DNA of 64,000 nucleotides. Source: Colwellia sp. MB02u-6 (GTDB lineage Bacteria; Pseudomonadota; Gammaproteobacteria; Enterobacterales; Alteromonadaceae). How positions within the stretch are numbered: position 1 is the stretch's first letter; each line of letters begins with the position of its first letter. This document shows positions 1 to 64,000 of the stretch, piece after piece. The position numbers and the translations under genes are program-made. The notes below the pieces were generated by a model. That model was not told the origin of the DNA. It searched no databases and saw nothing but the letters and a program-made list of their open reading frames with translations. Location: assembly GCF_014077095.1 (NCBI RefSeq), contig NZ_JACGVG010000035.1:248001-312000 (forward strand). Reading direction: 5' to 3'.

Positions 1-573
1 ATTCGATTCTTTCTTTTCATCAAAGCGCTTAACAGCAAGTGCGATAGCGTCACCAATCGCGGTTTTTTTGCCGACTAAGCCCAACACGGTTTCATCAAGC
101 ATTTGTTGCACGGTTTTACGATCAAAGGTCATCGGCGTTTGCATATAAGCATCGTCACCAAATAAGATCAAACCTAACCTGTCACCGCTGCGTCGTGCGA
201 TAAATTCACCCAGTAATTGCTTTAACATATCAAGACGATTAACGCTGCGGCCATTGAGGGTCATGTCCTCTACTTGCATACTGCCGGATAAATCAACCGC
301 GATCATCATCTCGCGTCCTTCAGTGGGTACATTGACGGATTCACCCAGCCATTGTGGTTGAGTGGTCGCCAGTACCAGTAACAGCCAAATAAGGCTGAGT
401 ATTAGTACTGATGATTTTTTCTTTTCGGGGGCAAACTCTGGTGTCTGAATACCTTTAATGATGGTGGGCATTCTAAGTGGCGCGGCTTGTACTTGTTTTT
501 TAGCCGGTAACCAATAGACAAGTAACGGCAACGGTAGGGCGATTAAGGCCCAGAGAAAATCAAAATGGATCAT
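1..573 (-). CDS. VWA-domain membrane protein, BatA-like (3' end outside window)
   Basis: Partial gene: it begins with ATG at 573 and runs off the left edge after 191 codons. The N-terminus has two hydrophobic segments (about residues 5-22 and 55-71) flanking a short loop. A von Willebrand factor A domain starts near residue 88 with the metal-site motif DLSGS at 94-98. This is the arrangement of BatA/aerotolerance proteins, membrane-anchored VWA proteins encoded with MoxR ATPases. Its start overlaps the stop of the preceding DUF4381 gene (ATGA), which implies translational coupling. The family is thought to act in envelope stress or in MoxR-assisted assembly of protein complexes; the exact substrate is unknown. 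BatB or TPR-type partners probably follow beyond the left edge. Confidence 0.88.
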   Translation of the reverse strand, partial: MIHFDFLWALIALPLPLLVYWLPAKKQVQAAPLRMPTIIKGIQTPEFAPEKKKSSVLILSLIWLLLVLATTQPQWLGESVNVPTEGREMMIAVDLSGSMQVEDMTLNGRSVNRLDMLKQLLGEFIARRSGDRLGLILFGDDAYMQTPMTFDRKTVQQMLDETVLGLVGKKTAIGDAIALAVKRFDEKKESN

Positions 574-1160
574 GACTTTGCTCCGTCATTTTTAATCACT
601 AGGTTAGCTGATTTATCGGCTGCTGGACTGGTATGCAAGCCAGTGTTTGTGTTTTTAATTATTGCAGGCGCTGAGATAGCTAACTCTTTTTTTGGTGGTA
701 AAGCATGGCTAAGCCATAATTTCGCTGCGCTTGAAAATTCAGCCGATATTTTACTTTCCGTAGTACTTGCCGTAGTACTTGCTGCAACACTTTGGTAAAC
801 AGAGATAAAGTGTTCGGCGCTAAGTTCAGTAAACTTTTGCTGATGCTTAGGGGGCAATGTGGCGATTAAAAAGCTTTTAAAAGCATCGCCAGTTAAGTGT
901 GCGACTTGCGGTCGTGGAAAGTATTGTAAAGCTGACCATTTTAATAAGGCTACCATAGCGCTGATGTCAGTCGCTGTTGATAATTGTTTGAGTGCCATTT
1001 TTTGCGCCTGACGTTTAATCATGGCTTGTCGCAGCTTTAATAGGCCATACATGATTAAGGCTAAAACAATAATGGCTAAAAGCCACCAACCTGGTGCAAT
1101 AGGATAACCGTGCACATTGGCGGGTAGATGAATATCACTTAATTGTGCTAGCGGATCCAT
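570..1160 (-). CDS. DUF4381 domain protein of the MoxR/Bat operon
   Basis: A 196-aa protein with a short N-terminal segment containing the DIHLP element, then a single membrane helix at about residues 24-43 (GWWLLAIIVLALIMYGLLKL), then a soluble basic and helical region. This is the layout of DUF4381 proteins, found almost only between DUF58 and VWA genes in moxR operons. It overlaps the end of the DUF58 gene by 13 bases and the start of the batA-like gene by 4, so the three are probably made together. Biochemical function is not established for the family. The C-terminal 60 residues are low in recognisable motifs and rich in Ser, Thr and Ala. Confidence 0.85.
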   Translation of the reverse strand: MDPLAQLSDIHLPANVHGYPIAPGWWLLAIIVLALIMYGLLKLRQAMIKRQAQKMALKQLSTATDISAMVALLKWSALQYFPRPQVAHLTGDAFKSFLIATLPPKHQQKFTELSAEHFISVYQSVAASTTASTTESKISAEFSSAAKLWLSHALPPKKELAISAPAIIKNTNTGLHTSPAADKSANLVIKNDGAKS

Positions 1161-2161
1161 GACGCTACTCCGCGATGTAATTGAGTTTCGAGTGCTTCAC
1201 TGGCACAAAAGTGCAGTAAGCGCACGCCAGCTTTAGTTAGTTTTTCTTCTTTGGTGTTACTTAAACTCAGGGCCTGTTGATGATATTTTTCAGCCAGTGC
1301 TGGGTCACCGAGTATTAATTGTTGTCGCTCATCACTATCATCACCATTAGTGATACCAACGCTAATTTTCTGTTTACTCTCTGGCAGTTTTTGTTCGAGT
1401 GGATCGCTGAGCAAGCAAACAACTAATTCACAATGTCGAGTAATATTAGCTAAATGGCGCACCGCTTCATCTGTGAGATTAAAGGCATCGGTGATCAGAT
1501 ACACTAAGCTACCGGGTTTAGCGAGTTGGCGTAGGCGCGCACAGTTTTGTTCAAAGGCTAATACTGCTTGTTCACGGTCTAAGGGCTCGCTAGCAATAGT
1601 TAAAGAGTCCGCGTGTTTCGTAACTAACGCATGCAAGTAATGCAGCACACCTTGTTGTCGGCTACGGGGTTTTAATTCTTGGTGACTGTGTTGGTTAAAG
1701 ACAATACCGCCAATGCGATCGCCGCGTGACTTGGCATGCCAAGCCACTAAGGCTGCAACATGGGCTGCTTGCACTGATTTAAAAAGTAAACGGCTACCAA
1801 AAAGCATGCTGGTGCTTAAGTCGGTGGCAATAAGCACGGGGCGTTCCACTTCTTCATGAAATAATTTTGTGTGTGTTTTTCCTGTGCGAGCCGTTACCCG
1901 CCAGTCAATAGCACGAATGTCGTCACCATTTTGATAATGGCGAACTTCATCAAACTCCATGCCTCGACCTTTGCTGCGGGCGAGATAATTGCCTGACATT
2001 TTGCCACGTAAACTTTTTGAGGCGGCTAAATTAATGAGTGAGCTTTTAGCCTGATAACGAATTAACTCTGCAATGGTTAATTCGATGCCATTACTGACCA
2101 GTTCATTAAGCAACAATTGCGGGTTGTTTTGCTCGGTCGATTTTTTTTGATTAAACCACAT
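1148..2161 (-). CDS. DUF58 protein of the MoxR operon
   Basis: A 337-aa soluble protein. The DUF58 signature is clear: a GMEFDEVRHYQNGDDIRAIDW stretch (about residues 67-87) followed by TAR and a K-x-F-x-E-E region. The second half resembles a VWA fold, with a DLSTS metal-site-like motif near residue 114. DUF58 proteins are encoded next to MoxR ATPases and are thought to be their adaptors or clients; no enzymatic activity is established. It lies 15 bases downstream of moxR on the same strand, and the next gene overlaps its 3' end, so it sits in the middle of a tight operon. Confidence 0.9.
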   Translation of the reverse strand: MWFNQKKSTEQNNPQLLLNELVSNGIELTIAELIRYQAKSSLINLAASKSLRGKMSGNYLARSKGRGMEFDEVRHYQNGDDIRAIDWRVTARTGKTHTKLFHEEVERPVLIATDLSTSMLFGSRLLFKSVQAAHVAALVAWHAKSRGDRIGGIVFNQHSHQELKPRSRQQGVLHYLHALVTKHADSLTIASEPLDREQAVLAFEQNCARLRQLAKPGSLVYLITDAFNLTDEAVRHLANITRHCELVVCLLSDPLEQKLPESKQKISVGITNGDDSDERQQLILGDPALAEKYHQQALSLSNTKEEKLTKAGVRLLHFCASEALETQLHRGVASWIR

Positions 2162-2176
2162 AAAGGTAACTTGCGC

Positions 2177-3133
2177 TTAGGCAACCGCCACTAAGCTGAG
2201 TAAGTGATCAAGTAGTTGATTACTACTGATACCTTCTGCTTCAGCTTGATAAGTCATTATTATCCGGTGACGCAATACGTTGTGAAAAACCGCTTGAACA
2301 TCTTCAGGGCTAACAAAGTCTCGGTTATTTAGCCAAGCTCTTGCTCGTGCACAGCGGTCAAGTGCGATAGTAGCGCGCGGGCTAGCACCGTAGGCAAGCC
2401 ATTGTTTTAATTTGTCGTCGTACTTTTCTGGCTGACGAGTTGCCATGATCAAATCAACGATATAGTTTTCCACTGCTGGCGCCATATGAATTTGCATGGT
2501 TTCTTTGCGAGCAGCAAAAATATCAGCCTGAGTCATTTGTTTAATGGCTTTTTTTTCTACTTTTAACGCTTCACCGCGGTTAAGTTTTAAAATTTCTAAC
2601 TCACTAGTGGCATTAGGGTAATCGATTTCAACATGCATTAAAAAACGGTCAAGTTGCGCTTCAGGCAGCGGATAAGTGCCTTCTTGCTCAATTGGGTTTT
2701 GTGTTGCCATGACTAAAAATAATTCAGGTAAGGGGTAAGTATGGCGACCCACCGTAATTTGGCCTTCCGCCATTGCCTCTAATAAGGCAGACTGAACTTT
2801 TGCCGGCGCGCGGTTTATTTCATCGGCTAAGACTAAGTTACGAAATAATGGTCCGGGTTGAAAAACAAAGGTACCATCTTCAGGGCGATAGATATCTGTG
2901 CCGGTTAAATCTGCGGGTAATAAATCAGGGGTAAACTGAACGCGATGAAAGTCTGCTTCGATACCTTGCGCTAATGCGTTAACCGCACGAGTTTTTGCTA
3001 ACCCCGGGGGACCTTCTACAATAAGATGTCCATCAGCTAAAAGCGCTATCAGTAAGTTTTCAACAAGGGCGTGCTGTCCAATAATTTGTGAAGATAAATG
3101 TTCTTTTAATGAGGAAAAGTGTTCAATAGCCAT
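2177..3133 (-). CDS. MoxR family AAA+ ATPase
   Basis: A 318-aa AAA+ ATPase of normal MoxR length. Walker A is GPPGLAKT at residues 41-48 and Walker B is VLADEINRAP with D104-E105; the sensor 1 region MATQNPIEQEGTYPLPEAQLDRF follows near residue 144. The C-terminal lid region (ASPRATIALDRCARARAWL) is typical. MoxR proteins act as chaperones that insert cofactors or remodel complexes together with VWA proteins, which here are encoded just downstream. It is the first gene of the minus-strand operon, diverging from fadI. The start ATG at 3133 fits the family N-terminus. Confidence 0.93.
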   Translation of the reverse strand: MAIEHFSSLKEHLSSQIIGQHALVENLLIALLADGHLIVEGPPGLAKTRAVNALAQGIEADFHRVQFTPDLLPADLTGTDIYRPEDGTFVFQPGPLFRNLVLADEINRAPAKVQSALLEAMAEGQITVGRHTYPLPELFLVMATQNPIEQEGTYPLPEAQLDRFLMHVEIDYPNATSELEILKLNRGEALKVEKKAIKQMTQADIFAARKETMQIHMAPAVENYIVDLIMATRQPEKYDDKLKQWLAYGASPRATIALDRCARARAWLNNRDFVSPEDVQAVFHNVLRHRIIMTYQAEAEGISSNQLLDHLLSLVAVA

Positions 3134-3169
3134 AGTTTATCGTTCTTATTGATTAAAAAAGTTTAAGTC

Positions 3170-3379
3170 AGCAGGTCTGACACATAAGTTGATATAAGGT
3201 TCAGCTTTTAAAAAACAACCACCATGACAAAATTTTAGGATTTTTTCTTTAGCTTTTTAGTTACTTGGTGTGTTCTCGGTATGTTCAGAGTATAAGTTTG
3301 CTTAAATTTTGAAGCTAATGATTGAATTATTTCTATAGTTGGTTAGAATTATCACAAATCCGAAGAGGTCTGACCTCTT
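3170..3379 (+). promoter_or_regulatory. moxR/fadI divergent intergenic region with FadR-like palindrome
   Basis: The fadI promoter reads as -35 TTGAAT at 3322-3327 and -10 TAGAAT at 3344-3349 with a 16-base spacer. Just downstream, at 3363-3379, lies the perfect palindrome AAGAGGTCTGACCTCTT. Its core GGTCTGACC matches the centre of the gammaproteobacterial FadR operator (CTGGTCNGACCAG); the outer bases differ. A site just past the start point suits a repressor released by acyl-CoA. A weaker partial match (AGCAGGTCTGACACATA) sits at 3170-3186 near the moxR start. Assignment to FadR is inferred from the motif and from the gene controlled. Confidence 0.65.
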
Positions 3380-3406
3380 GAGTGTTGCAACAAGATGGAA
3401 TTAAAA

Positions 3407-4714
3407 ATGACAAAATCAAAATTAATAACCGGCAGTGGAGAGCGCATAGCTATAGTCGCGGGCTTACGTACACCGTTTGCAAAGCAAGCGACTGCTTTTC
3501 ATGGTGTTCCTGCTGTCGACTTAGGCAAAATTGTTGTCAATGAATTACTACAAAAGCATGACGTTGACCCAAAAATTATCGACCAGTTAGTGTTTGGGCA
3601 AGTGGTACAAATGCCAGAAGCACCCAATATTGCCCGTGAAATTGTACTAGGTACTGGGATGAATGTTCATACGGATGCTTATAGTGTTTCTCGTGCTTGT
3701 GCGACTAGTTTTCAATCTACGGTTAATGTTGCTGAGTCAATTATGGCGGGTTTTGTTGATGTCGGTATTGCCGGCGGTGCTGACTCTTCTTCTGTTGCGC
3801 CCATTGGTGTGTCGAAGAAATTCGCTCGCACCTTATTAGATTTAAGTAAAGCCCGCTCATTCGGTGCAAAAATGGCGCTTATTCGCCAGCTTAACTTTAA
3901 GGATATATTACCTGTACCTCCGGCTGTTGCCGAATACTCTTCTGGTTTGTCAATGGGACATACCGCAGAGCAAATGGCAAAAACACATGGTATTACCCGT
4001 GAAGCACAAGATGCATTAGCGCATCGCTCACATACCTTAGCCACAAAAAGTTGGCAAGAAGGTAAGCTAGCCGGTGAGGTGATGACCGCCCATAGCGAAC
4101 CCTATAAGTCATTTATCGAGAGAGATAATTGTATTCGTGAAAACTCTGAGTTAGCCAGTTATGCCAAATTACGGCCCGTTTTTGATCGCAAACACGGTAC
4201 GGTAACAGCGGCGACAAGTACGCCGCTAACCGATGGCGCTTCTGCCATTTTAATGATGCGTGAAGGCAGAGCTAAAGAGCTAGGTTATAAACCTTTAGGT
4301 TACATTCGCAGTTACGGCTTTGCTGCGATTGATGTTTGGGAAGATATGTTAATGGGACCAAGTTATGCTTCGCCAATTGCCTTACAGCGTGCTGGCATGA
4401 ATTTAGCCGATCTAGATTTAATTGAAATGCATGAAGCCTTTGCATCGCAGGCGCTGGCCAACGTGAAAATGTTCGCCAGTAACAAGTTTGCTCAAACGCA
4501 TTTAGGGCGTGATAAAGCCATTGGTGAAATCGATATGGACAAATTCAATGTTATGGGTGGTTCTTTAGCTTATGGCCATCCGTTTGCTGCAACAGGTACT
4601 CGATTGATTGTACAAACATTGAATGAATTAAACCGTCGTGGCGGCGGTGTTGGCTTAACCACAGCTTGTGCAGCTGGTGGTTTAGGCGCGGCTATGATTG
4701 TGGAGACAGATTAA
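3407..4714 (+). CDS. fadI: 3-ketoacyl-CoA thiolase, FadI (beta subunit of the fatty acid oxidation complex)
   Basis: Thiolase of 435 aa that cleaves 3-ketoacyl-CoA with CoA to acetyl-CoA and a shortened acyl-CoA, the last step of beta-oxidation. The nucleophilic cysteine lies in [10 protein letters not shown] (C98), the catalytic His in EMHEAFAS and in [14 protein letters not shown], and the second Cys in [13 protein letters not shown] near the C-terminus. I chose ATG 3407 because it has GGAA upstream and matches the usual [17 protein letters not shown] start; an in-frame ATG at 3395 would add four residues. The TAA overlaps the fadJ ATG by one base (TAATG), so the subunits are translationally coupled. 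FadI rather than FadA is indicated by the length of about 435 aa and the gene order thiolase then hydratase. Confidence 0.95.
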
Positions 4715-6867
4715 TGACTGATGTAACAAATAGTGAACAAGCAGAAAATAATAAAACCTTTAGTTTAGCTCGCCAAGAAAATGGTATAGCGCATTTGATC
4801 ATGGACGTTAAAGGTGACTCTATGAACACTTTGAAAGCTGAATTTTCTGATGAAATAGCGGAAATATTAAAAGAGATACGCGAAGACAAGTCAATTACTG
4901 GCTTAGTATTAGCCAGCGGTAAAGCGGATTCTTTTGTCGCCGGTGCTGATGTACATATGTTGGCGAATTGTACTTCTGTTGTACAAGCCACGGCTTTGTC
5001 ACGTCAAGGGCAAATGATTTTTGATCAACTGGAAAACTTATCAATCCCGGTTGTTGCTGCTGTGCATGGCGCTTGTTTAGGTGGCGGATTAGAGCTTGCT
5101 ATGGCGTGTCATGCCATCGTTTGTAGTGACAGTCCAAAAACCGTCCTAGGCTTGCCTGAAGTGCAATTAGGTTTACTACCAGGTGGTGGTGGCACGCAAC
5201 GATTACCCAAGCGTGTTGGGATTCAAAAGTCATTAGATATGATGCTAACCGGTAAGCAATTACGTGCTAAGCAAGCATTAAAAGCGGGCTTGGTAAATGA
5301 GGTAGTGCCGTCGAGTATTTTACTGAAAACTGCAGAGCAGCTAGTGCTTTCTGGCAAGGTAAAACCTAAAGTTCGTCAATTATCAATGATGGATAAGTTA
5401 CTTGAAGGTAACAGCGTAGGCCGAAATATTTTATTCTCTAAAGCGACAAAAATGGTATTAGGTCAAACTAAAGGTAACTATCCTGCACCTTTAAAAATAA
5501 TTGACTGTATTCGAGCTGGTGTGGAGCAAGCTGCTTCAAAAGGTTATCAAGTGGAAGCTGACCATTTTGGTCAATTAGTGATGAGTGATGTTTCTGTTCA
5601 GCTTAGACAATTATTTTTTGCCACCACAGATATGAAAAAAGAGCAGGGTGTTGAAGGAGTAGCGCCTAAAAAAATAACAAATACCGCAGTGCTTGGTGGC
5701 GGTTTAATGGGAGGAGGTATCGCTTTTGTCACAGCAACAAAAGCTAAATTACCTGTGCGGATAAAAGATATTTCAAATCAAGGTATCAGCCATGCTTTAA
5801 AATATGGTTATGATTTGTTAAACAAAAAAGTTAAACGCCGTTTTATGCGTCATAGCGAAATGCAAAGTCAATTAGCGCTAATAACCGGTACGACAGAATA
5901 TACTGGCTTTGGCAATGTTGGTCTTGTTGTCGAAGCTGTGTTTGAAGATTTAGCCTTAAAACAAAATATGCTGGCGGATATTGAAAGCCATTGTAAAGAG
6001 AGTACTATTTTCGCCAGTAACACCTCAAGCTTGCCGATAGGACAAATCGCAGAGCACGCTTTACGACCTGAAAATGTTATTGGTCTACATTACTTTTCGC
6101 CGGCTGACAAAATGCCATTAGTGGAAATTATCGGCCACGATAAAACCTCTGATCAAACTATCTCGACTACCGTCGCATTTGCCAAGCAGCAAGGCAAAAC
6201 ACCGATTGTGGTAAAAGATAAAGCCGGTTTTTATGTTAACCGTATTTTAGCGCCTTATTTAAATGAAGCCGCGACGTTATTGCTTGAAGGTTGCTCTATT
6301 AAAGCGCTTGATAAAGCTATGGTTAAATTTGGTTTTCCCGTTGGACCTATGCAGCTATTAGATGAAGTGGGCCTTGACGTTGGTGCTAAAATCGGTCCAA
6401 TTCTACAAGCAGAATTAGGTGATAGATTTGCTCCACCAGCAGCCTTTTCTAAATTAATCGATGATGGCCGTTTAGGTAAAAAAACTAAAAAAGGCTTTTA
6501 TCAATATAATACTAAAAGCAAGAAAAAATTAGTGGATGAAAGTGTATACGCGTCGCTAGGGCTCAAGGTAAGCAATACGACAGTTACTGACGCACAAGCT
6601 GAACGCTGTGTCTATATGATGCTTAACGAGGCAGCTCGTTGTTTGGATGAAGAGATTATCCGTAATGCCCGTGACGGCGATATTGGCGCTATTTTTGGTA
6701 TAGGCTTCCCGCCTTTTCTTGGTGGACCCTTTAAATATATGGATAAAATTGGCGCGGTAACTTTAGTGAGTAAATTAACCCAATGGCAAGCTGAATTTGG
6801 TGAACGATTTACGCCTTGCGATGCCTTAGTGAAAATGGCAGAGCAAAATGAAAGCTTTTATAATTAG
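4714..6867 (+). CDS. fadJ: multifunctional enoyl-CoA hydratase / 3-hydroxyacyl-CoA dehydrogenase, FadJ
   Basis: Alpha subunit of the beta-oxidation complex, 717 aa. The N-terminal crotonase domain (about 1-200) has GACLGGGLELAMAC for the oxyanion hole and GLPEVQLGLLPGGGGTQRLP. The central NAD-binding Rossmann domain starts with AVLGGGLMGGGIAF (about 327-340), and NTSSLPI and GLHYFSPADKMPLVEII belong to the 3-hydroxyacyl-CoA dehydrogenase. Two C-terminal dehydrogenase domains follow. The start at 4714 overlaps the fadI stop; upstream in-frame codons exist but would extend into fadI. Hydration and NAD-dependent oxidation of enoyl-CoA feed substrate to FadI. A hairpin terminator follows at 6939-6967. 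Confidence 0.95.
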   Translation: MTDVTNSEQAENNKTFSLARQENGIAHLIMDVKGDSMNTLKAEFSDEIAEILKEIREDKSITGLVLASGKADSFVAGADVHMLANCTSVVQATALSRQGQMIFDQLENLSIPVVAAVHGACLGGGLELAMACHAIVCSDSPKTVLGLPEVQLGLLPGGGGTQRLPKRVGIQKSLDMMLTGKQLRAKQALKAGLVNEVVPSSILLKTAEQLVLSGKVKPKVRQLSMMDKLLEGNSVGRNILFSKATKMVLGQTKGNYPAPLKIIDCIRAGVEQAASKGYQVEADHFGQLVMSDVSVQLRQLFFATTDMKKEQGVEGVAPKKITNTAVLGGGLMGGGIAFVTATKAKLPVRIKDISNQGISHALKYGYDLLNKKVKRRFMRHSEMQSQLALITGTTEYTGFGNVGLVVEAVFEDLALKQNMLADIESHCKESTIFASNTSSLPIGQIAEHALRPENVIGLHYFSPADKMPLVEIIGHDKTSDQTISTTVAFAKQQGKTPIVVKDKAGFYVNRILAPYLNEAATLLLEGCSIKALDKAMVKFGFPVGPMQLLDEVGLDVGAKIGPILQAELGDRFAPPAAFSKLIDDGRLGKKTKKGFYQYNTKSKKKLVDESVYASLGLKVSNTTVTDAQAERCVYMMLNEAARCLDEEIIRNARDGDIGAIFGIGFPPFLGGPFKYMDKIGAVTLVSKLTQWQAEFGERFTPCDALVKMAEQNESFYN

Positions 6868-6938
6868 CCTATACTCTGGTTAACATTACTTTGTACGGTA
6901 TTTACTTACTGCTAAGGTGGTGATAGTTCATTTATTAA

Positions 6939-6967
6939 GGGGGGCAATTTATTGCCTCTTTTTTTAT
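6939..6967 (+). terminator. terminator after fadIJ
   Basis: GGGGCAA, loop TTTA, TTGCCTC, followed by a run of seven or more T. It lies 72 bases after the fadJ stop and closes the fadIJ operon on the plus strand. Confidence 0.8.
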
Positions 6968-7111
6968 TTTTTTTGAAACAGGACTATTAATTTTGGATCA
7001 TAAACTGACAATAGAATACATTATTTTTGAATAATTACTCTAAACTTGTTAAAGTGTACATGTGTGTTGGTTTGTGACTTTTTAAGTCTAATTTTTCAAA
7101 GTGAGTAAAGC

Positions 7112-7315
7112 ATGATTTTGTTATTCAGCGGAGTGTTAAGCGTTGTTTTTTCTTTGTTTTTTTATTGCCAGGCAATCAGCAGTGGCTTAGGTATAAAGCG
7201 ATGGGCAATAGCTGGTTTAATGTTTGGTCCTTTTGTTTGGCCAATGTTTTGTATGAAAAAACGTGTAAAGATATACCAGCGTTTTGGTTTTGATTGCTTG
7301 TTATTTTCAGCGTAA
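7112..7315 (+). CDS. small two-helix membrane protein, unknown function
   Basis: A 67-aa hydrophobic protein. A first membrane helix covers about residues 2-20 and a second about 31-47, with the KR pair between them and the C-terminal KKR cluster (about 49-51) likely cytoplasmic. The SxKRWAIAGLxFGPFVWPMF core resembles small uncharacterised proteins I associate with Alteromonadales, but I cannot name a family. GTGAG lies upstream of the ATG at a workable distance. It is alone between the fadIJ terminator and a convergent peptide operon. It could be a chance hydrophobic frame, though the clean helix-loop-helix layout argues against that. Confidence 0.55.
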   Translation: MILLFSGVLSVVFSLFFYCQAISSGLGIKRWAIAGLMFGPFVWPMFCMKKRVKIYQRFGFDCLLFSA

Positions 7316-7326
7316 TAAAAAAATAT

Positions 7327-7417
7327 AGCCTGTTTTAATATCAGTACTTTTAATTTATAAAGACGCTAACTTCCTTGTAGCGTAGTGTCTAATAATCTTT
7401 ATAAATATCAACAGGCT
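7327..7417 (-). terminator. long nested inverted repeat ending in a T-run: terminator of the peptide operon
   Basis: Three nested pairs of perfect arms: AGCCTGTT 7327-7334 with AACAGGCT 7410-7417; ATTTATAAAGA 7353-7363 with TCTTTATAAAT 7396-7406; ACGCTA 7363-7368 with TAGCGT 7378-7383. Read on the minus strand the structure ends in TATATTTTTTT, so it can terminate the peptide operon. It is much longer than an ordinary terminator. Confidence 0.6.
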
Positions 7418-7427
7418 TTATAAGGTC

Positions 7428-7532
7428 TTAATTCCACCAAGTACTTGCAGGCATTTCTTTTATTTCGATGCTTGCCGCAATAGCATTTTCAGTCTTCGCA
7501 GTCATAAATAATGATTTAATTAAATTAATCAT
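7428..7532 (-). CDS. 34-aa peptide gene, second gene of a sigma-54-type peptide operon
   Basis: A very short gene on the minus strand: ATG at 7532, TAA at 7428-7430, 34 aa. The ribosome binding site is strong, GGAGG five bases before ATG (GGAGGCTTTATG), which is the main reason to call it real. The product starts MINLIKSLFM, a short basic and hydrophobic head, and ends in the aromatic STWWN. It starts 8 bases after the stop of the 47-aa gene, so the two form an operon. I do not recognise the family. The size, possible leader-like N-terminus and two adjacent Trp would suit a secreted or modified peptide, but no processing enzyme is encoded nearby. Confidence 0.6.
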   Translation of the reverse strand: MINLIKSLFMTAKTENAIAASIEIKEMPASTWWN

Positions 7533-7540
7533 AAAGCCTC

Positions 7541-7684
7541 CTAAATGCTAATTTCGTTACGGCTAGTATCGATACGAACTTCGTTTTTACGAGTTCCAAC
7601 TTCTTCGATTATAAAAGCTTCATTGTTTATATCTGCTGCTGGAGTTGCTGACATTGCAAAAGAAAGAATTAGTGAACTAAACAT
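7541..7684 (-). CDS. 47-aa peptide gene, first gene of a sigma-54-type peptide operon
   Basis: Short minus-strand gene: ATG at 7684, TAG at 7541-7543, 47 aa. AAGGA precedes the ATG at a good distance (AAGGAATACCATG). The N-terminus MFSSLILSFAMSATPAAD is hydrophobic and ends in small residues, so it resembles a weak signal peptide with a possible cut after ATPA. The rest is charged (EEVGTRKNEVRIDTSRNE). A near-consensus sigma-54 promoter lies 47 bases upstream. No family recognised. Together with the 34-aa gene it lies downstream of the large GGDEF/EAL sensor on the same strand, which may or may not be functionally linked. Confidence 0.6.
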   Translation of the reverse strand: MFSSLILSFAMSATPAADINNEAFIIEEVGTRKNEVRIDTSRNEISI

Positions 7685-7730
7685 GGTATTCCTTATTGTT
7701 ATTAAATTAAATTAAAGTCAATAAGAGTAA

Positions 7731-7747
7731 AGCGAAAATCGTGCCAA
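7731..7747 (-). promoter_or_regulatory. sigma-54 (RpoN) promoter of the peptide operon
   Basis: Minus strand reads TTGGCACGATTTTCGCT. The GG (-24) and GC (-12) elements are separated by exactly ten bases, as required for sigma-54; the only departure from TTGGCACG-N4-TTGCW is C for T in the -12 box. The start point would fall near 7720, giving a leader of about 36 bases before the 47-aa gene. Sigma-54 promoters need an enhancer-binding activator; none is encoded in this window. Confidence 0.7.
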
Positions 7748-7826
7748 TAATAAAAGTCTTAATTTACAAGGGTGTGAGCACTATTTTTACATTAAATTCA
7801 CAGTGTCATAAAATTGACGAATTTGT

Positions 7827-10800
7827 TTAAATGTTATTTTTTCCAAATAAAGTGGATTTATTGGCAATTTGAAAAGAAAGCAGATATTTTTGGAAGTCAC
7901 CTTTAGGTAGCGGTTTACTATAAAGGTAGCCTTGTAATTGCTCGCAACGTAAGCCAGATAAAAAACTCAATTGCTGATTGGTTTCAACGCCTTCTGCGAC
8001 CACTTGCATACCTAAGTTATGTGCGATGGTCACTATTGTGGCCACCATATTCCTTCCTTGCTCTGAGGTTTCAATATCATCAACAAAGGCTTTGTCTATT
8101 TTTAACGTATTTAAGGGGAATTTTTTCAAATAAGCTAGTGAAGAATAACCCGTGCCAAAATCGTCCAGTGATAAATGGATACCCAGCGCACGAATTTGTA
8201 ACATAGTATCAATCGCTTTTTGGGGTGAGTCCATCACCGTGCCTTCAGTTATTTCTAGCTCAAGATATTTTGCCAGTAAGCCACTTTCTTTTAACGTGTC
8301 AGCAATCATTGCCACCAAATTTGGTTGGGTAAACTGCACTGCTGAAAGGTTAACTGCCACACGTCCGTCAAAAAGTCCTGTATCGACCCATTTTTTAGTG
8401 GCAAAGCATGCTTTGCGTAAAACTATCTCACCAATATCTATAATTTGCCCTGTTTCTTCTGATACAGGGATAAAGACCACTGGGCTTACTATGCCTTTAT
8501 TTGGTGTTTCAAAGCGAACTAAGGCCTCCATACCTGCTATCTTACCGGTAGCAATCTCGATTTTTGGTTGATAAAAAACCGAAAATAAATCCTCCTTTAA
8601 TCCGTGTCGAATTAAGCTTTCTATTTGCAGGCGTTTAACGGCGGTTTTATTCATTGAGTCGCTGAAAAATTGGTATTTATTACCCCCCGTGTTCTTCGCA
8701 TGGTACATGGCCGTATCGGCATTTTTAAGGAGCTCCTGTGGACTCGCGCCATCTTCAGGATAAATTACGATGCCAACGCTACTATAAAGCACAATTTCTT
8801 GACTTTTAAGTCTAAGCGGTAGTGCAATAGATTTTAAAACTTCTTTGGCGATGTGGGTGATGGTATGAAGATCATTGGTGTTCTTAACAATTATACTAAA
8901 TTCATCGCCACCTAAACGATAAACCGTATCTTGATTTCGCCCAAGAATTTTAATGCGTTCGGCCACTTTGCATAGTAAAACATCGCCGACTTCATGTCCT
9001 AATGAGTCATTAACTTTTTTAAAGTTATCTAAATCAAATACCAGTAAGGCATGTGGGACTTTACTGCTAACTAATTTTTGTTGATTGGCTTGAAAATAAG
9101 CACGATTCGGCAACCCAGTTAGGGTGTCGGTATTGGCAAGTTTTCTTAATTCTGCTTCTGTTTGCTTGCGCTTGGTTATATCGGAGAAAACACCAACAAA
9201 GTGCGATATATTAGCACTTTCGTCACGAATTATATCGATATTAAAGTCAGTTGAATAAATCTCGCCATTGTCACGTTTGCTTTTTATTTCACCGTGCCAA
9301 CTACCTTTGGTCATTAAATGCTGTTTAACCTTTTGATTAAAGCTATCAGGATATTGTTCAAAATTAAGTAAAGTCCCCTGCATTTGTAACTTATTTTTGC
9401 CGGTTATATTTTGAAATGCTTTATTGATATCTACGACAGTAAATTGACGGTCATAAATAACAATCGCGTCTGAAATATTCTCGATACATTTAGCAAAAAG
9501 TTTTAAACGCTCATCGGCGCGCTTAATTTGACTAATATCTTTTAAGGTCCCTGTCATTCGGCTGGGTTTGTTTTTTTCATCTCGTTCAACAATTTTTCCA
9601 CGGTCGAGCACCCAGATCCATTTTTCGTTTTTATCTTTAACACGATAGGTCGCTTCAAAGTGTTTACTACTGTCTTCCATGTGCTGGTTCAAAGCTTCTC
9701 GTACTCGTGGGATGTCGTGTTGGTGGATGTTGGTTTCATCTTTGCCGACATTACGTTTGCCATCTTGCGGGAATTCTAAAATTCCCCATATATTTGAGCG
9801 AAATATTTTTCCGCTCTTCATGTTCCAATCCCACATTTCATCACCGCTGCCCCAAAGGGATAACTTAAGGCGTTCCTCACTTAACTTTATTTGAAGGTGA
9901 TAAAGGCGCTTATGGCGTATCTGTTGCAATATGTAGGTGAAGATTAATAGTGCAATAAGGCTATAGAAAAATACGGCGCTAGTTGACAGCCACCATGGAG
10001 GCATTATGGTGATATTGAGCGTTTTTATTGCACTTTCTTGTTTGTTTTGTAAATCGTAGGCCTGCACTTCAAAAGTATAATCGCCAGAGTTTAAATTAGT
10101 GTAAGTTGCTCTTTGATTATTTTTACCAGAATCTATCCATTTATCTTCTAATCCAATTAAACGGTAACGGTAATTTAGCTGGTTCGGTAACTTTGTATTA
10201 GGGGTTATAAATTCAATGCTAAATTGGGACTGTGTGTGCTTCAACATAAGAGTAGTTAAATGATTAGGGGATTTTTCTAAATAAAATTCTTTATCGGTTA
10301 TATTAGAGTGTAAAGTGCTCGCAACAGGAACCGCTTTGTTCGCTATGAGTATATTAGAAATAGTGGGAGTAGGTGTCAGTTGGCCAATGTGAGAAATCTC
10401 TTGAGGAATGAAGGTATGGAAACCATTTATTCCTCCAAAAAAGATTGTATCAGCAGAAGTTCGTAAAGAGCTGTCACTAATATACTCATTGTCACTTAAT
10501 AGCATATCTTTATTGAAAGATTTTACTATGTTATTTTTAGGATCTACTGAGTTAATGCCGATATTCGTTGAAAGCCAACCTTTACCGGTAGAATCAATTA
10601 CTATGTCCGCAATGAAATTATTACTAAGACCATTTTTTTCGTTAAACAACAAATTAGTATTATTTTTTTTGTTTATTAATGCTAAACCGTTGAGATGTGA
10701 ACCTAACCAAATCCATTCATTGGACAATGAAATAGTAGATATATCCCCAAATACGTTACTATTTGATAGTAAATATAAATTATTTGAAAAATCAAGTTTT

Positions 10801-12416
10801 GATACATTAAAGGTTAATATTTCACCTCTGCTTGTGGAGAGCCATATTGTGTTGTCATTGTCGTATTTTAAGGTAGTAAATAGGCTGCCACTCTCTTGTT
10901 CATATATTTCAAATTGATTGGTTTTAGTATCAAAAGATGTCAATTGCATTTCGTTATCAATAAACCAAATTTTATTTTCTATCAAAAATAATTTACTGTA
11001 TTCGGTATGAGATAAGTTGAGTCCCCATGCCTTATTTTCAATTAATGTTAAAGTCTTAGTATCAAAGTAATAAAGACTTCCTGGTTTATTAGGACTTTTC
11101 GCTTCAGCTTGTAACCATAAATTATCTTGATCGTCTATCATTAAGTGAGAAATAGCTGTCTTATTGCCAATTCTCAGATGAACTATTTTTTCATCTGAGT
11201 TTGTGTAGCTTAGTTTTCCATTATTTGTTGCAAACCAGATCCTTCCATCTTTAGATTCAGCAAACGCATATACGGCGCTAGGTGTTTCATCATAGCTAAA
11301 TAAACCATGTCTAATTTTTAACTGTAAACTGTTAAAGGTATTGATGCCATTTCCGACAGTTCCGATCCAAATATTATCCGCACTGTCTTTAAATAATTTT
11401 AATATATAGTTATTTGAAATAGCACTTTTATGCTGCACAGTTTGATAAGCATCTATATCTCCAGAGAGCAAGTTGATAATATTTAGCCCATTTAGCGTGC
11501 CAAGCCAAACCATCGATTCATCTAATAATGCGATAGACCTCACATTATTAGATAATAATTTATCATCTATATTTTCTGAGTCAGCGGAGTAATGCTTTTT
11601 AATTTTGTAATCTTGAGAAACAACATACAAGCCATTATCTGTAGCTAACCAATATTGATTATCGATAGTCTTTAGGTCATAAAGGCTCGTAGCGTTAAGT
11701 GATAAATCCCACTTGTTTTCACCAGATAGCGGCACTAAAAATGTCAGTGTACTGTTAGCTAAATATATACCCTTATCAAAAGTACCAAGCCAATAATTAC
11801 CTTTTTCATCTTGAAAAATAGTTTTAATTTCTTTTAAGGCAGTATCAAATCCACGAATTCGTATCCGAGAGAAATTTTTATTCTCGTTGTCGAATTTATG
11901 TAGACCTTCTTTAGTAGATATCAAAATGTCATTTTGTTTATCTTGGTAAATATCCCAAATTTCATTATCTTTTAGAGAGTTACTTTCGTTAGTTTGATTG
12001 AGAAAGTTATCAAAATTATCTAATGATTCGTTATATCGGCTTAGTCCTTTATTTGTACCAACCCAGAGTACATTTTTGCTATCGATAAAGATTTTTCTAA
12101 TAAAGTTATTAGCAATTGATTTATTATCGGTACTGTCGTGACGATAATAAACAAAGTTTTTACCATCGTAACGATTTAAACCGTCTTGTGTAGCTATCCA
12201 TATAAAGCCATTGTTATCTTGAGTTATATCGTAAACATAGCTCTGTGATAAACCTTCTGCAATTGAGATGCGTTCAAACTTCAGTGGGGGGTTATTAATA
12301 TTATTTTCTGACGCTAGACTTTTGCCATAAGGGTATAGGAGAGTTACTAGAGCCAAGACAGCAAGCGTTAGATAAAATTGAGAAATTAATTTTTTTTTGA
12401 AAAAAAGCAAAAGCAC
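7827..12416 (-). CDS. membrane sensor with beta-propeller, Y_Y_Y, two PAS, GGDEF and EAL domains
   Basis: A 1529-aa c-di-GMP signalling protein. A signal sequence (about 1-36) is followed by a large periplasmic sensor of repeated two-component propeller units (for example NGFIWIATQDGLNRYDG, KNVLWVGTNKGLSRY, GNYWLGTFDKGIY), a Y_Y_Y domain before about residue 800, a membrane helix at about 807-830, then two PAS domains. GGDEF (1169-1173) is intact, with an RNQD inhibitory I-site five residues before it. The EAL domain (EAL at 1297-1299, DDFGTGYSSL, VVAEGVE) keeps its catalytic-type motifs. It may therefore both make and break c-di-GMP. Start is GTG 12416 with AAGGG upstream. The ligand of the propeller is unknown; related sensors often detect polysaccharide breakdown products. 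Confidence 0.93.
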   Translation of the reverse strand: MLLLFFKKKLISQFYLTLAVLALVTLLYPYGKSLASENNINNPPLKFERISIAEGLSQSYVYDITQDNNGFIWIATQDGLNRYDGKNFVYYRHDSTDNKSIANNFIRKIFIDSKNVLWVGTNKGLSRYNESLDNFDNFLNQTNESNSLKDNEIWDIYQDKQNDILISTKEGLHKFDNENKNFSRIRIRGFDTALKEIKTIFQDEKGNYWLGTFDKGIYLANSTLTFLVPLSGENKWDLSLNATSLYDLKTIDNQYWLATDNGLYVVSQDYKIKKHYSADSENIDDKLLSNNVRSIALLDESMVWLGTLNGLNIINLLSGDIDAYQTVQHKSAISNNYILKLFKDSADNIWIGTVGNGINTFNSLQLKIRHGLFSYDETPSAVYAFAESKDGRIWFATNNGKLSYTNSDEKIVHLRIGNKTAISHLMIDDQDNLWLQAEAKSPNKPGSLYYFDTKTLTLIENKAWGLNLSHTEYSKLFLIENKIWFIDNEMQLTSFDTKTNQFEIYEQESGSLFTTLKYDNDNTIWLSTSRGEILTFNVSKLDFSNNLYLLSNSNVFGDISTISLSNEWIWLGSHLNGLALINKKNNTNLLFNEKNGLSNNFIADIVIDSTGKGWLSTNIGINSVDPKNNIVKSFNKDMLLSDNEYISDSSLRTSADTIFFGGINGFHTFIPQEISHIGQLTPTPTISNILIANKAVPVASTLHSNITDKEFYLEKSPNHLTTLMLKHTQSQFSIEFITPNTKLPNQLNYRYRLIGLEDKWIDSGKNNQRATYTNLNSGDYTFEVQAYDLQNKQESAIKTLNITIMPPWWLSTSAVFFYSLIALLIFTYILQQIRHKRLYHLQIKLSEERLKLSLWGSGDEMWDWNMKSGKIFRSNIWGILEFPQDGKRNVGKDETNIHQHDIPRVREALNQHMEDSSKHFEATYRVKDKNEKWIWVLDRGKIVERDEKNKPSRMTGTLKDISQIKRADERLKLFAKCIENISDAIVIYDRQFTVVDINKAFQNITGKNKLQMQGTLLNFEQYPDSFNQKVKQHLMTKGSWHGEIKSKRDNGEIYSTDFNIDIIRDESANISHFVGVFSDITKRKQTEAELRKLANTDTLTGLPNRAYFQANQQKLVSSKVPHALLVFDLDNFKKVNDSLGHEVGDVLLCKVAERIKILGRNQDTVYRLGGDEFSIIVKNTNDLHTITHIAKEVLKSIALPLRLKSQEIVLYSSVGIVIYPEDGASPQELLKNADTAMYHAKNTGGNKYQFFSDSMNKTAVKRLQIESLIRHGLKEDLFSVFYQPKIEIATGKIAGMEALVRFETPNKGIVSPVVFIPVSEETGQIIDIGEIVLRKACFATKKWVDTGLFDGRVAVNLSAVQFTQPNLVAMIADTLKESGLLAKYLELEITEGTVMDSPQKAIDTMLQIRALGIHLSLDDFGTGYSSLAYLKKFPLNTLKIDKAFVDDIETSEQGRNMVATIVTIAHNLGMQVVAEGVETNQQLSFLSGLRCEQLQGYLYSKPLPKGDFQKYLLSFQIANKSTLFGKNNI

Positions 12417-12506
12417 TAATACAACCCTTTTAGTTAAACCTATACCTTAATGATTTAGCTTATTTAGGTATGCTATATATTCTATTATGTCTGGATATTA
12501 CGCCCT

Positions 12507-12535
12507 ATTACAATAGATGTGGGGAACTAAGTCAA
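12507..12535 (-). promoter_or_regulatory. promoter of the GGDEF/EAL sensor gene
   Basis: On the minus strand TTGACT (12530-12535), a 17-base spacer, then TGTAAT (12507-12512). It lies about 90 bases upstream of the GTG start at 12416. The -35 box is five of six, the -10 box five of six. Confidence 0.5.
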
Positions 12536-12544
12536 TCTTTGCTG

Positions 12545-12577
12545 TTATTGTGTCGGTATTGTGTCGGTATTGTGTGG
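12545..12577. repeat. three tandem copies of an 11-base unit
   Basis: TTATTGTGTCG, GTATTGTGTCG and GTATTGTGTGG follow each other without gap, just upstream of the sensor promoter and downstream of the M16 peptidase gene. The length of one helical turn would put a bound regulator on one face of the DNA, but simple slippage is an equally good explanation. Confidence 0.7.
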
Positions 12578-12622
12578 TGACATTCTGATTCTTAATATAT
12601 TTTCTTGTTTGTATCGGCTAAC

Positions 12623-15454
12623 TTAATATTTTCTTTGACATTTTTTTAATAGAAATTCGATATTGTCATTAATGGTTACATTCTTGGTTATTTTATCTAA
12701 CTGTATTTTGTTTTCATAACTTAATAACGACAAGCGATCTTTTATCTCTGTGCCATTAAAATATTGTTGGAGAAAGTTAGCTACATTATCTATTGAGATA
12801 GTTTTAATCATTAAAATGAGTTTTTGCTTTTGGTCAAAAGAGGCTTCTTTATTACAAATAGCGGCCCAATAACGCTGACTTTTAATTCTCAAGTTTGTAT
12901 CTTTTTCTTGTAACTGACTTGCTAGGCCAAATCGTAAATGCTGCCAGTGCTCATCAGGCAAGTTTGTAATGTAATGATTTGTTCGAGCGATAAAGTCATT
13001 CATGGCTTCTGTTAATGTTACTGAGTCGGTGTGCGGCGATTGAATATAAAAAGCAATGCCAGGGTAGCAATTAATCGGTATAAAACCGACACCAACCAAA
13101 TAGCCATATTGTTTTTCTGTGCGCATTTCTTGGAAGAAAATAGGTGATAATAATTGATTAGTTAACATGGTTAACGCTATTGTGCGCAAATCTTTATTTG
13201 GCATGGGGTAGTAGAGTAAAGCGGCGTGATCATGCTCTGGTAACTCCACCGGTAGTGTCAATGGGCCGACGCCTTGAAGATCTATACATGGAATGTCAAC
13301 TTGGTTATTTTGAGATAACTTGCCATCAAAAACTTGTTTAACCTTGATAATAATATGGTCAGCAGATTGTCTGGACCAATTGCCATGAATGAGTAAATTG
13401 ACCGCGGTTTTTTCAAAGATATGGGCTACAAAATTTGTAAACGTTTGAAACGATATTTCCCCTAGGGCATTAATTAAACTTTGGTTACTGGGGCTTTTGG
13501 GTTGCATTGTGGCGCTTAGCTTGGCAAATAACTGTGAAATTGATTTACTGTTTTCTGCGTTTTTCCAGTGACTGAGCAGTTCTTGCTTAAATAATTCGAA
13601 TTTATTAGGGCAAAATTTTCCTTGCATTAAACTTGCTAACAATAGCGGCAATAATTTTTCTTGTTTTGTACTAATGCCTGATAATTTTAGCGTTAGCCCA
13701 CTCTGATGAGAATATAGGTGATAGTGAATGCCCGCTAATTCCGCGTTATAATGTTCCTCAATAACAGCGTCGCTGTAAAGGTCAATAAATAAACGTGTCA
13801 TTGCTATCGTGCTAGCACTTTCTATTACTGCTGGAGAGTCTATAGAGAGATAGATATAGCCTTTAGGGGTATTAAAACTAGTGTCATGTTTAAACCAAAC
13901 ATTTAAACCATTTTGCTGACAAATATTTGTGGGCGGTGTCAGCGGGCTATTTTCTGTATCATCATTTTTGATCAGCTCAGGCCAGGACACTATATAAGGG
14001 TTTTTGCTGGGTAAAAAAAGCTCGTTTATGTTGGGGGCATTTTGCCACTGCTCAATTTCCTCGGGTTTAATATCGTTGACCGAGTAGGGAACTTGATACC
14101 ATTTACTGGTGTTGATATGGGGCTGTTGAGGGATATTTTTATCGATAGAAATAATGCGAATATTAGTCGCAACCATTAAGCCAAGTAAGGTATTTAGTGT
14201 TGCTTGATTTTGACCTTCCATAACGTAATCACCGAAAATGTAATCTTGTTCTGGATAATGTTGCATATTGATCACAAGTTGGCTGACAGAGTTCAGAGGT
14301 GATAGTTTTTCCTGGTAAGAAAATGATAACTCAGCTAAGGCTTTTTTCTCTTGATAATATTGTTGATTAATTGGCGCTTTTTTAAGTAAATTTAGATATG
14401 AAAATACGATACTGACAATGGTAGTGATGTGCTTTTTACCTAATTCAGAAAGTGAGATGCTAATATTGAAATCTTTAAAATTAGAGCCATTTATGCCTGA
14501 GCCAGCCGTTAAAGCCAGCGCCCATTGTCTACTTTTTAACAATGACAAAATGCTACCCGGACCTTCATGACCAATTAAGTAGGCCAGAATAGCTTCAGGC
14601 TTTTGACGATAAAATTGATCAATACTTGGCATGGCAAAGCTAATGATCAGTTGTTGATCGTTTTTAACTGGCTGCACTGTGATCAATTTTTGTTGATGCT
14701 GGGCCAAGTAAAGGGGCTCACTAATTTTTGTTTTAGCAATGCCATTAGTCTTAATCTTGGAAAAGTGTTCATTGGCTAAATTTTCTAATTCGTTGAGGGT
14801 TTGTGGACCTTCTAATACTAAGGTCATAAAATGCGCTTGATAATGCTTTTGAAAAAACGCACACAACTCATCGCGTAAATTGTAACCGCTTTTATCTGCT
14901 AAGGTCTTACTGCTACCGACAGAAAACTTTGCAAAAGGGTGAGCTTGATTAATCGTTTCTTTGTGAACGTCGTAAAGGCGTCGAATATCGTCTTTAAGCT
15001 TGAGTTTGAATTCGGCGTCAATGTTCTTACGTTCTTTGTGAACAAATTCTTCAGATAATAACGGCATAGTAAAAAACTCGCCAAAACGTGTTATTGCCGC
15101 ACTAAAATGTTGATAACCTATATCAAAGAAAAAACAGGTATGCTCTGTTGCTGTCCAAGCGTTATTACTGCCACCATGTTGATTAATAAATTTCTGATAT
15201 TCACTGCCATCAGGAAAGTTTTTGGTGCCAAGAAATAGCATGTGCTCAAGAAAATGAGCAAGTCCCTGTCGATGATGAGGATCATCAAAATGTCCCACGT
15301 TAACGGCTAAAGCAGCAGCAGATTTATTTGATTCAGGGTTATGGATCAACAAAGCTCTTAAGCCATTGCCTAAAACAATGGTTTGATAGTGTTTAGCGTC
15401 ATTTGGGCTTTGTTTCACAGTTACTCCCGCACAATTTATGCTGTAGCTCGGCAT
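12623..15454 (-). CDS. M16 family (insulinase/protease III-like) zinc metallopeptidase
   Basis: A 943-aa peptidase. The inverted zinc motif HFLEH is at residues 67-71 and the third ligand is E148 in NIDAEF, 77 residues after the second His, as in insulinase and E. coli protease III. The order is catalytic M16 domain, inactive M16 repeats and a C-terminal domain with the QMRTEKQYGYLVGVGF-like region (here EMRTEKQYGYLVG) that contacts substrate in this family. No clear signal peptide is present, so it may be cytoplasmic, unlike protease III. It probably degrades small peptides. It diverges from sixA and is followed on the same strand by the sensor gene, with about 200 bases between. Confidence 0.92.
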   Translation of the reverse strand: MPSYSINCAGVTVKQSPNDAKHYQTIVLGNGLRALLIHNPESNKSAAALAVNVGHFDDPHHRQGLAHFLEHMLFLGTKNFPDGSEYQKFINQHGGSNNAWTATEHTCFFFDIGYQHFSAAITRFGEFFTMPLLSEEFVHKERKNIDAEFKLKLKDDIRRLYDVHKETINQAHPFAKFSVGSSKTLADKSGYNLRDELCAFFQKHYQAHFMTLVLEGPQTLNELENLANEHFSKIKTNGIAKTKISEPLYLAQHQQKLITVQPVKNDQQLIISFAMPSIDQFYRQKPEAILAYLIGHEGPGSILSLLKSRQWALALTAGSGINGSNFKDFNISISLSELGKKHITTIVSIVFSYLNLLKKAPINQQYYQEKKALAELSFSYQEKLSPLNSVSQLVINMQHYPEQDYIFGDYVMEGQNQATLNTLLGLMVATNIRIISIDKNIPQQPHINTSKWYQVPYSVNDIKPEEIEQWQNAPNINELFLPSKNPYIVSWPELIKNDDTENSPLTPPTNICQQNGLNVWFKHDTSFNTPKGYIYLSIDSPAVIESASTIAMTRLFIDLYSDAVIEEHYNAELAGIHYHLYSHQSGLTLKLSGISTKQEKLLPLLLASLMQGKFCPNKFELFKQELLSHWKNAENSKSISQLFAKLSATMQPKSPSNQSLINALGEISFQTFTNFVAHIFEKTAVNLLIHGNWSRQSADHIIIKVKQVFDGKLSQNNQVDIPCIDLQGVGPLTLPVELPEHDHAALLYYPMPNKDLRTIALTMLTNQLLSPIFFQEMRTEKQYGYLVGVGFIPINCYPGIAFYIQSPHTDSVTLTEAMNDFIARTNHYITNLPDEHWQHLRFGLASQLQEKDTNLRIKSQRYWAAICNKEASFDQKQKLILMIKTISIDNVANFLQQYFNGTEIKDRLSLLSYENKIQLDKITKNVTINDNIEFLLKKCQRKY

Positions 15455-15663
15455 CGCTATGCTCTATTGATAACCTTTCTAAATTACCTTAAGGAATAAG
15501 GTGAGTCCATTTTATTCTTATTAGATGTTATAAAAAGCTAAACAATTCGTTTACTATAGCCAAATTATTGAGAATTACGGCTAAACCACTTGAATATATA
15601 AGATTCATGTTGTTTGGACATACAATCAACTATATTGAAAATTGTGTTGGAATTAAGGTGTTT

Positions 15664-16143
15664 ATGCAAATTTTTGTTATGCGTCACGGACAAGCTAAAA
15701 TGGTTGCACCGTCTGATGCACTCAGACCGTTAACTGAAAACGGCGTCAAAGAAGCTACAATAATGGGGCAATGGTTATTGGAAAACAGTCTGACATTTGA
15801 TTGTGTTTTTGTTAGCCCATATTTACGTGCGCAACAAACGGCAGATGCGGTGATTAGCCAGTTAGGAAATGTAGGTAAAAGGCAAACCTTAAGTATTATT
15901 ACGCCAGAAGATAGTGCTAAAGATGTTCATGATTATCTTGATGCCGTTTGTGCTGTTGAGCAGTACCAGAAAATATTATTAGTGTCACATATGCCTTTGA
16001 TAAGCTATTTGGTCGCCGAATTAAGTATTGATAACACTATGCCTATATTTCAAACGGGCTCCGTAGCGCAAATTGACTATGATGCCAACAAAATGCAAGG
16101 TGAGCTTATTAGGTTAATCTCACCTAATGAAATTGTCAGTTAA
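15664..16143 (+). CDS. sixA: phosphohistidine phosphatase SixA
   Basis: A 159-aa histidine phosphatase, close to the 161 aa of E. coli SixA, which dephosphorylates phosphohistidine in HPt domains and the nitrogen-related phosphotransferase system. The RHG motif is at the N-terminus (VMRHGQAK) and the second catalytic His is in LLVSHMPLISYLVAEL. I chose ATG 15664 because AAGG precedes it by eight bases and it places RHG at residues 7-9; an upstream in-frame start would add 32 residues that do not fit the family. It converges with smrB. Its neighbourhood with fadJ and fadI recalls E. coli, but here 8.8 kb separates them. Confidence 0.92.
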   Translation: MQIFVMRHGQAKMVAPSDALRPLTENGVKEATIMGQWLLENSLTFDCVFVSPYLRAQQTADAVISQLGNVGKRQTLSIITPEDSAKDVHDYLDAVCAVEQYQKILLVSHMPLISYLVAELSIDNTMPIFQTGSVAQIDYDANKMQGELIRLISPNEIVS

Positions 16144-16219
16144 CAAAGTTTTTAGTTAATGAACTTTGGTGCTAGGTTGCCATGATTTTTTTGAGACTCT
16201 GGCTCGTTAAGTGTTGGCA

Positions 16220-16762
16220 TTAATCAGTACTAAACTTGTCTTTTAATTCGACTAAAACCAGTATGGCGCCATTGCCACCCCATTCCAATGGCGCTTGATG
16301 AAAGGCCATCACATCAGGGTGCTGTACTAACCAGTGCGGCACTTTATTTTTCAATATGCGGCCACCTAAACCATGAACAATACAAACACATTGTGCATGC
16401 TCTTTTTCGCAAGCAGCAAGTAATGCGGCAATTTCACGCTTTGACTCGTGTTGATCAAGACCGTGTAAGTCTAAAATTAAGTCAGGGGCGTATTGACCAC
16501 GGCGTAAATTTTTAGCTTCAAAACTATCAACACCATCACGAACGTACTTTAGAGGACCATTAAGATTCAGCGCAGGTTCAAATTCATCAGAGAAATGAAA
16601 CTCAGCTAAGGCTTTTTTATCTTTTTGTTTTGCTAAAGTCGTTTTCTGCTTGCTGGTTCTTTTTGCCGGGTGTATTCTGTCCTGTACCATAGGTTTTACC
16701 TTACCTATGGTATCTTTAAATAAATTTATTTCTTCCACATTAAGTGCGTCTTTAGATTTCAT
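16220..16762 (-). CDS. smrB: Smr-domain endonuclease SmrB
   Basis: A 180-aa protein, the E. coli YfcN/SmrB length. The C-terminal Smr domain shows LDLHGLDQHESKREI (about 95-110) and the CIVHGLGGRILKNKVPHWL motif (about 127-145). SmrB cleaves mRNA at collided ribosomes and so starts rescue; that role is known for E. coli. The N-terminal 75 residues are basic and helical, as expected for ribosome binding. It diverges from prmB with 87 bases between the two starts, the same pairing as in E. coli. Confidence 0.92.
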   Translation of the reverse strand: MKSKDALNVEEINLFKDTIGKVKPMVQDRIHPAKRTSKQKTTLAKQKDKKALAEFHFSDEFEPALNLNGPLKYVRDGVDSFEAKNLRRGQYAPDLILDLHGLDQHESKREIAALLAACEKEHAQCVCIVHGLGGRILKNKVPHWLVQHPDVMAFHQAPLEWGGNGAILVLVELKDKFSTD

Positions 16763-16849
16763 TTGCGAAGTTTAAAACATCGACGAACAATAACAAGTGA
16801 AAGTATAATAATAAAAACAACTGTTATGATAATAAAACCTGAGGAAAGC

Positions 16850-17782
16850 GTGGGAATAATAAATTTTGTAGAGGTAAGTGAACAATTACATACCGTTAAT
16901 GATTATGTGCGTTTTGGTGCGAGTCAGTTTAATCAGGCTGAGTTGTATTTTGGCCATGGTACAAACAATGCTTGGCATGAAGCGCTTATTTTGGTGATGC
17001 ATCAATTGGCTTTACCGCAAGAAATATCTAATGATCTTATGCAATGTCGTTTGGTATCCCAAGAGCGAATAGCGATTTTACACTTGTTTGAGCGGAGAAT
17101 GGTTGAAGGCCTACCTGCAGCATATCTAACTAATCAAGCAATGTTTTGTGGCTTGCCCTTTTATGTTGATGAGCGTGTGCTAGTGCCACGCTCGCCAATA
17201 GGTGAGCTAATTGATAATAAATTTGCCGGTTTAATTGATCATGCGCCAAAGCAAATTTTAGATTTATGTACCGGTAGTGGTTGTATTGCTATTGCCTGCG
17301 CTGTTGCGTTTCCTGAGGCAGAAGTTGATGCCGCGGATCTTTCTATTGATGCACTTAATGTGGCGCAAATCAATATTGAAGGTCATGGTTTATCAGCACA
17401 GGTTATACCAATTGAATCTGACGTTTTTTCTGGGGTTGTAGGACAACGTTATGATTTAATAGTGACAAACCCCCCTTATGTTGATCAAGAAGATGTCGAT
17501 GCATTGCCGCAAGAGTATCTACATGAGCCAGTAATGGGCTTAGGCAGTGGTTTTGACGGCTTAGATATCGTACGACAAATTTTGGCGCAAGCCGCGAGTC
17601 ATCTGCATGATAATGGCGTATTGATTTGTGAAGTGGGTAATTCACAAATTCATTTAAGTGCTGCTTTCCCCAATGTGCCATTTCAATGGTTGGCGTTTGA
17701 ACGCGGTGGCCATGGCGTGTTTCGTTTAACTAAAGCACAACTAGAAAATCATCAGCAAGATTTTCAGGCAATAAATAATTAA
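16850..17782 (+). CDS. prmB: 50S ribosomal protein L3 glutamine methyltransferase PrmB
   Basis: SAM-dependent methyltransferase that modifies a glutamine of ribosomal protein L3. The SAM site is ILDLCTGSGCIAIA and the catalytic NPPY motif is in IVTNPPYVDQEDV. I place the start at GTG 16850: GAGGAAA lies five to eight bases upstream and the resulting 310-aa protein matches the E. coli length and N-terminus register. Longer in-frame starts (ATG 16826, TTG 16763) lack a ribosome binding site. It is followed by aroC, as in E. coli. Confidence 0.93.
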   Translation: MGIINFVEVSEQLHTVNDYVRFGASQFNQAELYFGHGTNNAWHEALILVMHQLALPQEISNDLMQCRLVSQERIAILHLFERRMVEGLPAAYLTNQAMFCGLPFYVDERVLVPRSPIGELIDNKFAGLIDHAPKQILDLCTGSGCIAIACAVAFPEAEVDAADLSIDALNVAQINIEGHGLSAQVIPIESDVFSGVVGQRYDLIVTNPPYVDQEDVDALPQEYLHEPVMGLGSGFDGLDIVRQILAQAASHLHDNGVLICEVGNSQIHLSAAFPNVPFQWLAFERGGHGVFRLTKAQLENHQQDFQAINN

Positions 17783-17822
17783 TACCCAACAAGCTGCCTA
17801 GAGTAGTTTATTGGGTACTCTG

Positions 17823-17849
17823 ATACCAATTCATTAAGGTATTTGGTAT
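17823..17849. repeat. copy of an ATACCA-type dispersed intergenic repeat
   Basis: ATACCAATTCATTAA at 17823-17837 is followed by TTGGTAT at 17843-17849, giving a 7-base inverted repeat ATACCAA/TTGGTAT. A 15 of 16 match to the left half, ATACCAGTTTCATTAA, occurs at 56056-56071. I know similar strings as frequent intergenic elements in Alteromonadales; that link is from memory. Confidence 0.4.
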
Positions 17850-17878
17850 ATCATCATTTTTTACGGGTAAGATTCATT

Positions 17879-18970
17879 ATGTCAGGTAATACTTTTGGTA
17901 AGTTATTTACAGTTACTTCATTTGGTGAAAGCCACGGGTTAGGCTTAGGGGCCATTATTGATGGCTGCCCTCCAGGCTTAGAACTTAGCGAAGCTGATTT
18001 ACAGCATGATCTTGATCGACGCCGGCCGGGTACATCGCGTTTTACCACCGCGCGTCGAGAAGCCGACGAAGTCAAAATAATGTCAGGTGTTTTTGAAGGT
18101 AAAACTACGGGCACACCTATTGGTTTATTAATTGAGAATACCGACCAACGTTCGCAAGATTACGGTGATATTGCCAAGACATTTCGTCCTGGACATGCGG
18201 ATTATACTTACTGGCAAAAGTATGGCATTCGTGATTACCGCGGTGGCGGTCGCTCTTCGGCGCGTGAAACTGCGATGCGTGTGGCAGCGGGTGCAGTAGC
18301 AAAAAAATATTTAAAACAGAAATTTGGTATGACTATTCAAGCTTGTGTCACCCAGATTGGTGACGTATGTGCCGAAAATATTGATTGGAATATTGTTGAA
18401 GAAAATCCGTTTTTCTTCCCAGATGCGAATAAACTTGAACAACTAGATGAATTATTACGTGGTATTATGCGTAAAAAAGACTCTATCGGCGCTAAATTGA
18501 TGGTAGTAGCGAATAATGTGCCCGTGGGTTTAGGTGAACCTATTTTTGATCGTTTAGATGCGGATATTGCCCATGCCCTAATGGGCATTAATGCCGTGAA
18601 AGCAGTAGAAGTGGGCGACGGCTTTGCTGTTGTTAATCAAAAAGGCTCTGAGCACAGAGACGAGTTAACCCCTGAAGGTTTTGCGTCAAATCATGCTGGT
18701 GGTGTTTTAGGTGGTATAGCCTCAGGCCAACCTATTGTTGCGTCGATTGCATTAAAGCCAACCTCTAGTATCGGTGTGAGTGGCAAAACAGTTGATCTTA
18801 CCGGTAAGTCTGCTGACATTGTGACCAAAGGCCGTCATGATCCTTGTGTAGGCATTCGCGCAGTACCGATTGCTGAAGCTATGTTAGCTTTGACCTTGAT
18901 GGATCATTATTTGAGACATCGTGCACAAAATATGGATGTGCTTTGTCAAACGCCAGATATTGAACGTTAA
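17879..18970 (+). CDS. aroC: chorismate synthase AroC
   Basis: Converts 5-enolpyruvylshikimate-3-phosphate to chorismate with reduced FMN, the last common step of aromatic biosynthesis. The 363-aa length matches E. coli (361). Signatures are [20 protein letters not shown] near the N-terminus, [21 protein letters not shown] in the middle and [17 protein letters not shown] near the C-terminus. The start ATG 17879 follows GGGTAAG and gives the usual [10 protein letters not shown] opening. It lies 96 bases after prmB, separated by an ATACCA-type repeat that may carry its own signals. Confidence 0.96.
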
Positions 18971-19009
18971 GTTTGTGGGTAAATCCCCAAGTGATGGTAG
19001 CCTAACCTA

Positions 19010-20179
19010 ATGGCTTCAAAACAATTCATGCGTTTATCGACAAATTATTTTTGGTATTTTGGTCTCTTAGGTTTAATCGTACCTTTTTTAGCGGTATTCC
19101 TCGATGCTAGAGGTTTTACTTCGCTAGAAATTGGTGAGATATTAGCGGTGATCACCGCAACAAAAATAGTAGCGCCGTCATTATGGGCGCAGCTCGCTGA
19201 CAAGTCAGGTCAACAACTAAGAATAGTGAAAGTAGGTGCACTACTGTCGTTGTTTTGTTTTAGTTTGATTATTTGGACATTCAGTTACTGGCCATTAATG
19301 TTTAGTTTGGCCATGTTTAGCCTCTTTATTACCTCAATATTACCGCAAATTGAAGTGATGACCCTGAACTCTATTCGTAAAAGTGCGAAAATATATGCCC
19401 GTATTCGTTTATGGGGCAGTATCGGTTTTGTCATTGTTGCTATGCTCAGTGGTGAACTTATTGAGCGTTATTCTGCTGAAGCCTTTAGTTATATTGGTAT
19501 TGTTATATTAGCAGGGCTTTTTATATCGACACTGCTCAATAAGCAACCTCGAATAGCCAAAAAAATCTTTGTTGATAATGCCTCTATTAAAGCCAAAGTG
19601 TTCAATCGTAACTTTTTGTTATTCTTTTTTGCGGGCTTAATGTTGCAAATGAGCTTTGGGCCTTATTATGTTTTTTTTGCTTTATACCTTAAAAATTTAG
19701 CTTACTCAGGCTTTTTAATTGGTATTTTTATCGCTATTGGTGTGGTTGCTGAAATTGGGGTTTTTGTTTTTGCCGCTATTTTCTTTAAGAGTTTCTCGCT
19801 AAAAACTTTAATTAGCATGAGCATATTATTGACGGCATTTCGCTGGTTCATTGTGGGACATTTTGCAAATAGCGATATGGCATTGGCATTTTCCCAACTG
19901 ATCCACGCGCTAAGTTTTGGTTTATACCATAGTGCCAGCATTAGCTTTATTCAACAGCACTTTAATGCGAACCAACAAAGCCGAGGGCAGGCGATTTATA
20001 TTGGGGGTGTTTATGGTGTTGGAGGTGCGATTGGTGCTTATGTAGCTGGTCTATTATGGCAAGAGGGTATTGGTGCTATGATAACCTTTGATTTTGCGGC
20101 GATTACCGCCCTAATTGGCGGGATTTTAGCGCTATTTTTGCGTAATAAACCTATTAAGCGAAAAGTTAGCCTGCCTTAG
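19010..20179 (+). CDS. MFS transporter, MFS_1-like (HcaT/nucleoside symporter type)
   Basis: A 389-aa integral membrane protein with about 12 hydrophobic segments. The N-terminus (YFWYFGLLGLIVPFLAVFLDARGFTSLEIGEIL) and WAQLADKSGQ loop between helices 2 and 3 match the MFS_1-like group that includes E. coli HcaT and YcaD-type proteins. The substrate cannot be read from sequence. The start is uncertain: ATG 19010 has no clear ribosome binding site and ATG 19031 is an alternative. It lies 39 bases after aroC, so it may share its transcript, and a strong terminator follows. Confidence 0.85.
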   Translation: MASKQFMRLSTNYFWYFGLLGLIVPFLAVFLDARGFTSLEIGEILAVITATKIVAPSLWAQLADKSGQQLRIVKVGALLSLFCFSLIIWTFSYWPLMFSLAMFSLFITSILPQIEVMTLNSIRKSAKIYARIRLWGSIGFVIVAMLSGELIERYSAEAFSYIGIVILAGLFISTLLNKQPRIAKKIFVDNASIKAKVFNRNFLLFFFAGLMLQMSFGPYYVFFALYLKNLAYSGFLIGIFIAIGVVAEIGVFVFAAIFFKSFSLKTLISMSILLTAFRWFIVGHFANSDMALAFSQLIHALSFGLYHSASISFIQQHFNANQQSRGQAIYIGGVYGVGGAIGAYVAGLLWQEGIGAMITFDFAAITALIGGILALFLRNKPIKRKVSLP

Positions 20180-20237
20180 AGTGATCGATTATTTATTTCA
20201 ATGACTATAAGTTAACCGTGTTCACTTTACTCGTAAC

Positions 20238-20273
20238 AAAAAAGCTAGCCATTTTATTGGCTAGCTTTTTTTA
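20238..20273. terminator. bidirectional terminator between MFS gene and lipA
   Basis: AAAAAAGCTAGCC, loop ATTTTATT, GGCTAGCTTTTTTT: a 9-base perfect stem with an A-run before and T-run after, so it works for the convergent MFS gene and lipA. Confidence 0.88.
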
Positions 20274-20325
20274 TTTTGCCTAGTTAAGTTAATTAACTAG
20301 GCAGCATATACTTAGGTGGTAGGTA

Positions 20326-21294
20326 CTATTTTACTTCTTCACCAGCGGCTTGTTTATCAGCATGGTAGCTAGAACGTACGAGTGGACCACATGCTGCGTG
20401 ATCAAAGCCCATTTTATCTGCTTCACGTTTAAACATAGCAAAGTCATCTGGGTGAACGTAACGCTCGACCGGTAAATGATGTTTACTTGGTTGTAAGTAT
20501 TGACCAATAGTTAGCATGGTAACGCCATGAGCACGTAAATCCCGCATCACTTGAAGAATCTCTTCATTAGTTTCACCTAAGCCGACCATTAAACCAGATT
20601 TAGTCGGGACACTTGGGTTTGCCTCACCAAATTTTTTCAATAGATCTAATGACCATTGGTAGTTAGCGCCTGGGCGAGCTTTGGTATATAAACGCGGTGC
20701 GGTTTCTAGGTTGTGATTGAAGGTACCCGGTGGATGGGTATTTAAAATTTCTAAAGCACGATCCATGCGGCCACGAAAATCTGGGACTAAAATTTCTACT
20801 TTAGTATGTGGTGAATGCTCGGCAATTTCGGTAATACAATCAACAAATTGTTGTGCGCCGCCATCACGAAGGTCATCGCGGTCAACAGAAGTGATCACTA
20901 CGTATTTTAGCTTCATGTCTTTTAGCGTTAAGGCTAACTTGCGCGGCTCTTCTTTGTTTACCGCCATTGGGCGGCCATGGCCAACATCACAAAATGGACA
21001 ACGACGGGTACAAATATCACCCAAAATCATAAAGGTTGCTGTACCGTTATTAAAACATTCTGATAAATTTGGGCATGACGCTTCTTCACAAACAGAATGT
21101 AAATTATGTTTACGCAGTGCTGCTTTTATACCATCAATACGCTCTGAACTTTTTGGCAGTTTAATGCGTAACCAACTAGGTTTTCTTAGCATGGTTTCGC
21201 GCTCAGAAGTCATAACCTTAATAGGAATATGCGCCATTTTTTCGGCATCGCGTAGTTTAGTACCTGGAGTAATTTGTGATGATTTAGTGGTCAT
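20326..21294 (-). CDS. lipA: lipoyl synthase LipA
   Basis: Radical SAM enzyme that inserts two sulfurs into protein-bound octanoyl groups to make lipoate. The 322-aa length equals E. coli (321). The radical SAM cluster motif is CTRRCPFC, and the auxiliary cluster motif is [12 protein letters not shown] upstream; the C-terminal RSSY motif (VRSSYHAD) that ligands the auxiliary cluster is present. The start overlaps the end of lipB by 11 bases, so lipB-lipA form an operon. Its clusters depend on the Isc system encoded at 61-64 kb. Confidence 0.96.
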
Positions 21295-21943
21295 GTATTG
21301 TTTCCAATCCCGTTTGATAAGATAAATGCTGGGTGTTTAATAACTCACTTAGGTGTTTAACCAATGAGTCACCCGCTTGATCTACTGTGGCAGGGCCTTG
21401 TAAATCGATTGTTTGTATCATTTCTAAGCCTTGGTAACCGCAGGGGTTAATGCGTAGAAATGGTGATAGGTCCATATTAACATTTAATGCCAAACCATGA
21501 AATGAGCAGCCTTTACGTACTCTAAGGCCTAAAGAGGCAATTTTTTTATCTTCAACATAAACACCTGGTGCGTCAGGCTTTGCTTTTGCCGTAATGCCAA
21601 AGTCTGCCATTGAGGCTACTATGCCATCTTCAATTAGCGTCACCAGTGTTCTTATACCCATTTTTCTTCGACGTAGATTGATCATAAAGTAGATCACTTG
21701 TTGGCCAGGGCCGTGATAGGTGACTTGCCCGCCACGATCAACTTTTACTACTGGAATATCTCCAGGCATAAGTAGGTGTTCATCTTTACCTGCTTGTCCT
21801 TGAGTAAATATTGGCGGATGCTCTGCCAGCCAAAGTTCATCAGCAGTATTTTCGTCTCGATTATCGGTGAAATTTTGCATGGCATGCCAAACATCGACAT
21901 AGTCGAGGTTATTCAGTTGCCGAATAATCAATGTGTTTTTCAA
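21284..21943 (-). CDS. lipB: octanoyl-ACP:protein octanoyltransferase LipB
   Basis: Transfers octanoate from acyl carrier protein to lipoyl domains, the substrate for LipA. The 219-aa protein has [18 protein letters not shown], the lysine-containing [20 protein letters not shown] and the catalytic cysteine in [12 protein letters not shown]. The start is TTG at 21943: the only nearby ATG is out of frame and the reading register matches the E. coli N-terminus. GAGATG lies just upstream. Rare TTG use may keep expression low. A -10 box lies about 30 bases before the start. Confidence 0.94.
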
Positions 21944-21972
21944 AATACATCTCTATAGGTTTTATTACGAGT

Positions 21973-21978
21973 ATTATA
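21973..21978 (-). promoter_or_regulatory. -10 box of the lipBA operon
   Basis: TATAAT on the minus strand, 30 bases upstream of the lipB TTG. The -35 region is weak (ATTCCC-like). Predicted start point near 21966. Confidence 0.4.
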
Positions 21979-22017
21979 GCTAAATAATAATGGGAATACA
22001 CCGGATAAGAAGTAGGG

Positions 22018-22281
22018 TCAAAGCACGTAACGTACTTGCTCAATGGCGTTCAAGGTTTTATATATTGTTTCAATATGTTCTTTACTGGTAACCGTAACAA
22101 CCACTGAAATTGAATGATAATTTCCTTTCGAGCTTAGTTTTACCTTTGGCGCATAATCACCAGGCGTGTGTTTTTGCAACTCACCAACAACTAGGTCTGG
22201 CAACTCGTCACACGCGATACCCATGACTTTAAAGTTTAGTACGGTGGGGAAATCTAATAATTCATCAAATTTAGTATTCAT
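22018..22281 (-). CDS. ybeD: YbeD/DUF493 family protein
   Basis: An 87-aa soluble protein with the DUF493 pattern: [16 protein letters not shown] at the start, [23 protein letters not shown] in the middle and EQVRYVL at the end. E. coli YbeD is 87 aa and also lies between dacA and lipB. The fold is a small ferredoxin-like alpha/beta domain similar to regulatory ACT-like domains; its role is not established. It sits 74 bases before lipB on the same strand, with the lipB promoter inside that gap. Confidence 0.92.
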
Positions 22282-22601
22282 TTTTTTCTCTTAATCGGTA
22301 AAAAACCCATATGCTGTAGGTGGTTTAATCATGGCTAGCATATTCGAGTTAGTGGTAAATAAACCAATCCATGTGGTAATAATTTAAGCGGCTGAATGTG
22401 CCAATTGGCGATATTTTAACATTATTTGTTACGAATGTGACCAGTCGAGGCGAGTTATTGGATATAAATGAGGGGGAGATTAACTAATATCAATGTTTGC
22501 TGGTGGTTTTATTTTCTAATATCACTGAATTAAAACAGAAAACTTAGCCTAGGCTAAGTTTTCTGTGCAGTTTGGTATAACCAATAAAACAGTGATTAAA
22601 A
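22282..22601. other. ybeD-dacA intergenic region
   Basis: No coding potential seen. It holds the dacA terminator at 22536-22565 and must contain the ybeD promoter, which I could not place with confidence. Confidence 0.6.
22536..22565 (-). terminator. 30-base perfect palindrome, likely dacA terminator
   Basis: CAGAAAACTTAGCCT is followed directly by its exact complement AGGCTAAGTTTTCTG. As RNA it folds to an 11- to 13-base stem with a four-base CUAG loop, and TTTTAAT follows on the minus strand. It lies 36 bases after the dacA stop. Confidence 0.7.
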
Positions 22602-23789
22602 CTAGTTAATAAATTGCAGCTTTACATAGTCCATCAATTTATTAAACAGGCTACCTTCTTTAACTTCTTGTAGCGTTACTAATGGGTATTGGGCAATATC
22701 TTCACCGTCGAGTTGTAAAAACAATTTGCCTACTACTTCACCTTTTTGCAGTGGCGCTGTGAGTTGCTTGTCTAACTCAAAATTTGCTTGTAAGTTTTTA
22801 CGTTGACCACGAGGAATGGTAATTGGGGTATTAACCATAATACCTAAGTCAACTTCTTTGCGATCGCCCATCCAAACTCTATCACTAACAAACTTTTCAC
22901 CGGCTTTATAGGGTGTGTATGTTTCGTAAAAACGAAAACCATAGTTCAGTAGTTTTTTACTCTCTACTTTACGAGCGCGTTCGCTGTCTGCACCCATAAC
23001 GACACTTATTAAGCGCATATCGCCTTTAGTAGCGGATGTGACTAAACTATAACCTGCTTGTGAGGTATGGCCAGTTTTTAAACCATCAACATTCATACTT
23101 TTATCCCACAATAAACTATTGCGGTTATATTGTTTAATGTTGTTATAAGTAAAAGATTTTTGGCTATACAACTTGTACTCATCGGGTACATCGCGAATAA
23201 GGGCAATGGCCAGTGTTGCCATATCTCGCGCTGTGGTTTTGTGTTCTTTGCTGTCTAAGCCATGACTGTTTTCAAAAAAGCTGCTATACATGCCTAATTG
23301 TTCAGCGTGGGCATTCATTAATTGAGCAAATGCACCTTCACTACCGGCAATATGTTCAGCCATAGCCACACAGGCGTCATTTCCTGATGCCACGATAATA
23401 CCTTGGTTTAACAAGGCTACTGATACTTCTGTACCCACTTCAATAAACATTTTTGATGACTCAGGGAAGTTTTTTGCCCAAGCTTTTTCGCTAATTCTAA
23501 CGGAGTCATCATTGTTGATATTACCATTATCTAGCTCTTTACCTATGATGTAACTGGTCATCATTTTGGTCAAGCTTGCTGGAGCAAGTAAAATATCGGC
23601 ATTACTTTCTGCAATAACCTTACCTGTGGCATAATCTATTAAAATATGGCCTTTAGCATTTACTTCTGGAACGGGTGGGATAATGGTTTGTGCATGAGAA
23701 AGGGAGCAAACACTTAATAATACAGAGCCTAAAACAGTTAATAACTTTATTGGTTTTTTAGGTACTCGAGTAACTTTGATTTGGGGCAT
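22602..23789 (-). CDS. dacA: D-alanyl-D-alanine carboxypeptidase (PBP5/6 type)
   Basis: Penicillin-binding protein that trims the terminal D-Ala from peptidoglycan stem peptides. A signal peptide (about 1-34, ending SLSHAQ) is followed by the catalytic domain: SLTK with Ser72 and Lys75, SGN in IIVASGNDACVAM, and KTG in VDGLKTGHTSQAGYSL. A beta-rich domain and a C-terminal amphipathic helix (FNKLMDYVKLQF) that anchors it to the periplasmic side of the inner membrane complete the PBP5 layout. Length 395 aa is typical. It sits in the rod-shape cluster upstream of ybeD, as in E. coli. Confidence 0.95.
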   Translation of the reverse strand: MPQIKVTRVPKKPIKLLTVLGSVLLSVCSLSHAQTIIPPVPEVNAKGHILIDYATGKVIAESNADILLAPASLTKMMTSYIIGKELDNGNINNDDSVRISEKAWAKNFPESSKMFIEVGTEVSVALLNQGIIVASGNDACVAMAEHIAGSEGAFAQLMNAHAEQLGMYSSFFENSHGLDSKEHKTTARDMATLAIALIRDVPDEYKLYSQKSFTYNNIKQYNRNSLLWDKSMNVDGLKTGHTSQAGYSLVTSATKGDMRLISVVMGADSERARKVESKKLLNYGFRFYETYTPYKAGEKFVSDRVWMGDRKEVDLGIMVNTPITIPRGQRKNLQANFELDKQLTAPLQKGEVVGKLFLQLDGEDIAQYPLVTLQEVKEGSLFNKLMDYVKLQFIN

Positions 23790-23865
23790 AATTGTCCTAC
23801 AGCGCTATCATTTAATGGAAATTATAAAAATTTTATGCAGTATAACATTTTTCTTTTTTAATTCT

Positions 23866-23913
23866 AATCTGCAAAACTCATCAATTTTTTACCTTTGATG
23901 AGTTTTGCAGATT
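23866..23913. repeat. 19-base perfect stem-loop between rlpA and dacA
   Basis: Arm AATCTGCAAAACTCATCAA (23866-23884), a 10-base loop, then the exact complement at 23895-23913. No clear T-run follows on either strand, so it is not a standard terminator, although it would form a very stable RNA hairpin downstream of rlpA. Confidence 0.75.
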
Positions 23914-24025
23914 ATTTATACACGTTAAATCGCAGTAATACGACCTGTTCGTTAAACATCTTCGCTAAAAAATAAAGGCTAACGTCAAGGCTTAACATTT
24001 TACTCGTGATTAAAAGTTTTAAAAG

Positions 24026-24943
24026 TTACTGGCGAATAAAAGCTTTAGGGTAACCATCTGCTTTAATTGCTGATAATAATCTGGCTAATTCATCACTGCG
24101 CTCTATCGGACCTACAAGAACACGAAAAATTCCATTTATTTGTTCTAATAGGGTATTTATTTGATGTTGTTTAATTAATCCCTTGGCAAATTTGGTCGCT
24201 TGAGTATGACTTCTACTAGCAAATACCTGAATATATTGTGCTTTAGGTGTAACGTTTAATGGTGATGGTAACGCTGTTTTAAGCTCAATGTTTTTCGTTA
24301 CTATTGTTTTAGTTGCGACTAAAAGCGTTGTTTTTGGCAAAGGCGTGATTGTTGTTGCGCTATCTGTTGGGCGTTGATTGCTTGCCTGAAGTTGGGCTAA
24401 ACCATTAAGAGTAAAATCAGTGATTGCTGTAATAGTAACATTGGCAGTGCCTGTTTTTAACATATCGAGCTTATAGGCGGCACTGTATGACAAATCAATA
24501 ATACGGCTTTGATGAAAAGGACCTCGGTCATTAACTCGAACTATAACAGATAGCCCATTACTATTATTAACAACCCTTAAATAGCTAGGTAAAGGTAAGT
24601 TCTTATGAGCTGCACTCATGGCATACATATCGTAAATTTCGCCATTCGAGGTTAAGTGACCATGAAACTTTCGACCATACCAAGAGGCCGTTCCGGCTTG
24701 GCTAAAATTTTCTGCACTCTTTAATACTCGATAGTCTTTACCGCGTACATGATAATTTTTATTACCACCCAGGCTAAAGGCTTCAGCTCGCGGCGTAGCA
24801 TCATGAAGTTCGCTAGTGGTAGGTAAGCGGCTTGGTGTACTGTCATTTTTTTGTTGGTAGCGACCATAGTTAGTGCTACAAGCCGAGATAAGTATGATCA
24901 GTACACATAGGCATATATGGTGGTTGATGTTTAGTTTCGCCAT
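24026..24943 (-). CDS. rlpA: RlpA septal ring lytic transglycosylase, lipoprotein
   Basis: A 305-aa outer-membrane lipoprotein. The signal ends with lipobox LISAC (Cys22). The double-psi beta-barrel domain (about 80-170) has GTASWYGRKFHGHLTSNGE and the RVNDRGPFHQSRIIDLSYSAA signature with catalytic-type Asp. A C-terminal SPOR domain (about 225-305, QYIQVFASRS...VLVGPI) binds denuded septal glycan. RlpA cleaves naked glycan strands in Pseudomonas aeruginosa. It follows rodA in the E. coli order; the gap to dacA contains a strong hairpin. Confidence 0.94.
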   Translation of the reverse strand: MAKLNINHHICLCVLIILISACSTNYGRYQQKNDSTPSRLPTTSELHDATPRAEAFSLGGNKNYHVRGKDYRVLKSAENFSQAGTASWYGRKFHGHLTSNGEIYDMYAMSAAHKNLPLPSYLRVVNNSNGLSVIVRVNDRGPFHQSRIIDLSYSAAYKLDMLKTGTANVTITAITDFTLNGLAQLQASNQRPTDSATTITPLPKTTLLVATKTIVTKNIELKTALPSPLNVTPKAQYIQVFASRSHTQATKFAKGLIKQHQINTLLEQINGIFRVLVGPIERSDELARLLSAIKADGYPKAFIRQ

Positions 24944-25031
24944 AAATATCAGTAGACTCTATTATTATTTACATCAATTGTTTATTAAGTGATTTTTTTC
25001 ATGGGCTATTATTCATATGCCATTATTTTTG

Positions 25032-26147
25032 CTAGATGTTAAATTTTCTATGGGTGCTTATTGCCATAAGCATGCCAAATCCTGCCATTAATGTCACCAT
25101 TGATGTTCCACCGTAGCTAATTAATGGTAGGGGTACACCAACCACAGGCAATATACCAGAGACCATGCCGATATTAACAAAGATATAAACAAAAAATGTT
25201 AGTGTTAAGCTGCCAGCCAAAAGCTTAGTAAAGGCATGTTGGGCATTGACCGCAATCCATAAGCCGCGCATAACAATTGCCAGATATACTGTTAACAATA
25301 AGCCGACACCAATTAAGCCAAATTCTTCACTAAATACTGCAAAAATAAAGTCAGTATGGCGCTCAGGTAAAAACTCTAGTTGTGATTGAGTACCCTGTAA
25401 CCAGCCTTTACCGTTTATACCACCAGAGCCGATGGCAATTTTAGATTGAATAATATGATAGCCTGAGCCGAGTGGATCTTGTTCAGGATTTAAAAATGTT
25501 AGCACCCGTTGTTTTTGATAAGGCTTCATCAAAAACATCCACAAAATTGGTGCAAATGCAGACGCTAAACCAACACAGGCACCGATAAGTTTCCAACTGG
25601 CACCAGCAAGAAATATAACAAATATTCCTGAGCTTGCGATCAGTAAAGACGTGCCTAAATCAGGTTGTTTAGCAATGAGCAGCGTGGGTATTAAGACTAA
25701 AATAAAAGCAATGATTATTTTGGATATTTTGATCGGTAAATCGTATTGACTAACATACCAAGCGATCATAATAGGCATGATAAGCTTCATAATCTCAGAG
25801 GGTTGAAATTTAGTAAAACCCAGGTCCAACCAACGTTGAGCACCTTTGCCAGTATGACCGAATAGTAGCACGGCACTTAATAACATTAAGCCAATAATGA
25901 ATACAGGCACCGCCCATCTTCGATAAGACAAGGGTGGGATTTGCGCAACAATAAACATCACAAATAGTGCTAAGCCAACACGCTTTGCATGTCTTATTAG
26001 CACGGCAGATTCTTGCCCACCTGCGCTATAAACGACAAATAATCCCAGTGTTAGTAAGATTAAAATCCCGATTAATAATGGCAGGTCAATATGTAAACCC
26101 TGCCATAAAGTGCGCTGTTGGTGTTGATCATGTCCGGTATTACGCAC
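25032..26147 (-). CDS. rodA: rod shape-determining glycosyltransferase RodA (MrdB)
   Basis: SEDS-family peptidoglycan polymerase of the elongasome, 371 aa with about ten membrane helices. SEDS hallmarks are [40 protein letters not shown] and the C-terminal [20 protein letters not shown]. It works with PBP2, encoded directly upstream. The start is GTG 26147, which overlaps the mrdA stop by one base (TAGTG); the next in-frame Met would remove the first helix. Length matches E. coli RodA (370). Confidence 0.95.
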
Positions 26148-28126
26148 TAGGGATTACCTGCTGTATTTTTTATTTTTTGATGAAAATCATTGCTATGATG
26201 TGGATGCTTGCGCGGGTCTTTACTGATGATTTCGCGATCACCAAAATACTGATCCATAATCTGGCGTGCAACCGGTCCGGCATTTGTACCACCACCACCT
26301 TCAGCAACATTCTCTATTGCAACCGCAATCACTATTTCAGGGTTTTCGTACGGGGCAAAGGCAATGAACATGGCATTGTCACGTTTACTTTCTTTAACTT
26401 GACTCGCATCGTATTCTTCACCTTGTTCGATGTTAGCGGTTTGTGCTGAACCCGTTTTACCTGCAGCGTCGTATTTACTGCCTTTAAATGCGGCATAGCC
26501 GGTCGCGCCAAATTTTTGCACGGTATTATGTAAACCGTCTAAAACCAGATCCCAACTGTGTTGGTCTTTTAATATGATAGGCTGTTTTTCATCAACAACA
26601 TATTCAGTGACAATGGTTTGCCCTGTGCTAAAATCTTTGTCGTTAACAAGCACTTCAGTAGTTGCTTTTAATAAGTGTGGTACCTTAATCTGACCCCTGT
26701 TGACTAGGATAGATAGGGCTTGTGACAATTGCAGTGGCGTGACTGACCAGTAACTTTGACCAATACCTACCGATAGGGTTTCACCTGTATACCAAGGTTT
26801 ATTATAACGGGCTCTTTTCCATTCGATACTGGGCATAATTGCACGACTTTCTTCGTGCAGGTCAATACCGGTATATTCACCGAAGCCGAATTTTCTCATC
26901 ATTTGACTAATACGGGTAATACCCAGTTTATAGGCCAAATCGTAGTAATAAACATTACAAGACTGCTCTAACGATTTAGTTAAATCGACCTTGCCATGGC
27001 CCCATTTTTTCCAGTCACGTCGCTTAGTTTCTATACCGGGGAGTTGATAAAATCCGGGATCATAAATTTCTGTTTCTTGAGTAATTACCCCGGCGTCTAA
27101 ACCCGTAATGGCTAATAATGGTTTAATCGTTGAAGCGGGTGGGTAACCTTGTAATGTTCTGTTAAGTAAGGGCTTGTTGCTCTGTGGAGCTAAAAGTTTT
27201 TTATATTTCTTGCTGCTAATGCCATGCACAAACAAGTTGCCATCAAAACTTGGATTTGAATACATAGCAAGCACGCCACCGTCTCTGGGGTCAATGGCGA
27301 CAATCGCACCACGTTTACCCAAAAGCGCCCGTTTTGCGATCATTTGTAGCTCAATGTCCAAGGTTAAGGTCAGGTCTTTACCGGGAATGGGTGGGGTAAA
27401 GTCTAACGTACGAATGATCCGACCTTGGTTGTTAATTTCTACTTCTTGGTGGCCAATAGTGCCGTGTAAAATATCTTGGTAATAGCGCTCTAATCCGCGT
27501 TTACCAATATTGCGCGTAGCGGCATAGTTTTCAGCTAAGCCTTGCTGTTCTAGCGCAAGTGAGTCTCTACCATTAATACGTGCGACATAGCCCAATGAGT
27601 GTGTGGTTAATTCAGCGAAAGGGTAATAGCGCTTTAGACGTGCATCAATAAAAAAACCAGAAAATTTATGCTGATTGACCGAAAATAAGGCAACCTGTTG
27701 CTCGCTTAATCGTGAATAAAGCTCTATCGGTTTAAAACGACGTTTGCTCTTCATTGCTTGAAGTAGTTTTTCTTGTTTTTCTTGGCTTATATCTAACAGT
27801 TGGCTAACTTCTGACAAGCGCTGTTTAATGTCATTTACTTGCTCGGGGATCACTTCTAAGCTGTAAACGGGGGTATTGTCAGCCAGTAACACACCGTTTC
27901 TATCATAGATTAAGCCTCGATTGGGCGCGACAGGTAACAGTTTAATACGATTAGAGTTTGAGCGTGTTTGGTATTTTTGATATGAGCTAACTTGAAGATT
28001 ATAAACATTACTAAATAACATTAATGAAAGTATGATGATACCCGCAAAGGTGATGAAGGTACGGCGTGCAAATAAATTGGCTTCAGCGCTATGATTTCTA
28101 ATAACAACACGTTTTTTGGCTGCCAT
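26147..28126 (-). CDS. mrdA: penicillin-binding protein 2 (MrdA), elongasome transpeptidase
   Basis: A 659-aa class B penicillin-binding protein that crosslinks lateral-wall peptidoglycan with RodA. One N-terminal membrane helix (about 25-46), then the dimerisation/pedestal domain beginning [26 protein letters not shown], then the transpeptidase: Ser332 in ASTIK, SCN in QSCNVYYYD, and KTG in [10 protein letters not shown]. Total length and motif positions match E. coli PBP2 (633 aa, Ser330), with a slightly longer C-terminus. It starts 3 bases after rlmH and overlaps rodA, so it is part of one long operon. Confidence 0.96.
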
Positions 28127-28129
28127 TAT

Positions 28130-28600
28130 TTATTCTCTGTGATAAGGGTGATTATTATTGATTGACCAAGCACGATAGAGGCTTTCAGCCACAACAATTC
28201 GCACCATAGGGTGTGGTAAGGTCAGTGGTGACAATGACCACTTTTGCTCAGATGCCTGAATGCAAGCAGGTGCTAAGCCTTCTGGTCCACCAACTAAGAG
28301 CGCAACATCTCGGCTATCTATATGCCAACGTTCCAGTTGTTTGGCAAGATCAGGGGTGGTCCAAGGCTTGCCTTCTACTTCTAACGTAACAATGCGATTA
28401 CCTTTTGGAATAGCCGCTAACATTAGCTCACCTTCTTTTTCAAGAATGCGGGCAATGTCTGCATTTTTACCGCGTTTCCCTGGTGAAATCTCCACTAGAT
28501 GGAAACTCATATCACGAGGAAATCTACGGCAATATTCGCTAAACCCTTGGCTAACCCAAGCGGGCATTTTATTACCAACGGCATATAAGGTAATGCGCAT
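28130..28600 (-). CDS. rlmH: 23S rRNA pseudouridine1915 N3-methyltransferase RlmH
   Basis: SPOUT methyltransferase that methylates pseudouridine 1915 in helix 69 of 23S rRNA in assembled ribosomes. The 156-aa length equals E. coli (155). Motifs are the [11 protein letters not shown] knot and the C-terminal [24 protein letters not shown] with NNHPYHRE at the end, which carries the catalytic Tyr and His. It lies between rsfS and mrdA as in E. coli. Confidence 0.96.
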
Positions 28601-28611
28601 TGTTGTTTAGG

Positions 28612-28974
28612 CTACTGCCATAGTTGTTCTAGTTGATAACGCTCACGAGTTTCATCAGTCATCACATGCACAACAACATCACCTAAGTCGACTAAAGACC
28701 ATTCACCAACATCATTTCCTTCAACACCTAAGGCTTCAATACCAGCGGCACGGCATTCAATAGTGAGTGATTGTGCAATGGAAATAACGTGGCGTTTTGA
28801 GTTACCAGAGCAAACTAACATGTAGTCAGTGAAACTCGATTTTGTAGCTACTTCTAGTGTAACGATATCGCGGCCTTTCATATCTTCGATTTTTTCGGTA
28901 ACAAAAGTAATTAGGTCTGAACTTTGCAAAGTGGGATCTCTATAATTAACAACAATAATCGGCGATAATAGCAT
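28612..28974 (-). CDS. rsfS: ribosomal silencing factor RsfS
   Basis: Binds ribosomal protein uL14 and blocks subunit joining when nutrients are short. The DUF143 core is DIVTLEVATKSSFTDYMLVCSGNSKRHVISIAQSL and GEWSLVDLGDVVVHVM. The frame from ATG 28974 gives 120 aa, 15 more than E. coli. An in-frame TTG at 28929 would give exactly 105 aa in the E. coli register with GAGA upstream and may be the true start; the ATG has no ribosome binding site. It is followed by rlmH after 11 bases. Confidence 0.93.
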   Translation of the reverse strand: MLLSPIIVVNYRDPTLQSSDLITFVTEKIEDMKGRDIVTLEVATKSSFTDYMLVCSGNSKRHVISIAQSLTIECRAAGIEALGVEGNDVGEWSLVDLGDVVVHVMTDETRERYQLEQLWQ

Positions 28975-29109
28975 TATTTTGTTTGTCAGTTAACCATCTA
29001 ATGTAGTAAATAGCGGTTTTTTTGCACAACAATGGATTTATTTCACTTAACTTCTCCCCAAGTGATACAAAATGAGTGATTTGGCTGCAGTTATTGAAAA
29101 ATAATGGCG

Positions 29110-29769
29110 TTATCGATAGAGCTTATGTTGCTCTATATAATCATATACGCATTGAGGTAGGTATTGGCTGACGTCTGAGCCGGTTTTAATTTTTGCTCTT
29201 ATTGTGGTTGAGGAAATATCCACAGGGGTGCTTTCATGGATAAGTATTTGTCCAGTTTTCTGGCGCTGTAATTGCGCAAGATTATAAATTAAACGAGACT
29301 TTAGTGCTGGTTCAAGTGCTTCTTCCAACGTTAGGTGCGGGTAACCTGGGCGAATATTAACCACTAAGTTACATAAGGTGAGAATGTCTTGCCAGCTGCG
29401 CCATTGGGTAAATGATAAGAGCGAGTCCATACCCATAATAAAATATAAACTTGCATTAGGCTGCTCAGTTTTTATTTGCTGTAAGGTATCGACGGTATAT
29501 GAAGGGCTTTGACGCTTGAGTTCACGATGGTCAAGGGTAAATAGTGCGCTTTTATCACAGACTAAAGCCACCATTTTAGTACGCTGTTTCGCATTGGCAT
29601 GAGTGTCAGCTTTATGTGGTGGTATATGGGCAGGAATTAAATGTAATTGTTTTGCGCCTAACCAATGCGCGGTTTCTTGGGCAGGTAAGATGTGACCGAG
29701 ATGAATAGGGTCGAAGGTACCGCCAAGTAACGCGATAAGCGTTGGCGTTTTTTGGTTAGTTATACTCAT
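29110..29769 (-). CDS. nadD: nicotinate-nucleotide adenylyltransferase NadD
   Basis: Makes deamido-NAD from nicotinate mononucleotide and ATP. The 219-aa protein has the nucleotidyltransferase motif GGTFDPIHLGH near residue 15 and the ISSTTIRAKI motif near the C-terminus. It overlaps the end of holA by 14 bases, as expected for the conserved holA-nadD pair. A 135-base gap before rsfS may hold a secondary promoter. Confidence 0.95.
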   Translation of the reverse strand: MSITNQKTPTLIALLGGTFDPIHLGHILPAQETAHWLGAKQLHLIPAHIPPHKADTHANAKQRTKMVALVCDKSALFTLDHRELKRQSPSYTVDTLQQIKTEQPNASLYFIMGMDSLLSFTQWRSWQDILTLCNLVVNIRPGYPHLTLEEALEPALKSRLIYNLAQLQRQKTGQILIHESTPVDISSTTIRAKIKTGSDVSQYLPQCVYDYIEQHKLYR

Positions 29770-30799
29770 AATCTAAACTGAAGTGTTGACTGATGTTATC
29801 GTGAAATAAGCTGATGAAAACATCACTGAGCAAAATAAAAGCGTTAAAGTCGCTACTGGTTTTACTGAGTAAATCTACTTGCGCTAACCTTGCTAATGCT
29901 TGCTCGGCATTGCTTAAGCTTATATTGTTTAGCGCATGCTGATATAGTGGTTTTTTCTTCTCCCAAATACGGTATTGCTGAAAAATGTCGTTAATACGGC
30001 TGCCTTGTTCTATTTGTTCTAACATGGCATAAAGCTGACTAATTTCTTTGTGAACCACCCAAATTAATTGACCAAATGCGCTACCGTCATGCTGCATTTG
30101 ATCTAAGATAGTTAAGCACTTTTTAAGATCGCCAATAAGCAAAGTGTCGATCAGTTGAAAAGGACTAAATCGCGCTTGTTTAATTAAAAGTTGTTCTGCT
30201 TCTTCAACACTCACGGGTTGCTGTGAGAATAATATCGACAGTTTCTGCAACTCTTGAGCTAATGCCGGTAAATTACCTTCAAATAATTCAGTCATTAAAT
30301 TAATAACATCGTCAGGTAAAGTTAATTGCAACTGCCGAGCTTGATTGCTGAGCCATTGTTTTAATTGTTTACCTTCGATATCGTATAAAGGAACAAAGCA
30401 ACCAGCAGCTTCTAACGCTTTGAACCACTTGCGCTTTTGCGTGGCAGCGTCAAGTTTAGGGCCATGAAAGATGAGTTGAATATCTTGATGTAAAAGGGTG
30501 AGTAATTGCGCTACACCTTTCGCACCATTATCGCCAATTTTACCCGTGGTAAACTCTACTTCTATAATGCGTAATGATGAAAACAAACTCATTGACTGAT
30601 ATTCTTGAAACAGCTCATCCCAATTAAATTTATCGTCAATGCTATAACGAATGACTTCGTCAAAACCTTGTTTTTTAGCACTGTTTTTAATTTTCTCTAA
30701 GGCGTCATTTTTTTGCCATGGCTCATCACCAAAGACTAACCATACTGGCTTAAAGCCTTGTGTTAAGGTTTTGTCGAGGTGATTATGATAAATGCGCAT
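29756..30799 (-). CDS. holA: DNA polymerase III delta subunit HolA
   Basis: A 347-aa clamp-loader subunit that opens the beta clamp. The start MRIYHNHLDKTLTQGFKPVWLVFGDEPWQKNDAL fits the family opening, with the usual FGDE that replaces an active P-loop. The AAA-like domain is followed by a helical C-terminal collar domain. E. coli HolA is 343 aa. It starts 10 bases after lptE and overlaps nadD. Confidence 0.94.
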   Translation of the reverse strand: MRIYHNHLDKTLTQGFKPVWLVFGDEPWQKNDALEKIKNSAKKQGFDEVIRYSIDDKFNWDELFQEYQSMSLFSSLRIIEVEFTTGKIGDNGAKGVAQLLTLLHQDIQLIFHGPKLDAATQKRKWFKALEAAGCFVPLYDIEGKQLKQWLSNQARQLQLTLPDDVINLMTELFEGNLPALAQELQKLSILFSQQPVSVEEAEQLLIKQARFSPFQLIDTLLIGDLKKCLTILDQMQHDGSAFGQLIWVVHKEISQLYAMLEQIEQGSRINDIFQQYRIWEKKKPLYQHALNNISLSNAEQALARLAQVDLLSKTSSDFNAFILLSDVFISLFHDNISQHFSLDYEYN

Positions 30800-30809
30800 G
30801 TGAAGTTAC

Positions 30810-31316
30810 CTACAGCTGAATACTAGCCATGTCACGTAAAATTTTATTGGCGGCTTCTTTACGCATTTCTCGTAACATTAACGACAATTCGCGACTTTTT
30901 GCTAGGGCAATATCAGGATCATCTTGATAATCACGATTAAGCTCAAAGCGGAAATTTTGAATATCTTGTCCGGGGATTAAAACTTGATAGCGTACGGTAT
31001 AAATAAGTTCATATTCTGCTACTTGACCATTAGGAAAAACTGACAGCGTTCTTCGGTCTAAGTTGTCTTGTAGTATGCGCATTTGCGGAATAGCTTTTTC
31101 ACTTTGTCGCACTAAAGTCACATCGTTAATGCTTAAGTGCTGCTTGACTAAACGGGTGAGTTCACCATATTGATCAACCGAGCTAAATATAATAGTTTGT
31201 AGCTCAGGCGCTAATAAATAATTGCCGCGTAGTTGAAAGCCACAACCATTTAACATCATTAAGATAATGCTAAAAGATAAGAGTTTGCTTACCCGACGAA
31301 TTATTAATGGCTGCAT
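30810..31316 (-). CDS. lptE: LPS assembly lipoprotein LptE
   Basis: Outer-membrane lipoprotein that plugs the LptD barrel and helps deliver lipopolysaccharide to the cell surface. The 168-aa protein has a signal peptide with lipobox LNGC (Cys25), followed by GFQLRGNY, a family hallmark. The mature part is a small alpha/beta domain. It lies between leuS and holA as in E. coli. A 14-base-pair hairpin sits in the 119-base gap to leuS. Confidence 0.94.
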   Translation of the reverse strand: MQPLIIRRVSKLLSFSIILMMLNGCGFQLRGNYLLAPELQTIIFSSVDQYGELTRLVKQHLSINDVTLVRQSEKAIPQMRILQDNLDRRTLSVFPNGQVAEYELIYTVRYQVLIPGQDIQNFRFELNRDYQDDPDIALAKSRELSLMLREMRKEAANKILRDMASIQL

Positions 31317-31350
31317 AAAGTGTTCACTTTTTATAGGTAAAATTCAATCA

Positions 31351-31380
31351 GTGCATAACCAAAAAATTTTAGCTATGCAC
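31351..31380. repeat. hairpin between leuS and lptE
   Basis: On the minus strand GTGCATAGCTAAAA pairs with TTTTGGTTATGCAC through 14 positions with two G-U pairs and a two-base loop. No T-run follows. It could protect mRNA ends or cause partial termination between leuS and lptE. Confidence 0.6.
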
Positions 31381-31435
31381 TTTTAAATCACTGTTTTAAT
31401 TGAGTTATCATTAACAGTTGTAACAAAGTAAGTTA

Positions 31436-34027
31436 TTAATTAGCAACAATATTCAATAGTTTACCCGGTACATAAATCACTTTACGTACCGTTTTACCAT
31501 CAATAAACTTGCTAACATTGACATCATTAAAACCGATTTCTTCAACCGCTTCTTTTGTTGCCTCGGCTGACACAGTAATTTTAGCACGCAATTTACCGTT
31601 AACTTGTACAATAATAAGCTTTTCATCTTCCACTAAAGCGGTGGCGTCAACCACTGGCCATGAAGTATTTTCAACTGGCTTACCATCGCCAATCATGTTC
31701 CATAAATGATGACTTAAATGTGGCACGATAGGAGTTAGCATTAATACGACCGCACGAATAGCTTCATGCATCACCACGCGATCTTCAGTGCTGGCAATAC
31801 TCGCTTTACCTAAATGATTCATTAATTCCATAATCGCGGCAATCGCGGTATTAAAGGTGTTTCGACGACCAATATCATCACTGACTTTAGCAATGGTTTT
31901 ATGCAATTCAAGGCGTAATGATTTTTGCGCCGAGTTAAGCGTTAAGTTGGCAATGCCGGGTGCTGCTTTTGACACTTCTGCAACTTGGGTAAAGTCATAA
32001 GTGAGTTTCCAAACCCGCTTTAAGAATCGATGTGCACCTTCCACGCCGGCATCACACCATTCTAATGTTTGCTCTGGTGGTGAGGTAAACATGATAAATA
32101 GTCGTACGGTATCAGCGCCATATAAATCAATAACTGCTTGTGGGTCAATACCGTTATTTTTCGATTTTGACATTTTGCTCATGCCAGCAGAAATGACTGG
32201 TTTGCCATCTAATTTACTGATGGCAGAAGTGACATGGCCTTTTTCATCACGCTCAACGTCAACATCTATCGGTGCAATCCAATCTTGTCCGCCATTTTCT
32301 GCTTCACGATAATAGGTATCAGCTAATACCATACCTTGGCAGAGCAATTTTTTAAAAGGTTCGTTAGATTCTACTAAGCCAGCATCACGTAATAATTTAT
32401 GGAAAAAACGGGCATAAAGTAAATGTAAAATGGCATGCTCAATGCCACCAATGTATTGATCTACCGGCAACCAATAATTAGCTTTCGCTGGATCTAACAT
32501 TTGCGTGTCATCGTTCGGTGAACAATAACGTGCGTAATACCATGATGATTCCATAAAGGTGTCAAAGGTATCCGTTTCTCGAAATGCTTCTTCACCATTG
32601 AAGGTGGTTTTAGCCCATTCAGGGTTGTCTTTAATCGGTGAGGTTACGCCATTCATCACTACATCTTCGGGTAGTTCAACGGGTAATTGATCTGCCGGTA
32701 CTGGCACAGACTCACCATTGGCTAAATGCAGCATTGGAATGGGTGTACCCCAATAACGTTGACGAGAAACACCCCAGTCACGTAAGCGATAATTTACTGT
32801 TACTTTACCTTTGTTTTCAGCGATTAATTTTTCTGAAATAGCTTTAAAGGCTTCTTCAAAATTTAAACCGTCAAATTCACCCGAATTAACTAAAACACTC
32901 TTGCCAGTAATCGCTGCTTTTGTAACGTCAGCGCTTTCATCGCTGGCAATAACTTGTTTAATCTCTAGACCATACTTAGTGGCGAACTCCCAATCTCGTT
33001 GGTCGTGACCAGGTACAGACATAACAGCGCCTGAGCCATAATCCATTAATACGAAGTTGGCGGCCCAAACCGGCACTATTTCACCGCTAATCGGGTGGAG
33101 TGCTTTTAAGCCGGTATCAACGCCTTTTTTCTCCATTGTTGCCATATCGGCTTCAGTAGATTTATTAGTTTTACAGCCTTGAATAAAGGCCGCTAGTGCT
33201 GGATTCGTTTCAGCAGCAGCTAAGGCTAATGGATGCTGGGCAGCTAAGGCGACATAAGTCACACCCATGATGGTATCTGGTCGCGTGGTGTAGATATCGA
33301 AACGTGCTGTAGATTCAGCCACTTGAAAGGTCATATCTACACCTTCAGAGCGACCAATCCAGTTACGTTGCATGGTTTTAACTTGTTCAGGCCAATCGGT
33401 TAATTGGTCTAAATCGTTAATTAATTCTTCAGCATAAGCTGTAATTTTAATGAACCATTGCGGTATTTCTTTACGCTCAACTAGCGCGCCAGAGCGCCAG
33501 CCACGACCATCTATTACTTGCTCGTTAGCTAATACGGTTTGATCAACAGGATCCCAATTCACCGTGGAATTTTTCTTATACACTAAGCCTTTTTCATAAA
33601 GCTGAGTGAAGAACCACTGTTCCCAACGATAATAGTCTTTTTTACAAGTCGCTAATTCACGACTCCAGTCGTAACCAAAACCTAATGACTTTAATTGGTT
33701 ACGCATGTAATCAATATTTTCATAAGTCCACTTTGCCGGCGCAGAATTATTTTTAATCGCAGCATTTTCAGCTGGCAAACCAAAAGCGTCCCAACCCATA
33801 GGTTGCATCACATTCTTGCCTTGCATGCGTTGGTAACGAGAAATTACATCACCTAAACTGTAGTTACGCACATGCCCCATATGGAGTCGTCCACTTGGGT
33901 ATGGAAACATCGCCAAGCAATAAAACTTTTCTTTTCCTGGTAACTCTTCAGCTTTGAAGGTGTCGTTATCAGTCCAAAATTTCTGAACTTCGGCTTCAAT
34001 TGATTGGGGATTGTAAATGGATTCCAT
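31436..34027 (-). CDS. leuS: leucyl-tRNA synthetase LeuS
   Basis: Class I aminoacyl-tRNA synthetase, 863 aa (E. coli 860). The HIGH-type motif is in [19 protein letters not shown] near residue 42 and KMSKS is in [15 protein letters not shown]. The editing domain is present in the middle ([22 protein letters not shown]). The C-terminal anticodon-binding and tRNA-elbow domains are complete. It heads the lptE-holA-nadD block; divergent ybeL begins 319 bases away. Confidence 0.97.
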
Positions 34028-34346
34028 TAAGATTTCTCAAACACACTTAAATAAGAGCATCAACCCGCTTTTTTGACAATTTTATCTTGATAAAATTTGT
34101 CATGTTAAGGTCAGGTTTTAGCGATAAAAATAATCTTAATAGGATACCTTATCTCTAGCCGTTGCGACAAGTTAAAGCAGGGCTATGCGGAAATTTTTTC
34201 TAGATAATCCAAGAATATTGCGCATTAACAGCTAAATAGCTGATAAAAGCCACTTTAGTCGTTGTTATATGCTTTAATAAAGTGCTGATGACTGACGTTA
34301 TCTAAGCAATAAGTAGACTAATAAGTAATTTTTAAATGAGGGCAGC
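34028..34346. other. leuS-ybeL divergent intergenic region
   Basis: No gene seen. It holds a hairpin at 34074-34102 (TGACAATTTTATC against GATAAAATTTGTCA with one bulged base), about 50 bases upstream of leuS. It could be a leader structure or an operator. Promoters for both genes must lie here; I could not place them with confidence. Confidence 0.5.
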
Positions 34347-34835
34347 ATGATGAAAAAAAAGCAATCTCAAACTCAAGAGCTTTATCAAAAGTTACAAACA
34401 TGGTTGGAAGACAGCAAGGATAACGAAATTCGCTCGGCTGTTGAATTACTCGAACAAGCGAGAACGATATTGATTGCTGCCGAGCAAATTCCTGAGCAGC
34501 AAATTAAACAGTTTATTGCTAATCTTAAGTACGACCTAGGTGATTTTTATCAGCAATATCAAGCGGACATTAAGCATTCAATATATTTAGAGCTACTTAA
34601 TGAAAACCTTTGGTCAAGCTTGGCACAAATTACCGATAAGTCCCAAGTTGAATGGGCTGAGCTGATGGATGATTTTCAACATCAAGATGGCTACCATGTT
34701 GGTGATTATGTTGGTTTTGGTCAGCTAAAATGCAAAGCATGTCAACATTGTGTTACTCATAGCCACCCAAATGTTGTTACTGAGTGTATTGTCTGTGGTA
34801 GTAAAGATTTTGAACGTTTGAGTTTAACGCCGTAA
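34347..34835 (+). CDS. ybeL: YbeL/DUF1451 zinc-ribbon protein
   Basis: A 162-aa protein with an N-terminal helical region and a C-terminal zinc ribbon: CKACQHC at about 129-135 and CIVCGS at about 149-154. This is the DUF1451 pattern of E. coli YbeL, which also diverges from leuS. Function unknown. GAGGG lies four bases before ATG 34347 and seven before ATG 34350, so either Met may be used. Confidence 0.92.
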   Translation: MMKKKQSQTQELYQKLQTWLEDSKDNEIRSAVELLEQARTILIAAEQIPEQQIKQFIANLKYDLGDFYQQYQADIKHSIYLELLNENLWSSLAQITDKSQVEWAELMDDFQHQDGYHVGDYVGFGQLKCKACQHCVTHSHPNVVTECIVCGSKDFERLSLTP

Positions 34836-34964
34836 AAAATAACTTTTTTTGATAGTTTTTCTTTATATTATTTTGCTGTTCAGTGGCGTGTCGCTGTACA
34901 CTGTACTTACTATAGCTGTATTTATTTCACCTGATATTAAAATCGCACTCTCGAGAGATCTTCT

Positions 34965-37355
34965 ATGACAAATGTGTCAACAAATACACGTCTTAAACCT
35001 TGCCAGTTAACCGCAGACCTAACGGTTAAACAATTTGCTAATGCCACATCGAGCTCAGAAATAGAACAAGTATTTATTGGCCATGAAAGAGCGAAAGAAG
35101 CACTAACTTTTGGCTTGTCGATGGATGCACCCGGTTTTAATGTTTACGCCATGGGTGAGCATGGTACTGGGCGTCAAACCCTGATCAAGCAAATGTTAGC
35201 CGCGACAGCAAGTCAAGAACCCACACCTGATGAATGGTGTTATATCAATAATTTTGATGACCCAAACTCACCATACAGCCTTTATGTTAGTCCAGGTGAC
35301 GGTAAGCAATTACTTACTCGCATGAATACCTTTATTGATGAGTTAATGGATTTGTTTCCAGAGATTTTTGATAACCTGGGCTATCAAAGACAGAAAGCAG
35401 CCATCGATCGCGACTTTAATAAAAAATATGACCAAGCGATTACCGAGGTTGAAGATGCGGCATTAAAAGATGACGTGGTGTTATTCGAAGAAAATGGTGA
35501 AATTGGCTTTTCACCATTAGTTGAAGGTAAGCGACTTAATGATAAAGAGTTTGCGGAATTAAATGAACCAAAACGTGCTGATTTTTATATTCTGTTGGCC
35601 AAATTAGAAGATTTACTTTCTGAAAAATTAATTGAATTACCGCAATGGAAACGTATTTCTTCCGACAGATTACGTAAGTTAAAACATGAAACTGCAGCAC
35701 AAAGTATTCAACCTTTTCTAAAAGAATTAGAGACAGAATTCGCCAGTAATACCGGCGTACAGAAATACTTAGCTAAAGTTAAAGCGCACGTTGTTGATGC
35801 TGTTTTAGAGTTACTGGTCGATGAGAGTAACGAGGCGCCTAATGACAAAGATATGCGTAAACTAATGGTGGAACGTTTTTTACCTAACTTACTGGTGACC
35901 CGAAAAGCCAATGAAGGTGCGCCGGTTATTTATGAACAGAATCCGACCTTTCAAAACCTGTTTGGCCATGTTGATTTTGGTAGTTTTCAAGGCAGCAGTT
36001 ACACCAGTTATCGTTTAATAAGACCCGGTGCGCTGCATAAAGCCAATGGCGGTTATATACTACTTGAAGCGGATAAACTCTTGACCCAACCTTTAGTTTG
36101 GGCGCGTTTAAAGCTAGCGCTAAAGTCGCAGAAAATTACTATCGAAAATCCGCATTCAGAATATGCACAACCGGGTGCCTTTAGTTTGCAACCAGAAAAA
36201 ATTCCGTTAAATGTTAAAGTGATTTTACTGGGCGACCCTGAAATTTACTATACCTTACAAGATTATGATCAAGAATTTACTGAGTTATTTCGGGTTTTGG
36301 CAGACTTTGATCGTCACTTAGAAAAAAATCAAAGTAACTTAAATGACTATGCCAGTCTGATTCGCCAGCGTGCCTACCGTAACCATTATCCACAAGTGAC
36401 AGATGAAGCGGTGTTTGAGTTAGTCAAATATGCACTCAGGCGCGCAGAGCACCAGCAAAAAATTTCAGCTAATATAGTAGAGGTTAATGACTTATTAGAC
36501 GAAGCTTTTTATTTATGGCAGCGATCAGATGGCAAAAATGACCTGTGCGGTAAACATATCACGATGGCATTGGCGGCAAAACAAAGACGTACTGGCCGCA
36601 TGAGTGAAGCTTGGTTAGAGGAAATTAAAGAGCGTCAGTTACTTATTGATACCGAAGGTGGGCAAGTAGGTAAAATTAATGGTCTAACCGTGTTAGAGAT
36701 TGGTGATAGTGTTTTTGGTACCCCCGCACGTATAACGGCGACCGTATACGCTGGTAGCCAAGGTGTGACAGATATTGAGCGCGAAGTCGATTTAGGTAAA
36801 TCTATTCACTCAAAAGGTGTATTGATTTTAACTGGTTATTTAGGCCACAAGTATGGGCAAAAATTTCCAGTGACTATTTCTGCTAATATTGCCATTGAGC
36901 AATCTTACGGCCATATTGATGGCGACAGTGCGTCAATGGCCGAACTTTGCGTGTTAATTTCCGCTATCGCTAAATTACCTATAAATCAAGGTATCGCAAT
37001 AACAGGCTCGATGAATCAACATGGCGAAGTGCAATCTATTGGTGGCGTTAATGAGAAAATTGAAGGTTTTTATCGTCTCTGCAAGGACAAAGGCTTAACG
37101 GGCGAACAAGGTGTTATTATACCTAAAACCAATACCATTAATTTGATGTTGGCACCTGAGGTGATACAGGCAGTGGCCGATGAACAGTTTGCCATTTATG
37201 CGGTCGACAATATTGATCAGGCGATAGAGATTCTAATGGCGCAACCCGCTGGAGCAATCACTCGTACTGGCCGTTATCCAAAAAAATCAATACATGGTAT
37301 GGTGCTGGATAAATTGTCAGCGTTTTCAGAGCTAATTAATGGCGCTGAAGAATAA
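34965..37355 (+). CDS. Lon-family (LonB/LonH-type) ATP-dependent protease
   Basis: A 796-aa protein with an N-terminal AAA_32-type region and a C-terminal S16 Lon protease domain. The catalytic dyad is Ser655 (DGDSAS) and Lys698 (GGVNEKIEGF), 43 residues apart exactly as in Lon. The nucleotide-binding loop is degenerate: GEHGTGRQT at 64-72 has Arg where Walker A has Lys, and the Walker B region reads LLEADKLL. ATPase activity may be weak or absent. The relative in E. coli is YcbZ (LonH), which is shorter (586 aa). Substrates are not known. A strong terminator follows at 37416. Confidence 0.9.
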   Translation: MTNVSTNTRLKPCQLTADLTVKQFANATSSSEIEQVFIGHERAKEALTFGLSMDAPGFNVYAMGEHGTGRQTLIKQMLAATASQEPTPDEWCYINNFDDPNSPYSLYVSPGDGKQLLTRMNTFIDELMDLFPEIFDNLGYQRQKAAIDRDFNKKYDQAITEVEDAALKDDVVLFEENGEIGFSPLVEGKRLNDKEFAELNEPKRADFYILLAKLEDLLSEKLIELPQWKRISSDRLRKLKHETAAQSIQPFLKELETEFASNTGVQKYLAKVKAHVVDAVLELLVDESNEAPNDKDMRKLMVERFLPNLLVTRKANEGAPVIYEQNPTFQNLFGHVDFGSFQGSSYTSYRLIRPGALHKANGGYILLEADKLLTQPLVWARLKLALKSQKITIENPHSEYAQPGAFSLQPEKIPLNVKVILLGDPEIYYTLQDYDQEFTELFRVLADFDRHLEKNQSNLNDYASLIRQRAYRNHYPQVTDEAVFELVKYALRRAEHQQKISANIVEVNDLLDEAFYLWQRSDGKNDLCGKHITMALAAKQRRTGRMSEAWLEEIKERQLLIDTEGGQVGKINGLTVLEIGDSVFGTPARITATVYAGSQGVTDIEREVDLGKSIHSKGVLILTGYLGHKYGQKFPVTISANIAIEQSYGHIDGDSASMAELCVLISAIAKLPINQGIAITGSMNQHGEVQSIGGVNEKIEGFYRLCKDKGLTGEQGVIIPKTNTINLMLAPEVIQAVADEQFAIYAVDNIDQAIEILMAQPAGAITRTGRYPKKSIHGMVLDKLSAFSELINGAEE

Positions 37356-37415
37356 GTGTTAACTATAAGCTTAAAAGATAAGCTGGCTTGAATAATTAAG
37401 CAAAAAACCTCCTCT

Positions 37416-37453
37416 AGCAATAAACACGGCAAACGCCGTGTTTATTGCTTTTT
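37416..37453 (+). terminator. terminator after the Lon-family protease gene
   Basis: AGCAATAAACACGGC, loop AAAC, GCCGTGTTTATTGCT, then TTTTT: a 15-base perfect stem. Confidence 0.92.
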
Positions 37454-38014
37454 ACACCAGTTAAAATGTTTAAATGTTAATATTCGCTTAAAAAACAAGC
37501 ATTACTTGAATTCTTTTCTATACTGTTATTAGTAACAATACTTTTCATCGTAACATTTTGCCAAGCACACTAGCAGAAGTTGATTATGGAAATATTGTTC
37601 ATTTACACCTAATTATAGGTGCTATCTCAGTAGGATTTATGAAGCGAGAATGTTAGCGACAGCGGATAACAACAATAAAAAGTAAATGCAGCGAGTTAGC
37701 GTTATGAATTAGTAATGGTGAGCTCCCTATAAGATAAGGTCAGGTATTTACCTAGCGAACAGACACTTTTTTCTGTCCCATCTACTTAGTTGTTAATGTG
37801 TAATGCACTTTACGTAACACTGAAATCTAATTTAGTTAACTAACATTGACATTTTTTTAATTACTTAATGCGATTACCAAGCTGCTGATGATTATCTTGT
37901 TGATGCATTCTAAGTAGGTATCAACAAGTTTGCTGTTTGTCTATTTGTAGTTTAATAAATTGTTTGCCAATGATATTTAGCATTATCACACAGTAGGTTA
38001 TCAATGGAGGCTTT
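37454..38014 (+). promoter_or_regulatory. nuo operon upstream region
   Basis: No gene seen in 561 bases. A perfect -35 box TTGACA lies at 37846-37851, but the -10 at the right distance (TGCGAT) is poor, so an activator may be needed. A perfect 9-base inverted repeat CTTGTTGAT/ATCAACAAG with a 15-base spacer lies at 37896-37928, about 87 bases upstream of nuoA; it contains TTGAT and ATCAA but not with FNR spacing. The stretch at 37640-37720 has short direct echoes (AGCGAGAATGTTAGCG, AGCGAGTTAGCG) of unknown meaning. Confidence 0.45.
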
Positions 38015-38500
38015 GTGGAAACATCTAATCAAATGACACAAGTATGGCCAATTGCGGCTTACTTTATTATTTTGGCTGCTATGCTCGTTCTGATGATGCT
38101 GCTATCCCATTTTCTCGGTCCTAAAGGTAAACAGAGAGCGAAGAACACCCCTTATGAATCTGGCATTGTTTCTGTCTCTGACAGTAAAACCCGCTTTACC
38201 AATCACTTTTTTTTATATGCCATTTTTTTTGTTATTTTTGATTTGGAAACCATTTATCTTTTTGCTTGGGTTATTGCTTTTGATGAGGTGGGTTGGTCTG
38301 GTTTTATCGAAGCCAGTATTTTTATTACGGTATTACTGGCGGCATTAATTTATTTAATTCGTATTGGCGCATTAGAGTTAACCCGACGCCATCAACCTTT
38401 TAGAACAACACAACTGCAGCGTTTGCAACAAGCTGAAAACCAACCCGTTGAGCAAAGCCTTTTTGATAAAACTATTTTTGATCCAAATAAAGGACAGTAA
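38015..38500 (+). CDS. nuoA: NADH-quinone oxidoreductase subunit A
   Basis: First gene of the complex I operon. A 161-aa membrane protein with three helices. Family signature: [18 protein letters not shown] and the middle helix region [14 protein letters not shown] with conserved acidic residues. The start is GTG 38015, with GGAGG five bases upstream. The C-terminal 35 residues are a polar tail beyond the E. coli end (147 aa). Two bases separate it from nuoB. Confidence 0.95.
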
Positions 38501-38502
38501 TA

Positions 38503-39141
38503 ATGGAATGGTCACTAACAAAAGCAAAATTAGATGACGCAATGGGTGAGATGAAGGGGGTTTCTGAAGCTGAATTAAAGCGCAGCGTTCTTTTTGCTAG
38601 GCTTGATGACATGGTGAATTGGGGGCGTAAAAATTCCATTTGGCCGTTTAATTTTGGTTTAAGTTGTTGTTATGTCGAAATGGCAACGAGCTTTACCTCG
38701 CGACATGACATTGCCCGCTTTGGCGCTGAGGTGATTCGTGCAACGCCAAGACAAGCTGATTTAATGGTGATTTCAGGCACTTGCTTTCGAAAAATGGCAC
38801 CGGTGATCCAACACCTTTATGAACAATTATTAGAACCTCGTTGGATTATCTCCATGGGATCTTGTGCTAACTCTGGTGGTATGTACGACATCTATAGTGT
38901 TGTGCAAGGGGTTGATAAGTTTATTCCTGTTGATGTCTATGTGCCGGGATGTCCGCCAAGGCCAGAAGCTTTACTTGAAGCATTATTGCTGTTGCAAACT
39001 AAAATTCAACATCAGCCACGACCACTAAGTTGGGCGGTTGGTAAACAGCAAGTCAGTGAAATTGGTAAACCGTCATTACGAGATATTAAACACGAAGAGC
39101 GTATTCAAGTGACAAATCTTGATTCCCCCGATCACATTTAA
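38503..39141 (+). CDS. nuoB: NADH-quinone oxidoreductase subunit B (N2 cluster)
   Basis: Carries the N2 [4Fe-4S] cluster that passes electrons to quinone. The cluster cysteines are visible: tandem CC in [10 protein letters not shown] in [10 protein letters not shown] and C in [15 protein letters not shown]. Length 212 aa is near E. coli (220). It is followed by a 110-base gap before nuoCD, in which I see no gene or terminator. Confidence 0.96.
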
Positions 39142-39251
39142 GTGGCCGTTGGTGTTTTATAAAATTAAAGTTTAAAAAGCAAAGTGTTAATAAAGTGGAA
39201 GCTCAGTAGAAACAGACTAATAAGAAAAATAACAAGTGCGAAGGGAAGTTG

Positions 39252-41051
39252 ATGGCAACACAAGTGAATATGAAAACGAGTCATGATTGGCAGATGCTAC
39301 AAGCTGTACCTTTGCTTGATGAAATTATTGCACTTTCGCCTGAGCTAAATTTACAGCCGGTCACTGCTGTCGAAAATATTGTTGACGATATTCCTTCCTA
39401 TTGGTTAGAAAAAAATCAGTTAATGAAATTGATGCAAGTGTTAAAACAAGAGTTAGCTCAGCCGTTTGATATGTGTTTTGATCTTACCGCCATCGATGAA
39501 AGCGAACGCGAGCATCAATCACAGTTATCGCAAGCCTTTACAGTTAGCTATCATTTACGCTCATATCAACGTAATCAAGATATTCGCATTAAAGTTGCGC
39601 TGAGTAGGACAGATAAAAGCTTAGAGAGCGTTTGCAGTTTATGGCCTAATGCTAATTGGTACGAACGAGAAGTGTGGGATATGTTTGGTATCGTTTTTGA
39701 AAACCATCCGCATTTAAGCCGAATTTTAATGCCAGATACCTGGCAAGGACACCCCTTACTGAAAACCCATCCCGCGCGTGCAACTGAAATGGACCCGTTC
39801 ACTTTACCACCATACCAACAAGATAAAGAACAAGCGGCGTTGCAATTTAATCCTGAAGCTTGGGGCATGAAGCGACAAAGCAAAGATAGTGACTTTATGT
39901 TTTTAAACCTTGGACCAAATCATCCGAGTGTTCATGGCGCGTTTCGTATTGTATTACAAATGGAAGGCGAAGAAATAGTTGATTGTGTACCCGATATTGG
40001 TTATCACCATCGCGGTGCTGAAAAAATGGGTGAGCGACAATCTTGGCATAGTTATATTCCTTATACCGACCGCATTGATTATCTTGGCGGCGTAATGAAT
40101 AACTTCCCCTATGTAATGGCGGTTGAAAAAATGGCGGGCATTACCGTGCCAGATCGCGCGAAAGTTATTCGTATTATGACCGCAGAAATGTTTCGTATTC
40201 TTAGTCATTTACTATTTTATGGCACTTTTGCGCAAGATCTTGGCGCACTTTCACCTATATTCTATATGTTTATCGACCGTGAAAAGCTCTTTGGTATTAT
40301 TGAAGCCTTTACCGGCGCCCGCATGCATCCGAGTTGGTTCCGCATTGGTGGTGTTGCACAAGACTTGCCAATAGGCTGGGAGGGGTTAGTGCGTGATTAT
40401 GTTAACTACTTACCTAAGCGGCTTGATGAATATGAAAAAATGGTCATGCAAAATTCAATTTTAAAGCAACGTACTGTCGGTATTGGTGCTTATTCTACAC
40501 AAGAAGCAATCGACTGGGGCGTAACGGGTCCAGGATTAAGGGCAACTGGTTTTTCATGGGATCTACGCAAGCAACGGCCGTATGGTGGTTATGATCAATT
40601 TGATTTTGAAGTACCGCTGGGCCACAAGGGTGATTGCTATGATCGTTGTCGGGTGCGTATAGAGGAAATGCGCCAGAGTATTCGCATTATTAAACAGTGC
40701 CTTAACAATATGCCTGAAGGGCCGTACAAAGCTGATCATCCGCAAACTACGCCGCCATTAAAAGATCGCACCATGCGTGATATTGACACCTTAATACCAC
40801 ATTTTCTTAATGTTTCATGGGGGCCTGTGATCCCTGTAGGAGAAGTGTCTATCAGCGTTGAAGCAACGAAAGGTATTATGGCCTATCACCTCATTAGCGA
40901 TGGTAGCACTATGAGTTATCGCACCCGTATTCGCACGCCTAGCTTCCCCCACCTACAAATGTTGCCATTAATTAGCAAGGGACAAATGGTAGCTGATCTT
41001 ATTGCGACACTGGGTAGTGTTGATTATGTGATGGCAGATGTTGACCGATAA
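39252..41051 (+). CDS. nuoC: NADH-quinone oxidoreductase fused subunit C/D
   Basis: A natural fusion of the 30-kDa (NuoC, about 1-190) and 49-kDa (NuoD, about 200-599) subunits, 599 aa, as in E. coli. The C part has [30 protein letters not shown]; the D part has [24 protein letters not shown] and [18 protein letters not shown], which line the quinone cavity. ATG 39252 follows GGGAAG; a TTG one codon earlier is less likely. It works at the junction of the peripheral arm and membrane arm of complex I. Confidence 0.96.
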
Positions 41052-41166
41052 ATTTTTAAGGTTTTTTAATAGCAGTAAGGTCAATATTGAAAAATATAGT
41101 TAAGTGAGTAATACCAAGATTTTCAGATTTTTTTGACAACAAATACTTGTTAATAAAGAGATAGTG

Positions 41167-41691
41167 ATGGAAAAAATCAACACCACAGTAATTGATTATC
41201 AGCATTATTTAACGGCACCTGAAATTGCTGCTATTGAGCATGAGGCCAGTATTATGGAAACGCGTGAAGCTGCTGGTATTGAAGCACTTAAAGTGGTGCA
41301 AGCACATCGTGGTTGGATCAGTGATGAAAGCCTTTTTGCGATCAGTGACTTGTTATCGGTTCCCATTGCGCAACTTGAAGGGGTAGCTACCTTCTATAAT
41401 TTAATTTACCGACAACCTGTTGGTCAATACGTTATCCACTTGTGTGACAGCATCGCTTGTCATTTAACTGGCGCAGACTCAGTGTTTGTCGCGATTAAAC
41501 AGTACTTAAACATCGACTATGGCCAAACAACAACCGATGGAAAATTCACGCTACTTTCGAATGCTTGTTTAGGTGGCTGTGATAAAGCGCCCGTGATGAT
41601 GATTGGCATCGAGCATTATCAGCACTTAAGCCCAGAAAGCGCTGTTGATATTTTACAACAGCTTGCGGCTAAGGGAGAAGTTAATGGCTGA
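41167..41691 (+). CDS. nuoE: NADH-quinone oxidoreductase subunit E ([2Fe-2S] N1a)
   Basis: A 174-aa peripheral subunit with the thioredoxin-like [2Fe-2S] motif: CDSIAC and, 36 or so residues later, CLGGC. The N-terminal helical region contains EAAGIEALKVVQAHRGWISDESL. ATG 41167 is preferred over the overlapping GTG 41164. It overlaps the start of nuoF by 8 bases. A 112-base gap separates it from nuoCD. Confidence 0.95.
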   Translation: MEKINTTVIDYQHYLTAPEIAAIEHEASIMETREAAGIEALKVVQAHRGWISDESLFAISDLLSVPIAQLEGVATFYNLIYRQPVGQYVIHLCDSIACHLTGADSVFVAIKQYLNIDYGQTTTDGKFTLLSNACLGGCDKAPVMMIGIEHYQHLSPESAVDILQQLAAKGEVNG

Positions 41692-43114
41692 ACATAGCTC
41701 AAATCATCCCTTGAAGCCGTTAACCCAATGGGTGAATTTGCAACAGCCGTTGTCATTTGACGATTATTGCCAAGCTGGCGGTTATCAAGGATCAAAAGTT
41801 GCGCTGCAATATTCGCCAAATGAAGTCCTTGAAATTGTTAAAAATTCAGGCCTAAAAGGGCGGGGTGGTGCAGGTTTTCCAACTGGTATGAAATGGAGTT
41901 TTGTGCCTATGTTTACTGATGGTGATGAAGAGGTGTTGGATAATAAATATTTAGTCGCCAATGCCGATGAAATGGAGCCCGGGACATTTAAAGATAGGTT
42001 TTTACTTGAAGGTGTGCCGCATCAGTTGGTTGAAGCTATAATTATCGCGGCTTACACCATTGGCGCGAACAAAGCTTATATTTTTCTGCGTGGTGAATAT
42101 TATTTAGCGGCAAAGCGCTTACAAGATGCGATTGACCAAGCGTACCAAAATAATTGGCTTGGTGAAAAAATTCAAGGCAGTTCATATTCAATGGATTTAT
42201 ACATCCATTGTAGTGCCGGTCGATATATTTGTGGCGAAGAAACCGCCTTGATAAATGCGCTGGAAGGTAAGCGAGCCATCCCCAGAGCCAAGCCACCATT
42301 TCCGCAAGTCAGTGGTTTATTTGGCAAACCTACCATAGTGAACAATGTTGAGACCTTATGTAATTTACCGCACATTTTAAAAAATGGTATCGCATGGTTT
42401 CAGGCTATTTCTCCTAACAGTGATGCTGGTAGTAAAATTTACAGTGCTTGTGGGCGGGTGAAAAATCCAGGCTTGTGGGAGCTTCCTATGGGGCCAACCT
42501 TGGGGGAGGTGTTATATGACTATGCAGGTGGTATGCAAGATGGCTTGAAATTTAGAGGTTTACTACCGGGTGGTGCATCGACTGACTTTCTAGTGGCAGA
42601 GCATTTAGATACGAAAATGGATTTTGACTCTATCGCTAAAGTGGGTAGTCGTTTAGGCACTGGAGGCTTGATTGTTTTAGATGATAAAAATTGTCCTGTG
42701 GCTATGGTATTAAATTTGATGCGCTTTTTTGCCCAAGAGTCTTGTGGTTGGTGCACGCCTTGTCGAGATGGCACGCCTTGGGCTGTTGAAGTACTAACGC
42801 GTATTGAGCATGGCCAAGGAAAAATAAAAGATTTAGAGACCTTAGCTAAACTCTGTGATTTTATGTGGATAGGTAAAACCCATTGCGCATTGGCTCCGGG
42901 AGCAGTAGAGCCGTTAAGAAGTGCTTTAAAATATTTTCATGATGATTTTTTGCAACATATTGAGCATGGATGTTGTCATTATAATCCGTCAATGACAGCT
43001 AAACGCACTAAAGTATCGCAAGCTCAATTAACACAAAGTGAAGCCGAGCAAGTTATATCCGCTAATTCGACTCAAGCAAGCTATTCACCTCAATCACCAA
43101 AGGCAGGGCAATAA
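41684..43114 (+). CDS. nuoF: NADH-quinone oxidoreductase subunit F (NADH/FMN, N3)
   Basis: Binds NADH and FMN and starts electron flow. GRGGAGFPTGMKWSF is the NADH-binding glycine-rich loop, NADEMEPGTFKDRFLLEG the FMN region, and ESCGWCTPCRDGTPW with a later THCALAPGA hold the N3 [4Fe-4S] cluster. I chose ATG 41684 (476 aa, AGAAG upstream), which overlaps nuoE by 8 bases; the longer frame from 41645 lies inside nuoE. The C-terminus is about 30 residues longer than in E. coli (445 aa) and ends in a polar tail. Confidence 0.96.
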   Translation: MAEHSSNHPLKPLTQWVNLQQPLSFDDYCQAGGYQGSKVALQYSPNEVLEIVKNSGLKGRGGAGFPTGMKWSFVPMFTDGDEEVLDNKYLVANADEMEPGTFKDRFLLEGVPHQLVEAIIIAAYTIGANKAYIFLRGEYYLAAKRLQDAIDQAYQNNWLGEKIQGSSYSMDLYIHCSAGRYICGEETALINALEGKRAIPRAKPPFPQVSGLFGKPTIVNNVETLCNLPHILKNGIAWFQAISPNSDAGSKIYSACGRVKNPGLWELPMGPTLGEVLYDYAGGMQDGLKFRGLLPGGASTDFLVAEHLDTKMDFDSIAKVGSRLGTGGLIVLDDKNCPVAMVLNLMRFFAQESCGWCTPCRDGTPWAVEVLTRIEHGQGKIKDLETLAKLCDFMWIGKTHCALAPGAVEPLRSALKYFHDDFLQHIEHGCCHYNPSMTAKRTKVSQAQLTQSEAEQVISANSTQASYSPQSPKAGQ

Positions 43115-43115
43115 T

Positions 43116-46100
43116 ATGAATGAAAATAAAGTAACTATTTTCATTGATGACGTGCCTTATCGCCTCAGCAAAGAAGATAATTTGCTGGCTGGGGTGTTAT
43201 CACAAAAATTAAACTTGCCCTATTTCTGCTGGCATCCTGCTATGGGATCGGTTGGTGCTTGTCGTCAGTGCGCTGTTACGCAGTTCCAAGATAAACAAGA
43301 TCAACGTGGCCGCATTATTATGGCTTGTATTACCCCAGTTACTGACGGTATGCGCATTAGTATTAAAAATAAAGCGGCTAGTGAGTTTCGCGAACAAGTG
43401 ATCGCCGCAATGATGACTAATCATCCCCACGATTGCCCAGTTTGTGCTGAGGGGGGCGAATGCCATTTACAAGATATGACGGTAATGACCGGCCACAGCG
43501 TACGGGAATATCAAGGCACAAAACGCACCTTCACTAATCAATATTTAGGTGAATTGGTTGGCCACGAAATGAACCGTTGTATTACCTGTTATCGCTGTAC
43601 GCGTTTTTATAATGACTATGCTGGCGGCAAGGACTTTGGTGTTTATGGTTCAAAAAACCAAGTGTACTTTGGTCGCCAGTCTGATGGTGCTTTGGAAAGT
43701 GAATTTAGCGGTAACTTAGTGGAAGTTTGCCCAACTGGCGTGTTCACCAATAAAGTTTTCTCATCGCACTATACCCGCAAATGGGATCTACAATCTGCAC
43801 CGTCGATTTGTAGCCATTGCTCTGTGGGTTGCAACCTGAGTATTGGTGAACGCTATGGTTCGGTGCGTCGGGTGATGAATCGCTACAATGCTGATATTAA
43901 TGGCTATTTTATCTGTGATCGTGGTCGTTATGGTATTGGCTTTGTTAATGGCGAGCAGCGTATTAGGCAAACTAAAGGTATTTCGCAACAGTCACCTGTA
44001 GCCTTAACTACATTAGATGTTGCAAAAGCCTTGTCGCATTTTAGAAAAAAACAATTTATTGGTATTGGCTCTGCTCGTGCTTCATTAGAAGCTAATTTCT
44101 ATTTAAAAAATATTGTTGGCGCTGAGCATTTTAGCCCGGGATATAACGATGCAGAGATGAAAGTGGTGGCGCAACATGGACAATTACTGGCTTCAAACAA
44201 AGCACCCAGCCTTGCTGATATTGAACGCAGTGACTTTATTTTTGTTATTGCTGAAGATATTAGCCAAACCGCGCCGAGAATGGCTTTGTCGGTGCGCCAA
44301 GCATTGCACAATGCCGCTAAAGCTAAAGCTGAAAAAATAGGCATTGCGTCATGGCAAGACAGCGCGGTGCGAACCATTGGTGGTAGATTACTGTCACCGT
44401 TATTTTCCCTGCAAAGTACCAGTACTAGACTCGATGATGTTTGTGAGCAAGCGTTACTTTTACCTGTAAAGCAAATATCAAAATGTTTAGCGATACTGGA
44501 AAAGCTTTTAGAACTTGCCAATGTTCAAACTATTAATAATGACCAAACCCTAGCACAAACCGTTAAGCACTTAGCTGAGCAAGATCAGTTGAGCGCGACT
44601 GAACAAGGCTTTATTGTCTCTATTTATAAAGCCTTACGTAAAGCCAATAAGCCGTTATTTATTTCAGGTACTAGTGGTGTTTGTGCCAAAGTACTGAGTA
44701 ATATTGCCAACTTAATGTCGGTGTTTAAAGCGCAAAATAACCTAAGGGTACCAGCGTTAATTATTGTACCTCCGTGCAGTAACAGTGTTGGGTTATTATC
44801 GATTTTAGATGAAAAATCGTTATCTATTGAGCAAGTCTTAGCAGAGCTTAATAACCCAGATAAAAGCTATCAAGGACTGATCTTACTCGAGCAAGAACTG
44901 GCAAATCTCTCGGCGGTTCAAATCACGCAGCTACGAAAATCAGCGCAAACCTTGATTGTGTTAGATCACTCAGCGCACCGACTTTCAAATCTTGCCGATA
45001 TTGTTCTACCGGTTGCGGCGGTTAGCGAAGGAGATGGTCATTATGTAAATTACCAAGGCCGAGCACAACAGTTTTTTCAAGTGCATCCTCCTGTTTTGCC
45101 CATACAAGAAAGCTGGCGTTGGTTAGATAATATTGCCGATATTATTGGTATAAAAGTAATCAGTAAAGCCTCAGAGGCAAGTGAACTTGAGCCAAATTAC
45201 TACACTCAAGTCGTCACTAAAAAAACTTCATATAAATCACTGACTCAGTTACATCAATTTTTTATCGACACTTATGCTCAATGGGTAAAGTTAATAACAA
45301 AAGAGGAAGACGAAACAAAGCGTGATATGACCCAGCAAAAAGCTATTGCGAGAATGAGTCACCGAGCCAGTGGCCGTACAGCTCAAATGGCTAATATTAC
45401 GGTACATGAAGCAAAAACTACCAAAAAAAATGATGATAATTTTACTTTTTCAATGGAAGGACGAACTGTTGGGCAAAGTAGCGATATGCCTTTTACTTGG
45501 TCACCAGGGTGGAATTCAAATCAAGCGATTGGCCAATTTCAAACAGAAATTAATGGTCAATTATTGAAGGCAAGAGCCGCAGCATTTATCCCATTATCAA
45601 GCGCATTATTCAATAACCCTTGCTGGCGATTAACTAAGAGTATTAAAAAGAGTACTTTTGAAAGTGAGTCTGCTGACAATACTCTAGCTAAAAAAAATAC
45701 GGCGAATCACTTAACTTATGTTCAACAAAAAAATATTTATTTCAGTGAGTGGCAAGCATCGCTCACTGCTGAATTTCAAATGCTGCGACAAAGTAATCGA
45801 ATCTATATTAATGCTAAGACAGCTCAGCAAGCTGAGGTTACAAAAGGCCAGTGGGGTAAAATTATTTTTTCAGCTACAAACGAAAAAATGCTATTGGTTA
45901 GTCAAACTGTCATCAGTCAAATCTTTATTGTTAATGATTTGCCTGACACTTTAGTGTTTGGCAATTTCGCCCTCTGTCAGTCGCTGCACCATCAACTAGA
46001 AATGACAATATCCTTAGCGTGTGAGCAAGAAATTGCTGATTATCTTGCTCAATTTAATGATGGGTTGATAGCGGCGAAAAAAAGTAAAGAAAATATACTT

Positions 46101-46169
46101 GAGAGCTTGAAGATAAAGGATCAAACCATTCCTATTCGACTGTTTTCAGGAGGGTTGAATGATGGCTGA
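43116..46169 (+). CDS. nuoG: NADH-quinone oxidoreductase subunit G
   Basis: Largest subunit of complex I, 1017 aa, about 110 longer than E. coli (908). The N-terminal [2Fe-2S] motif (CWHPAMGSVGACRQC), the H-x3-C motif HPHDCPVCAEGGEC for N5, CITCYRC with CPTG for N4, and CSHCSVGC plus a Cys 28 residues on for N7 are all present. A molybdopterin-oxidoreductase-like domain without obvious cofactor ligands fills the rest. The start ATG 43116 lies one base after the nuoF stop. The extra length is in the less conserved second half (after about residue 700), rich in Lys, Ser and Thr. Confidence 0.95.
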   Translation: MNENKVTIFIDDVPYRLSKEDNLLAGVLSQKLNLPYFCWHPAMGSVGACRQCAVTQFQDKQDQRGRIIMACITPVTDGMRISIKNKAASEFREQVIAAMMTNHPHDCPVCAEGGECHLQDMTVMTGHSVREYQGTKRTFTNQYLGELVGHEMNRCITCYRCTRFYNDYAGGKDFGVYGSKNQVYFGRQSDGALESEFSGNLVEVCPTGVFTNKVFSSHYTRKWDLQSAPSICSHCSVGCNLSIGERYGSVRRVMNRYNADINGYFICDRGRYGIGFVNGEQRIRQTKGISQQSPVALTTLDVAKALSHFRKKQFIGIGSARASLEANFYLKNIVGAEHFSPGYNDAEMKVVAQHGQLLASNKAPSLADIERSDFIFVIAEDISQTAPRMALSVRQALHNAAKAKAEKIGIASWQDSAVRTIGGRLLSPLFSLQSTSTRLDDVCEQALLLPVKQISKCLAILEKLLELANVQTINNDQTLAQTVKHLAEQDQLSATEQGFIVSIYKALRKANKPLFISGTSGVCAKVLSNIANLMSVFKAQNNLRVPALIIVPPCSNSVGLLSILDEKSLSIEQVLAELNNPDKSYQGLILLEQELANLSAVQITQLRKSAQTLIVLDHSAHRLSNLADIVLPVAAVSEGDGHYVNYQGRAQQFFQVHPPVLPIQESWRWLDNIADIIGIKVISKASEASELEPNYYTQVVTKKTSYKSLTQLHQFFIDTYAQWVKLITKEEDETKRDMTQQKAIARMSHRASGRTAQMANITVHEAKTTKKNDDNFTFSMEGRTVGQSSDMPFTWSPGWNSNQAIGQFQTEINGQLLKARAAAFIPLSSALFNNPCWRLTKSIKKSTFESESADNTLAKKNTANHLTYVQQKNIYFSEWQASLTAEFQMLRQSNRIYINAKTAQQAEVTKGQWGKIIFSATNEKMLLVSQTVISQIFIVNDLPDTLVFGNFALCQSLHHQLEMTISLACEQEIADYLAQFNDGLIAAKKSKENILESLKIKDQTIPIRLFSGGLNDG

Positions 46170-47133
46170 CACGCTTTGGAAACTATTTGAAATAACCACT
46201 ATTATCGCTTTGCTTATCCCTATAGCCGCGATGTTGGTATGGGTTGAGCGTCGAATGATAGGTATATGGCAAGACCGTTGTGGTCCAAATCGCGTTGGGC
46301 CATTTGGTGTTTTACAATCATTGGCAGATTTATTGAAAATTCTTGGTAAAGAAGATTGGATCCCACCTTTTAGTGATTGTTTAGTGTTTGTGCTAGCACC
46401 AGTTATTGGTGCGATGTGCGTCTTAATGAGTTTTGCAGTAGTCCCGTTTTCTCCAAGTATTGGCGTTTCAGACTTAAATATTGGTTTATTGTTTTTTCTC
46501 GCTATGGCCTCGCTCGCTGTTTATAGCGTGGTGTTAGCAGGTTGGGCGTCAAACTCTAAGTATGCGCTGTTAGGGGGCATGAGAGCAGCGGCTCAAACTG
46601 TTAGTTATGAAGTATTTATGGGCTTGTCTGTGATGGGGGTGGTGTTACTCACTGGTAGCTTTAACTTACGTGAAATTGTCTTAGCGCAGACTGATGGCTG
46701 GCTTATTCAATCGCAATTTGTTGGTTTTTTTATTTTTTTAGTCGCTGGTATTGCTGAAAGCCACCGACTGCCTTTTGATTTGCCGGAAGCTGAAACTGAA
46801 CTCACGGCGGGTTTTCATACCGAATATTCTGGGCTGAAATTTGCCTTATTTTTTCTCGGTGAGTATTTAAGCGTCACCTTAATATCAGCCATGTCAGTGG
46901 TACTTTTTTTTGGCGGTTGGTTAATGCCAGAGCCGCTTGCTTCATTGTTGCCTCCACTGCTGTGGTTTATTATTAAAGTCATGTTTTTTGTAATGTTTTT
47001 TATTCTTTTGAGAACATCATTACCACGGCCACGTTTTGATCAACTACTTAAGTTTGGCTGGGTAGTGATGTTACCTTTAGCGTTATTAAACCTTTTAGTC
47101 ACTGCAGTATTGCGCTTAACAGGAGTGATATAA
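46159..47133 (+). CDS. nuoH: NADH-quinone oxidoreductase subunit H
   Basis: A 324-aa membrane subunit with eight helices that forms the quinone tunnel with NuoB and NuoD. Signatures are ERRMIGIWQDRCGPNRVGPFG and the acidic loop AESHRLPFDLPEAETELTAGFHTEYSG. It overlaps nuoG by 11 bases. AGGAGGG lies before both ATG 46159 and ATG 46162. Confidence 0.96.
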   Translation: MMADTLWKLFEITTIIALLIPIAAMLVWVERRMIGIWQDRCGPNRVGPFGVLQSLADLLKILGKEDWIPPFSDCLVFVLAPVIGAMCVLMSFAVVPFSPSIGVSDLNIGLLFFLAMASLAVYSVVLAGWASNSKYALLGGMRAAAQTVSYEVFMGLSVMGVVLLTGSFNLREIVLAQTDGWLIQSQFVGFFIFLVAGIAESHRLPFDLPEAETELTAGFHTEYSGLKFALFFLGEYLSVTLISAMSVVLFFGGWLMPEPLASLLPPLLWFIIKVMFFVMFFILLRTSLPRPRFDQLLKFGWVVMLPLALLNLLVTAVLRLTGVI

Positions 47134-47135
47134 CT

Positions 47136-47198
47136 ATGATTAATTATAGGCAAACTTATGTGGTTACTTTTAAGGTAAATGGGGGTAGTAATGTTTAG
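47136..47198 (+). CDS. 20-aa mini-ORF bridging nuoH and nuoI (possible coupling leader)
   Basis: ATG 47136, TAG 47196-47198, product starts [15 protein letters not shown] lies about ten bases upstream. The stop falls 5 bases past the preferred nuoI ATG (47191), so ribosomes leaving it could restart on nuoI. It could be chance; 20 codons is too short to judge by composition. Confidence 0.2.
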
Positions 47199-47706
47199 TC
47201 AACTTCGAACCCTGTGGTTAGTGCTCAAACACACGTTTACCAAAGCTGATACGGTACAGTATCCAGAAGAAAAACCTTATTTATCGCCAAGGTACCGAGG
47301 TCGCATTGTGTTGACACGAGACCCTGATGGCGAAGAGCGCTGTGTCGCTTGTAATCTTTGCGCGGTTGCTTGTCCGGTTGACTGTATTGCCTTGCAACAA
47401 GTAGTTGATGACGATGGCCGTAAACGTGCTGATTTTTTTCGTATTAACTTTTCACGTTGTATTTTATGTGGATTTTGTGAAGAAGCTTGTCCTACCTATG
47501 CCATTCAGTTAACCCCGGATGTGGAATTGGCAGAATACGATAGGCAAAACTTAGTTTATGAAAAACAGCACCTACTCATTAATGGCCCAGGTAAATATCC
47601 AGATTATAGCTTTTATCAACAGTCAGGCATTGCGATTTTGGGTAAAGGTAAGGGACAAGCGGAGCAGGAAAGACCACCCATTGATATTAAAGGATTAATG
47701 CCATGA
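47191..47706 (+). CDS. nuoI: NADH-quinone oxidoreductase subunit I (N6a/N6b)
   Basis: Ferredoxin-like subunit with two [4Fe-4S] clusters: [12 protein letters not shown] and [12 protein letters not shown]. The [21 protein letters not shown] stretch is highly conserved. I prefer ATG 47191 (171 aa), which has GGGGG five bases upstream; ATG 47179 would add four residues but its AAGG is too close. It is followed by a 54-base gap to nuoJ that contains a 22-codon frame. Confidence 0.95.
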
Positions 47707-47771
47707 ATCGCGAATTATTTATGTTATATAAAGCTAAAAACAGTAGCAAGGAGAGAGAAAATGTTAGTTAA
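47703..47771 (+). CDS. 22-aa mini-ORF bridging nuoI and nuoJ (possible coupling leader)
   Basis: ATG 47703 overlaps the nuoI TGA (ATGA) and AAGGA lies eight bases upstream. It ends with TAA at 47769-47771, just past the nuoJ ATG (47761). Product starts [10 protein letters not shown]. As with the frame between nuoH and nuoI it may only carry ribosomes across the gap. Confidence 0.2.
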
Positions 47772-48291
47772 TTTAACCTCAATTGAAAGCTTATTTTATC
47801 TTGCTGGTTTGGTTGCGTTCATTGCTAGTTTAAAGGTGGTTACTGGCCATAATACCGTACACGCTTTGTTGTATTTAGTGGTGTCGTTATTAGCTGTTGC
47901 GGTTTGCTTTTATTTAATGGGAGCACCCTTTGCTGCTGGGTTAGAAGTGATTGTTTATGCAGGTGCAATTTTAGTGTTGTTTGTTTTTGCTGTACTGATG
48001 TTTGGCTTAGGTAAAGATGAAACAACAAACGCACCTAAGCATACAGGTTTAGCTAATATGCTGGGAGCGATGTTGTTGGCATTTGCGCTGCTAGTGGAAA
48101 TTGTTGTGATTATTAATAATGCTGATATGCAACAAAAATTACAAGCGAGCGTTATTAGCCCAAAAGACGTGGGTATTATGCTGTATGGCCCCTATTTGCT
48201 TGCCGTTGAAATTGCTTCCTTCCTGCTTTTATCAGGTTTACTCGCCGGTTATCACTATGCAAAACCCGATGTTACTGGGAGGCCACTATGA
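47761..48291 (+). CDS. nuoJ: NADH-quinone oxidoreductase subunit J
   Basis: A 176-aa membrane subunit with five helices. HNTVHALLYLVVSLLAVAVCFYLMGAPFAAGLEVIVYAGAI is the conserved core, with the glutamate in LEVIVYAG on the proton path. AAGGAGAG lies upstream of the ATG. It overlaps nuoK by 4 bases. Confidence 0.95.
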   Translation: MLVNLTSIESLFYLAGLVAFIASLKVVTGHNTVHALLYLVVSLLAVAVCFYLMGAPFAAGLEVIVYAGAILVLFVFAVLMFGLGKDETTNAPKHTGLANMLGAMLLAFALLVEIVVIINNADMQQKLQASVISPKDVGIMLYGPYLLAVEIASFLLLSGLLAGYHYAKPDVTGRPL

Positions 48292-48596
48292 CCACTATTC
48301 CCTTGTTTCATGTGCTTATTTTATCAAGTCTATTATTTGTCATTGGCTTTTTTGGTGTGGTGGCAAGGAAAAACACGTTATTTATGTTGATGAGTTTAGA
48401 AATTATGCTAAATGCTGTTGGCGTTGCTTTTATCGGTGCAGGCAGTGTTTGGCAACAAGCGGATGGGCAGGTGATGTTTATTTTAATTTTAACACTTGCC
48501 GCTGCCGAAGTCGCCGTAGGGTTAGCGTTACTAATCCGTATGCAAAAAAAACATCACTCTTTAGATATTGATTTGTTAAATCAGATGAAGGGGTAA
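48288..48596 (+). CDS. nuoK: NADH-quinone oxidoreductase subunit K
   Basis: A 102-aa subunit with three membrane helices related to MrpC. The conserved glutamates are in LMSLEIMLNAVGVAF and in LAAAEVAVGLAL. ATG overlaps the nuoJ stop (ATGA) and the stop overlaps the nuoL ATG (TAATG). E. coli NuoK is 100 aa. Confidence 0.95.
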   Translation: MTTIPLFHVLILSSLLFVIGFFGVVARKNTLFMLMSLEIMLNAVGVAFIGAGSVWQQADGQVMFILILTLAAAEVAVGLALLIRMQKKHHSLDIDLLNQMKG

Positions 48597-50500
48597 TGAT
48601 AGTGCTATTAGCGAGTTTACCTTTTTATCCCTTAGTGAGCTTCTTAGTGTTAATTGCCTTTGGCAAAAGACTGTCATGGCGGCTTGCGGCTATCATTAGT
48701 GTCAGTAGCATGGCACTAACGGTATTAGTTAGCGCGATATTATTGTTTGAGTTGTCAACTAGCCAGAACCAAGTGCTAAGCGTCAATCTCTGGCATTGGT
48801 TTGATTTATCTAATCAAATGGGGACGGGTGTAGTAAATGTGCGTTTTTACCTTGATGGCTTATCTGCTGTTATGATTAGTGTTGTTAGCGGCGTTGGTTT
48901 TCTTATTCATTTATTTGCCGCGATTTACATGAAAGCTGATACGAATTTCTCGCGTTTTATGGCGTATATGAACCTATTTATTGTCGCTATGTTGATATTG
49001 GTCTTAGCAGATAATTTAGTGCTGCTTTATTTAGGCTGGGAAGGTGTGGGTTTATGTAGCTTTTTATTGATTGGCTTTTGGTACCAAGAAAAGAGCAATG
49101 TTTTAGCTGCGCGTAAAGCTTTTATTGTTACCCGTATCGGTGATACATCGATGGCGATAGGCTTGCTGTTAATGTTTAATACCTTTGGTGAATTAAATAT
49201 AGCCGCGGTAACAACACTTGCCCAACAAGCCAATATTGCTGCTGGTCCCAGCTCTTTTTCTAGTTCAGAACAAGCCAACAACATTTATTGGATTGCCTTA
49301 TTATTGCTTGGTGGCGCTGTGGGTAAATCAGCGCAATTGCCACTGCAAACTTGGTTACCTGATGCCATGGCAGGGCCGACCCCGGTGAGTGCTCTGATAC
49401 ATGCCGCGACTATGGTCACGGCAGGGGTGTATTTAATTGCCCGTATGCATGGCATTTTTTTATTAGCACCTGAAGTAATGAATTATGTCGCTTGGTTGGG
49501 TGCACTGACCTTATTACTCGCCAGTGTTGCTGCACTAGCGCAGACTGATATTAAACGAGTTTTGGCCTATTCAACTATGAGCCAAATTGGTTACATGATG
49601 CTAGCGCTTGGAGCGGGTGCGTGGTCTGCTGGCGTTTTTCATTTGATGACCCATGCTTTTTTTAAAGCGCTGTTGTTCTTAACGGCAGGTGCGGTGATTT
49701 ATGCGCTACATCATCAACAAAATCTTTTCAAAATGGGTGGTTTATTGAAGAAGCTCCCCTTTGAAACGAGTTTATTTTTGGTAGGTTTAATTTGTCTGAT
49801 GGCGCTACCTGGTACTTCTGGTTTTTTCTCTAAAGAAGCGATTATTGCCCAGCTTTGGTCGTCCAATACGGCTGGGCCGATGTTATGGTGGTGCGCTATT
49901 CTAGGGGCATTATTAACCAGTATTTATAGTTGTCGGTTATTTTTTCTCGCCTTTCTTGGTACGGCACGCTGCACTGAAAACCCCCAGGCTGAAAAGAGTC
50001 TATTGTTGCGCAGTGCATTGATTATTTTGGCCTTGTTATCTTTATTTGGTGGACTTATTCCGCTTGATCTTACATTGGTTTTTTCAGCAGCTATTCAAAC
50101 ACCTTTAGTGCAGCTGATTGAGCCTACTTGGTTACATAGCGTTGCCATAATAACGCCATTTATCGGTATGCTGTTTTCTTGGTTTTATTTCCAAAATTAT
50201 CGTCTTTCGCCGCTTAAAGGTACTAAGTATAATATTGAGGCGAGTGAAGGTAAAATTGTGCTGTTCTGCCGTCAAGGATTAGGTTTTGATGTGTTCTATA
50301 ATGCACTGCTAGTTAAGCCTTATCAGTGGCTTGCCCAAGTAAATAAACGCGATATCTTTGACCAAATCATTATGCTCAATGCTTGGTATGTTGGGTTATG
50401 GCACGATAGCTTGATTTTGGTGCAAAATGGTAGTTTACGCTGGTATTTAGCTGCTTTTGGACTAGCGATAATCTTGCTGTTAGGAGTGAGCTTTTTATGA
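48596..50500 (+). CDS. nuoL: NADH-quinone oxidoreductase subunit L (antiporter-like)
   Basis: A 634-aa proton-pumping subunit. Conserved lines are DNLVLLYLGWEGVGLCSFLLIGFWY (functional Glu), GKSAQLPLQTWLPDAMAGPTPVSALIHAATMVTAGVYL (Lys of the proton path) and AYSTMSQIGYMMLALG. The long C-terminal lateral helix seen in NuoL is represented by the last 100 residues. Length is close to E. coli (613). It overlaps nuoM by 4 bases. Confidence 0.96.
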   Translation: MIVLLASLPFYPLVSFLVLIAFGKRLSWRLAAIISVSSMALTVLVSAILLFELSTSQNQVLSVNLWHWFDLSNQMGTGVVNVRFYLDGLSAVMISVVSGVGFLIHLFAAIYMKADTNFSRFMAYMNLFIVAMLILVLADNLVLLYLGWEGVGLCSFLLIGFWYQEKSNVLAARKAFIVTRIGDTSMAIGLLLMFNTFGELNIAAVTTLAQQANIAAGPSSFSSSEQANNIYWIALLLLGGAVGKSAQLPLQTWLPDAMAGPTPVSALIHAATMVTAGVYLIARMHGIFLLAPEVMNYVAWLGALTLLLASVAALAQTDIKRVLAYSTMSQIGYMMLALGAGAWSAGVFHLMTHAFFKALLFLTAGAVIYALHHQQNLFKMGGLLKKLPFETSLFLVGLICLMALPGTSGFFSKEAIIAQLWSSNTAGPMLWWCAILGALLTSIYSCRLFFLAFLGTARCTENPQAEKSLLLRSALIILALLSLFGGLIPLDLTLVFSAAIQTPLVQLIEPTWLHSVAIITPFIGMLFSWFYFQNYRLSPLKGTKYNIEASEGKIVLFCRQGLGFDVFYNALLVKPYQWLAQVNKRDIFDQIIMLNAWYVGLWHDSLILVQNGSLRWYLAAFGLAIILLLGVSFL

Positions 50501-51939
50501 CAGTAACTTTAATTATGCTGGCATTAGTTATTGCGGGTGCACTGGCTTGGCGAGCTGAAACATACTGGCAAGGTAGTGCTAAATGGCTAGCGTTAATTAG
50601 CTTAGCGTTATTAGCAACAGTTTTTGCGGTTTTTGTTATCGACTACGCTATTAACCACAATAATGACTTTGCGCAGTTACAGGTATTGAGCCGAGTAAAT
50701 TGGATTAAAACTTTTAATATTCAATATAGTATAGCGCTTGATCAGTTGAGTATTGTATTAATAGCCTTGACCTGGCTGTTAGCCATTATTTGTGCGTTAG
50801 TTTCTTGGCATGAAATTAAGCGCCATGTTGGTTTTTACTATTTTAATTTATTGTTAACTATTGCTGGCATTATTGGGGTTTTTGTGGCCGTTGATATGTT
50901 TCTTTTCTTCTTCTTTTGGGAAGTCATGTTATTGCCGATGACCGCTATTATTGCTATTTGGGGCCATGAAAAAAAACACTTTGCTGCGTTAAAATTTTTC
51001 ATTTTCACCCAAGTAAGTAGTTTACTGATGCTAGTGGCTATTATTGCCACAGGCTATTTTCATTTATTACAAACTGGGCAGTTAAGTTTTTATTACCTAG
51101 ACTGGTTGATGTTGGATATACCGCTGTCAATGAGTCAATATTTAATGTTGGGTTTTTTTATTGCTTTTGCGGTTAAGTTACCTTCTGTGCCGTTGCACAG
51201 TTGGCTACCTGACGCGCATACCCAGGCGCCAACAGCGGGTAGTGTATTACTTGCCGGGGTATTATTGAAAACTGGCGCCTATGGTTTAATTCGTTTTGTT
51301 ATTTTTTTGTTCCCACAGGCCAGTACGCAATTCGCACCTATTGCGGCAACATTGGCAGTGGTAAGTATTATTTATGGTGCGAAAATGGCCTTTGCCCAGC
51401 AAGATTTTAAACGTTTAGTAGCTTATAGCAGCATTAGCCATATGGGCTTTGTCATGTTGGCACTTTTTGCTTTTAATAGTATGGCTTATCAAGGGGCTAT
51501 TGTGACTATGGTGGCACATGGTCTTAGTAGCGCTGCTTTATTCTCGCTCGCAGGCATGATTTATCAACGTATTCATAGTAGAAATTTGGCCGATATGGGT
51601 GGATTTTGGCAAAGTGCACCCCGTATGGGGGGATTTGCTTTGGCCTTTGCTGGTGCTGCGTTTGGTTTACCGGGTTTAGCTAATTTTATCGGTGAATTTT
51701 TGAGTCTAGTAGGTGTTTTTCAAGTGTTGCCTGAATTTGCCGTTATTGCTGCCCTAGGGCTTATTGGATCAGCTATTTATGGCATGGTGCTGTTTCAATC
51801 AAGTTTTCAAGGTACGCCAACACAAGACATTATTGATCTACAGCCTAGGGAGCTGATTATTTGTGGCTCATTATTATTGATGCTATTAGCCATTGGTTTA
51901 TATCCAATGCTATTGCTTAAATTCTCATTTGGAGCCTAA
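50497..51939 (+). CDS. nuoM: NADH-quinone oxidoreductase subunit M (antiporter-like)
   Basis: A 480-aa antiporter-like proton pump. Hallmarks are FFFFFWEVMLLPMTAIIAIWG with the key Glu and KLPSVPLHSWLPDAHTQAPTAGSVLLAGVLLKTGAYGLIRF. AYSSISHMGFVMLALFAF follows. E. coli NuoM is 509 aa; this one is slightly shorter. The ATGA overlap with nuoL and the 3-base gap to nuoN keep the three pumps coupled. Confidence 0.96.
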   Translation: MTVTLIMLALVIAGALAWRAETYWQGSAKWLALISLALLATVFAVFVIDYAINHNNDFAQLQVLSRVNWIKTFNIQYSIALDQLSIVLIALTWLLAIICALVSWHEIKRHVGFYYFNLLLTIAGIIGVFVAVDMFLFFFFWEVMLLPMTAIIAIWGHEKKHFAALKFFIFTQVSSLLMLVAIIATGYFHLLQTGQLSFYYLDWLMLDIPLSMSQYLMLGFFIAFAVKLPSVPLHSWLPDAHTQAPTAGSVLLAGVLLKTGAYGLIRFVIFLFPQASTQFAPIAATLAVVSIIYGAKMAFAQQDFKRLVAYSSISHMGFVMLALFAFNSMAYQGAIVTMVAHGLSSAALFSLAGMIYQRIHSRNLADMGGFWQSAPRMGGFALAFAGAAFGLPGLANFIGEFLSLVGVFQVLPEFAVIAALGLIGSAIYGMVLFQSSFQGTPTQDIIDLQPRELIICGSLLLMLLAIGLYPMLLLKFSFGA

Positions 51940-51942
51940 GTG

Positions 51943-53469
51943 ATGATGTCTATAACGAGTAACTCAGCACCTTTACTTACCATGACAATAGCCAGCGCAA
52001 TTTTGCCACAACTCATTATCGCTTTTGGTATAACCTTAGCGTTGTTGCTGGTGGCTTGGAAAAGATCACAACGCACCATCGCCGTATTCTCCTCTTTGAT
52101 ACTTTTTACCGCCTTGTTAGCCAATGTTAGCTTACTAGCCATGCCAACAACCCAAGTGACGCAGTTGTTAAAAGTTGATGGTTACAGCCGTTTTGCTTTT
52201 AGTTTGATACTAATTTCAGCCTTGGTGGCTTTACGTATGAGCCATAGTTTTCTTAAAGCGCATATAGAAGTGCATGATGAGTATTATTTATTGTTATTGC
52301 TACTAGTACTTGGGGCGGGTGTTTTGGTTACTAGCGACCATTTTGCCAGTTTATTTTTAGGCTTTGAGCTGCTAAGCCTAAGTTTGGTAGGGCTAGTGGG
52401 TTATCATCGAGAGAGTAATTACAGTGTTGAAAGTGCTTTTAAATATTTGGTATTAAGCGCCACTGCATCGAGTTTTATGCTCTTGGGTATTGCCTTTATT
52501 TATAGCGTTACCGGTGATATGAGCTTTAACGCCACGACAGTTTCTGCGATACACCATCAGCAAGGTTTAGCGCTGTTTTATCAGCTAGGACTGTTGTTAT
52601 TCGTTTCTGGCATCGCCTTTAAATTATCAATTGCGCCGTTTCATTTCTGGACACCGGATGTTTATCAAGGAGCACCAACACCAGTAACTATGTTGATGGC
52701 CACGATATCAAAAGTTGCTATGTTCGTTGTTTTGCTTAAGTGCATTATCGCTCAGCGCTATTGGTTACACGACAATTTTCAATTGTTTTTGATGTCATTT
52801 GCGGTGATTTCTATGTTGTTGGGTAATGTGATGGCACTTAAACAGCAACATTTAAAACGCTTATTGGCTTATTCATCGATTGCCCATATGGGCTACTTAC
52901 TCATTGTGATCATTGTTACTTCAGCGCAAAGTTTGGCGTTTACTTGGCAAAGTGCGTTATTTTATTTAGCAGCCTATACCCTTGCTAACCTATCAATTTT
53001 TATCGTTATTGCGTTAATTCAGCAGCAAAATTCCCGCGTAGTTTTTCAAGAAGATATTTTATTAGCAGACTTACAAGGTTTATTTTGGCGCGTACCGAGT
53101 TATGGTTTGTTGATGTTACTTGGTTTGCTGAGTTTAGCGGGCATTCCTTTAACCATGGGTTTTATTGGTAAATTCTATATCTTAAGTCAGGCAACTATTG
53201 CTCATGCTTGGTGGTTAATTGCCACGCTTATTATCGCTAGTGGTATCAGTTTAGCTTATTATTTACCGATGATATTTAAAATTTTTGCTGATGCGCCATC
53301 TGATAGGCTATTCGATACGCAAAAAATGAACGGCAAAGTCAAAGCGCTTGAAGGACATATTATTGAGCAAGTATTAGTGTATAGTTTTATTGTATTTGGC
53401 TTGGTCTTTGGTATTTTACCGGAAGTAATTAATCAACTTATCGCTTCCGTTAGCAAACTCGCTAATTAA
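51943..53469 (+). CDS. nuoN: NADH-quinone oxidoreductase subunit N (antiporter-like)
   Basis: Last nuo gene, 508 aa with about 14 helices. Conserved lines are LGFELLSLSLVGLVGYHRES (Glu), KLSIAPFHFWTPDVYQGAPTPVTMLMATISKVAMFVV and AYSSIAHMGYLLIVI. ATG 51943 is eight bases after GGAG; GTG 51940 and ATG 51946 are alternatives. No clear terminator follows; the DGSG-repeat pseudogene begins 25 bases later. Confidence 0.95.
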   Translation: MMSITSNSAPLLTMTIASAILPQLIIAFGITLALLLVAWKRSQRTIAVFSSLILFTALLANVSLLAMPTTQVTQLLKVDGYSRFAFSLILISALVALRMSHSFLKAHIEVHDEYYLLLLLLVLGAGVLVTSDHFASLFLGFELLSLSLVGLVGYHRESNYSVESAFKYLVLSATASSFMLLGIAFIYSVTGDMSFNATTVSAIHHQQGLALFYQLGLLLFVSGIAFKLSIAPFHFWTPDVYQGAPTPVTMLMATISKVAMFVVLLKCIIAQRYWLHDNFQLFLMSFAVISMLLGNVMALKQQHLKRLLAYSSIAHMGYLLIVIIVTSAQSLAFTWQSALFYLAAYTLANLSIFIVIALIQQQNSRVVFQEDILLADLQGLFWRVPSYGLLMLLGLLSLAGIPLTMGFIGKFYILSQATIAHAWWLIATLIIASGISLAYYLPMIFKIFADAPSDRLFDTQKMNGKVKALEGHIIEQVLVYSFIVFGLVFGILPEVINQLIASVSKLAN

Positions 53470-53494
53470 TTGTTACTTTCAGAAAAAATATTAA

Positions 53495-53794
53495 ATCTGT
53501 ATATCTATTATTAATGGCTCACAAGAAATAGAGATTAATGACCTTGATGGAAATCTTGATATTGACGATAGTTCAGGCGACATTTCTGTAATAGGTATAT
53601 CAGACAAGGCATTTTTCAAGATGGTTCAGGTCATTTAACGGTCAAAAAAGTAGACGGCGAGATCACTATTGACGATGGCTCTGGTGATCTCGAAATAAAG
53701 ATAGAGAAAATTGGCCGGATTAAAAACCCTAGCAAGTTGCTCAGGTGGTTTATGGGTTAAAAAGCTAAAAGCCGGCTATGAAACCGACAGTTAA
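53495..53794 (+). pseudogene. frameshifted remnant of a DGSG-repeat (DUF4097-like beta-solenoid) protein
   Basis: Coding-like sequence continues through three frames with stops in each. Frame from 53513: NGSQEIEINDLDGNLDIDDS then SGDISVIG. After a shift near 53611: FQDGSGHLTVKKVDGEITID then DGSGDLEIK. After another near 53735: SGGLWVKKLKAGYETDS and TAA at 53792. The unit xxDGSGDLxVKxVxGxI repeats about every 20 residues, as in repeat proteins of the DUF4097/beta-solenoid kind. There is no start codon with a ribosome binding site, so the 5' part is lost. The two frameshifts make expression of a full protein unlikely. Confidence 0.65.
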
Positions 53795-53901
53795 GTAAAA
53801 TTCGTTTTAATTATCGTAGAATGCTCAGCATAGCTTAAAGGGCTGTTTTTATGTTTTTATGCTTTTTTTACTGTTTAATAGCGTTTAATACACATTGTAG
53901 C

Positions 53902-53929
53902 TTGTATAAATTAACTGAATCTGTATAAT
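53902..53929 (+). promoter_or_regulatory. deaD promoter
   Basis: -35 TTGTAT (53902-53907), 16-base spacer, perfect -10 TATAAT (53924-53929). Start point near 53936, giving a leader of about 213 bases. Confidence 0.65.
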
Positions 53930-53935
53930 GCGCGC

Positions 53936-54148
53936 CTCTGTAATCGTCAATAAAAATAGTTTCCAAGTGAAACTTAGCGAATTACAGAAACTTAAAATGA
54001 GTGGGGTATATCCGCCCATAGACTTGCCCAGTTAACCTTTCAACGTTAACGTAAGAATGTGCCTTAAGTCTTCCTGGTGGTTTCCTCGTATATGTACGTA
54101 GGAATTTTGGCGCATAGCCAGTTTCTACCATGAGAAGACAAAAATTAT
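53936..54148 (+). promoter_or_regulatory. structured 5' leader of deaD
   Basis: The leader can form a hairpin GTTAAC-loop-GTTAAC near 54031-54050 and a larger element closed by TGTGCC (54058-54063) and GGCGCA (54109-54114) with an inner stem TTCCTCGTA (54082-54090) against TACGTAGGAA (54095-54104). Long structured leaders are known for cold-shock genes, including deaD/csdA in E. coli. A temperature-responsive role is inferred. Confidence 0.45.
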
Positions 54149-55960
54149 ATGACTGATCTTAACAACGCCTCTGTAGGCTTTGACGCCCTTGGTTTGCCTG
54201 AAAACTTAGTATCTGCTGTAAAAGCACTAGGTTTTGAATCATCTACTGCAATTCAAGCGCAAACAATTCCCCCTTTACTTGCTGGTAAAGATGTCCTTGG
54301 TGAAGCGCAAACTGGTACCGGTAAAACGGCTGCATTTGGTTTGCCTGCATTAGCAAAAATTGATGTCACTATTCGTAAACCACAATTAATGGTCTTAGCG
54401 CCAACGCGTGAGCTAGCCATTCAAGTAGCAGAAGCAATTGAAACCTTTGCACAACACATGAAAGGTTTACGTGTTGCTACTTTATATGGTGGTCAATCGT
54501 ACCAACCACAATTTCAACAACTCGAACGTGGTGCACAAGTTGTTGTTGGTACTCCTGGTCGTTTGATGGATCATTTACGTCGTAAGAGCCTTAAACTAGA
54601 TAACCTATCATTTTGTGTGCTTGATGAAGCTGATGAAATGTTAAACATGGGCTTTTTAGAAGACATTGAGTGGATCCTTGAGCACTTACCAAAAGAAACA
54701 CAAATGGCATTGTTTTCTGCCACTATGCCAGCACAAATTCGCAAAGTAGCGAATCGCTTTTTGAAAGATCCTGAGCACATTAAAATTGCGGCAGTGAAAA
54801 AAGAAAAAGCTAATATTACTCAATATGCATGGAAAGTTAGCGGCATTAACAAAATGACAGCTTTAGAGCGTATTGCTGAGACTGTTGACTACGATGCGAT
54901 GCTAATTTTTGTACGTACTCGTAATGATACCATTGACGTTGCTGAAAAATTAGAACGTGCAGGTTATGCTTCTGTTGCTTTAAACGGTGACATGAACCAA
55001 GCACAGCGTGAACGTACTGTTGACCAACTTAAATCAGGTGTGTCATCAATTCTTGTTGCAACCGATGTTGTTGCTCGTGGTCTTGATATTCCGCGTCTTT
55101 CATTAGTTATCAACTATGACTTACCAGGTGACAACGAAGCTTATGTTCACCGTATTGGCCGTACCGGCCGTGCAGGACGTAGTGGTACAGCTATTTCATT
55201 TGTTCGTCCACGTGAAATGTACTCTTTACGTCATTATGAACGTTTAACGTCTGGTACGATTGCTATGTACGACTTACCTAATATTCAAGAAATAGGTAAA
55301 GCACGTATTGAGCGTACTGGTAATGAGTTAGCTAGTATTGTTGCTGATAAAGAGTTAACGGCAATGCGTGAAATTATTGAAACAATGGCCAGTGAGTCAG
55401 AACTTTCAATGACAGATTTAGCGGCAGCGTTACTTTATCAAAAACAGTTAAAGCAGCCTCTACAACCGAAAGAAGATCCAAAGCCTCGTCGTGATGCACG
55501 TGAAAGAAATGATCGTGACAGCAAAGGTGGTGAAAGTCGTGGTGCTCGTAATGACAGCCGTGGCGGTCGTAATGAAGCCCGTGGCGGTCGCAGTGAAGCT
55601 CGTGGTGATAGTCGTAATGAGAACCGTCCAGAGCGCGCTCCTCGTAAAGCGAAAGTTGCACGTTCAGATGTCGATTGGCAGACTTACCGCCTAGAAGTAG
55701 GCAAAGAGCATGGTGCACGTCCTGGTGACATCGTTGGCGCTATCGCTAATGAAATTTCATTAGACAGCAGCTACATTGGCGCGATTAACTTACATGACAA
55801 ACATAGTTTTGTGCAATTACCTAAAGGTATGCCTGACAAGTCATTTACGCAATTAAAGCGTGTTCGTGTTCGTCGTCAAGCATTAGAGATTACGGTTTCT
55901 GATACTCAGACACCAGCAGCATCGTCTGAGCGTCCACGTAAAGAGCAACACACTAGCTAA
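54149..55960 (+). CDS. deaD: DEAD-box RNA helicase DeaD (CsdA)
   Basis: ATP-dependent RNA helicase for ribosome assembly and mRNA decay in the cold, 603 aa. Motifs: AQTGTGKT (53-60), PTRELAIQ, DEAD (159-162), SATMP, ARGLDIPR and HRIGRTGRAGRSG. A DbpA-type RNA-binding domain lies at about 510-585 (DWQTYRLEVGKEHGARPGDIVGAI). The linker before it (about 440-505) is an Arg/Gly/Asp/Ser-rich low-complexity run. It is preceded by a long structured leader and followed by a terminator, so it is a single-gene unit. Confidence 0.95.
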   Translation: MTDLNNASVGFDALGLPENLVSAVKALGFESSTAIQAQTIPPLLAGKDVLGEAQTGTGKTAAFGLPALAKIDVTIRKPQLMVLAPTRELAIQVAEAIETFAQHMKGLRVATLYGGQSYQPQFQQLERGAQVVVGTPGRLMDHLRRKSLKLDNLSFCVLDEADEMLNMGFLEDIEWILEHLPKETQMALFSATMPAQIRKVANRFLKDPEHIKIAAVKKEKANITQYAWKVSGINKMTALERIAETVDYDAMLIFVRTRNDTIDVAEKLERAGYASVALNGDMNQAQRERTVDQLKSGVSSILVATDVVARGLDIPRLSLVINYDLPGDNEAYVHRIGRTGRAGRSGTAISFVRPREMYSLRHYERLTSGTIAMYDLPNIQEIGKARIERTGNELASIVADKELTAMREIIETMASESELSMTDLAAALLYQKQLKQPLQPKEDPKPRRDARERNDRDSKGGESRGARNDSRGGRNEARGGRSEARGDSRNENRPERAPRKAKVARSDVDWQTYRLEVGKEHGARPGDIVGAIANEISLDSSYIGAINLHDKHSFVQLPKGMPDKSFTQLKRVRVRRQALEITVSDTQTPAASSERPRKEQHTS

Positions 55961-55983
55961 TCACTAGTACAAATAGAATACCG

Positions 55984-56020
55984 AAAACGCTAATTCTTCA
56001 CTAGAATTGGCGTTTTTTTT
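55984..56020 (+). terminator. terminator after deaD
   Basis: AAAACGCTAATTCT, loop TCACT, AGAATTGGCGTTTTTTTT: a 12-base stem with one mismatch or G-T pair and eight T. Confidence 0.9.
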
Positions 56021-56055
56021 CGCCTATAGAATGGAGCTCAAGCACAGGTTTTTTA

Positions 56056-56071
56056 ATACCAGTTTCATTAA
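56056..56071. repeat. second ATACCA-type repeat half
   Basis: ATACCAGTTTCATTAA matches the element at 17823-17837 in 15 of 16 positions. No matching right half (TTGGTAT) is seen within 60 bases, so this copy is partial. Confidence 0.35.
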
Positions 56072-56231
56072 TTATCGGGTCTACTTTATAGGCAGGTGCA
56101 ACACCTCAGTACTGCGTTGTTTTAACCAGGTGATATGACCAGAAAATTAGTGAGATTGGAATAATTAGTATCTTAATTTCTTTAAGATTTTTTGACGGTT
56201 AACTGAACGAATTGTTGAGCCTTAAACTTAC

Positions 56232-56327
56232 TGTAAATATATGGTTACATCTGTGGGTGTTGCTAGCTATAGCTTAGATCCCCATCATTAACAATTCATC
56301 CGCTTTACACGTAAAAATAGATTTACG
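56232..56327 (+). promoter_or_regulatory. two TyrR-like boxes upstream of hppD
   Basis: Box 1 at 56232-56249 is TGTAAATATATGGTTACA, one mismatch from TGTAAA-N6-TTTACA. Box 2 at 56310-56327 is CGTAAAAATAGATTTACG, a perfect palindrome that keeps the invariant G and C at the right distance. They are 78 bases apart and 89-167 bases upstream of the hppD start. TyrR/PhhR-type regulators control tyrosine catabolism, which suits the gene. Confidence 0.6.
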
Positions 56328-56415
56328 CCTCAAAAAATGTCAGTTTTTTCATTCACTTCCTCTGCGGTGAATTCACGGTGATAATCGCCTCATTGCTACA
56401 ATGAGAGAAACAACT

Positions 56416-57474
56416 ATGACAGAATTAACAAAGACAGAATTAACAAACCCACTTAATTTACGTGGTATCGAATTTATTGAATATGCATCGCCTGACTCTG
56501 ACTTTATGGAAAATGCGTTTTATGGTTTTGGCTTTTCAAAAACAAAAAAATTCACAGGTCGCGATATCGATTATTTTAATCAGAACGATATTCATTTTTT
56601 ATTAAATCATGAACAAGCGGGTTTTTCTAAAGAGTTTGCTAAAAGCCACGGCCCAGCAATTTGTTCCATGGGTTGGCGAGTAGAAGATGCCGAGTTTGCC
56701 TTTGAGCAAGCCGTTGTTCGTGGTGCAAAGTCAGCACAAGAAGTTGATAATAAACTACCTTATCCCGCTATTTTTGGTATTGGTGACAGCTTAATTTACT
56801 TCATTGAGAAATTTGGTGCTAAAGGCTCAATATATGAAGATGATTTCGAAGATATTGCTGAACCTGTATTAGTAAAAGATAAAGGCTTTAAAGCCGTTGA
56901 TCATTTAACTAATAACGTTTACCAAGGCACAATGGAGCATTGGGCTAATTTTTATAAAAATATCTTTGGTTTTACTGATATTCGTTACTTTGATATTAAA
57001 GGGGCAAAATCAGCGTTGGTTTCATACGCTTTACAATCGCCTTGTGGTACTTTTTGTATTCCTATTAATGAAGGGAAAGGTACCAGCAATAACCAAATAG
57101 ACGAATATTTAAATGAGTATAATGGTCCAGGAGTACAACACTTAGCTTTTATTTCAGATGATTTATTGGGCTCTTTAGATCAATTAGATAAAAACATCAT
57201 TGATACCTTAAATATCGTACCTGAATATTATGATGATGTGTTTGATCGTATTCCTTGGGTAAAAGAAGATCACCAGCGCATTCGTGATCATCAAGTATTA
57301 GTCGATAGCCAAAACGAAAATTCATACTTGTTACAGATATTCACTAAGAATATTTTTGGACCTATTTTTATTGAAATGATCCAACGTGTTGATGACCAAG
57401 GTTTTGGCGAAGGTAACTTCACTGCTTTATTCAAGTCAATCGAACTTAACCAGATAGAACGTGGCGTGCTTTAA
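56416..57474 (+). CDS. hppD: 4-hydroxyphenylpyruvate dioxygenase
   Basis: Fe(II) enzyme that converts 4-hydroxyphenylpyruvate to homogentisate in tyrosine breakdown, also the entry to pyomelanin. Two vicinal-oxygen-chelate domains; iron ligands are His in KAVDHLTNNV, His in VQHLAFISDD and Glu in PIFIEMIQRV. I prefer ATG 56416 (352 aa) with GAGAG eight bases upstream; ATG 56401 lacks one. The N-terminus holds a direct repeat, TELTK then TELTN, from a 14-base DNA repeat. Two TyrR-like boxes lie upstream. No homogentisate dioxygenase gene is present nearby, so the rest of the pathway is elsewhere. Confidence 0.94.
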   Translation: MTELTKTELTNPLNLRGIEFIEYASPDSDFMENAFYGFGFSKTKKFTGRDIDYFNQNDIHFLLNHEQAGFSKEFAKSHGPAICSMGWRVEDAEFAFEQAVVRGAKSAQEVDNKLPYPAIFGIGDSLIYFIEKFGAKGSIYEDDFEDIAEPVLVKDKGFKAVDHLTNNVYQGTMEHWANFYKNIFGFTDIRYFDIKGAKSALVSYALQSPCGTFCIPINEGKGTSNNQIDEYLNEYNGPGVQHLAFISDDLLGSLDQLDKNIIDTLNIVPEYYDDVFDRIPWVKEDHQRIRDHQVLVDSQNENSYLLQIFTKNIFGPIFIEMIQRVDDQGFGEGNFTALFKSIELNQIERGVL

Positions 57475-57501
57475 GCTAACTTATAGCGCTATAATTTATC
57501 T

Positions 57502-57528
57502 AAAAAGCCAGCATTTGCTGGCTTTTTT
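57502..57528 (+). terminator. terminator after hppD
   Basis: AAAAAGCCAGC, loop ATTT, GCTGGCTTTTTT: a perfect stem followed by six T. Confidence 0.92.
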
Positions 57529-57807
57529 ATGTTCTGACATAAGCTAAGTACCAACATCCGTGTTGGCAATATCATAGTTAAATAGCTGTTTTTAGCCATC
57601 GATGTCATATGATACTATGTCTCTCGACAATGGCTCCCGCATTATACTAATGAGCTTTATTTGTCTATGGAGGTAGGTGTTGATATGAAGGAGTCATGAT
57701 TTTCAGGACAGCACAAATGACCTAGCTATGGTGTCGATGTCAGTAAAATCATATAACTGAAATTGTAGAGCTCGATGTATGCATGAGGTAAGTTATATTT
57801 TGCAGGT

Positions 57808-57834
57808 AAAAAAAAAGCGCCAGAAGGCGCTTTT
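57808..57834 (-). terminator. terminator after suhB
   Basis: On the minus strand AAAAGCGCC, loop TTCT, GGCGCTTTTTTTTT. Confidence 0.92.
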
Positions 57835-57858
57835 GATCATCATGTCTAATGCAAGTAT

Positions 57859-58662
57859 TTACTTGCTTAGAGCATCACCTAAATGAGGTCGAATATCTTT
57901 TAAAATTTCTTTTGCCAAGCGTGGACTACTTGCGACAATATTACCTGAGTTACCGTGATTGTGGCCACCAACAAAGTCAGTTACTAAACCACCTGCTTCA
58001 ATGACCATTAATTCACCCGCGGCACTATTCCAAGGTTTTAAACCAATTTCAAAGTAACCGTCAACACGACCAGCAGCCACGTAAGCTAAATCTAGAGCGA
58101 CACAGCCAGCATGACGCATATCAGATGTTTTACCAAAGAGTGTTTTAAACATTTGTAAATAAGCATCTGTGTGTTGCTTATGTTTAAAAGGGAAGCCGGT
58201 CGCTAAAATAGAACCATTAAGTTCTTTAGATTGCTTTACGCGGATTCTGAAACCGTTTAATTGTGCACCTTTACCGCGACTTGCGGTAAATAGCTCACCA
58301 CGGATTGGATCATAGATAACTGATTGATCTAATTTCCCTTTAACTTTTAAAGCAATTGACACAGCAAAGTGTGGAATACCTTTAACAAAGTTTGGGGTGC
58401 CATCAAGCGGGTCAATAATCCACTGATAGTCGTTGTCTTTACCTTCAATTAAACCACACTCTTCACCAATAATAGTGTGATTAGGGTAAGATTTTTGAAT
58501 TGTTTCAACAATAGCTAGTTCAGCACTTATATCAACATTAGTAACGATATCGTTCGTACCCTTAGATTCAATTTCAATCTTATCTACTTGTTCAAAAGCG
58601 CGCAAAATTACTTTGCCCGCCGCACGTGCAGAGCGCACGGCAATATTTAGCATCGGATGCAT
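57859..58662 (-). CDS. suhB: inositol monophosphatase family protein SuhB
   Basis: A 267-aa Mg-dependent phosphatase, the same length as E. coli SuhB, which also serves as a factor in rRNA antitermination complexes. Metal-binding motifs are GEECG, WIIDPLDGTPNF and the C-terminal WNSAAGELMVIEAGG. The usual DGTTNF is DGTPNF here; the metal-binding acidic residues are kept. It diverges from trmJ across 415 bases, a neighbourhood shared with E. coli (suhB-trmJ-iscR). Confidence 0.94.
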   Translation of the reverse strand: MHPMLNIAVRSARAAGKVILRAFEQVDKIEIESKGTNDIVTNVDISAELAIVETIQKSYPNHTIIGEECGLIEGKDNDYQWIIDPLDGTPNFVKGIPHFAVSIALKVKGKLDQSVIYDPIRGELFTASRGKGAQLNGFRIRVKQSKELNGSILATGFPFKHKQHTDAYLQMFKTLFGKTSDMRHAGCVALDLAYVAAGRVDGYFEIGLKPWNSAAGELMVIEAGGLVTDFVGGHNHGNSGNIVASSPRLAKEILKDIRPHLGDALSK

Positions 58663-59077
58663 TATCGACTACCCTATTTGTTGTAAAATGTCATAAACAG
58701 CTATGTAAAAGAACGAGGTTAATGTTGAAAGCCATACTGTAATAAAGCCCCAAAATTAAGCGCGCGAATTATAGCAAACTAATTGTTGCTTTGCGACACT
58801 CTTATTTATCATTAATGAACTGATATTAGTTAGGTTAGATAAAGTTATAACGAATAAGATAAAACTTACCCTAATTTCTTTAACTTATAGACAAAAGAGC
58901 TAGGCCATATTGATAAACACTATAAAACTAATATAAAAGCCGTGGTTTTTTCTCAGTACAAGGATAATGTTCTGTGTTAACATTATCGATAATTTTAGCC
59001 GTCTAGATAGGTAATGTTGTTAGCTAATTACAGTCATGTTAACTAATTATTACCCTCGAATTAAGTAAGTGTAGATA
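58663..59077. other. suhB-trmJ divergent intergenic region
   Basis: The suhB -10 box TATAAT lies at 58768-58773 (minus). A perfect 9-base stem GATAATGTT/AACATTATC lies at 58963-58987. A 12-base direct repeat with one mismatch, GTTAGCTAATTA (59019-59030) and GTTAACTAATTA (59038-59049), lies just before trmJ and could be a tandem binding site. No gene seen. Confidence 0.5.
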
Positions 59078-59839
59078 ATGTCAGATTCTTTATTAAGTAA
59101 GGTTCGTATCGTTCTTGTTAATACCTCAGATTGTCGTAATATCGGCTCAGCCGCTCGCGCCATGAAAACAATGGGTTTAACTGAGCTCATTTTAGTTGAT
59201 CCCATTGAAATGCCTAATGGTCAAGCACAAGCTTTAGCTGCTGGCGCAACTGATGTTTTAAAAAATGCCAGAGTAGTGGCAACACTCGAAGAAGCCATTA
59301 AAGATTGTGGTTTAGTGGTTGGCACAAGTGCTCGGTCGCGCACGTTACCTTGGCCCATGCTAGAGCCTAGAGGTTGTGGCGAAAAACTGATCACAGAAGC
59401 ACAAGAATACCCTGTGGCATTAGTATTTGGCCGTGAGAGTAGTGGCTTAACGAATGAAGAGCTCCAGTTATGTAACTTTCATGTGCAAATTCCAGCAAAT
59501 CCAGAATATAGTTCATTGAATTTGGCTATGGCAGTACAAACCTTAAGTTATGAAGTGCGTACAAGTTTCCTAATCCATCAACAACAAGCCTTCACTATGA
59601 GTGAAAATGAAGAATATCCGCTTGCTGAGGAAACAGAACGCTTTTATCAACATTTTGAAAATGTACTAAAAGCAACGGGCTTTATTATGCCAAGTCACCC
59701 AGGTTTAGTGATGACTAAGCTGCGCCGTTTGTTTAACCGTGCACGGCCCGATGTAAAAGAATTGAAAATGATGCGTGGTATTTTAGCCTCAGTTGAACGC
59801 GCTGCAAAAGCCTCTAATACTGAAAAAAACAAAGATTAA
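59078..59839 (+). CDS. trmJ: tRNA (cytidine/uridine-2'-O-)-methyltransferase TrmJ
   Basis: SPOUT-class methyltransferase that 2'-O-methylates position 32 of several tRNAs. The N-terminal 160 residues hold the family motifs [42 protein letters not shown] and [17 protein letters not shown], forming the SAM knot. The C-terminal helical extension is typical of TrmJ. Length 253 aa (E. coli 246). It lies upstream of cysE and isc, near the position it holds in E. coli. Confidence 0.95.
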
Positions 59840-59850
59840 TTATAGCGTTA

Positions 59851-59876
59851 GTTAGTCACTTAACTGAGTGACTAAC
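59851..59876. repeat. hairpin between trmJ and cysE
   Basis: GTTAGTCACT, loop TAACTG, AGTGACTAAC: a 10-base perfect stem 12 bases after the trmJ stop. No T-run follows, so termination, if any, would be partial. Confidence 0.6.
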
Positions 59877-59910
59877 TCTGATTACAGCATAGAGAATTAA
59901 GGAACGTGGT

Positions 59911-60720
59911 ATGTTTAACCGCATGAAAGAAGATATTAATAGTGTATTTGACCGAGATCCTGCCGCACGTAATGTTTTTGAAGTTTTAACAAATTATCCT
60001 GGCCTGCATGCCGTGTGGTTTCACCGTTTAAGTCATCGTTTGTGGAAATTTAATTGTAAATGGTTAGCGCGATCACTCTCAACATTTTCTCGTTGGTTAA
60101 CGGGTATTGAGATCCACCCAGGTGCGACTATTGGTCGGCGATTTTTTATTGATCATGGTATGGGTGTTGTCATCGGTGGTACTGCTGAAATAGGTGATGA
60201 TGTCACTTTATACCAAGGGGTTACGCTAGGCGGCACAAGTTGGAAAGAAGGCAAACGCCATCCAACCTTAATGAATAATGTTGTTATTGGTGCCGGAGCT
60301 AAAATTTTAGGTCCAATTACCATTGGTAAGAATGGCAAGGTAGGTTCGAACTCCGTTGTGGTAAAAGATGTGCCTGAAAACGGCACAGCTGTTGGCATTC
60401 CCGCTCGCATTATTAACGCTAAAAAGGATGATAGTGCCGCTGAAAAACGTGAGAAAGTGGCAAAGAAATATGGCTTTGATGCTTATGCGGTGGCTACTGA
60501 TAATCCAGATCCAGTCGCTAAAGCGATAGGTCGTTTACTTGACCATATACATTTAATGGAAAATAAAGTTTCTGATTTATGTCGAGAAGTTAATCAGCTT
60601 GGTGGTCATGTTTGTCAAGAAGCGCTACCTGAATTAAGGGTGGGTGAGTTTGACGAAGATGAGAAAGCGGCAGCAAAACGTCGAGAAAGCGCAAAAGAAT
60701 CTTTTGATCCAGCAATTTAG
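59911..60720 (+). CDS. cysE: serine O-acetyltransferase CysE
   Basis: Makes O-acetylserine for cysteine synthesis, supplying the sulfur donor used by IscS. The 269-aa protein has the N-terminal helical domain, the left-handed beta-helix with hexapeptide repeats ([41 protein letters not shown]) and a C-terminal tail. The catalytic His is in DHGMG. The C-terminus continues about 90 residues past the helix and is charged; it does not end in the Ile preceded by acidic residues that docks into CysK with certainty, although the last residue is Ile (FDPAI). Confidence 0.94.
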
Positions 60721-60893
60721 TTCCCTTTTATTTGTAGCTAGAGGTTATTTTGCTGTAAACAAGCATTTAGCCTAGTTATCGATACTAAATTTCCAGTCTA
60801 GCCTTACTTTCACTCAGAGGTTATTAAACATTAGAGCGATGTAAACTTTAATGTTTCTTCTTTCGTATTGATTAAAAATTAAAGGCGCGTAAA

Positions 60894-60950
60894 ATACTTG
60901 AGTAAATCAGTCGGGTATTTAGTTGACTAATTTGTAGGGAGATGTAAAAT
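60894..60950 (+). promoter_or_regulatory. iscR promoter with tandem IscR type 1 sites
   Basis: Site A at 60894-60918 (ATACTTGAGT...CGGGTAT) matches 24 of 25 positions of the type 1 IscR consensus. A second site at 60919-60943 directly follows; its left half (TTAGTTGACTA) fits but its right half does not. The promoter overlaps: -35 TTGACT 60923-60928, 16-base spacer, -10 TAAAAT 60945-60950. This is the arrangement for autorepression by [2Fe-2S]-IscR. Confidence 0.8.
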
Positions 60951-60976
60951 TGCCAACCAATTGATAGGGGTAATAT

Positions 60977-61486
60977 ATGAAATTGACGTCTAAAGGCCGA
61001 TACGCTGTAACAGCAATGCTCGATGTAGCTATTCATGCGATAACAGGACCTGTTCCACTGGCTGATATTTCTGAGCGCCAAGGTATCTCATTATCATATC
61101 TAGAGCAACTTTTTTCACGGCTTAGAAAATACGGACTCGTCAATAGTGTTCGTGGGCCAGGTGGCGGTTACCGGTTAGGACAATGTTCAGCGAAAATTAC
61201 CATTGCTGATGTTATCAATGCTGTTGACGAAAGTATCAATGCCACTAAATGTGGTGGCACAGGTAATTGTCAAGATGGTCAGCAATGCTTAACGCATTAT
61301 TTATGGACTGATTTAAGCGACAGAATTGAAGACTTTTTAAAAGGCATTTCACTTGCCGAGCTCGTCGAGCAACGAAATGTAAAAATAGTGTCACAACGAC
61401 AAGATGAAGCTACAGCGAAAGCTCGCAAATCCCCTTCGTTAGAGACCTTAATTACTACTCGCAATATTATGAATGACTGGCATTAA
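60977..61486 (+). CDS. iscR: Fe-S cluster-sensing transcription regulator IscR
   Basis: Rrf2-family regulator, 169 aa. A winged helix at about 1-75 ([46 protein letters not shown]) is followed by the cluster motif [13 protein letters not shown] (about 92-104) and the His used as fourth ligand in CLTHYLW. With a [2Fe-2S] cluster it represses the isc operon through the site upstream. GGGG lies eight bases before the ATG. First gene of iscRSUA-hscB. Confidence 0.96.
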
Positions 61487-61515
61487 TAGCTGGTTCAACT
61501 GGAGATTATTAATTA

Positions 61516-62730
61516 ATGAAGCTTCCCATTTATTTTGATTATTCATCGACAACACCGGTAGACAAACGTGTTGCTGAAAAAATGATGCAATATATGACTA
61601 CTGATGGTTTTTTTGGAAACCCGGCATCACGTTCACACAAATTTGGTTGGCAAGCGGAAGAAGCGGTTGATATCGCTCGTAATCAAGTTGCTGATTTGAT
61701 TAACGCCGACCCACGCGAAATTGTTATTACCTCAGGTGCAACAGAGTCTAATAACTTAGGTATTAAAGGTGCAGCTAAGTTTTACAGTAAAAAAGGTAAG
61801 CATATTATTACCTGTAAAACAGAACATAAAGCCGTACTAGATACTTGTCGCGAGTTAGAGCGTCAAGGCTTTGAAGTAACTTACCTTGATCCTGAAAGCA
61901 ATGGTTTAATTGATTTAGAAAAATTAAAAGACGCCATGCGTGAAGATACTGTTCTCGTTAGTATCATGCACCTTAATAACGAAATTGGTGTAATTCAAGA
62001 TATTGCGGCCATTGGCGAAATGTGTCGCGAACGTAAAATTATTTTTCATGTTGATGCTGCGCAAAGTGCCGGTAAAATTGAAATTGATTTACAAGTTTTA
62101 AAAGTGGATTTAATGTCATTTTCTGCCCATAAAATTTATGGTCCAAAAGGCATAGGTGCACTCTATGTTAGTCGTAAACCTCGTGTTCGTCTTGAATCAC
62201 AAATGCACGGTGGTGGCCATGAACGTGGTATGCGTTCAGGTACACTAGCAACTCACCAAATTGTTGGTATGGGTGAAGCATTTAGAATTGGAAAAGAAGA
62301 ACTAGTACAAGACGCAATACACGTGACTAAAATGCGTGATCGTTTATGGGCTGGTTTAAACGACATGGAACAAGTTTTTGTTAACGGCGATTTTGACCAA
62401 CGTTATCCAGGTAACTTAAATGTCAGTTTCAATTTTGTTGAAGGTGAATCGCTTATCATGGCGTTAAAAGACTTAGCAGTATCTTCAGGTTCAGCCTGTA
62501 CTTCAGCAAGTTTAGAGCCATCGTACGTACTTCGAGCTTTAGGGTTAAATGATGAAATGGCGCACAGCTCAATTCGTTTTAGTTTCGGTCGTTTTACTAC
62601 AGAAGAAGAAATAGATTATGCCATTGACCTGATTAAAAAGGCAATTGGCCATTTACGTGACATGTCACCGCTTTGGGAAATGTTCAAAGACGGTATCGAT
62701 TTAGACTCAATAGAATGGGCTGCTCACTAG
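61516..62730 (+). CDS. iscS: cysteine desulfurase IscS
   Basis: PLP enzyme that takes sulfur from cysteine for Fe-S clusters, tRNA thiolation and other cofactors. The 404-aa length equals E. coli. The PLP lysine is in [17 protein letters not shown] and the active-site cysteine in [21 protein letters not shown]. Its start lies 29 bases after iscR. Sulfur flows to IscU, encoded 18 bases downstream. Confidence 0.97.
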
Positions 62731-62748
62731 AGCGCTAGGAGAAATATT

Positions 62749-63132
62749 ATGGCTTATAGCGAAAAAGTAATTGATCATTATGAAAATCCACGCAACGTTG
62801 GTTCTTTTGATAAGAATGACACACAAGTTGCTACGGGTATGGTTGGCGCACCTGCATGTGGTGACGTAATGAAGTTACAACTTAAAATTTCAGCGGACGG
62901 CATTATTGAAGACGCGAAATTTAAAACTTACGGCTGTGGCTCTGCGATTGCCTCAAGCTCATTGGTAACAGAATGGGTTAAAGGTAAGTCAATTGATGAA
63001 GCCGGCCAAATCAAAAATACGGCGATTGCTGAAGAACTTGCATTACCGCCAGTGAAAATTCACTGTTCAATCTTAGCGGAAGACGCAATTAAAGCGGCAA
63101 TCGAAGATTACCGTAGTAAGCATAAAGGTTAA
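62749..63132 (+). CDS. iscU: Fe-S cluster scaffold IscU
   Basis: A 127-aa scaffold on which [2Fe-2S] clusters are assembled. The three ligands are Cys in PACGDVMKL, Cys in [10 protein letters not shown] and Cys in [11 protein letters not shown]; the LPPVKIHC stretch is the HscA recognition motif. AGGAGAAA precedes the ATG. Fits the E. coli length (128). Confidence 0.97.
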
Positions 63133-63146
63133 GCTGGAGACGCAAT

Positions 63147-63470
63147 ATGAGTGTAACGATGACACCTGCTGCATCTGACAGGATAAAATCGTTTATCGAA
63201 AACCGGGGCAAGGGCCTCGGTCTACGATTAGGTATTAAAACAACGGGTTGTTCTGGTTTAGCTTATGTACTTGAATTTGTAGATGATCTAAATGATGACG
63301 ATTCAATGTTTTCCATTAATGATGTCAATATCATTATTGATGGTAAAAGCCTGGTTTATCTTGATGGTATCGAACTTGATTTTATTAAAGAAGGTTTGAA
63401 CGAAGGCTTTAAATTCACCAACCCAAATGCCAAAGGCGCATGTGGTTGTGGTGAAAGTTTTAATGTTTAG
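63147..63470 (+). CDS. iscA: A-type Fe-S carrier IscA
   Basis: A 107-aa A-type carrier that passes clusters to apo-proteins. The three conserved cysteines are in [13 protein letters not shown] and the C-terminal GACGCGES. Length equals E. coli (107). It lies 14 bases after iscU with GGAG upstream. Confidence 0.96.
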
Positions 63471-63497
63471 TGATCGATTAATTTCACTGGAGTTGTT

Positions 63498-64000
63498 GTG
63501 AATTATTTTCAGTTATTTGGTTTAGAAATTCAGTTTACTATTGACTTGGCTAAGCTTTCAACAATTTACCAAACATTACAAAAAAAAGTACATCCTGATC
63601 GCTTTGCTCATGGTTCAAGCCAAGAGCAAATGCTATCCGTTAAAAAATCAACCTTGATTAACGATGCCTACCAAACACTAAAAAAACCACTAAATCGCGC
63701 GCAATATCTTTTAGAATTGCGCGGTATTAGCATGCCTAACGAGCAGGCTTCTTTTGGTGACGTGAGTTTTTTAATGCATCAAATGGAACTGCGAGAAATG
63801 CTAGACGAAGTCAAGCATGCTGATGATGTCGATGCAGCTGTGTTTGACGCTTCACAAGTGTTTGAAGCAGAATTCCAGCAACTCTTTAATCAGCTGCAAA
63901 GTCAACTGGCAGAAGATACGCCAGAATCCAATAGCTTAGCTTGCGATGTTTTAAGAAAACTTAAGTTTTATCAAAAGCTTCATGTTGAGCTAGATAAGCT
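63498..64000 (+). CDS. hscB: co-chaperone HscB (3' end outside window)
   Basis: J-domain co-chaperone that brings IscU to HscA. Start GTG 63498, with GGAG upstream. MNYFQLFGLEIQF opens the J domain and HPD is in KVHPDRFAHGS near residue 34. The C-terminal three-helix domain that binds IscU follows. The window ends after 167 codons without a stop; E. coli HscB has 171, so only a few residues are missing. hscA and fdx should follow. Confidence 0.94.
   Translation, partial: MNYFQLFGLEIQFTIDLAKLSTIYQTLQKKVHPDRFAHGSSQEQMLSVKKSTLINDAYQTLKKPLNRAQYLLELRGISMPNEQASFGDVSFLMHQMELREMLDEVKHADDVDAAVFDASQVFEAEFQQLFNQLQSQLAEDTPESNSLACDVLRKLKFYQKLHVELDK

Follow-up and report, generated by a model that had tools for sequence, protein, structure and literature searches.

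A conserved two-gene operon encoding a tandem-repeat peptide precursor accompanies a beta-propeller c-di-GMP sensor in Colwellia and its relatives: a putative ligand and its receptor

What do two very short genes lying directly behind a large c-di-GMP sensor encode, and do they belong with that sensor? We know of no ligand for most periplasmic c-di-GMP sensors, and peptide signalling has been studied mostly in Gram-positive bacteria. The stretch analysed here (the window) comprises 64,000 nucleotides of Colwellia sp. MB02u-6 (positions 248,001 to 312,000 of contig NZ_JACGVG010000035.1). A preliminary description of its letters alone had proposed an operon of two peptides under sigma-54 control, the first perhaps exported and received by the sensor. 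The operon contains the following features.

7747-7730, minus strand: sigma-54 -24/-12 element TTGGCACGATTTTCGCTT, with GG and GC ten bases apart; transcription expected to start near 7720
7541..7684, minus strand: ORF1, a peptide precursor of 47 aa with AAGGA upstream; consists of a leader, an intact core and a degenerate unit
7640..7684, minus strand: signal-like leader MFSSLILSFAMSATP, the best-conserved portion of ORF1
7571..7597, minus strand: core unit GTRKNEVRI, aligning with the GTRRxxVRI units of congeners
7544..7570, minus strand: second, degenerate unit DTSRNEISI, with DTSSNEISI as its counterpart behind three intact cores in the sister species
7428..7532, minus strand: ORF2, a 34 aa peptide ending in STWWN, with TAGGAGG upstream; begins 8 nt past ORF1
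7431..7469, minus strand: near-invariant ORF2 tail IEIKEMPASTWWN (dN/dS 0.019, codons 16-34)

The sequence bears out the two back-to-back reading frames at these positions, the ribosome binding site before each, and the STWWN end of ORF2, whose tail is almost invariant in the genus. Both frames are real coding genes. Over 17 species of the genus, the window's species included, dN/dS is 0.085 for ORF2 and 0.213 for codons 1-15 of ORF1, and stops interrupt both alternative frames of ORF2 in all 17. A search with ORF1 found homologues in 17/17 genomes of the genus. Amino-acid conservation in relatives, on which the preliminary description had staked its proposal, was likewise found: ORF2 has matches (E <= 0.01) in 78 of 345 family genomes and 19 of 52 genera, the weakest few being doubtful (those of G270 and G144 and the second in G117 have no adjoining ORF1, and 18 genera remain). 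Weak order-level matches (E 0.009-0.05) were rejected, and outside the family only G702 was confirmed at its match. Searches against Pfam gave nothing above cut-off for the window's ORF1 or ORF2 peptide, NCBIfam nothing above cut-off for these two, two relatives' ORF1 and one relative's ORF2, and Rfam no match in the 64-kb window.

Pairs of ORF1 and ORF2 were parsed at 69 loci, which include ten genomes counted twice and so represent 59 distinct genomes; some further pairs visible in relatives' loci were not parsed into this set. ORF2 starts 8-9 nt past ORF1 in 33/59 distinct pairs. Many distant versions of ORF2 end in WW plus one residue, an ending lost in some genera, and the ORF2 profile fails to detect ORF2 in G040, G049 and G437, where the gene emerged only on inspection of the locus. 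In 12 genera having sensor, promoter and ORF1, no ORF2 was seen, which refutes the rule that absence of ORF2 means absence of the system. In genus g76, two tandem ORF2 matches follow the precursor in 7 of 11 matched genomes (L154, L157, L159, L167, L168, L170, L172).

The near-consensus sigma-54 promoter of the preliminary description was verified on the sequence, and it recurs in relatives. Among 59 distinct pairs taken from other genomes, 55 have an element of the form TGG[CT]A-N8-GC 40-100 nt upstream; after mononucleotide shuffling, 0.0009 of 80-nt stretches contain such a match. The invariance of GG and GC among these 55 follows by construction from the search pattern; the position of the element does not. 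The four pairs from which it is absent all belong to one genus (a member is named Thalassomonas). The -24 GG and -12 GC at fixed spacing, together with an rpoN gene for sigma-54 in the window's genome (G000), mark this as a predicted sigma-54 promoter, and its conservation leads us to infer that ORF1 and ORF2 are transcribed by sigma-54 RNA polymerase.

The two-peptide operon was thus borne out, but the single window could not reveal that ORF1 is normally a tandem-repeat precursor. ORF1 of pair-bearing family relatives is mostly 60-169 aa long, with a conserved MLSSLILSLxMS-like start followed by near-identical cores that are contiguous or split by acidic spacers. Examples of these cores are GTRRGQVRI, GTRPGTVRI, GKSHGKVRI, SQKRRESRI, TASNKIRIQP and VNTRIRIKP, and also KPGGVIR and AALPAIKV. 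The window's ORF1 is among the shortest versions, with one intact and one degenerate unit, and that of the sister species, whose core reads GTRRNDIRI, has three intact units and then a degenerate last unit like the window's. In 52 of 59 distinct ORF1 proteins, at most three residues separate a core-like [RK][hydrophobic] from the C terminus. Exact amino-acid repeats occur in 54/59 distinct precursors; they are absent from five, four of them in genus g13, and also from G049. Several genera have a single-unit ORF1, whose product can be 40-50 aa.

In all 54 repeat-bearing precursors, copies identical in amino acids use differing codons. Across 50 precursors the within-precursor pN/pS is 0.040, and 285 of 295 counted units match the commonest unit exactly, a count biased toward identity by skipping units above the allowed mismatches. 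Within precursors of the window's genus pS is 0.368 against a pN of 0.004. The copies are therefore old enough to have lost codon identity, each being held to one peptide. Between congeners the first unit differs at both kinds of site (pS 0.553, pN 0.242; 16 species). A core that is uniform within a genome and changes between species is the pattern expected from matching one receptor. Copies identical in protein yet not in codons, and differing across species, are an evolutionary puzzle in themselves.

Could such repeats simply build something? Short repeats with alternating hydrophobic residues, next to a c-di-GMP enzyme, would suit a structural or matrix protein of the functional-amyloid kind, its production tied to c-di-GMP. 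We consider this highly improbable, as single-unit products of 40-50 aa occur, the units vary across species and hardly within one, and no secretion or nucleation genes recur nearby.

The surroundings of the pair are constant. At 67 of 69 pair loci (57/59 distinct genomes) the gene immediately upstream, on the same strand, is that of the sensor, at a gap of 127-440 nt, and convergent fadJ is the other neighbour in 68 of 69 (58/59). We then judged, in genomes without a confident ORF2 match, the locus downstream of fadJ, loci with no sensor being scanned over 4.5 kb. Sixty regions were reduced to 52 by setting aside the special G307, G317 and G702, the too short G095, G074, G038 and G077, and the ambiguous G075. 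Where the sensor is full or nearly full, the peptide is present in 18/20 genomes; where it is cut down to its cytoplasmic part, in 0/8; and where there is no sensor at the fadJ locus, in 0/24 (Fisher p 4e-12 over the 52 genomes, uncorrected for kinship). Eighteen genomes combine a full sensor with the promoter and an ORF1-like peptide: G129, G131, G105, G063, G151, G154, G024, G029, G034, G070, G076, G082, G086, G096, G040, G049, G437 and G133, the last displaced. The few promoter-like matches in the 32 truncated or sensorless loci sit inside other genes and are attributed to chance.

"No sensor" in this comparison refers to the locus; the genome-wide search covered G116, G077, G092 and G133, and found no sensor match (E <= 1e-130) in the first three and a displaced sensor in G133. 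Counting the 18 ORF2-positive genera and 12 others, sensor and peptide occur in 30 of 47 judged genera of the family (g16, g53, g59, g60 and g72 lie outside the 47, and in g64, one of the 18, the contig starts inside the sensor, leaving its ectodomain out of view). Of nine weaker sensor matches, six distant paralogues were inspected, and the 1.5 kb behind each of them lacks a peptide of this kind. At two loci, L257 (G018) and L267 (G067), the sensor is full or nearly full but no peptide is detectable; these sensors are possibly orphan or eavesdropping receptors.

Is this association more than inherited gene order? The sensor of G133 is found about 11 kb away from fadJ, with promoter and peptide (ending ...AWKPRSVRV) directly behind it. 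Plain ancestral synteny is therefore insufficient as a full explanation, because the peptide follows the moved sensor instead of fadJ. In G307 and G317 the pair and its promoter are still at fadJ, behind what reads by eye as an rRNA-methyltransferase-like gene, and a full sensor is found elsewhere in the genome. G116 and G077, of the same genus, have neither an ORF2 match nor a sensor match (the G077 contig ends about 1.9 kb from fadJ). The suggestion of the preliminary description that the GGDEF/EAL sensor receives the peptide thus gains indirect support from the loci with an ectodomain, as opposed to truncated and sensorless ones, and further from one joint move and joint retention by two genomes in which the genes are apart.

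Several other reading frames around the locus were noted. An M16-family peptidase (pitrilysin/PqqF-like, recognised by eye) lies upstream of the sensor at 12623-15454 on the minus strand. We rejected it as a dedicated processing enzyme, not specifically linked to the system, because it remains beside fadJ in several loci from which sensor and peptide are gone. On the plus strand, 7112-7315 is a convergent 67-aa frame with a GLGxKRWxxAGxxxGPxxWP-like stretch and no Pfam or NCBIfam match; similar sequence was seen by eye beside fadJ in relatives and at the distant G702 locus, and the frame perhaps encodes an undescribed small membrane protein. At G001:C1:3820540-3822734 FadJ is spread over two overlapping frames, a possible frameshift.

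The leader, tandem basic cores and acidic spacers of ORF1, with core sequences varying from species to species, also form the layout of a natural product, and ORF1 might encode a multi-core antimicrobial or modified (RiPP-like) peptide that the sensor regulates or protects against. We regard this as quite unlikely. The flanks, which were searched up to about 9 kb per side in some loci and 1.5-2 kb in most, show no recurring gene for a maturation enzyme, a transporter or immunity; their constant members are the sensor and fadJ. Multi-core RiPP precursors have a cognate maturation enzyme nearby, and here none recurs in those flanks; nor does a curated precursor model match at cut-off (five peptides in NCBIfam, the window's two in Pfam). 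Some cores, such as AALPAIKV, are barely charged, and joint loss with the sensor ectodomain is unexpected of a RiPP.

If the peptide is instead a ligand, the ectodomain is where it should act. The sensor in the window is laid out as follows.

7827..12416, minus strand: sensor of 1529 aa with Reg_prop double propeller, Y_Y_Y, PAS, PAS, GGDEF and EAL domains; proposed receptor
10317..11216, minus strand: sensor residues 401-700, the fastest-evolving part (second propeller); candidate specificity region

By eye the GGDEF and EAL signatures of the sensor (RNQD..GGDEF, EALVR, DDFGTG), which we take to be the catalytic motifs of these domains, look intact. The ectodomain matches Bacteroides BT4663 in sequence (E 2.7e-152) and, in a predicted model of mean pLDDT 89.4, over its full length in fold (TM about 0.8), so that the model would give the sensor a BT4663-like double propeller with Y_Y_Y. 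BT4663 (PDB 4a2l/4a2m), a Reg_prop/Y_Y_Y hybrid two-component sensor of a periplasmic ligand, has an ectodomain of the same family but belongs to a kinase system and, according to the PDB titles, senses heparin and heparan sulphate, whereas the protein studied here has GGDEF-EAL as its output part and is accompanied by a peptide gene. No close paralogue of the sensor (E <= 1e-150) was found in 17/17 congeners. At G265:C44:78603-81008 an 834-aa open frame is 43% identical to sensor residues 13-811, an ectodomain without GGDEF-EAL.

Over 15 congeners, the mean distance is 0.358 for the ectodomain (0.499 for the second propeller), 0.069 for GGDEF-EAL and 0.109 for FadJ. The ectodomain is thus about five times more diverged than GGDEF-EAL, with a maximum at residues 401-700. 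In one control, a Reg_prop kinase compared as one pair from two species, the ectodomain also diverges, but more evenly. We compared core and ectodomain distances by partial Mantel tests on 15 of the 17 species (L070 and L074 were dropped for want of a usable FadJ): r is 0.18 with p 0.04 given FadJ, and 0.17 with p 0.05 given GGDEF-EAL, uncorrected for several tests. PAS and GGDEF-EAL distances show no correlation with core distances in these 15 species. The correlation is weak, and the figures are compatible with co-evolution without proving it.

The co-occurrence with the ectodomain fits equally well an ORF1 product that stays uncut as a periplasmic subunit, its repeats bridging sensors, or reporting export or the state of the envelope, rather than being released as a signal. 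Repeats could cross-link receptors, and several genera have but a single unit. We nevertheless hold this reading to be unlikely: identical copies and the 52 of 59 C termini near a core-like [RK][hydrophobic] suit cleavage into free cores, and a species-specific change of every copy together is less expected of a scaffold.

The system reaches beyond the family. G040, G437 and G049 each belong to a different family, and each combines sensor, promoter and ORF1 with a WW-ending ORF2, which extends the sensor-peptide system to three or more further families of the order. ORF1 of G040 holds 15 copies of LDTQTAALPAIKV-like units, the maximum of tandem core copies among the relatives; that of G437 holds four EQRVIIRYAQQD-like units, and that of G049 has no repeat. 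In G702, of the same family as G040, the contig carrying the sensor breaks off within a precursor that has a classical signal peptide and GSIPWVK/GGIPWIK units. A second contig opens with similar units, and ORF2 and fadJ come after them.

These distant precursors bear on export. The preliminary description had given the first peptide a signal-like head, which is a fair description of the leader; the signal is weak in the window's genus, where the leader is short and uncharged and the N terminus has no positive charge nearby. By eye, classical Sec signals head the ORF1 of L268 (MLRALVIAAAVVASAPALA, then ISKPGG) and of G702. By homology, export of ORF1 in the window's genus is likely, though not secure because its leader is short and uncharged.

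The message also has a conserved 3' region.

7363..7383, minus strand: GGA hairpin acgctaCAAGGAAGTtagcgt, like a high-affinity CsrA/RsmA site; conserved, predicted
7317..7417, minus strand: outer stem AGCCTGTT/AACAGGCT and T-run round the GGA hairpin, by fold; probable operon end

Of the terminator-like structure claimed earlier, the fold retains an outer 8-bp stem (7410-7417 pairing with 7327-7334) and a T-run at 7317-7323, but a simple terminator scan found none behind ORF2 in the window. Behind ORF2, loci of several genera carry GCTACANGGANG(T/G)TAGC or a close form. Of 59 3' regions, 36, among them the window's, have a hairpin with ANGGA in the loop, whereas 100 shuffles average 2.1 such regions and never exceed 6. 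Among 23 distinct sequences, ACA precedes N-GGA in all 23 (the first A belonging to the selected stem), N-GU follows GGA in 17, and the N positions vary. The inner four stem pairs are invariant in the 23, themselves chosen by a paired GGA, and covariation therefore lends the stem no support. The strict form is absent from genera g76, g12, g13, g56 and g70. A laxer scan of 17 loci (ORF2-less genera, other families and G129) gave five matches, one of them (L278) of the ACANGGA type. In L148 and L155 the GGA hairpin sits atop a stem of 14-16 bp, far longer than in other loci.

The CsrA consensus from SELEX, as given in the accessible part of PMC7652899, is of the ACA-N-GGA type in a short stem-loop, and the pattern found here fits it as set out there. 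Our hairpins resemble those of CsrA/RsmA in this and in the N-GU that follows in 17/23, and differ in lying 3' of the final ORF instead of overlapping a ribosome binding site; they are candidate binding sites. The window's genome, G000, has a csrA gene. In many species, a candidate 3' hairpin of CsrA type would link the message to the Csr lifestyle switch.

What might the locus do as a whole? We favour, as probable from the comparisons above, that it encodes an exported multi-copy peptide ligand and a sensor that is its receptor and sets c-di-GMP through periplasmic beta-propellers. Sigma-54 RNA polymerase would transcribe ORF1-ORF2, as the conserved promoter suggests, and the leader would export ORF1. 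The precursor would be cut into copies of a short core, mostly ending in [RK][hydrophobic]; co-occurrence, gene order and evolution point to the adjacent sensor, whose periplasmic double beta-propeller this core would bind. The bound sensor would alter c-di-GMP through its GGDEF and EAL domains. The peptide could be a self-cue in the periplasm of its own cell or, if released, a pheromone. Since each genome keeps to one core and species differ in theirs, it is probably a species-specific signal. Observed directly are two conserved coding genes, repeats locked in amino acids, a conserved promoter, and a peptide that accompanies the full-length sensor. Counting against the ligand-receptor reading are the window's own precursor, with one intact core and a short uncharged leader, the lack of any linked export or processing gene at the loci, the two full or nearly full sensors without a peptide, the 5/59 precursors without an exact repeat and G049 likewise, the weakness of the core-ectodomain co-divergence, the diverging ectodomain of the control kinase pair, the 12 genera with ORF1 in which no ORF2 was seen, and the four pairs lacking the promoter.

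Precursors of yeast alpha-factor and animal neuropeptides consist of a signal leader and near-identical peptide copies with acidic spacers. ORF1 is analogous to these in leader, copies and spacers, but they are eukaryotic, with other processing enzymes and receptors. A second comparison is with the RRNPPA systems. In the Bacillales members (Rap-Phr, NprR-NprX, PlcR-PapR), according to the accessible part of PMC9765709, the receptor gene is directly followed by a small Sec-exported propeptide, the mature peptide is usually C-terminal, and some propeptides hold up to 6 identical copies. RRNPPA of Firmicutes (including AimR-AimP) share with our loci a propeptide gene directly downstream of the receptor (67/69 loci here). 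Their receptors, however, are cytoplasmic TPR proteins, and the protein adjacent here is of Reg_prop/Y_Y_Y/PAS/GGDEF/EAL type; ours would be a Gram-negative system with a membrane beta-propeller c-di-GMP enzyme, a sigma-54-type promoter and up to 15 copies. By analogy, the logic resembles that of the multi-copy pheromone propeptides of RRNPPA systems (PMC9765709), but the parts are unrelated.

Taken as a molecular system, it fits none of the known families; under a broad heading of "peptide signalling" it would count as a novel form. A literature search, with subscription journals mostly outside its reach, found no description of such a peptide-sensor system. Tentatively, it could represent an undescribed class of Gram-negative peptide signalling, in which a sigma-54 precursor would supply many copies of a species-specific "pherotype" of 8-13 aa to a periplasmic beta-propeller controlling c-di-GMP, the two co-diverging in marine gammaproteobacteria, with the message tied to CsrA.

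If the ligand-receptor reading is true, a large class of sensors would have a genetically encoded ligand, in 30 of the 47 judged genera of the family. Since every genome spells out its own peptide and the natural species variants serve as built-in controls, the hypothesis is unusually testable.
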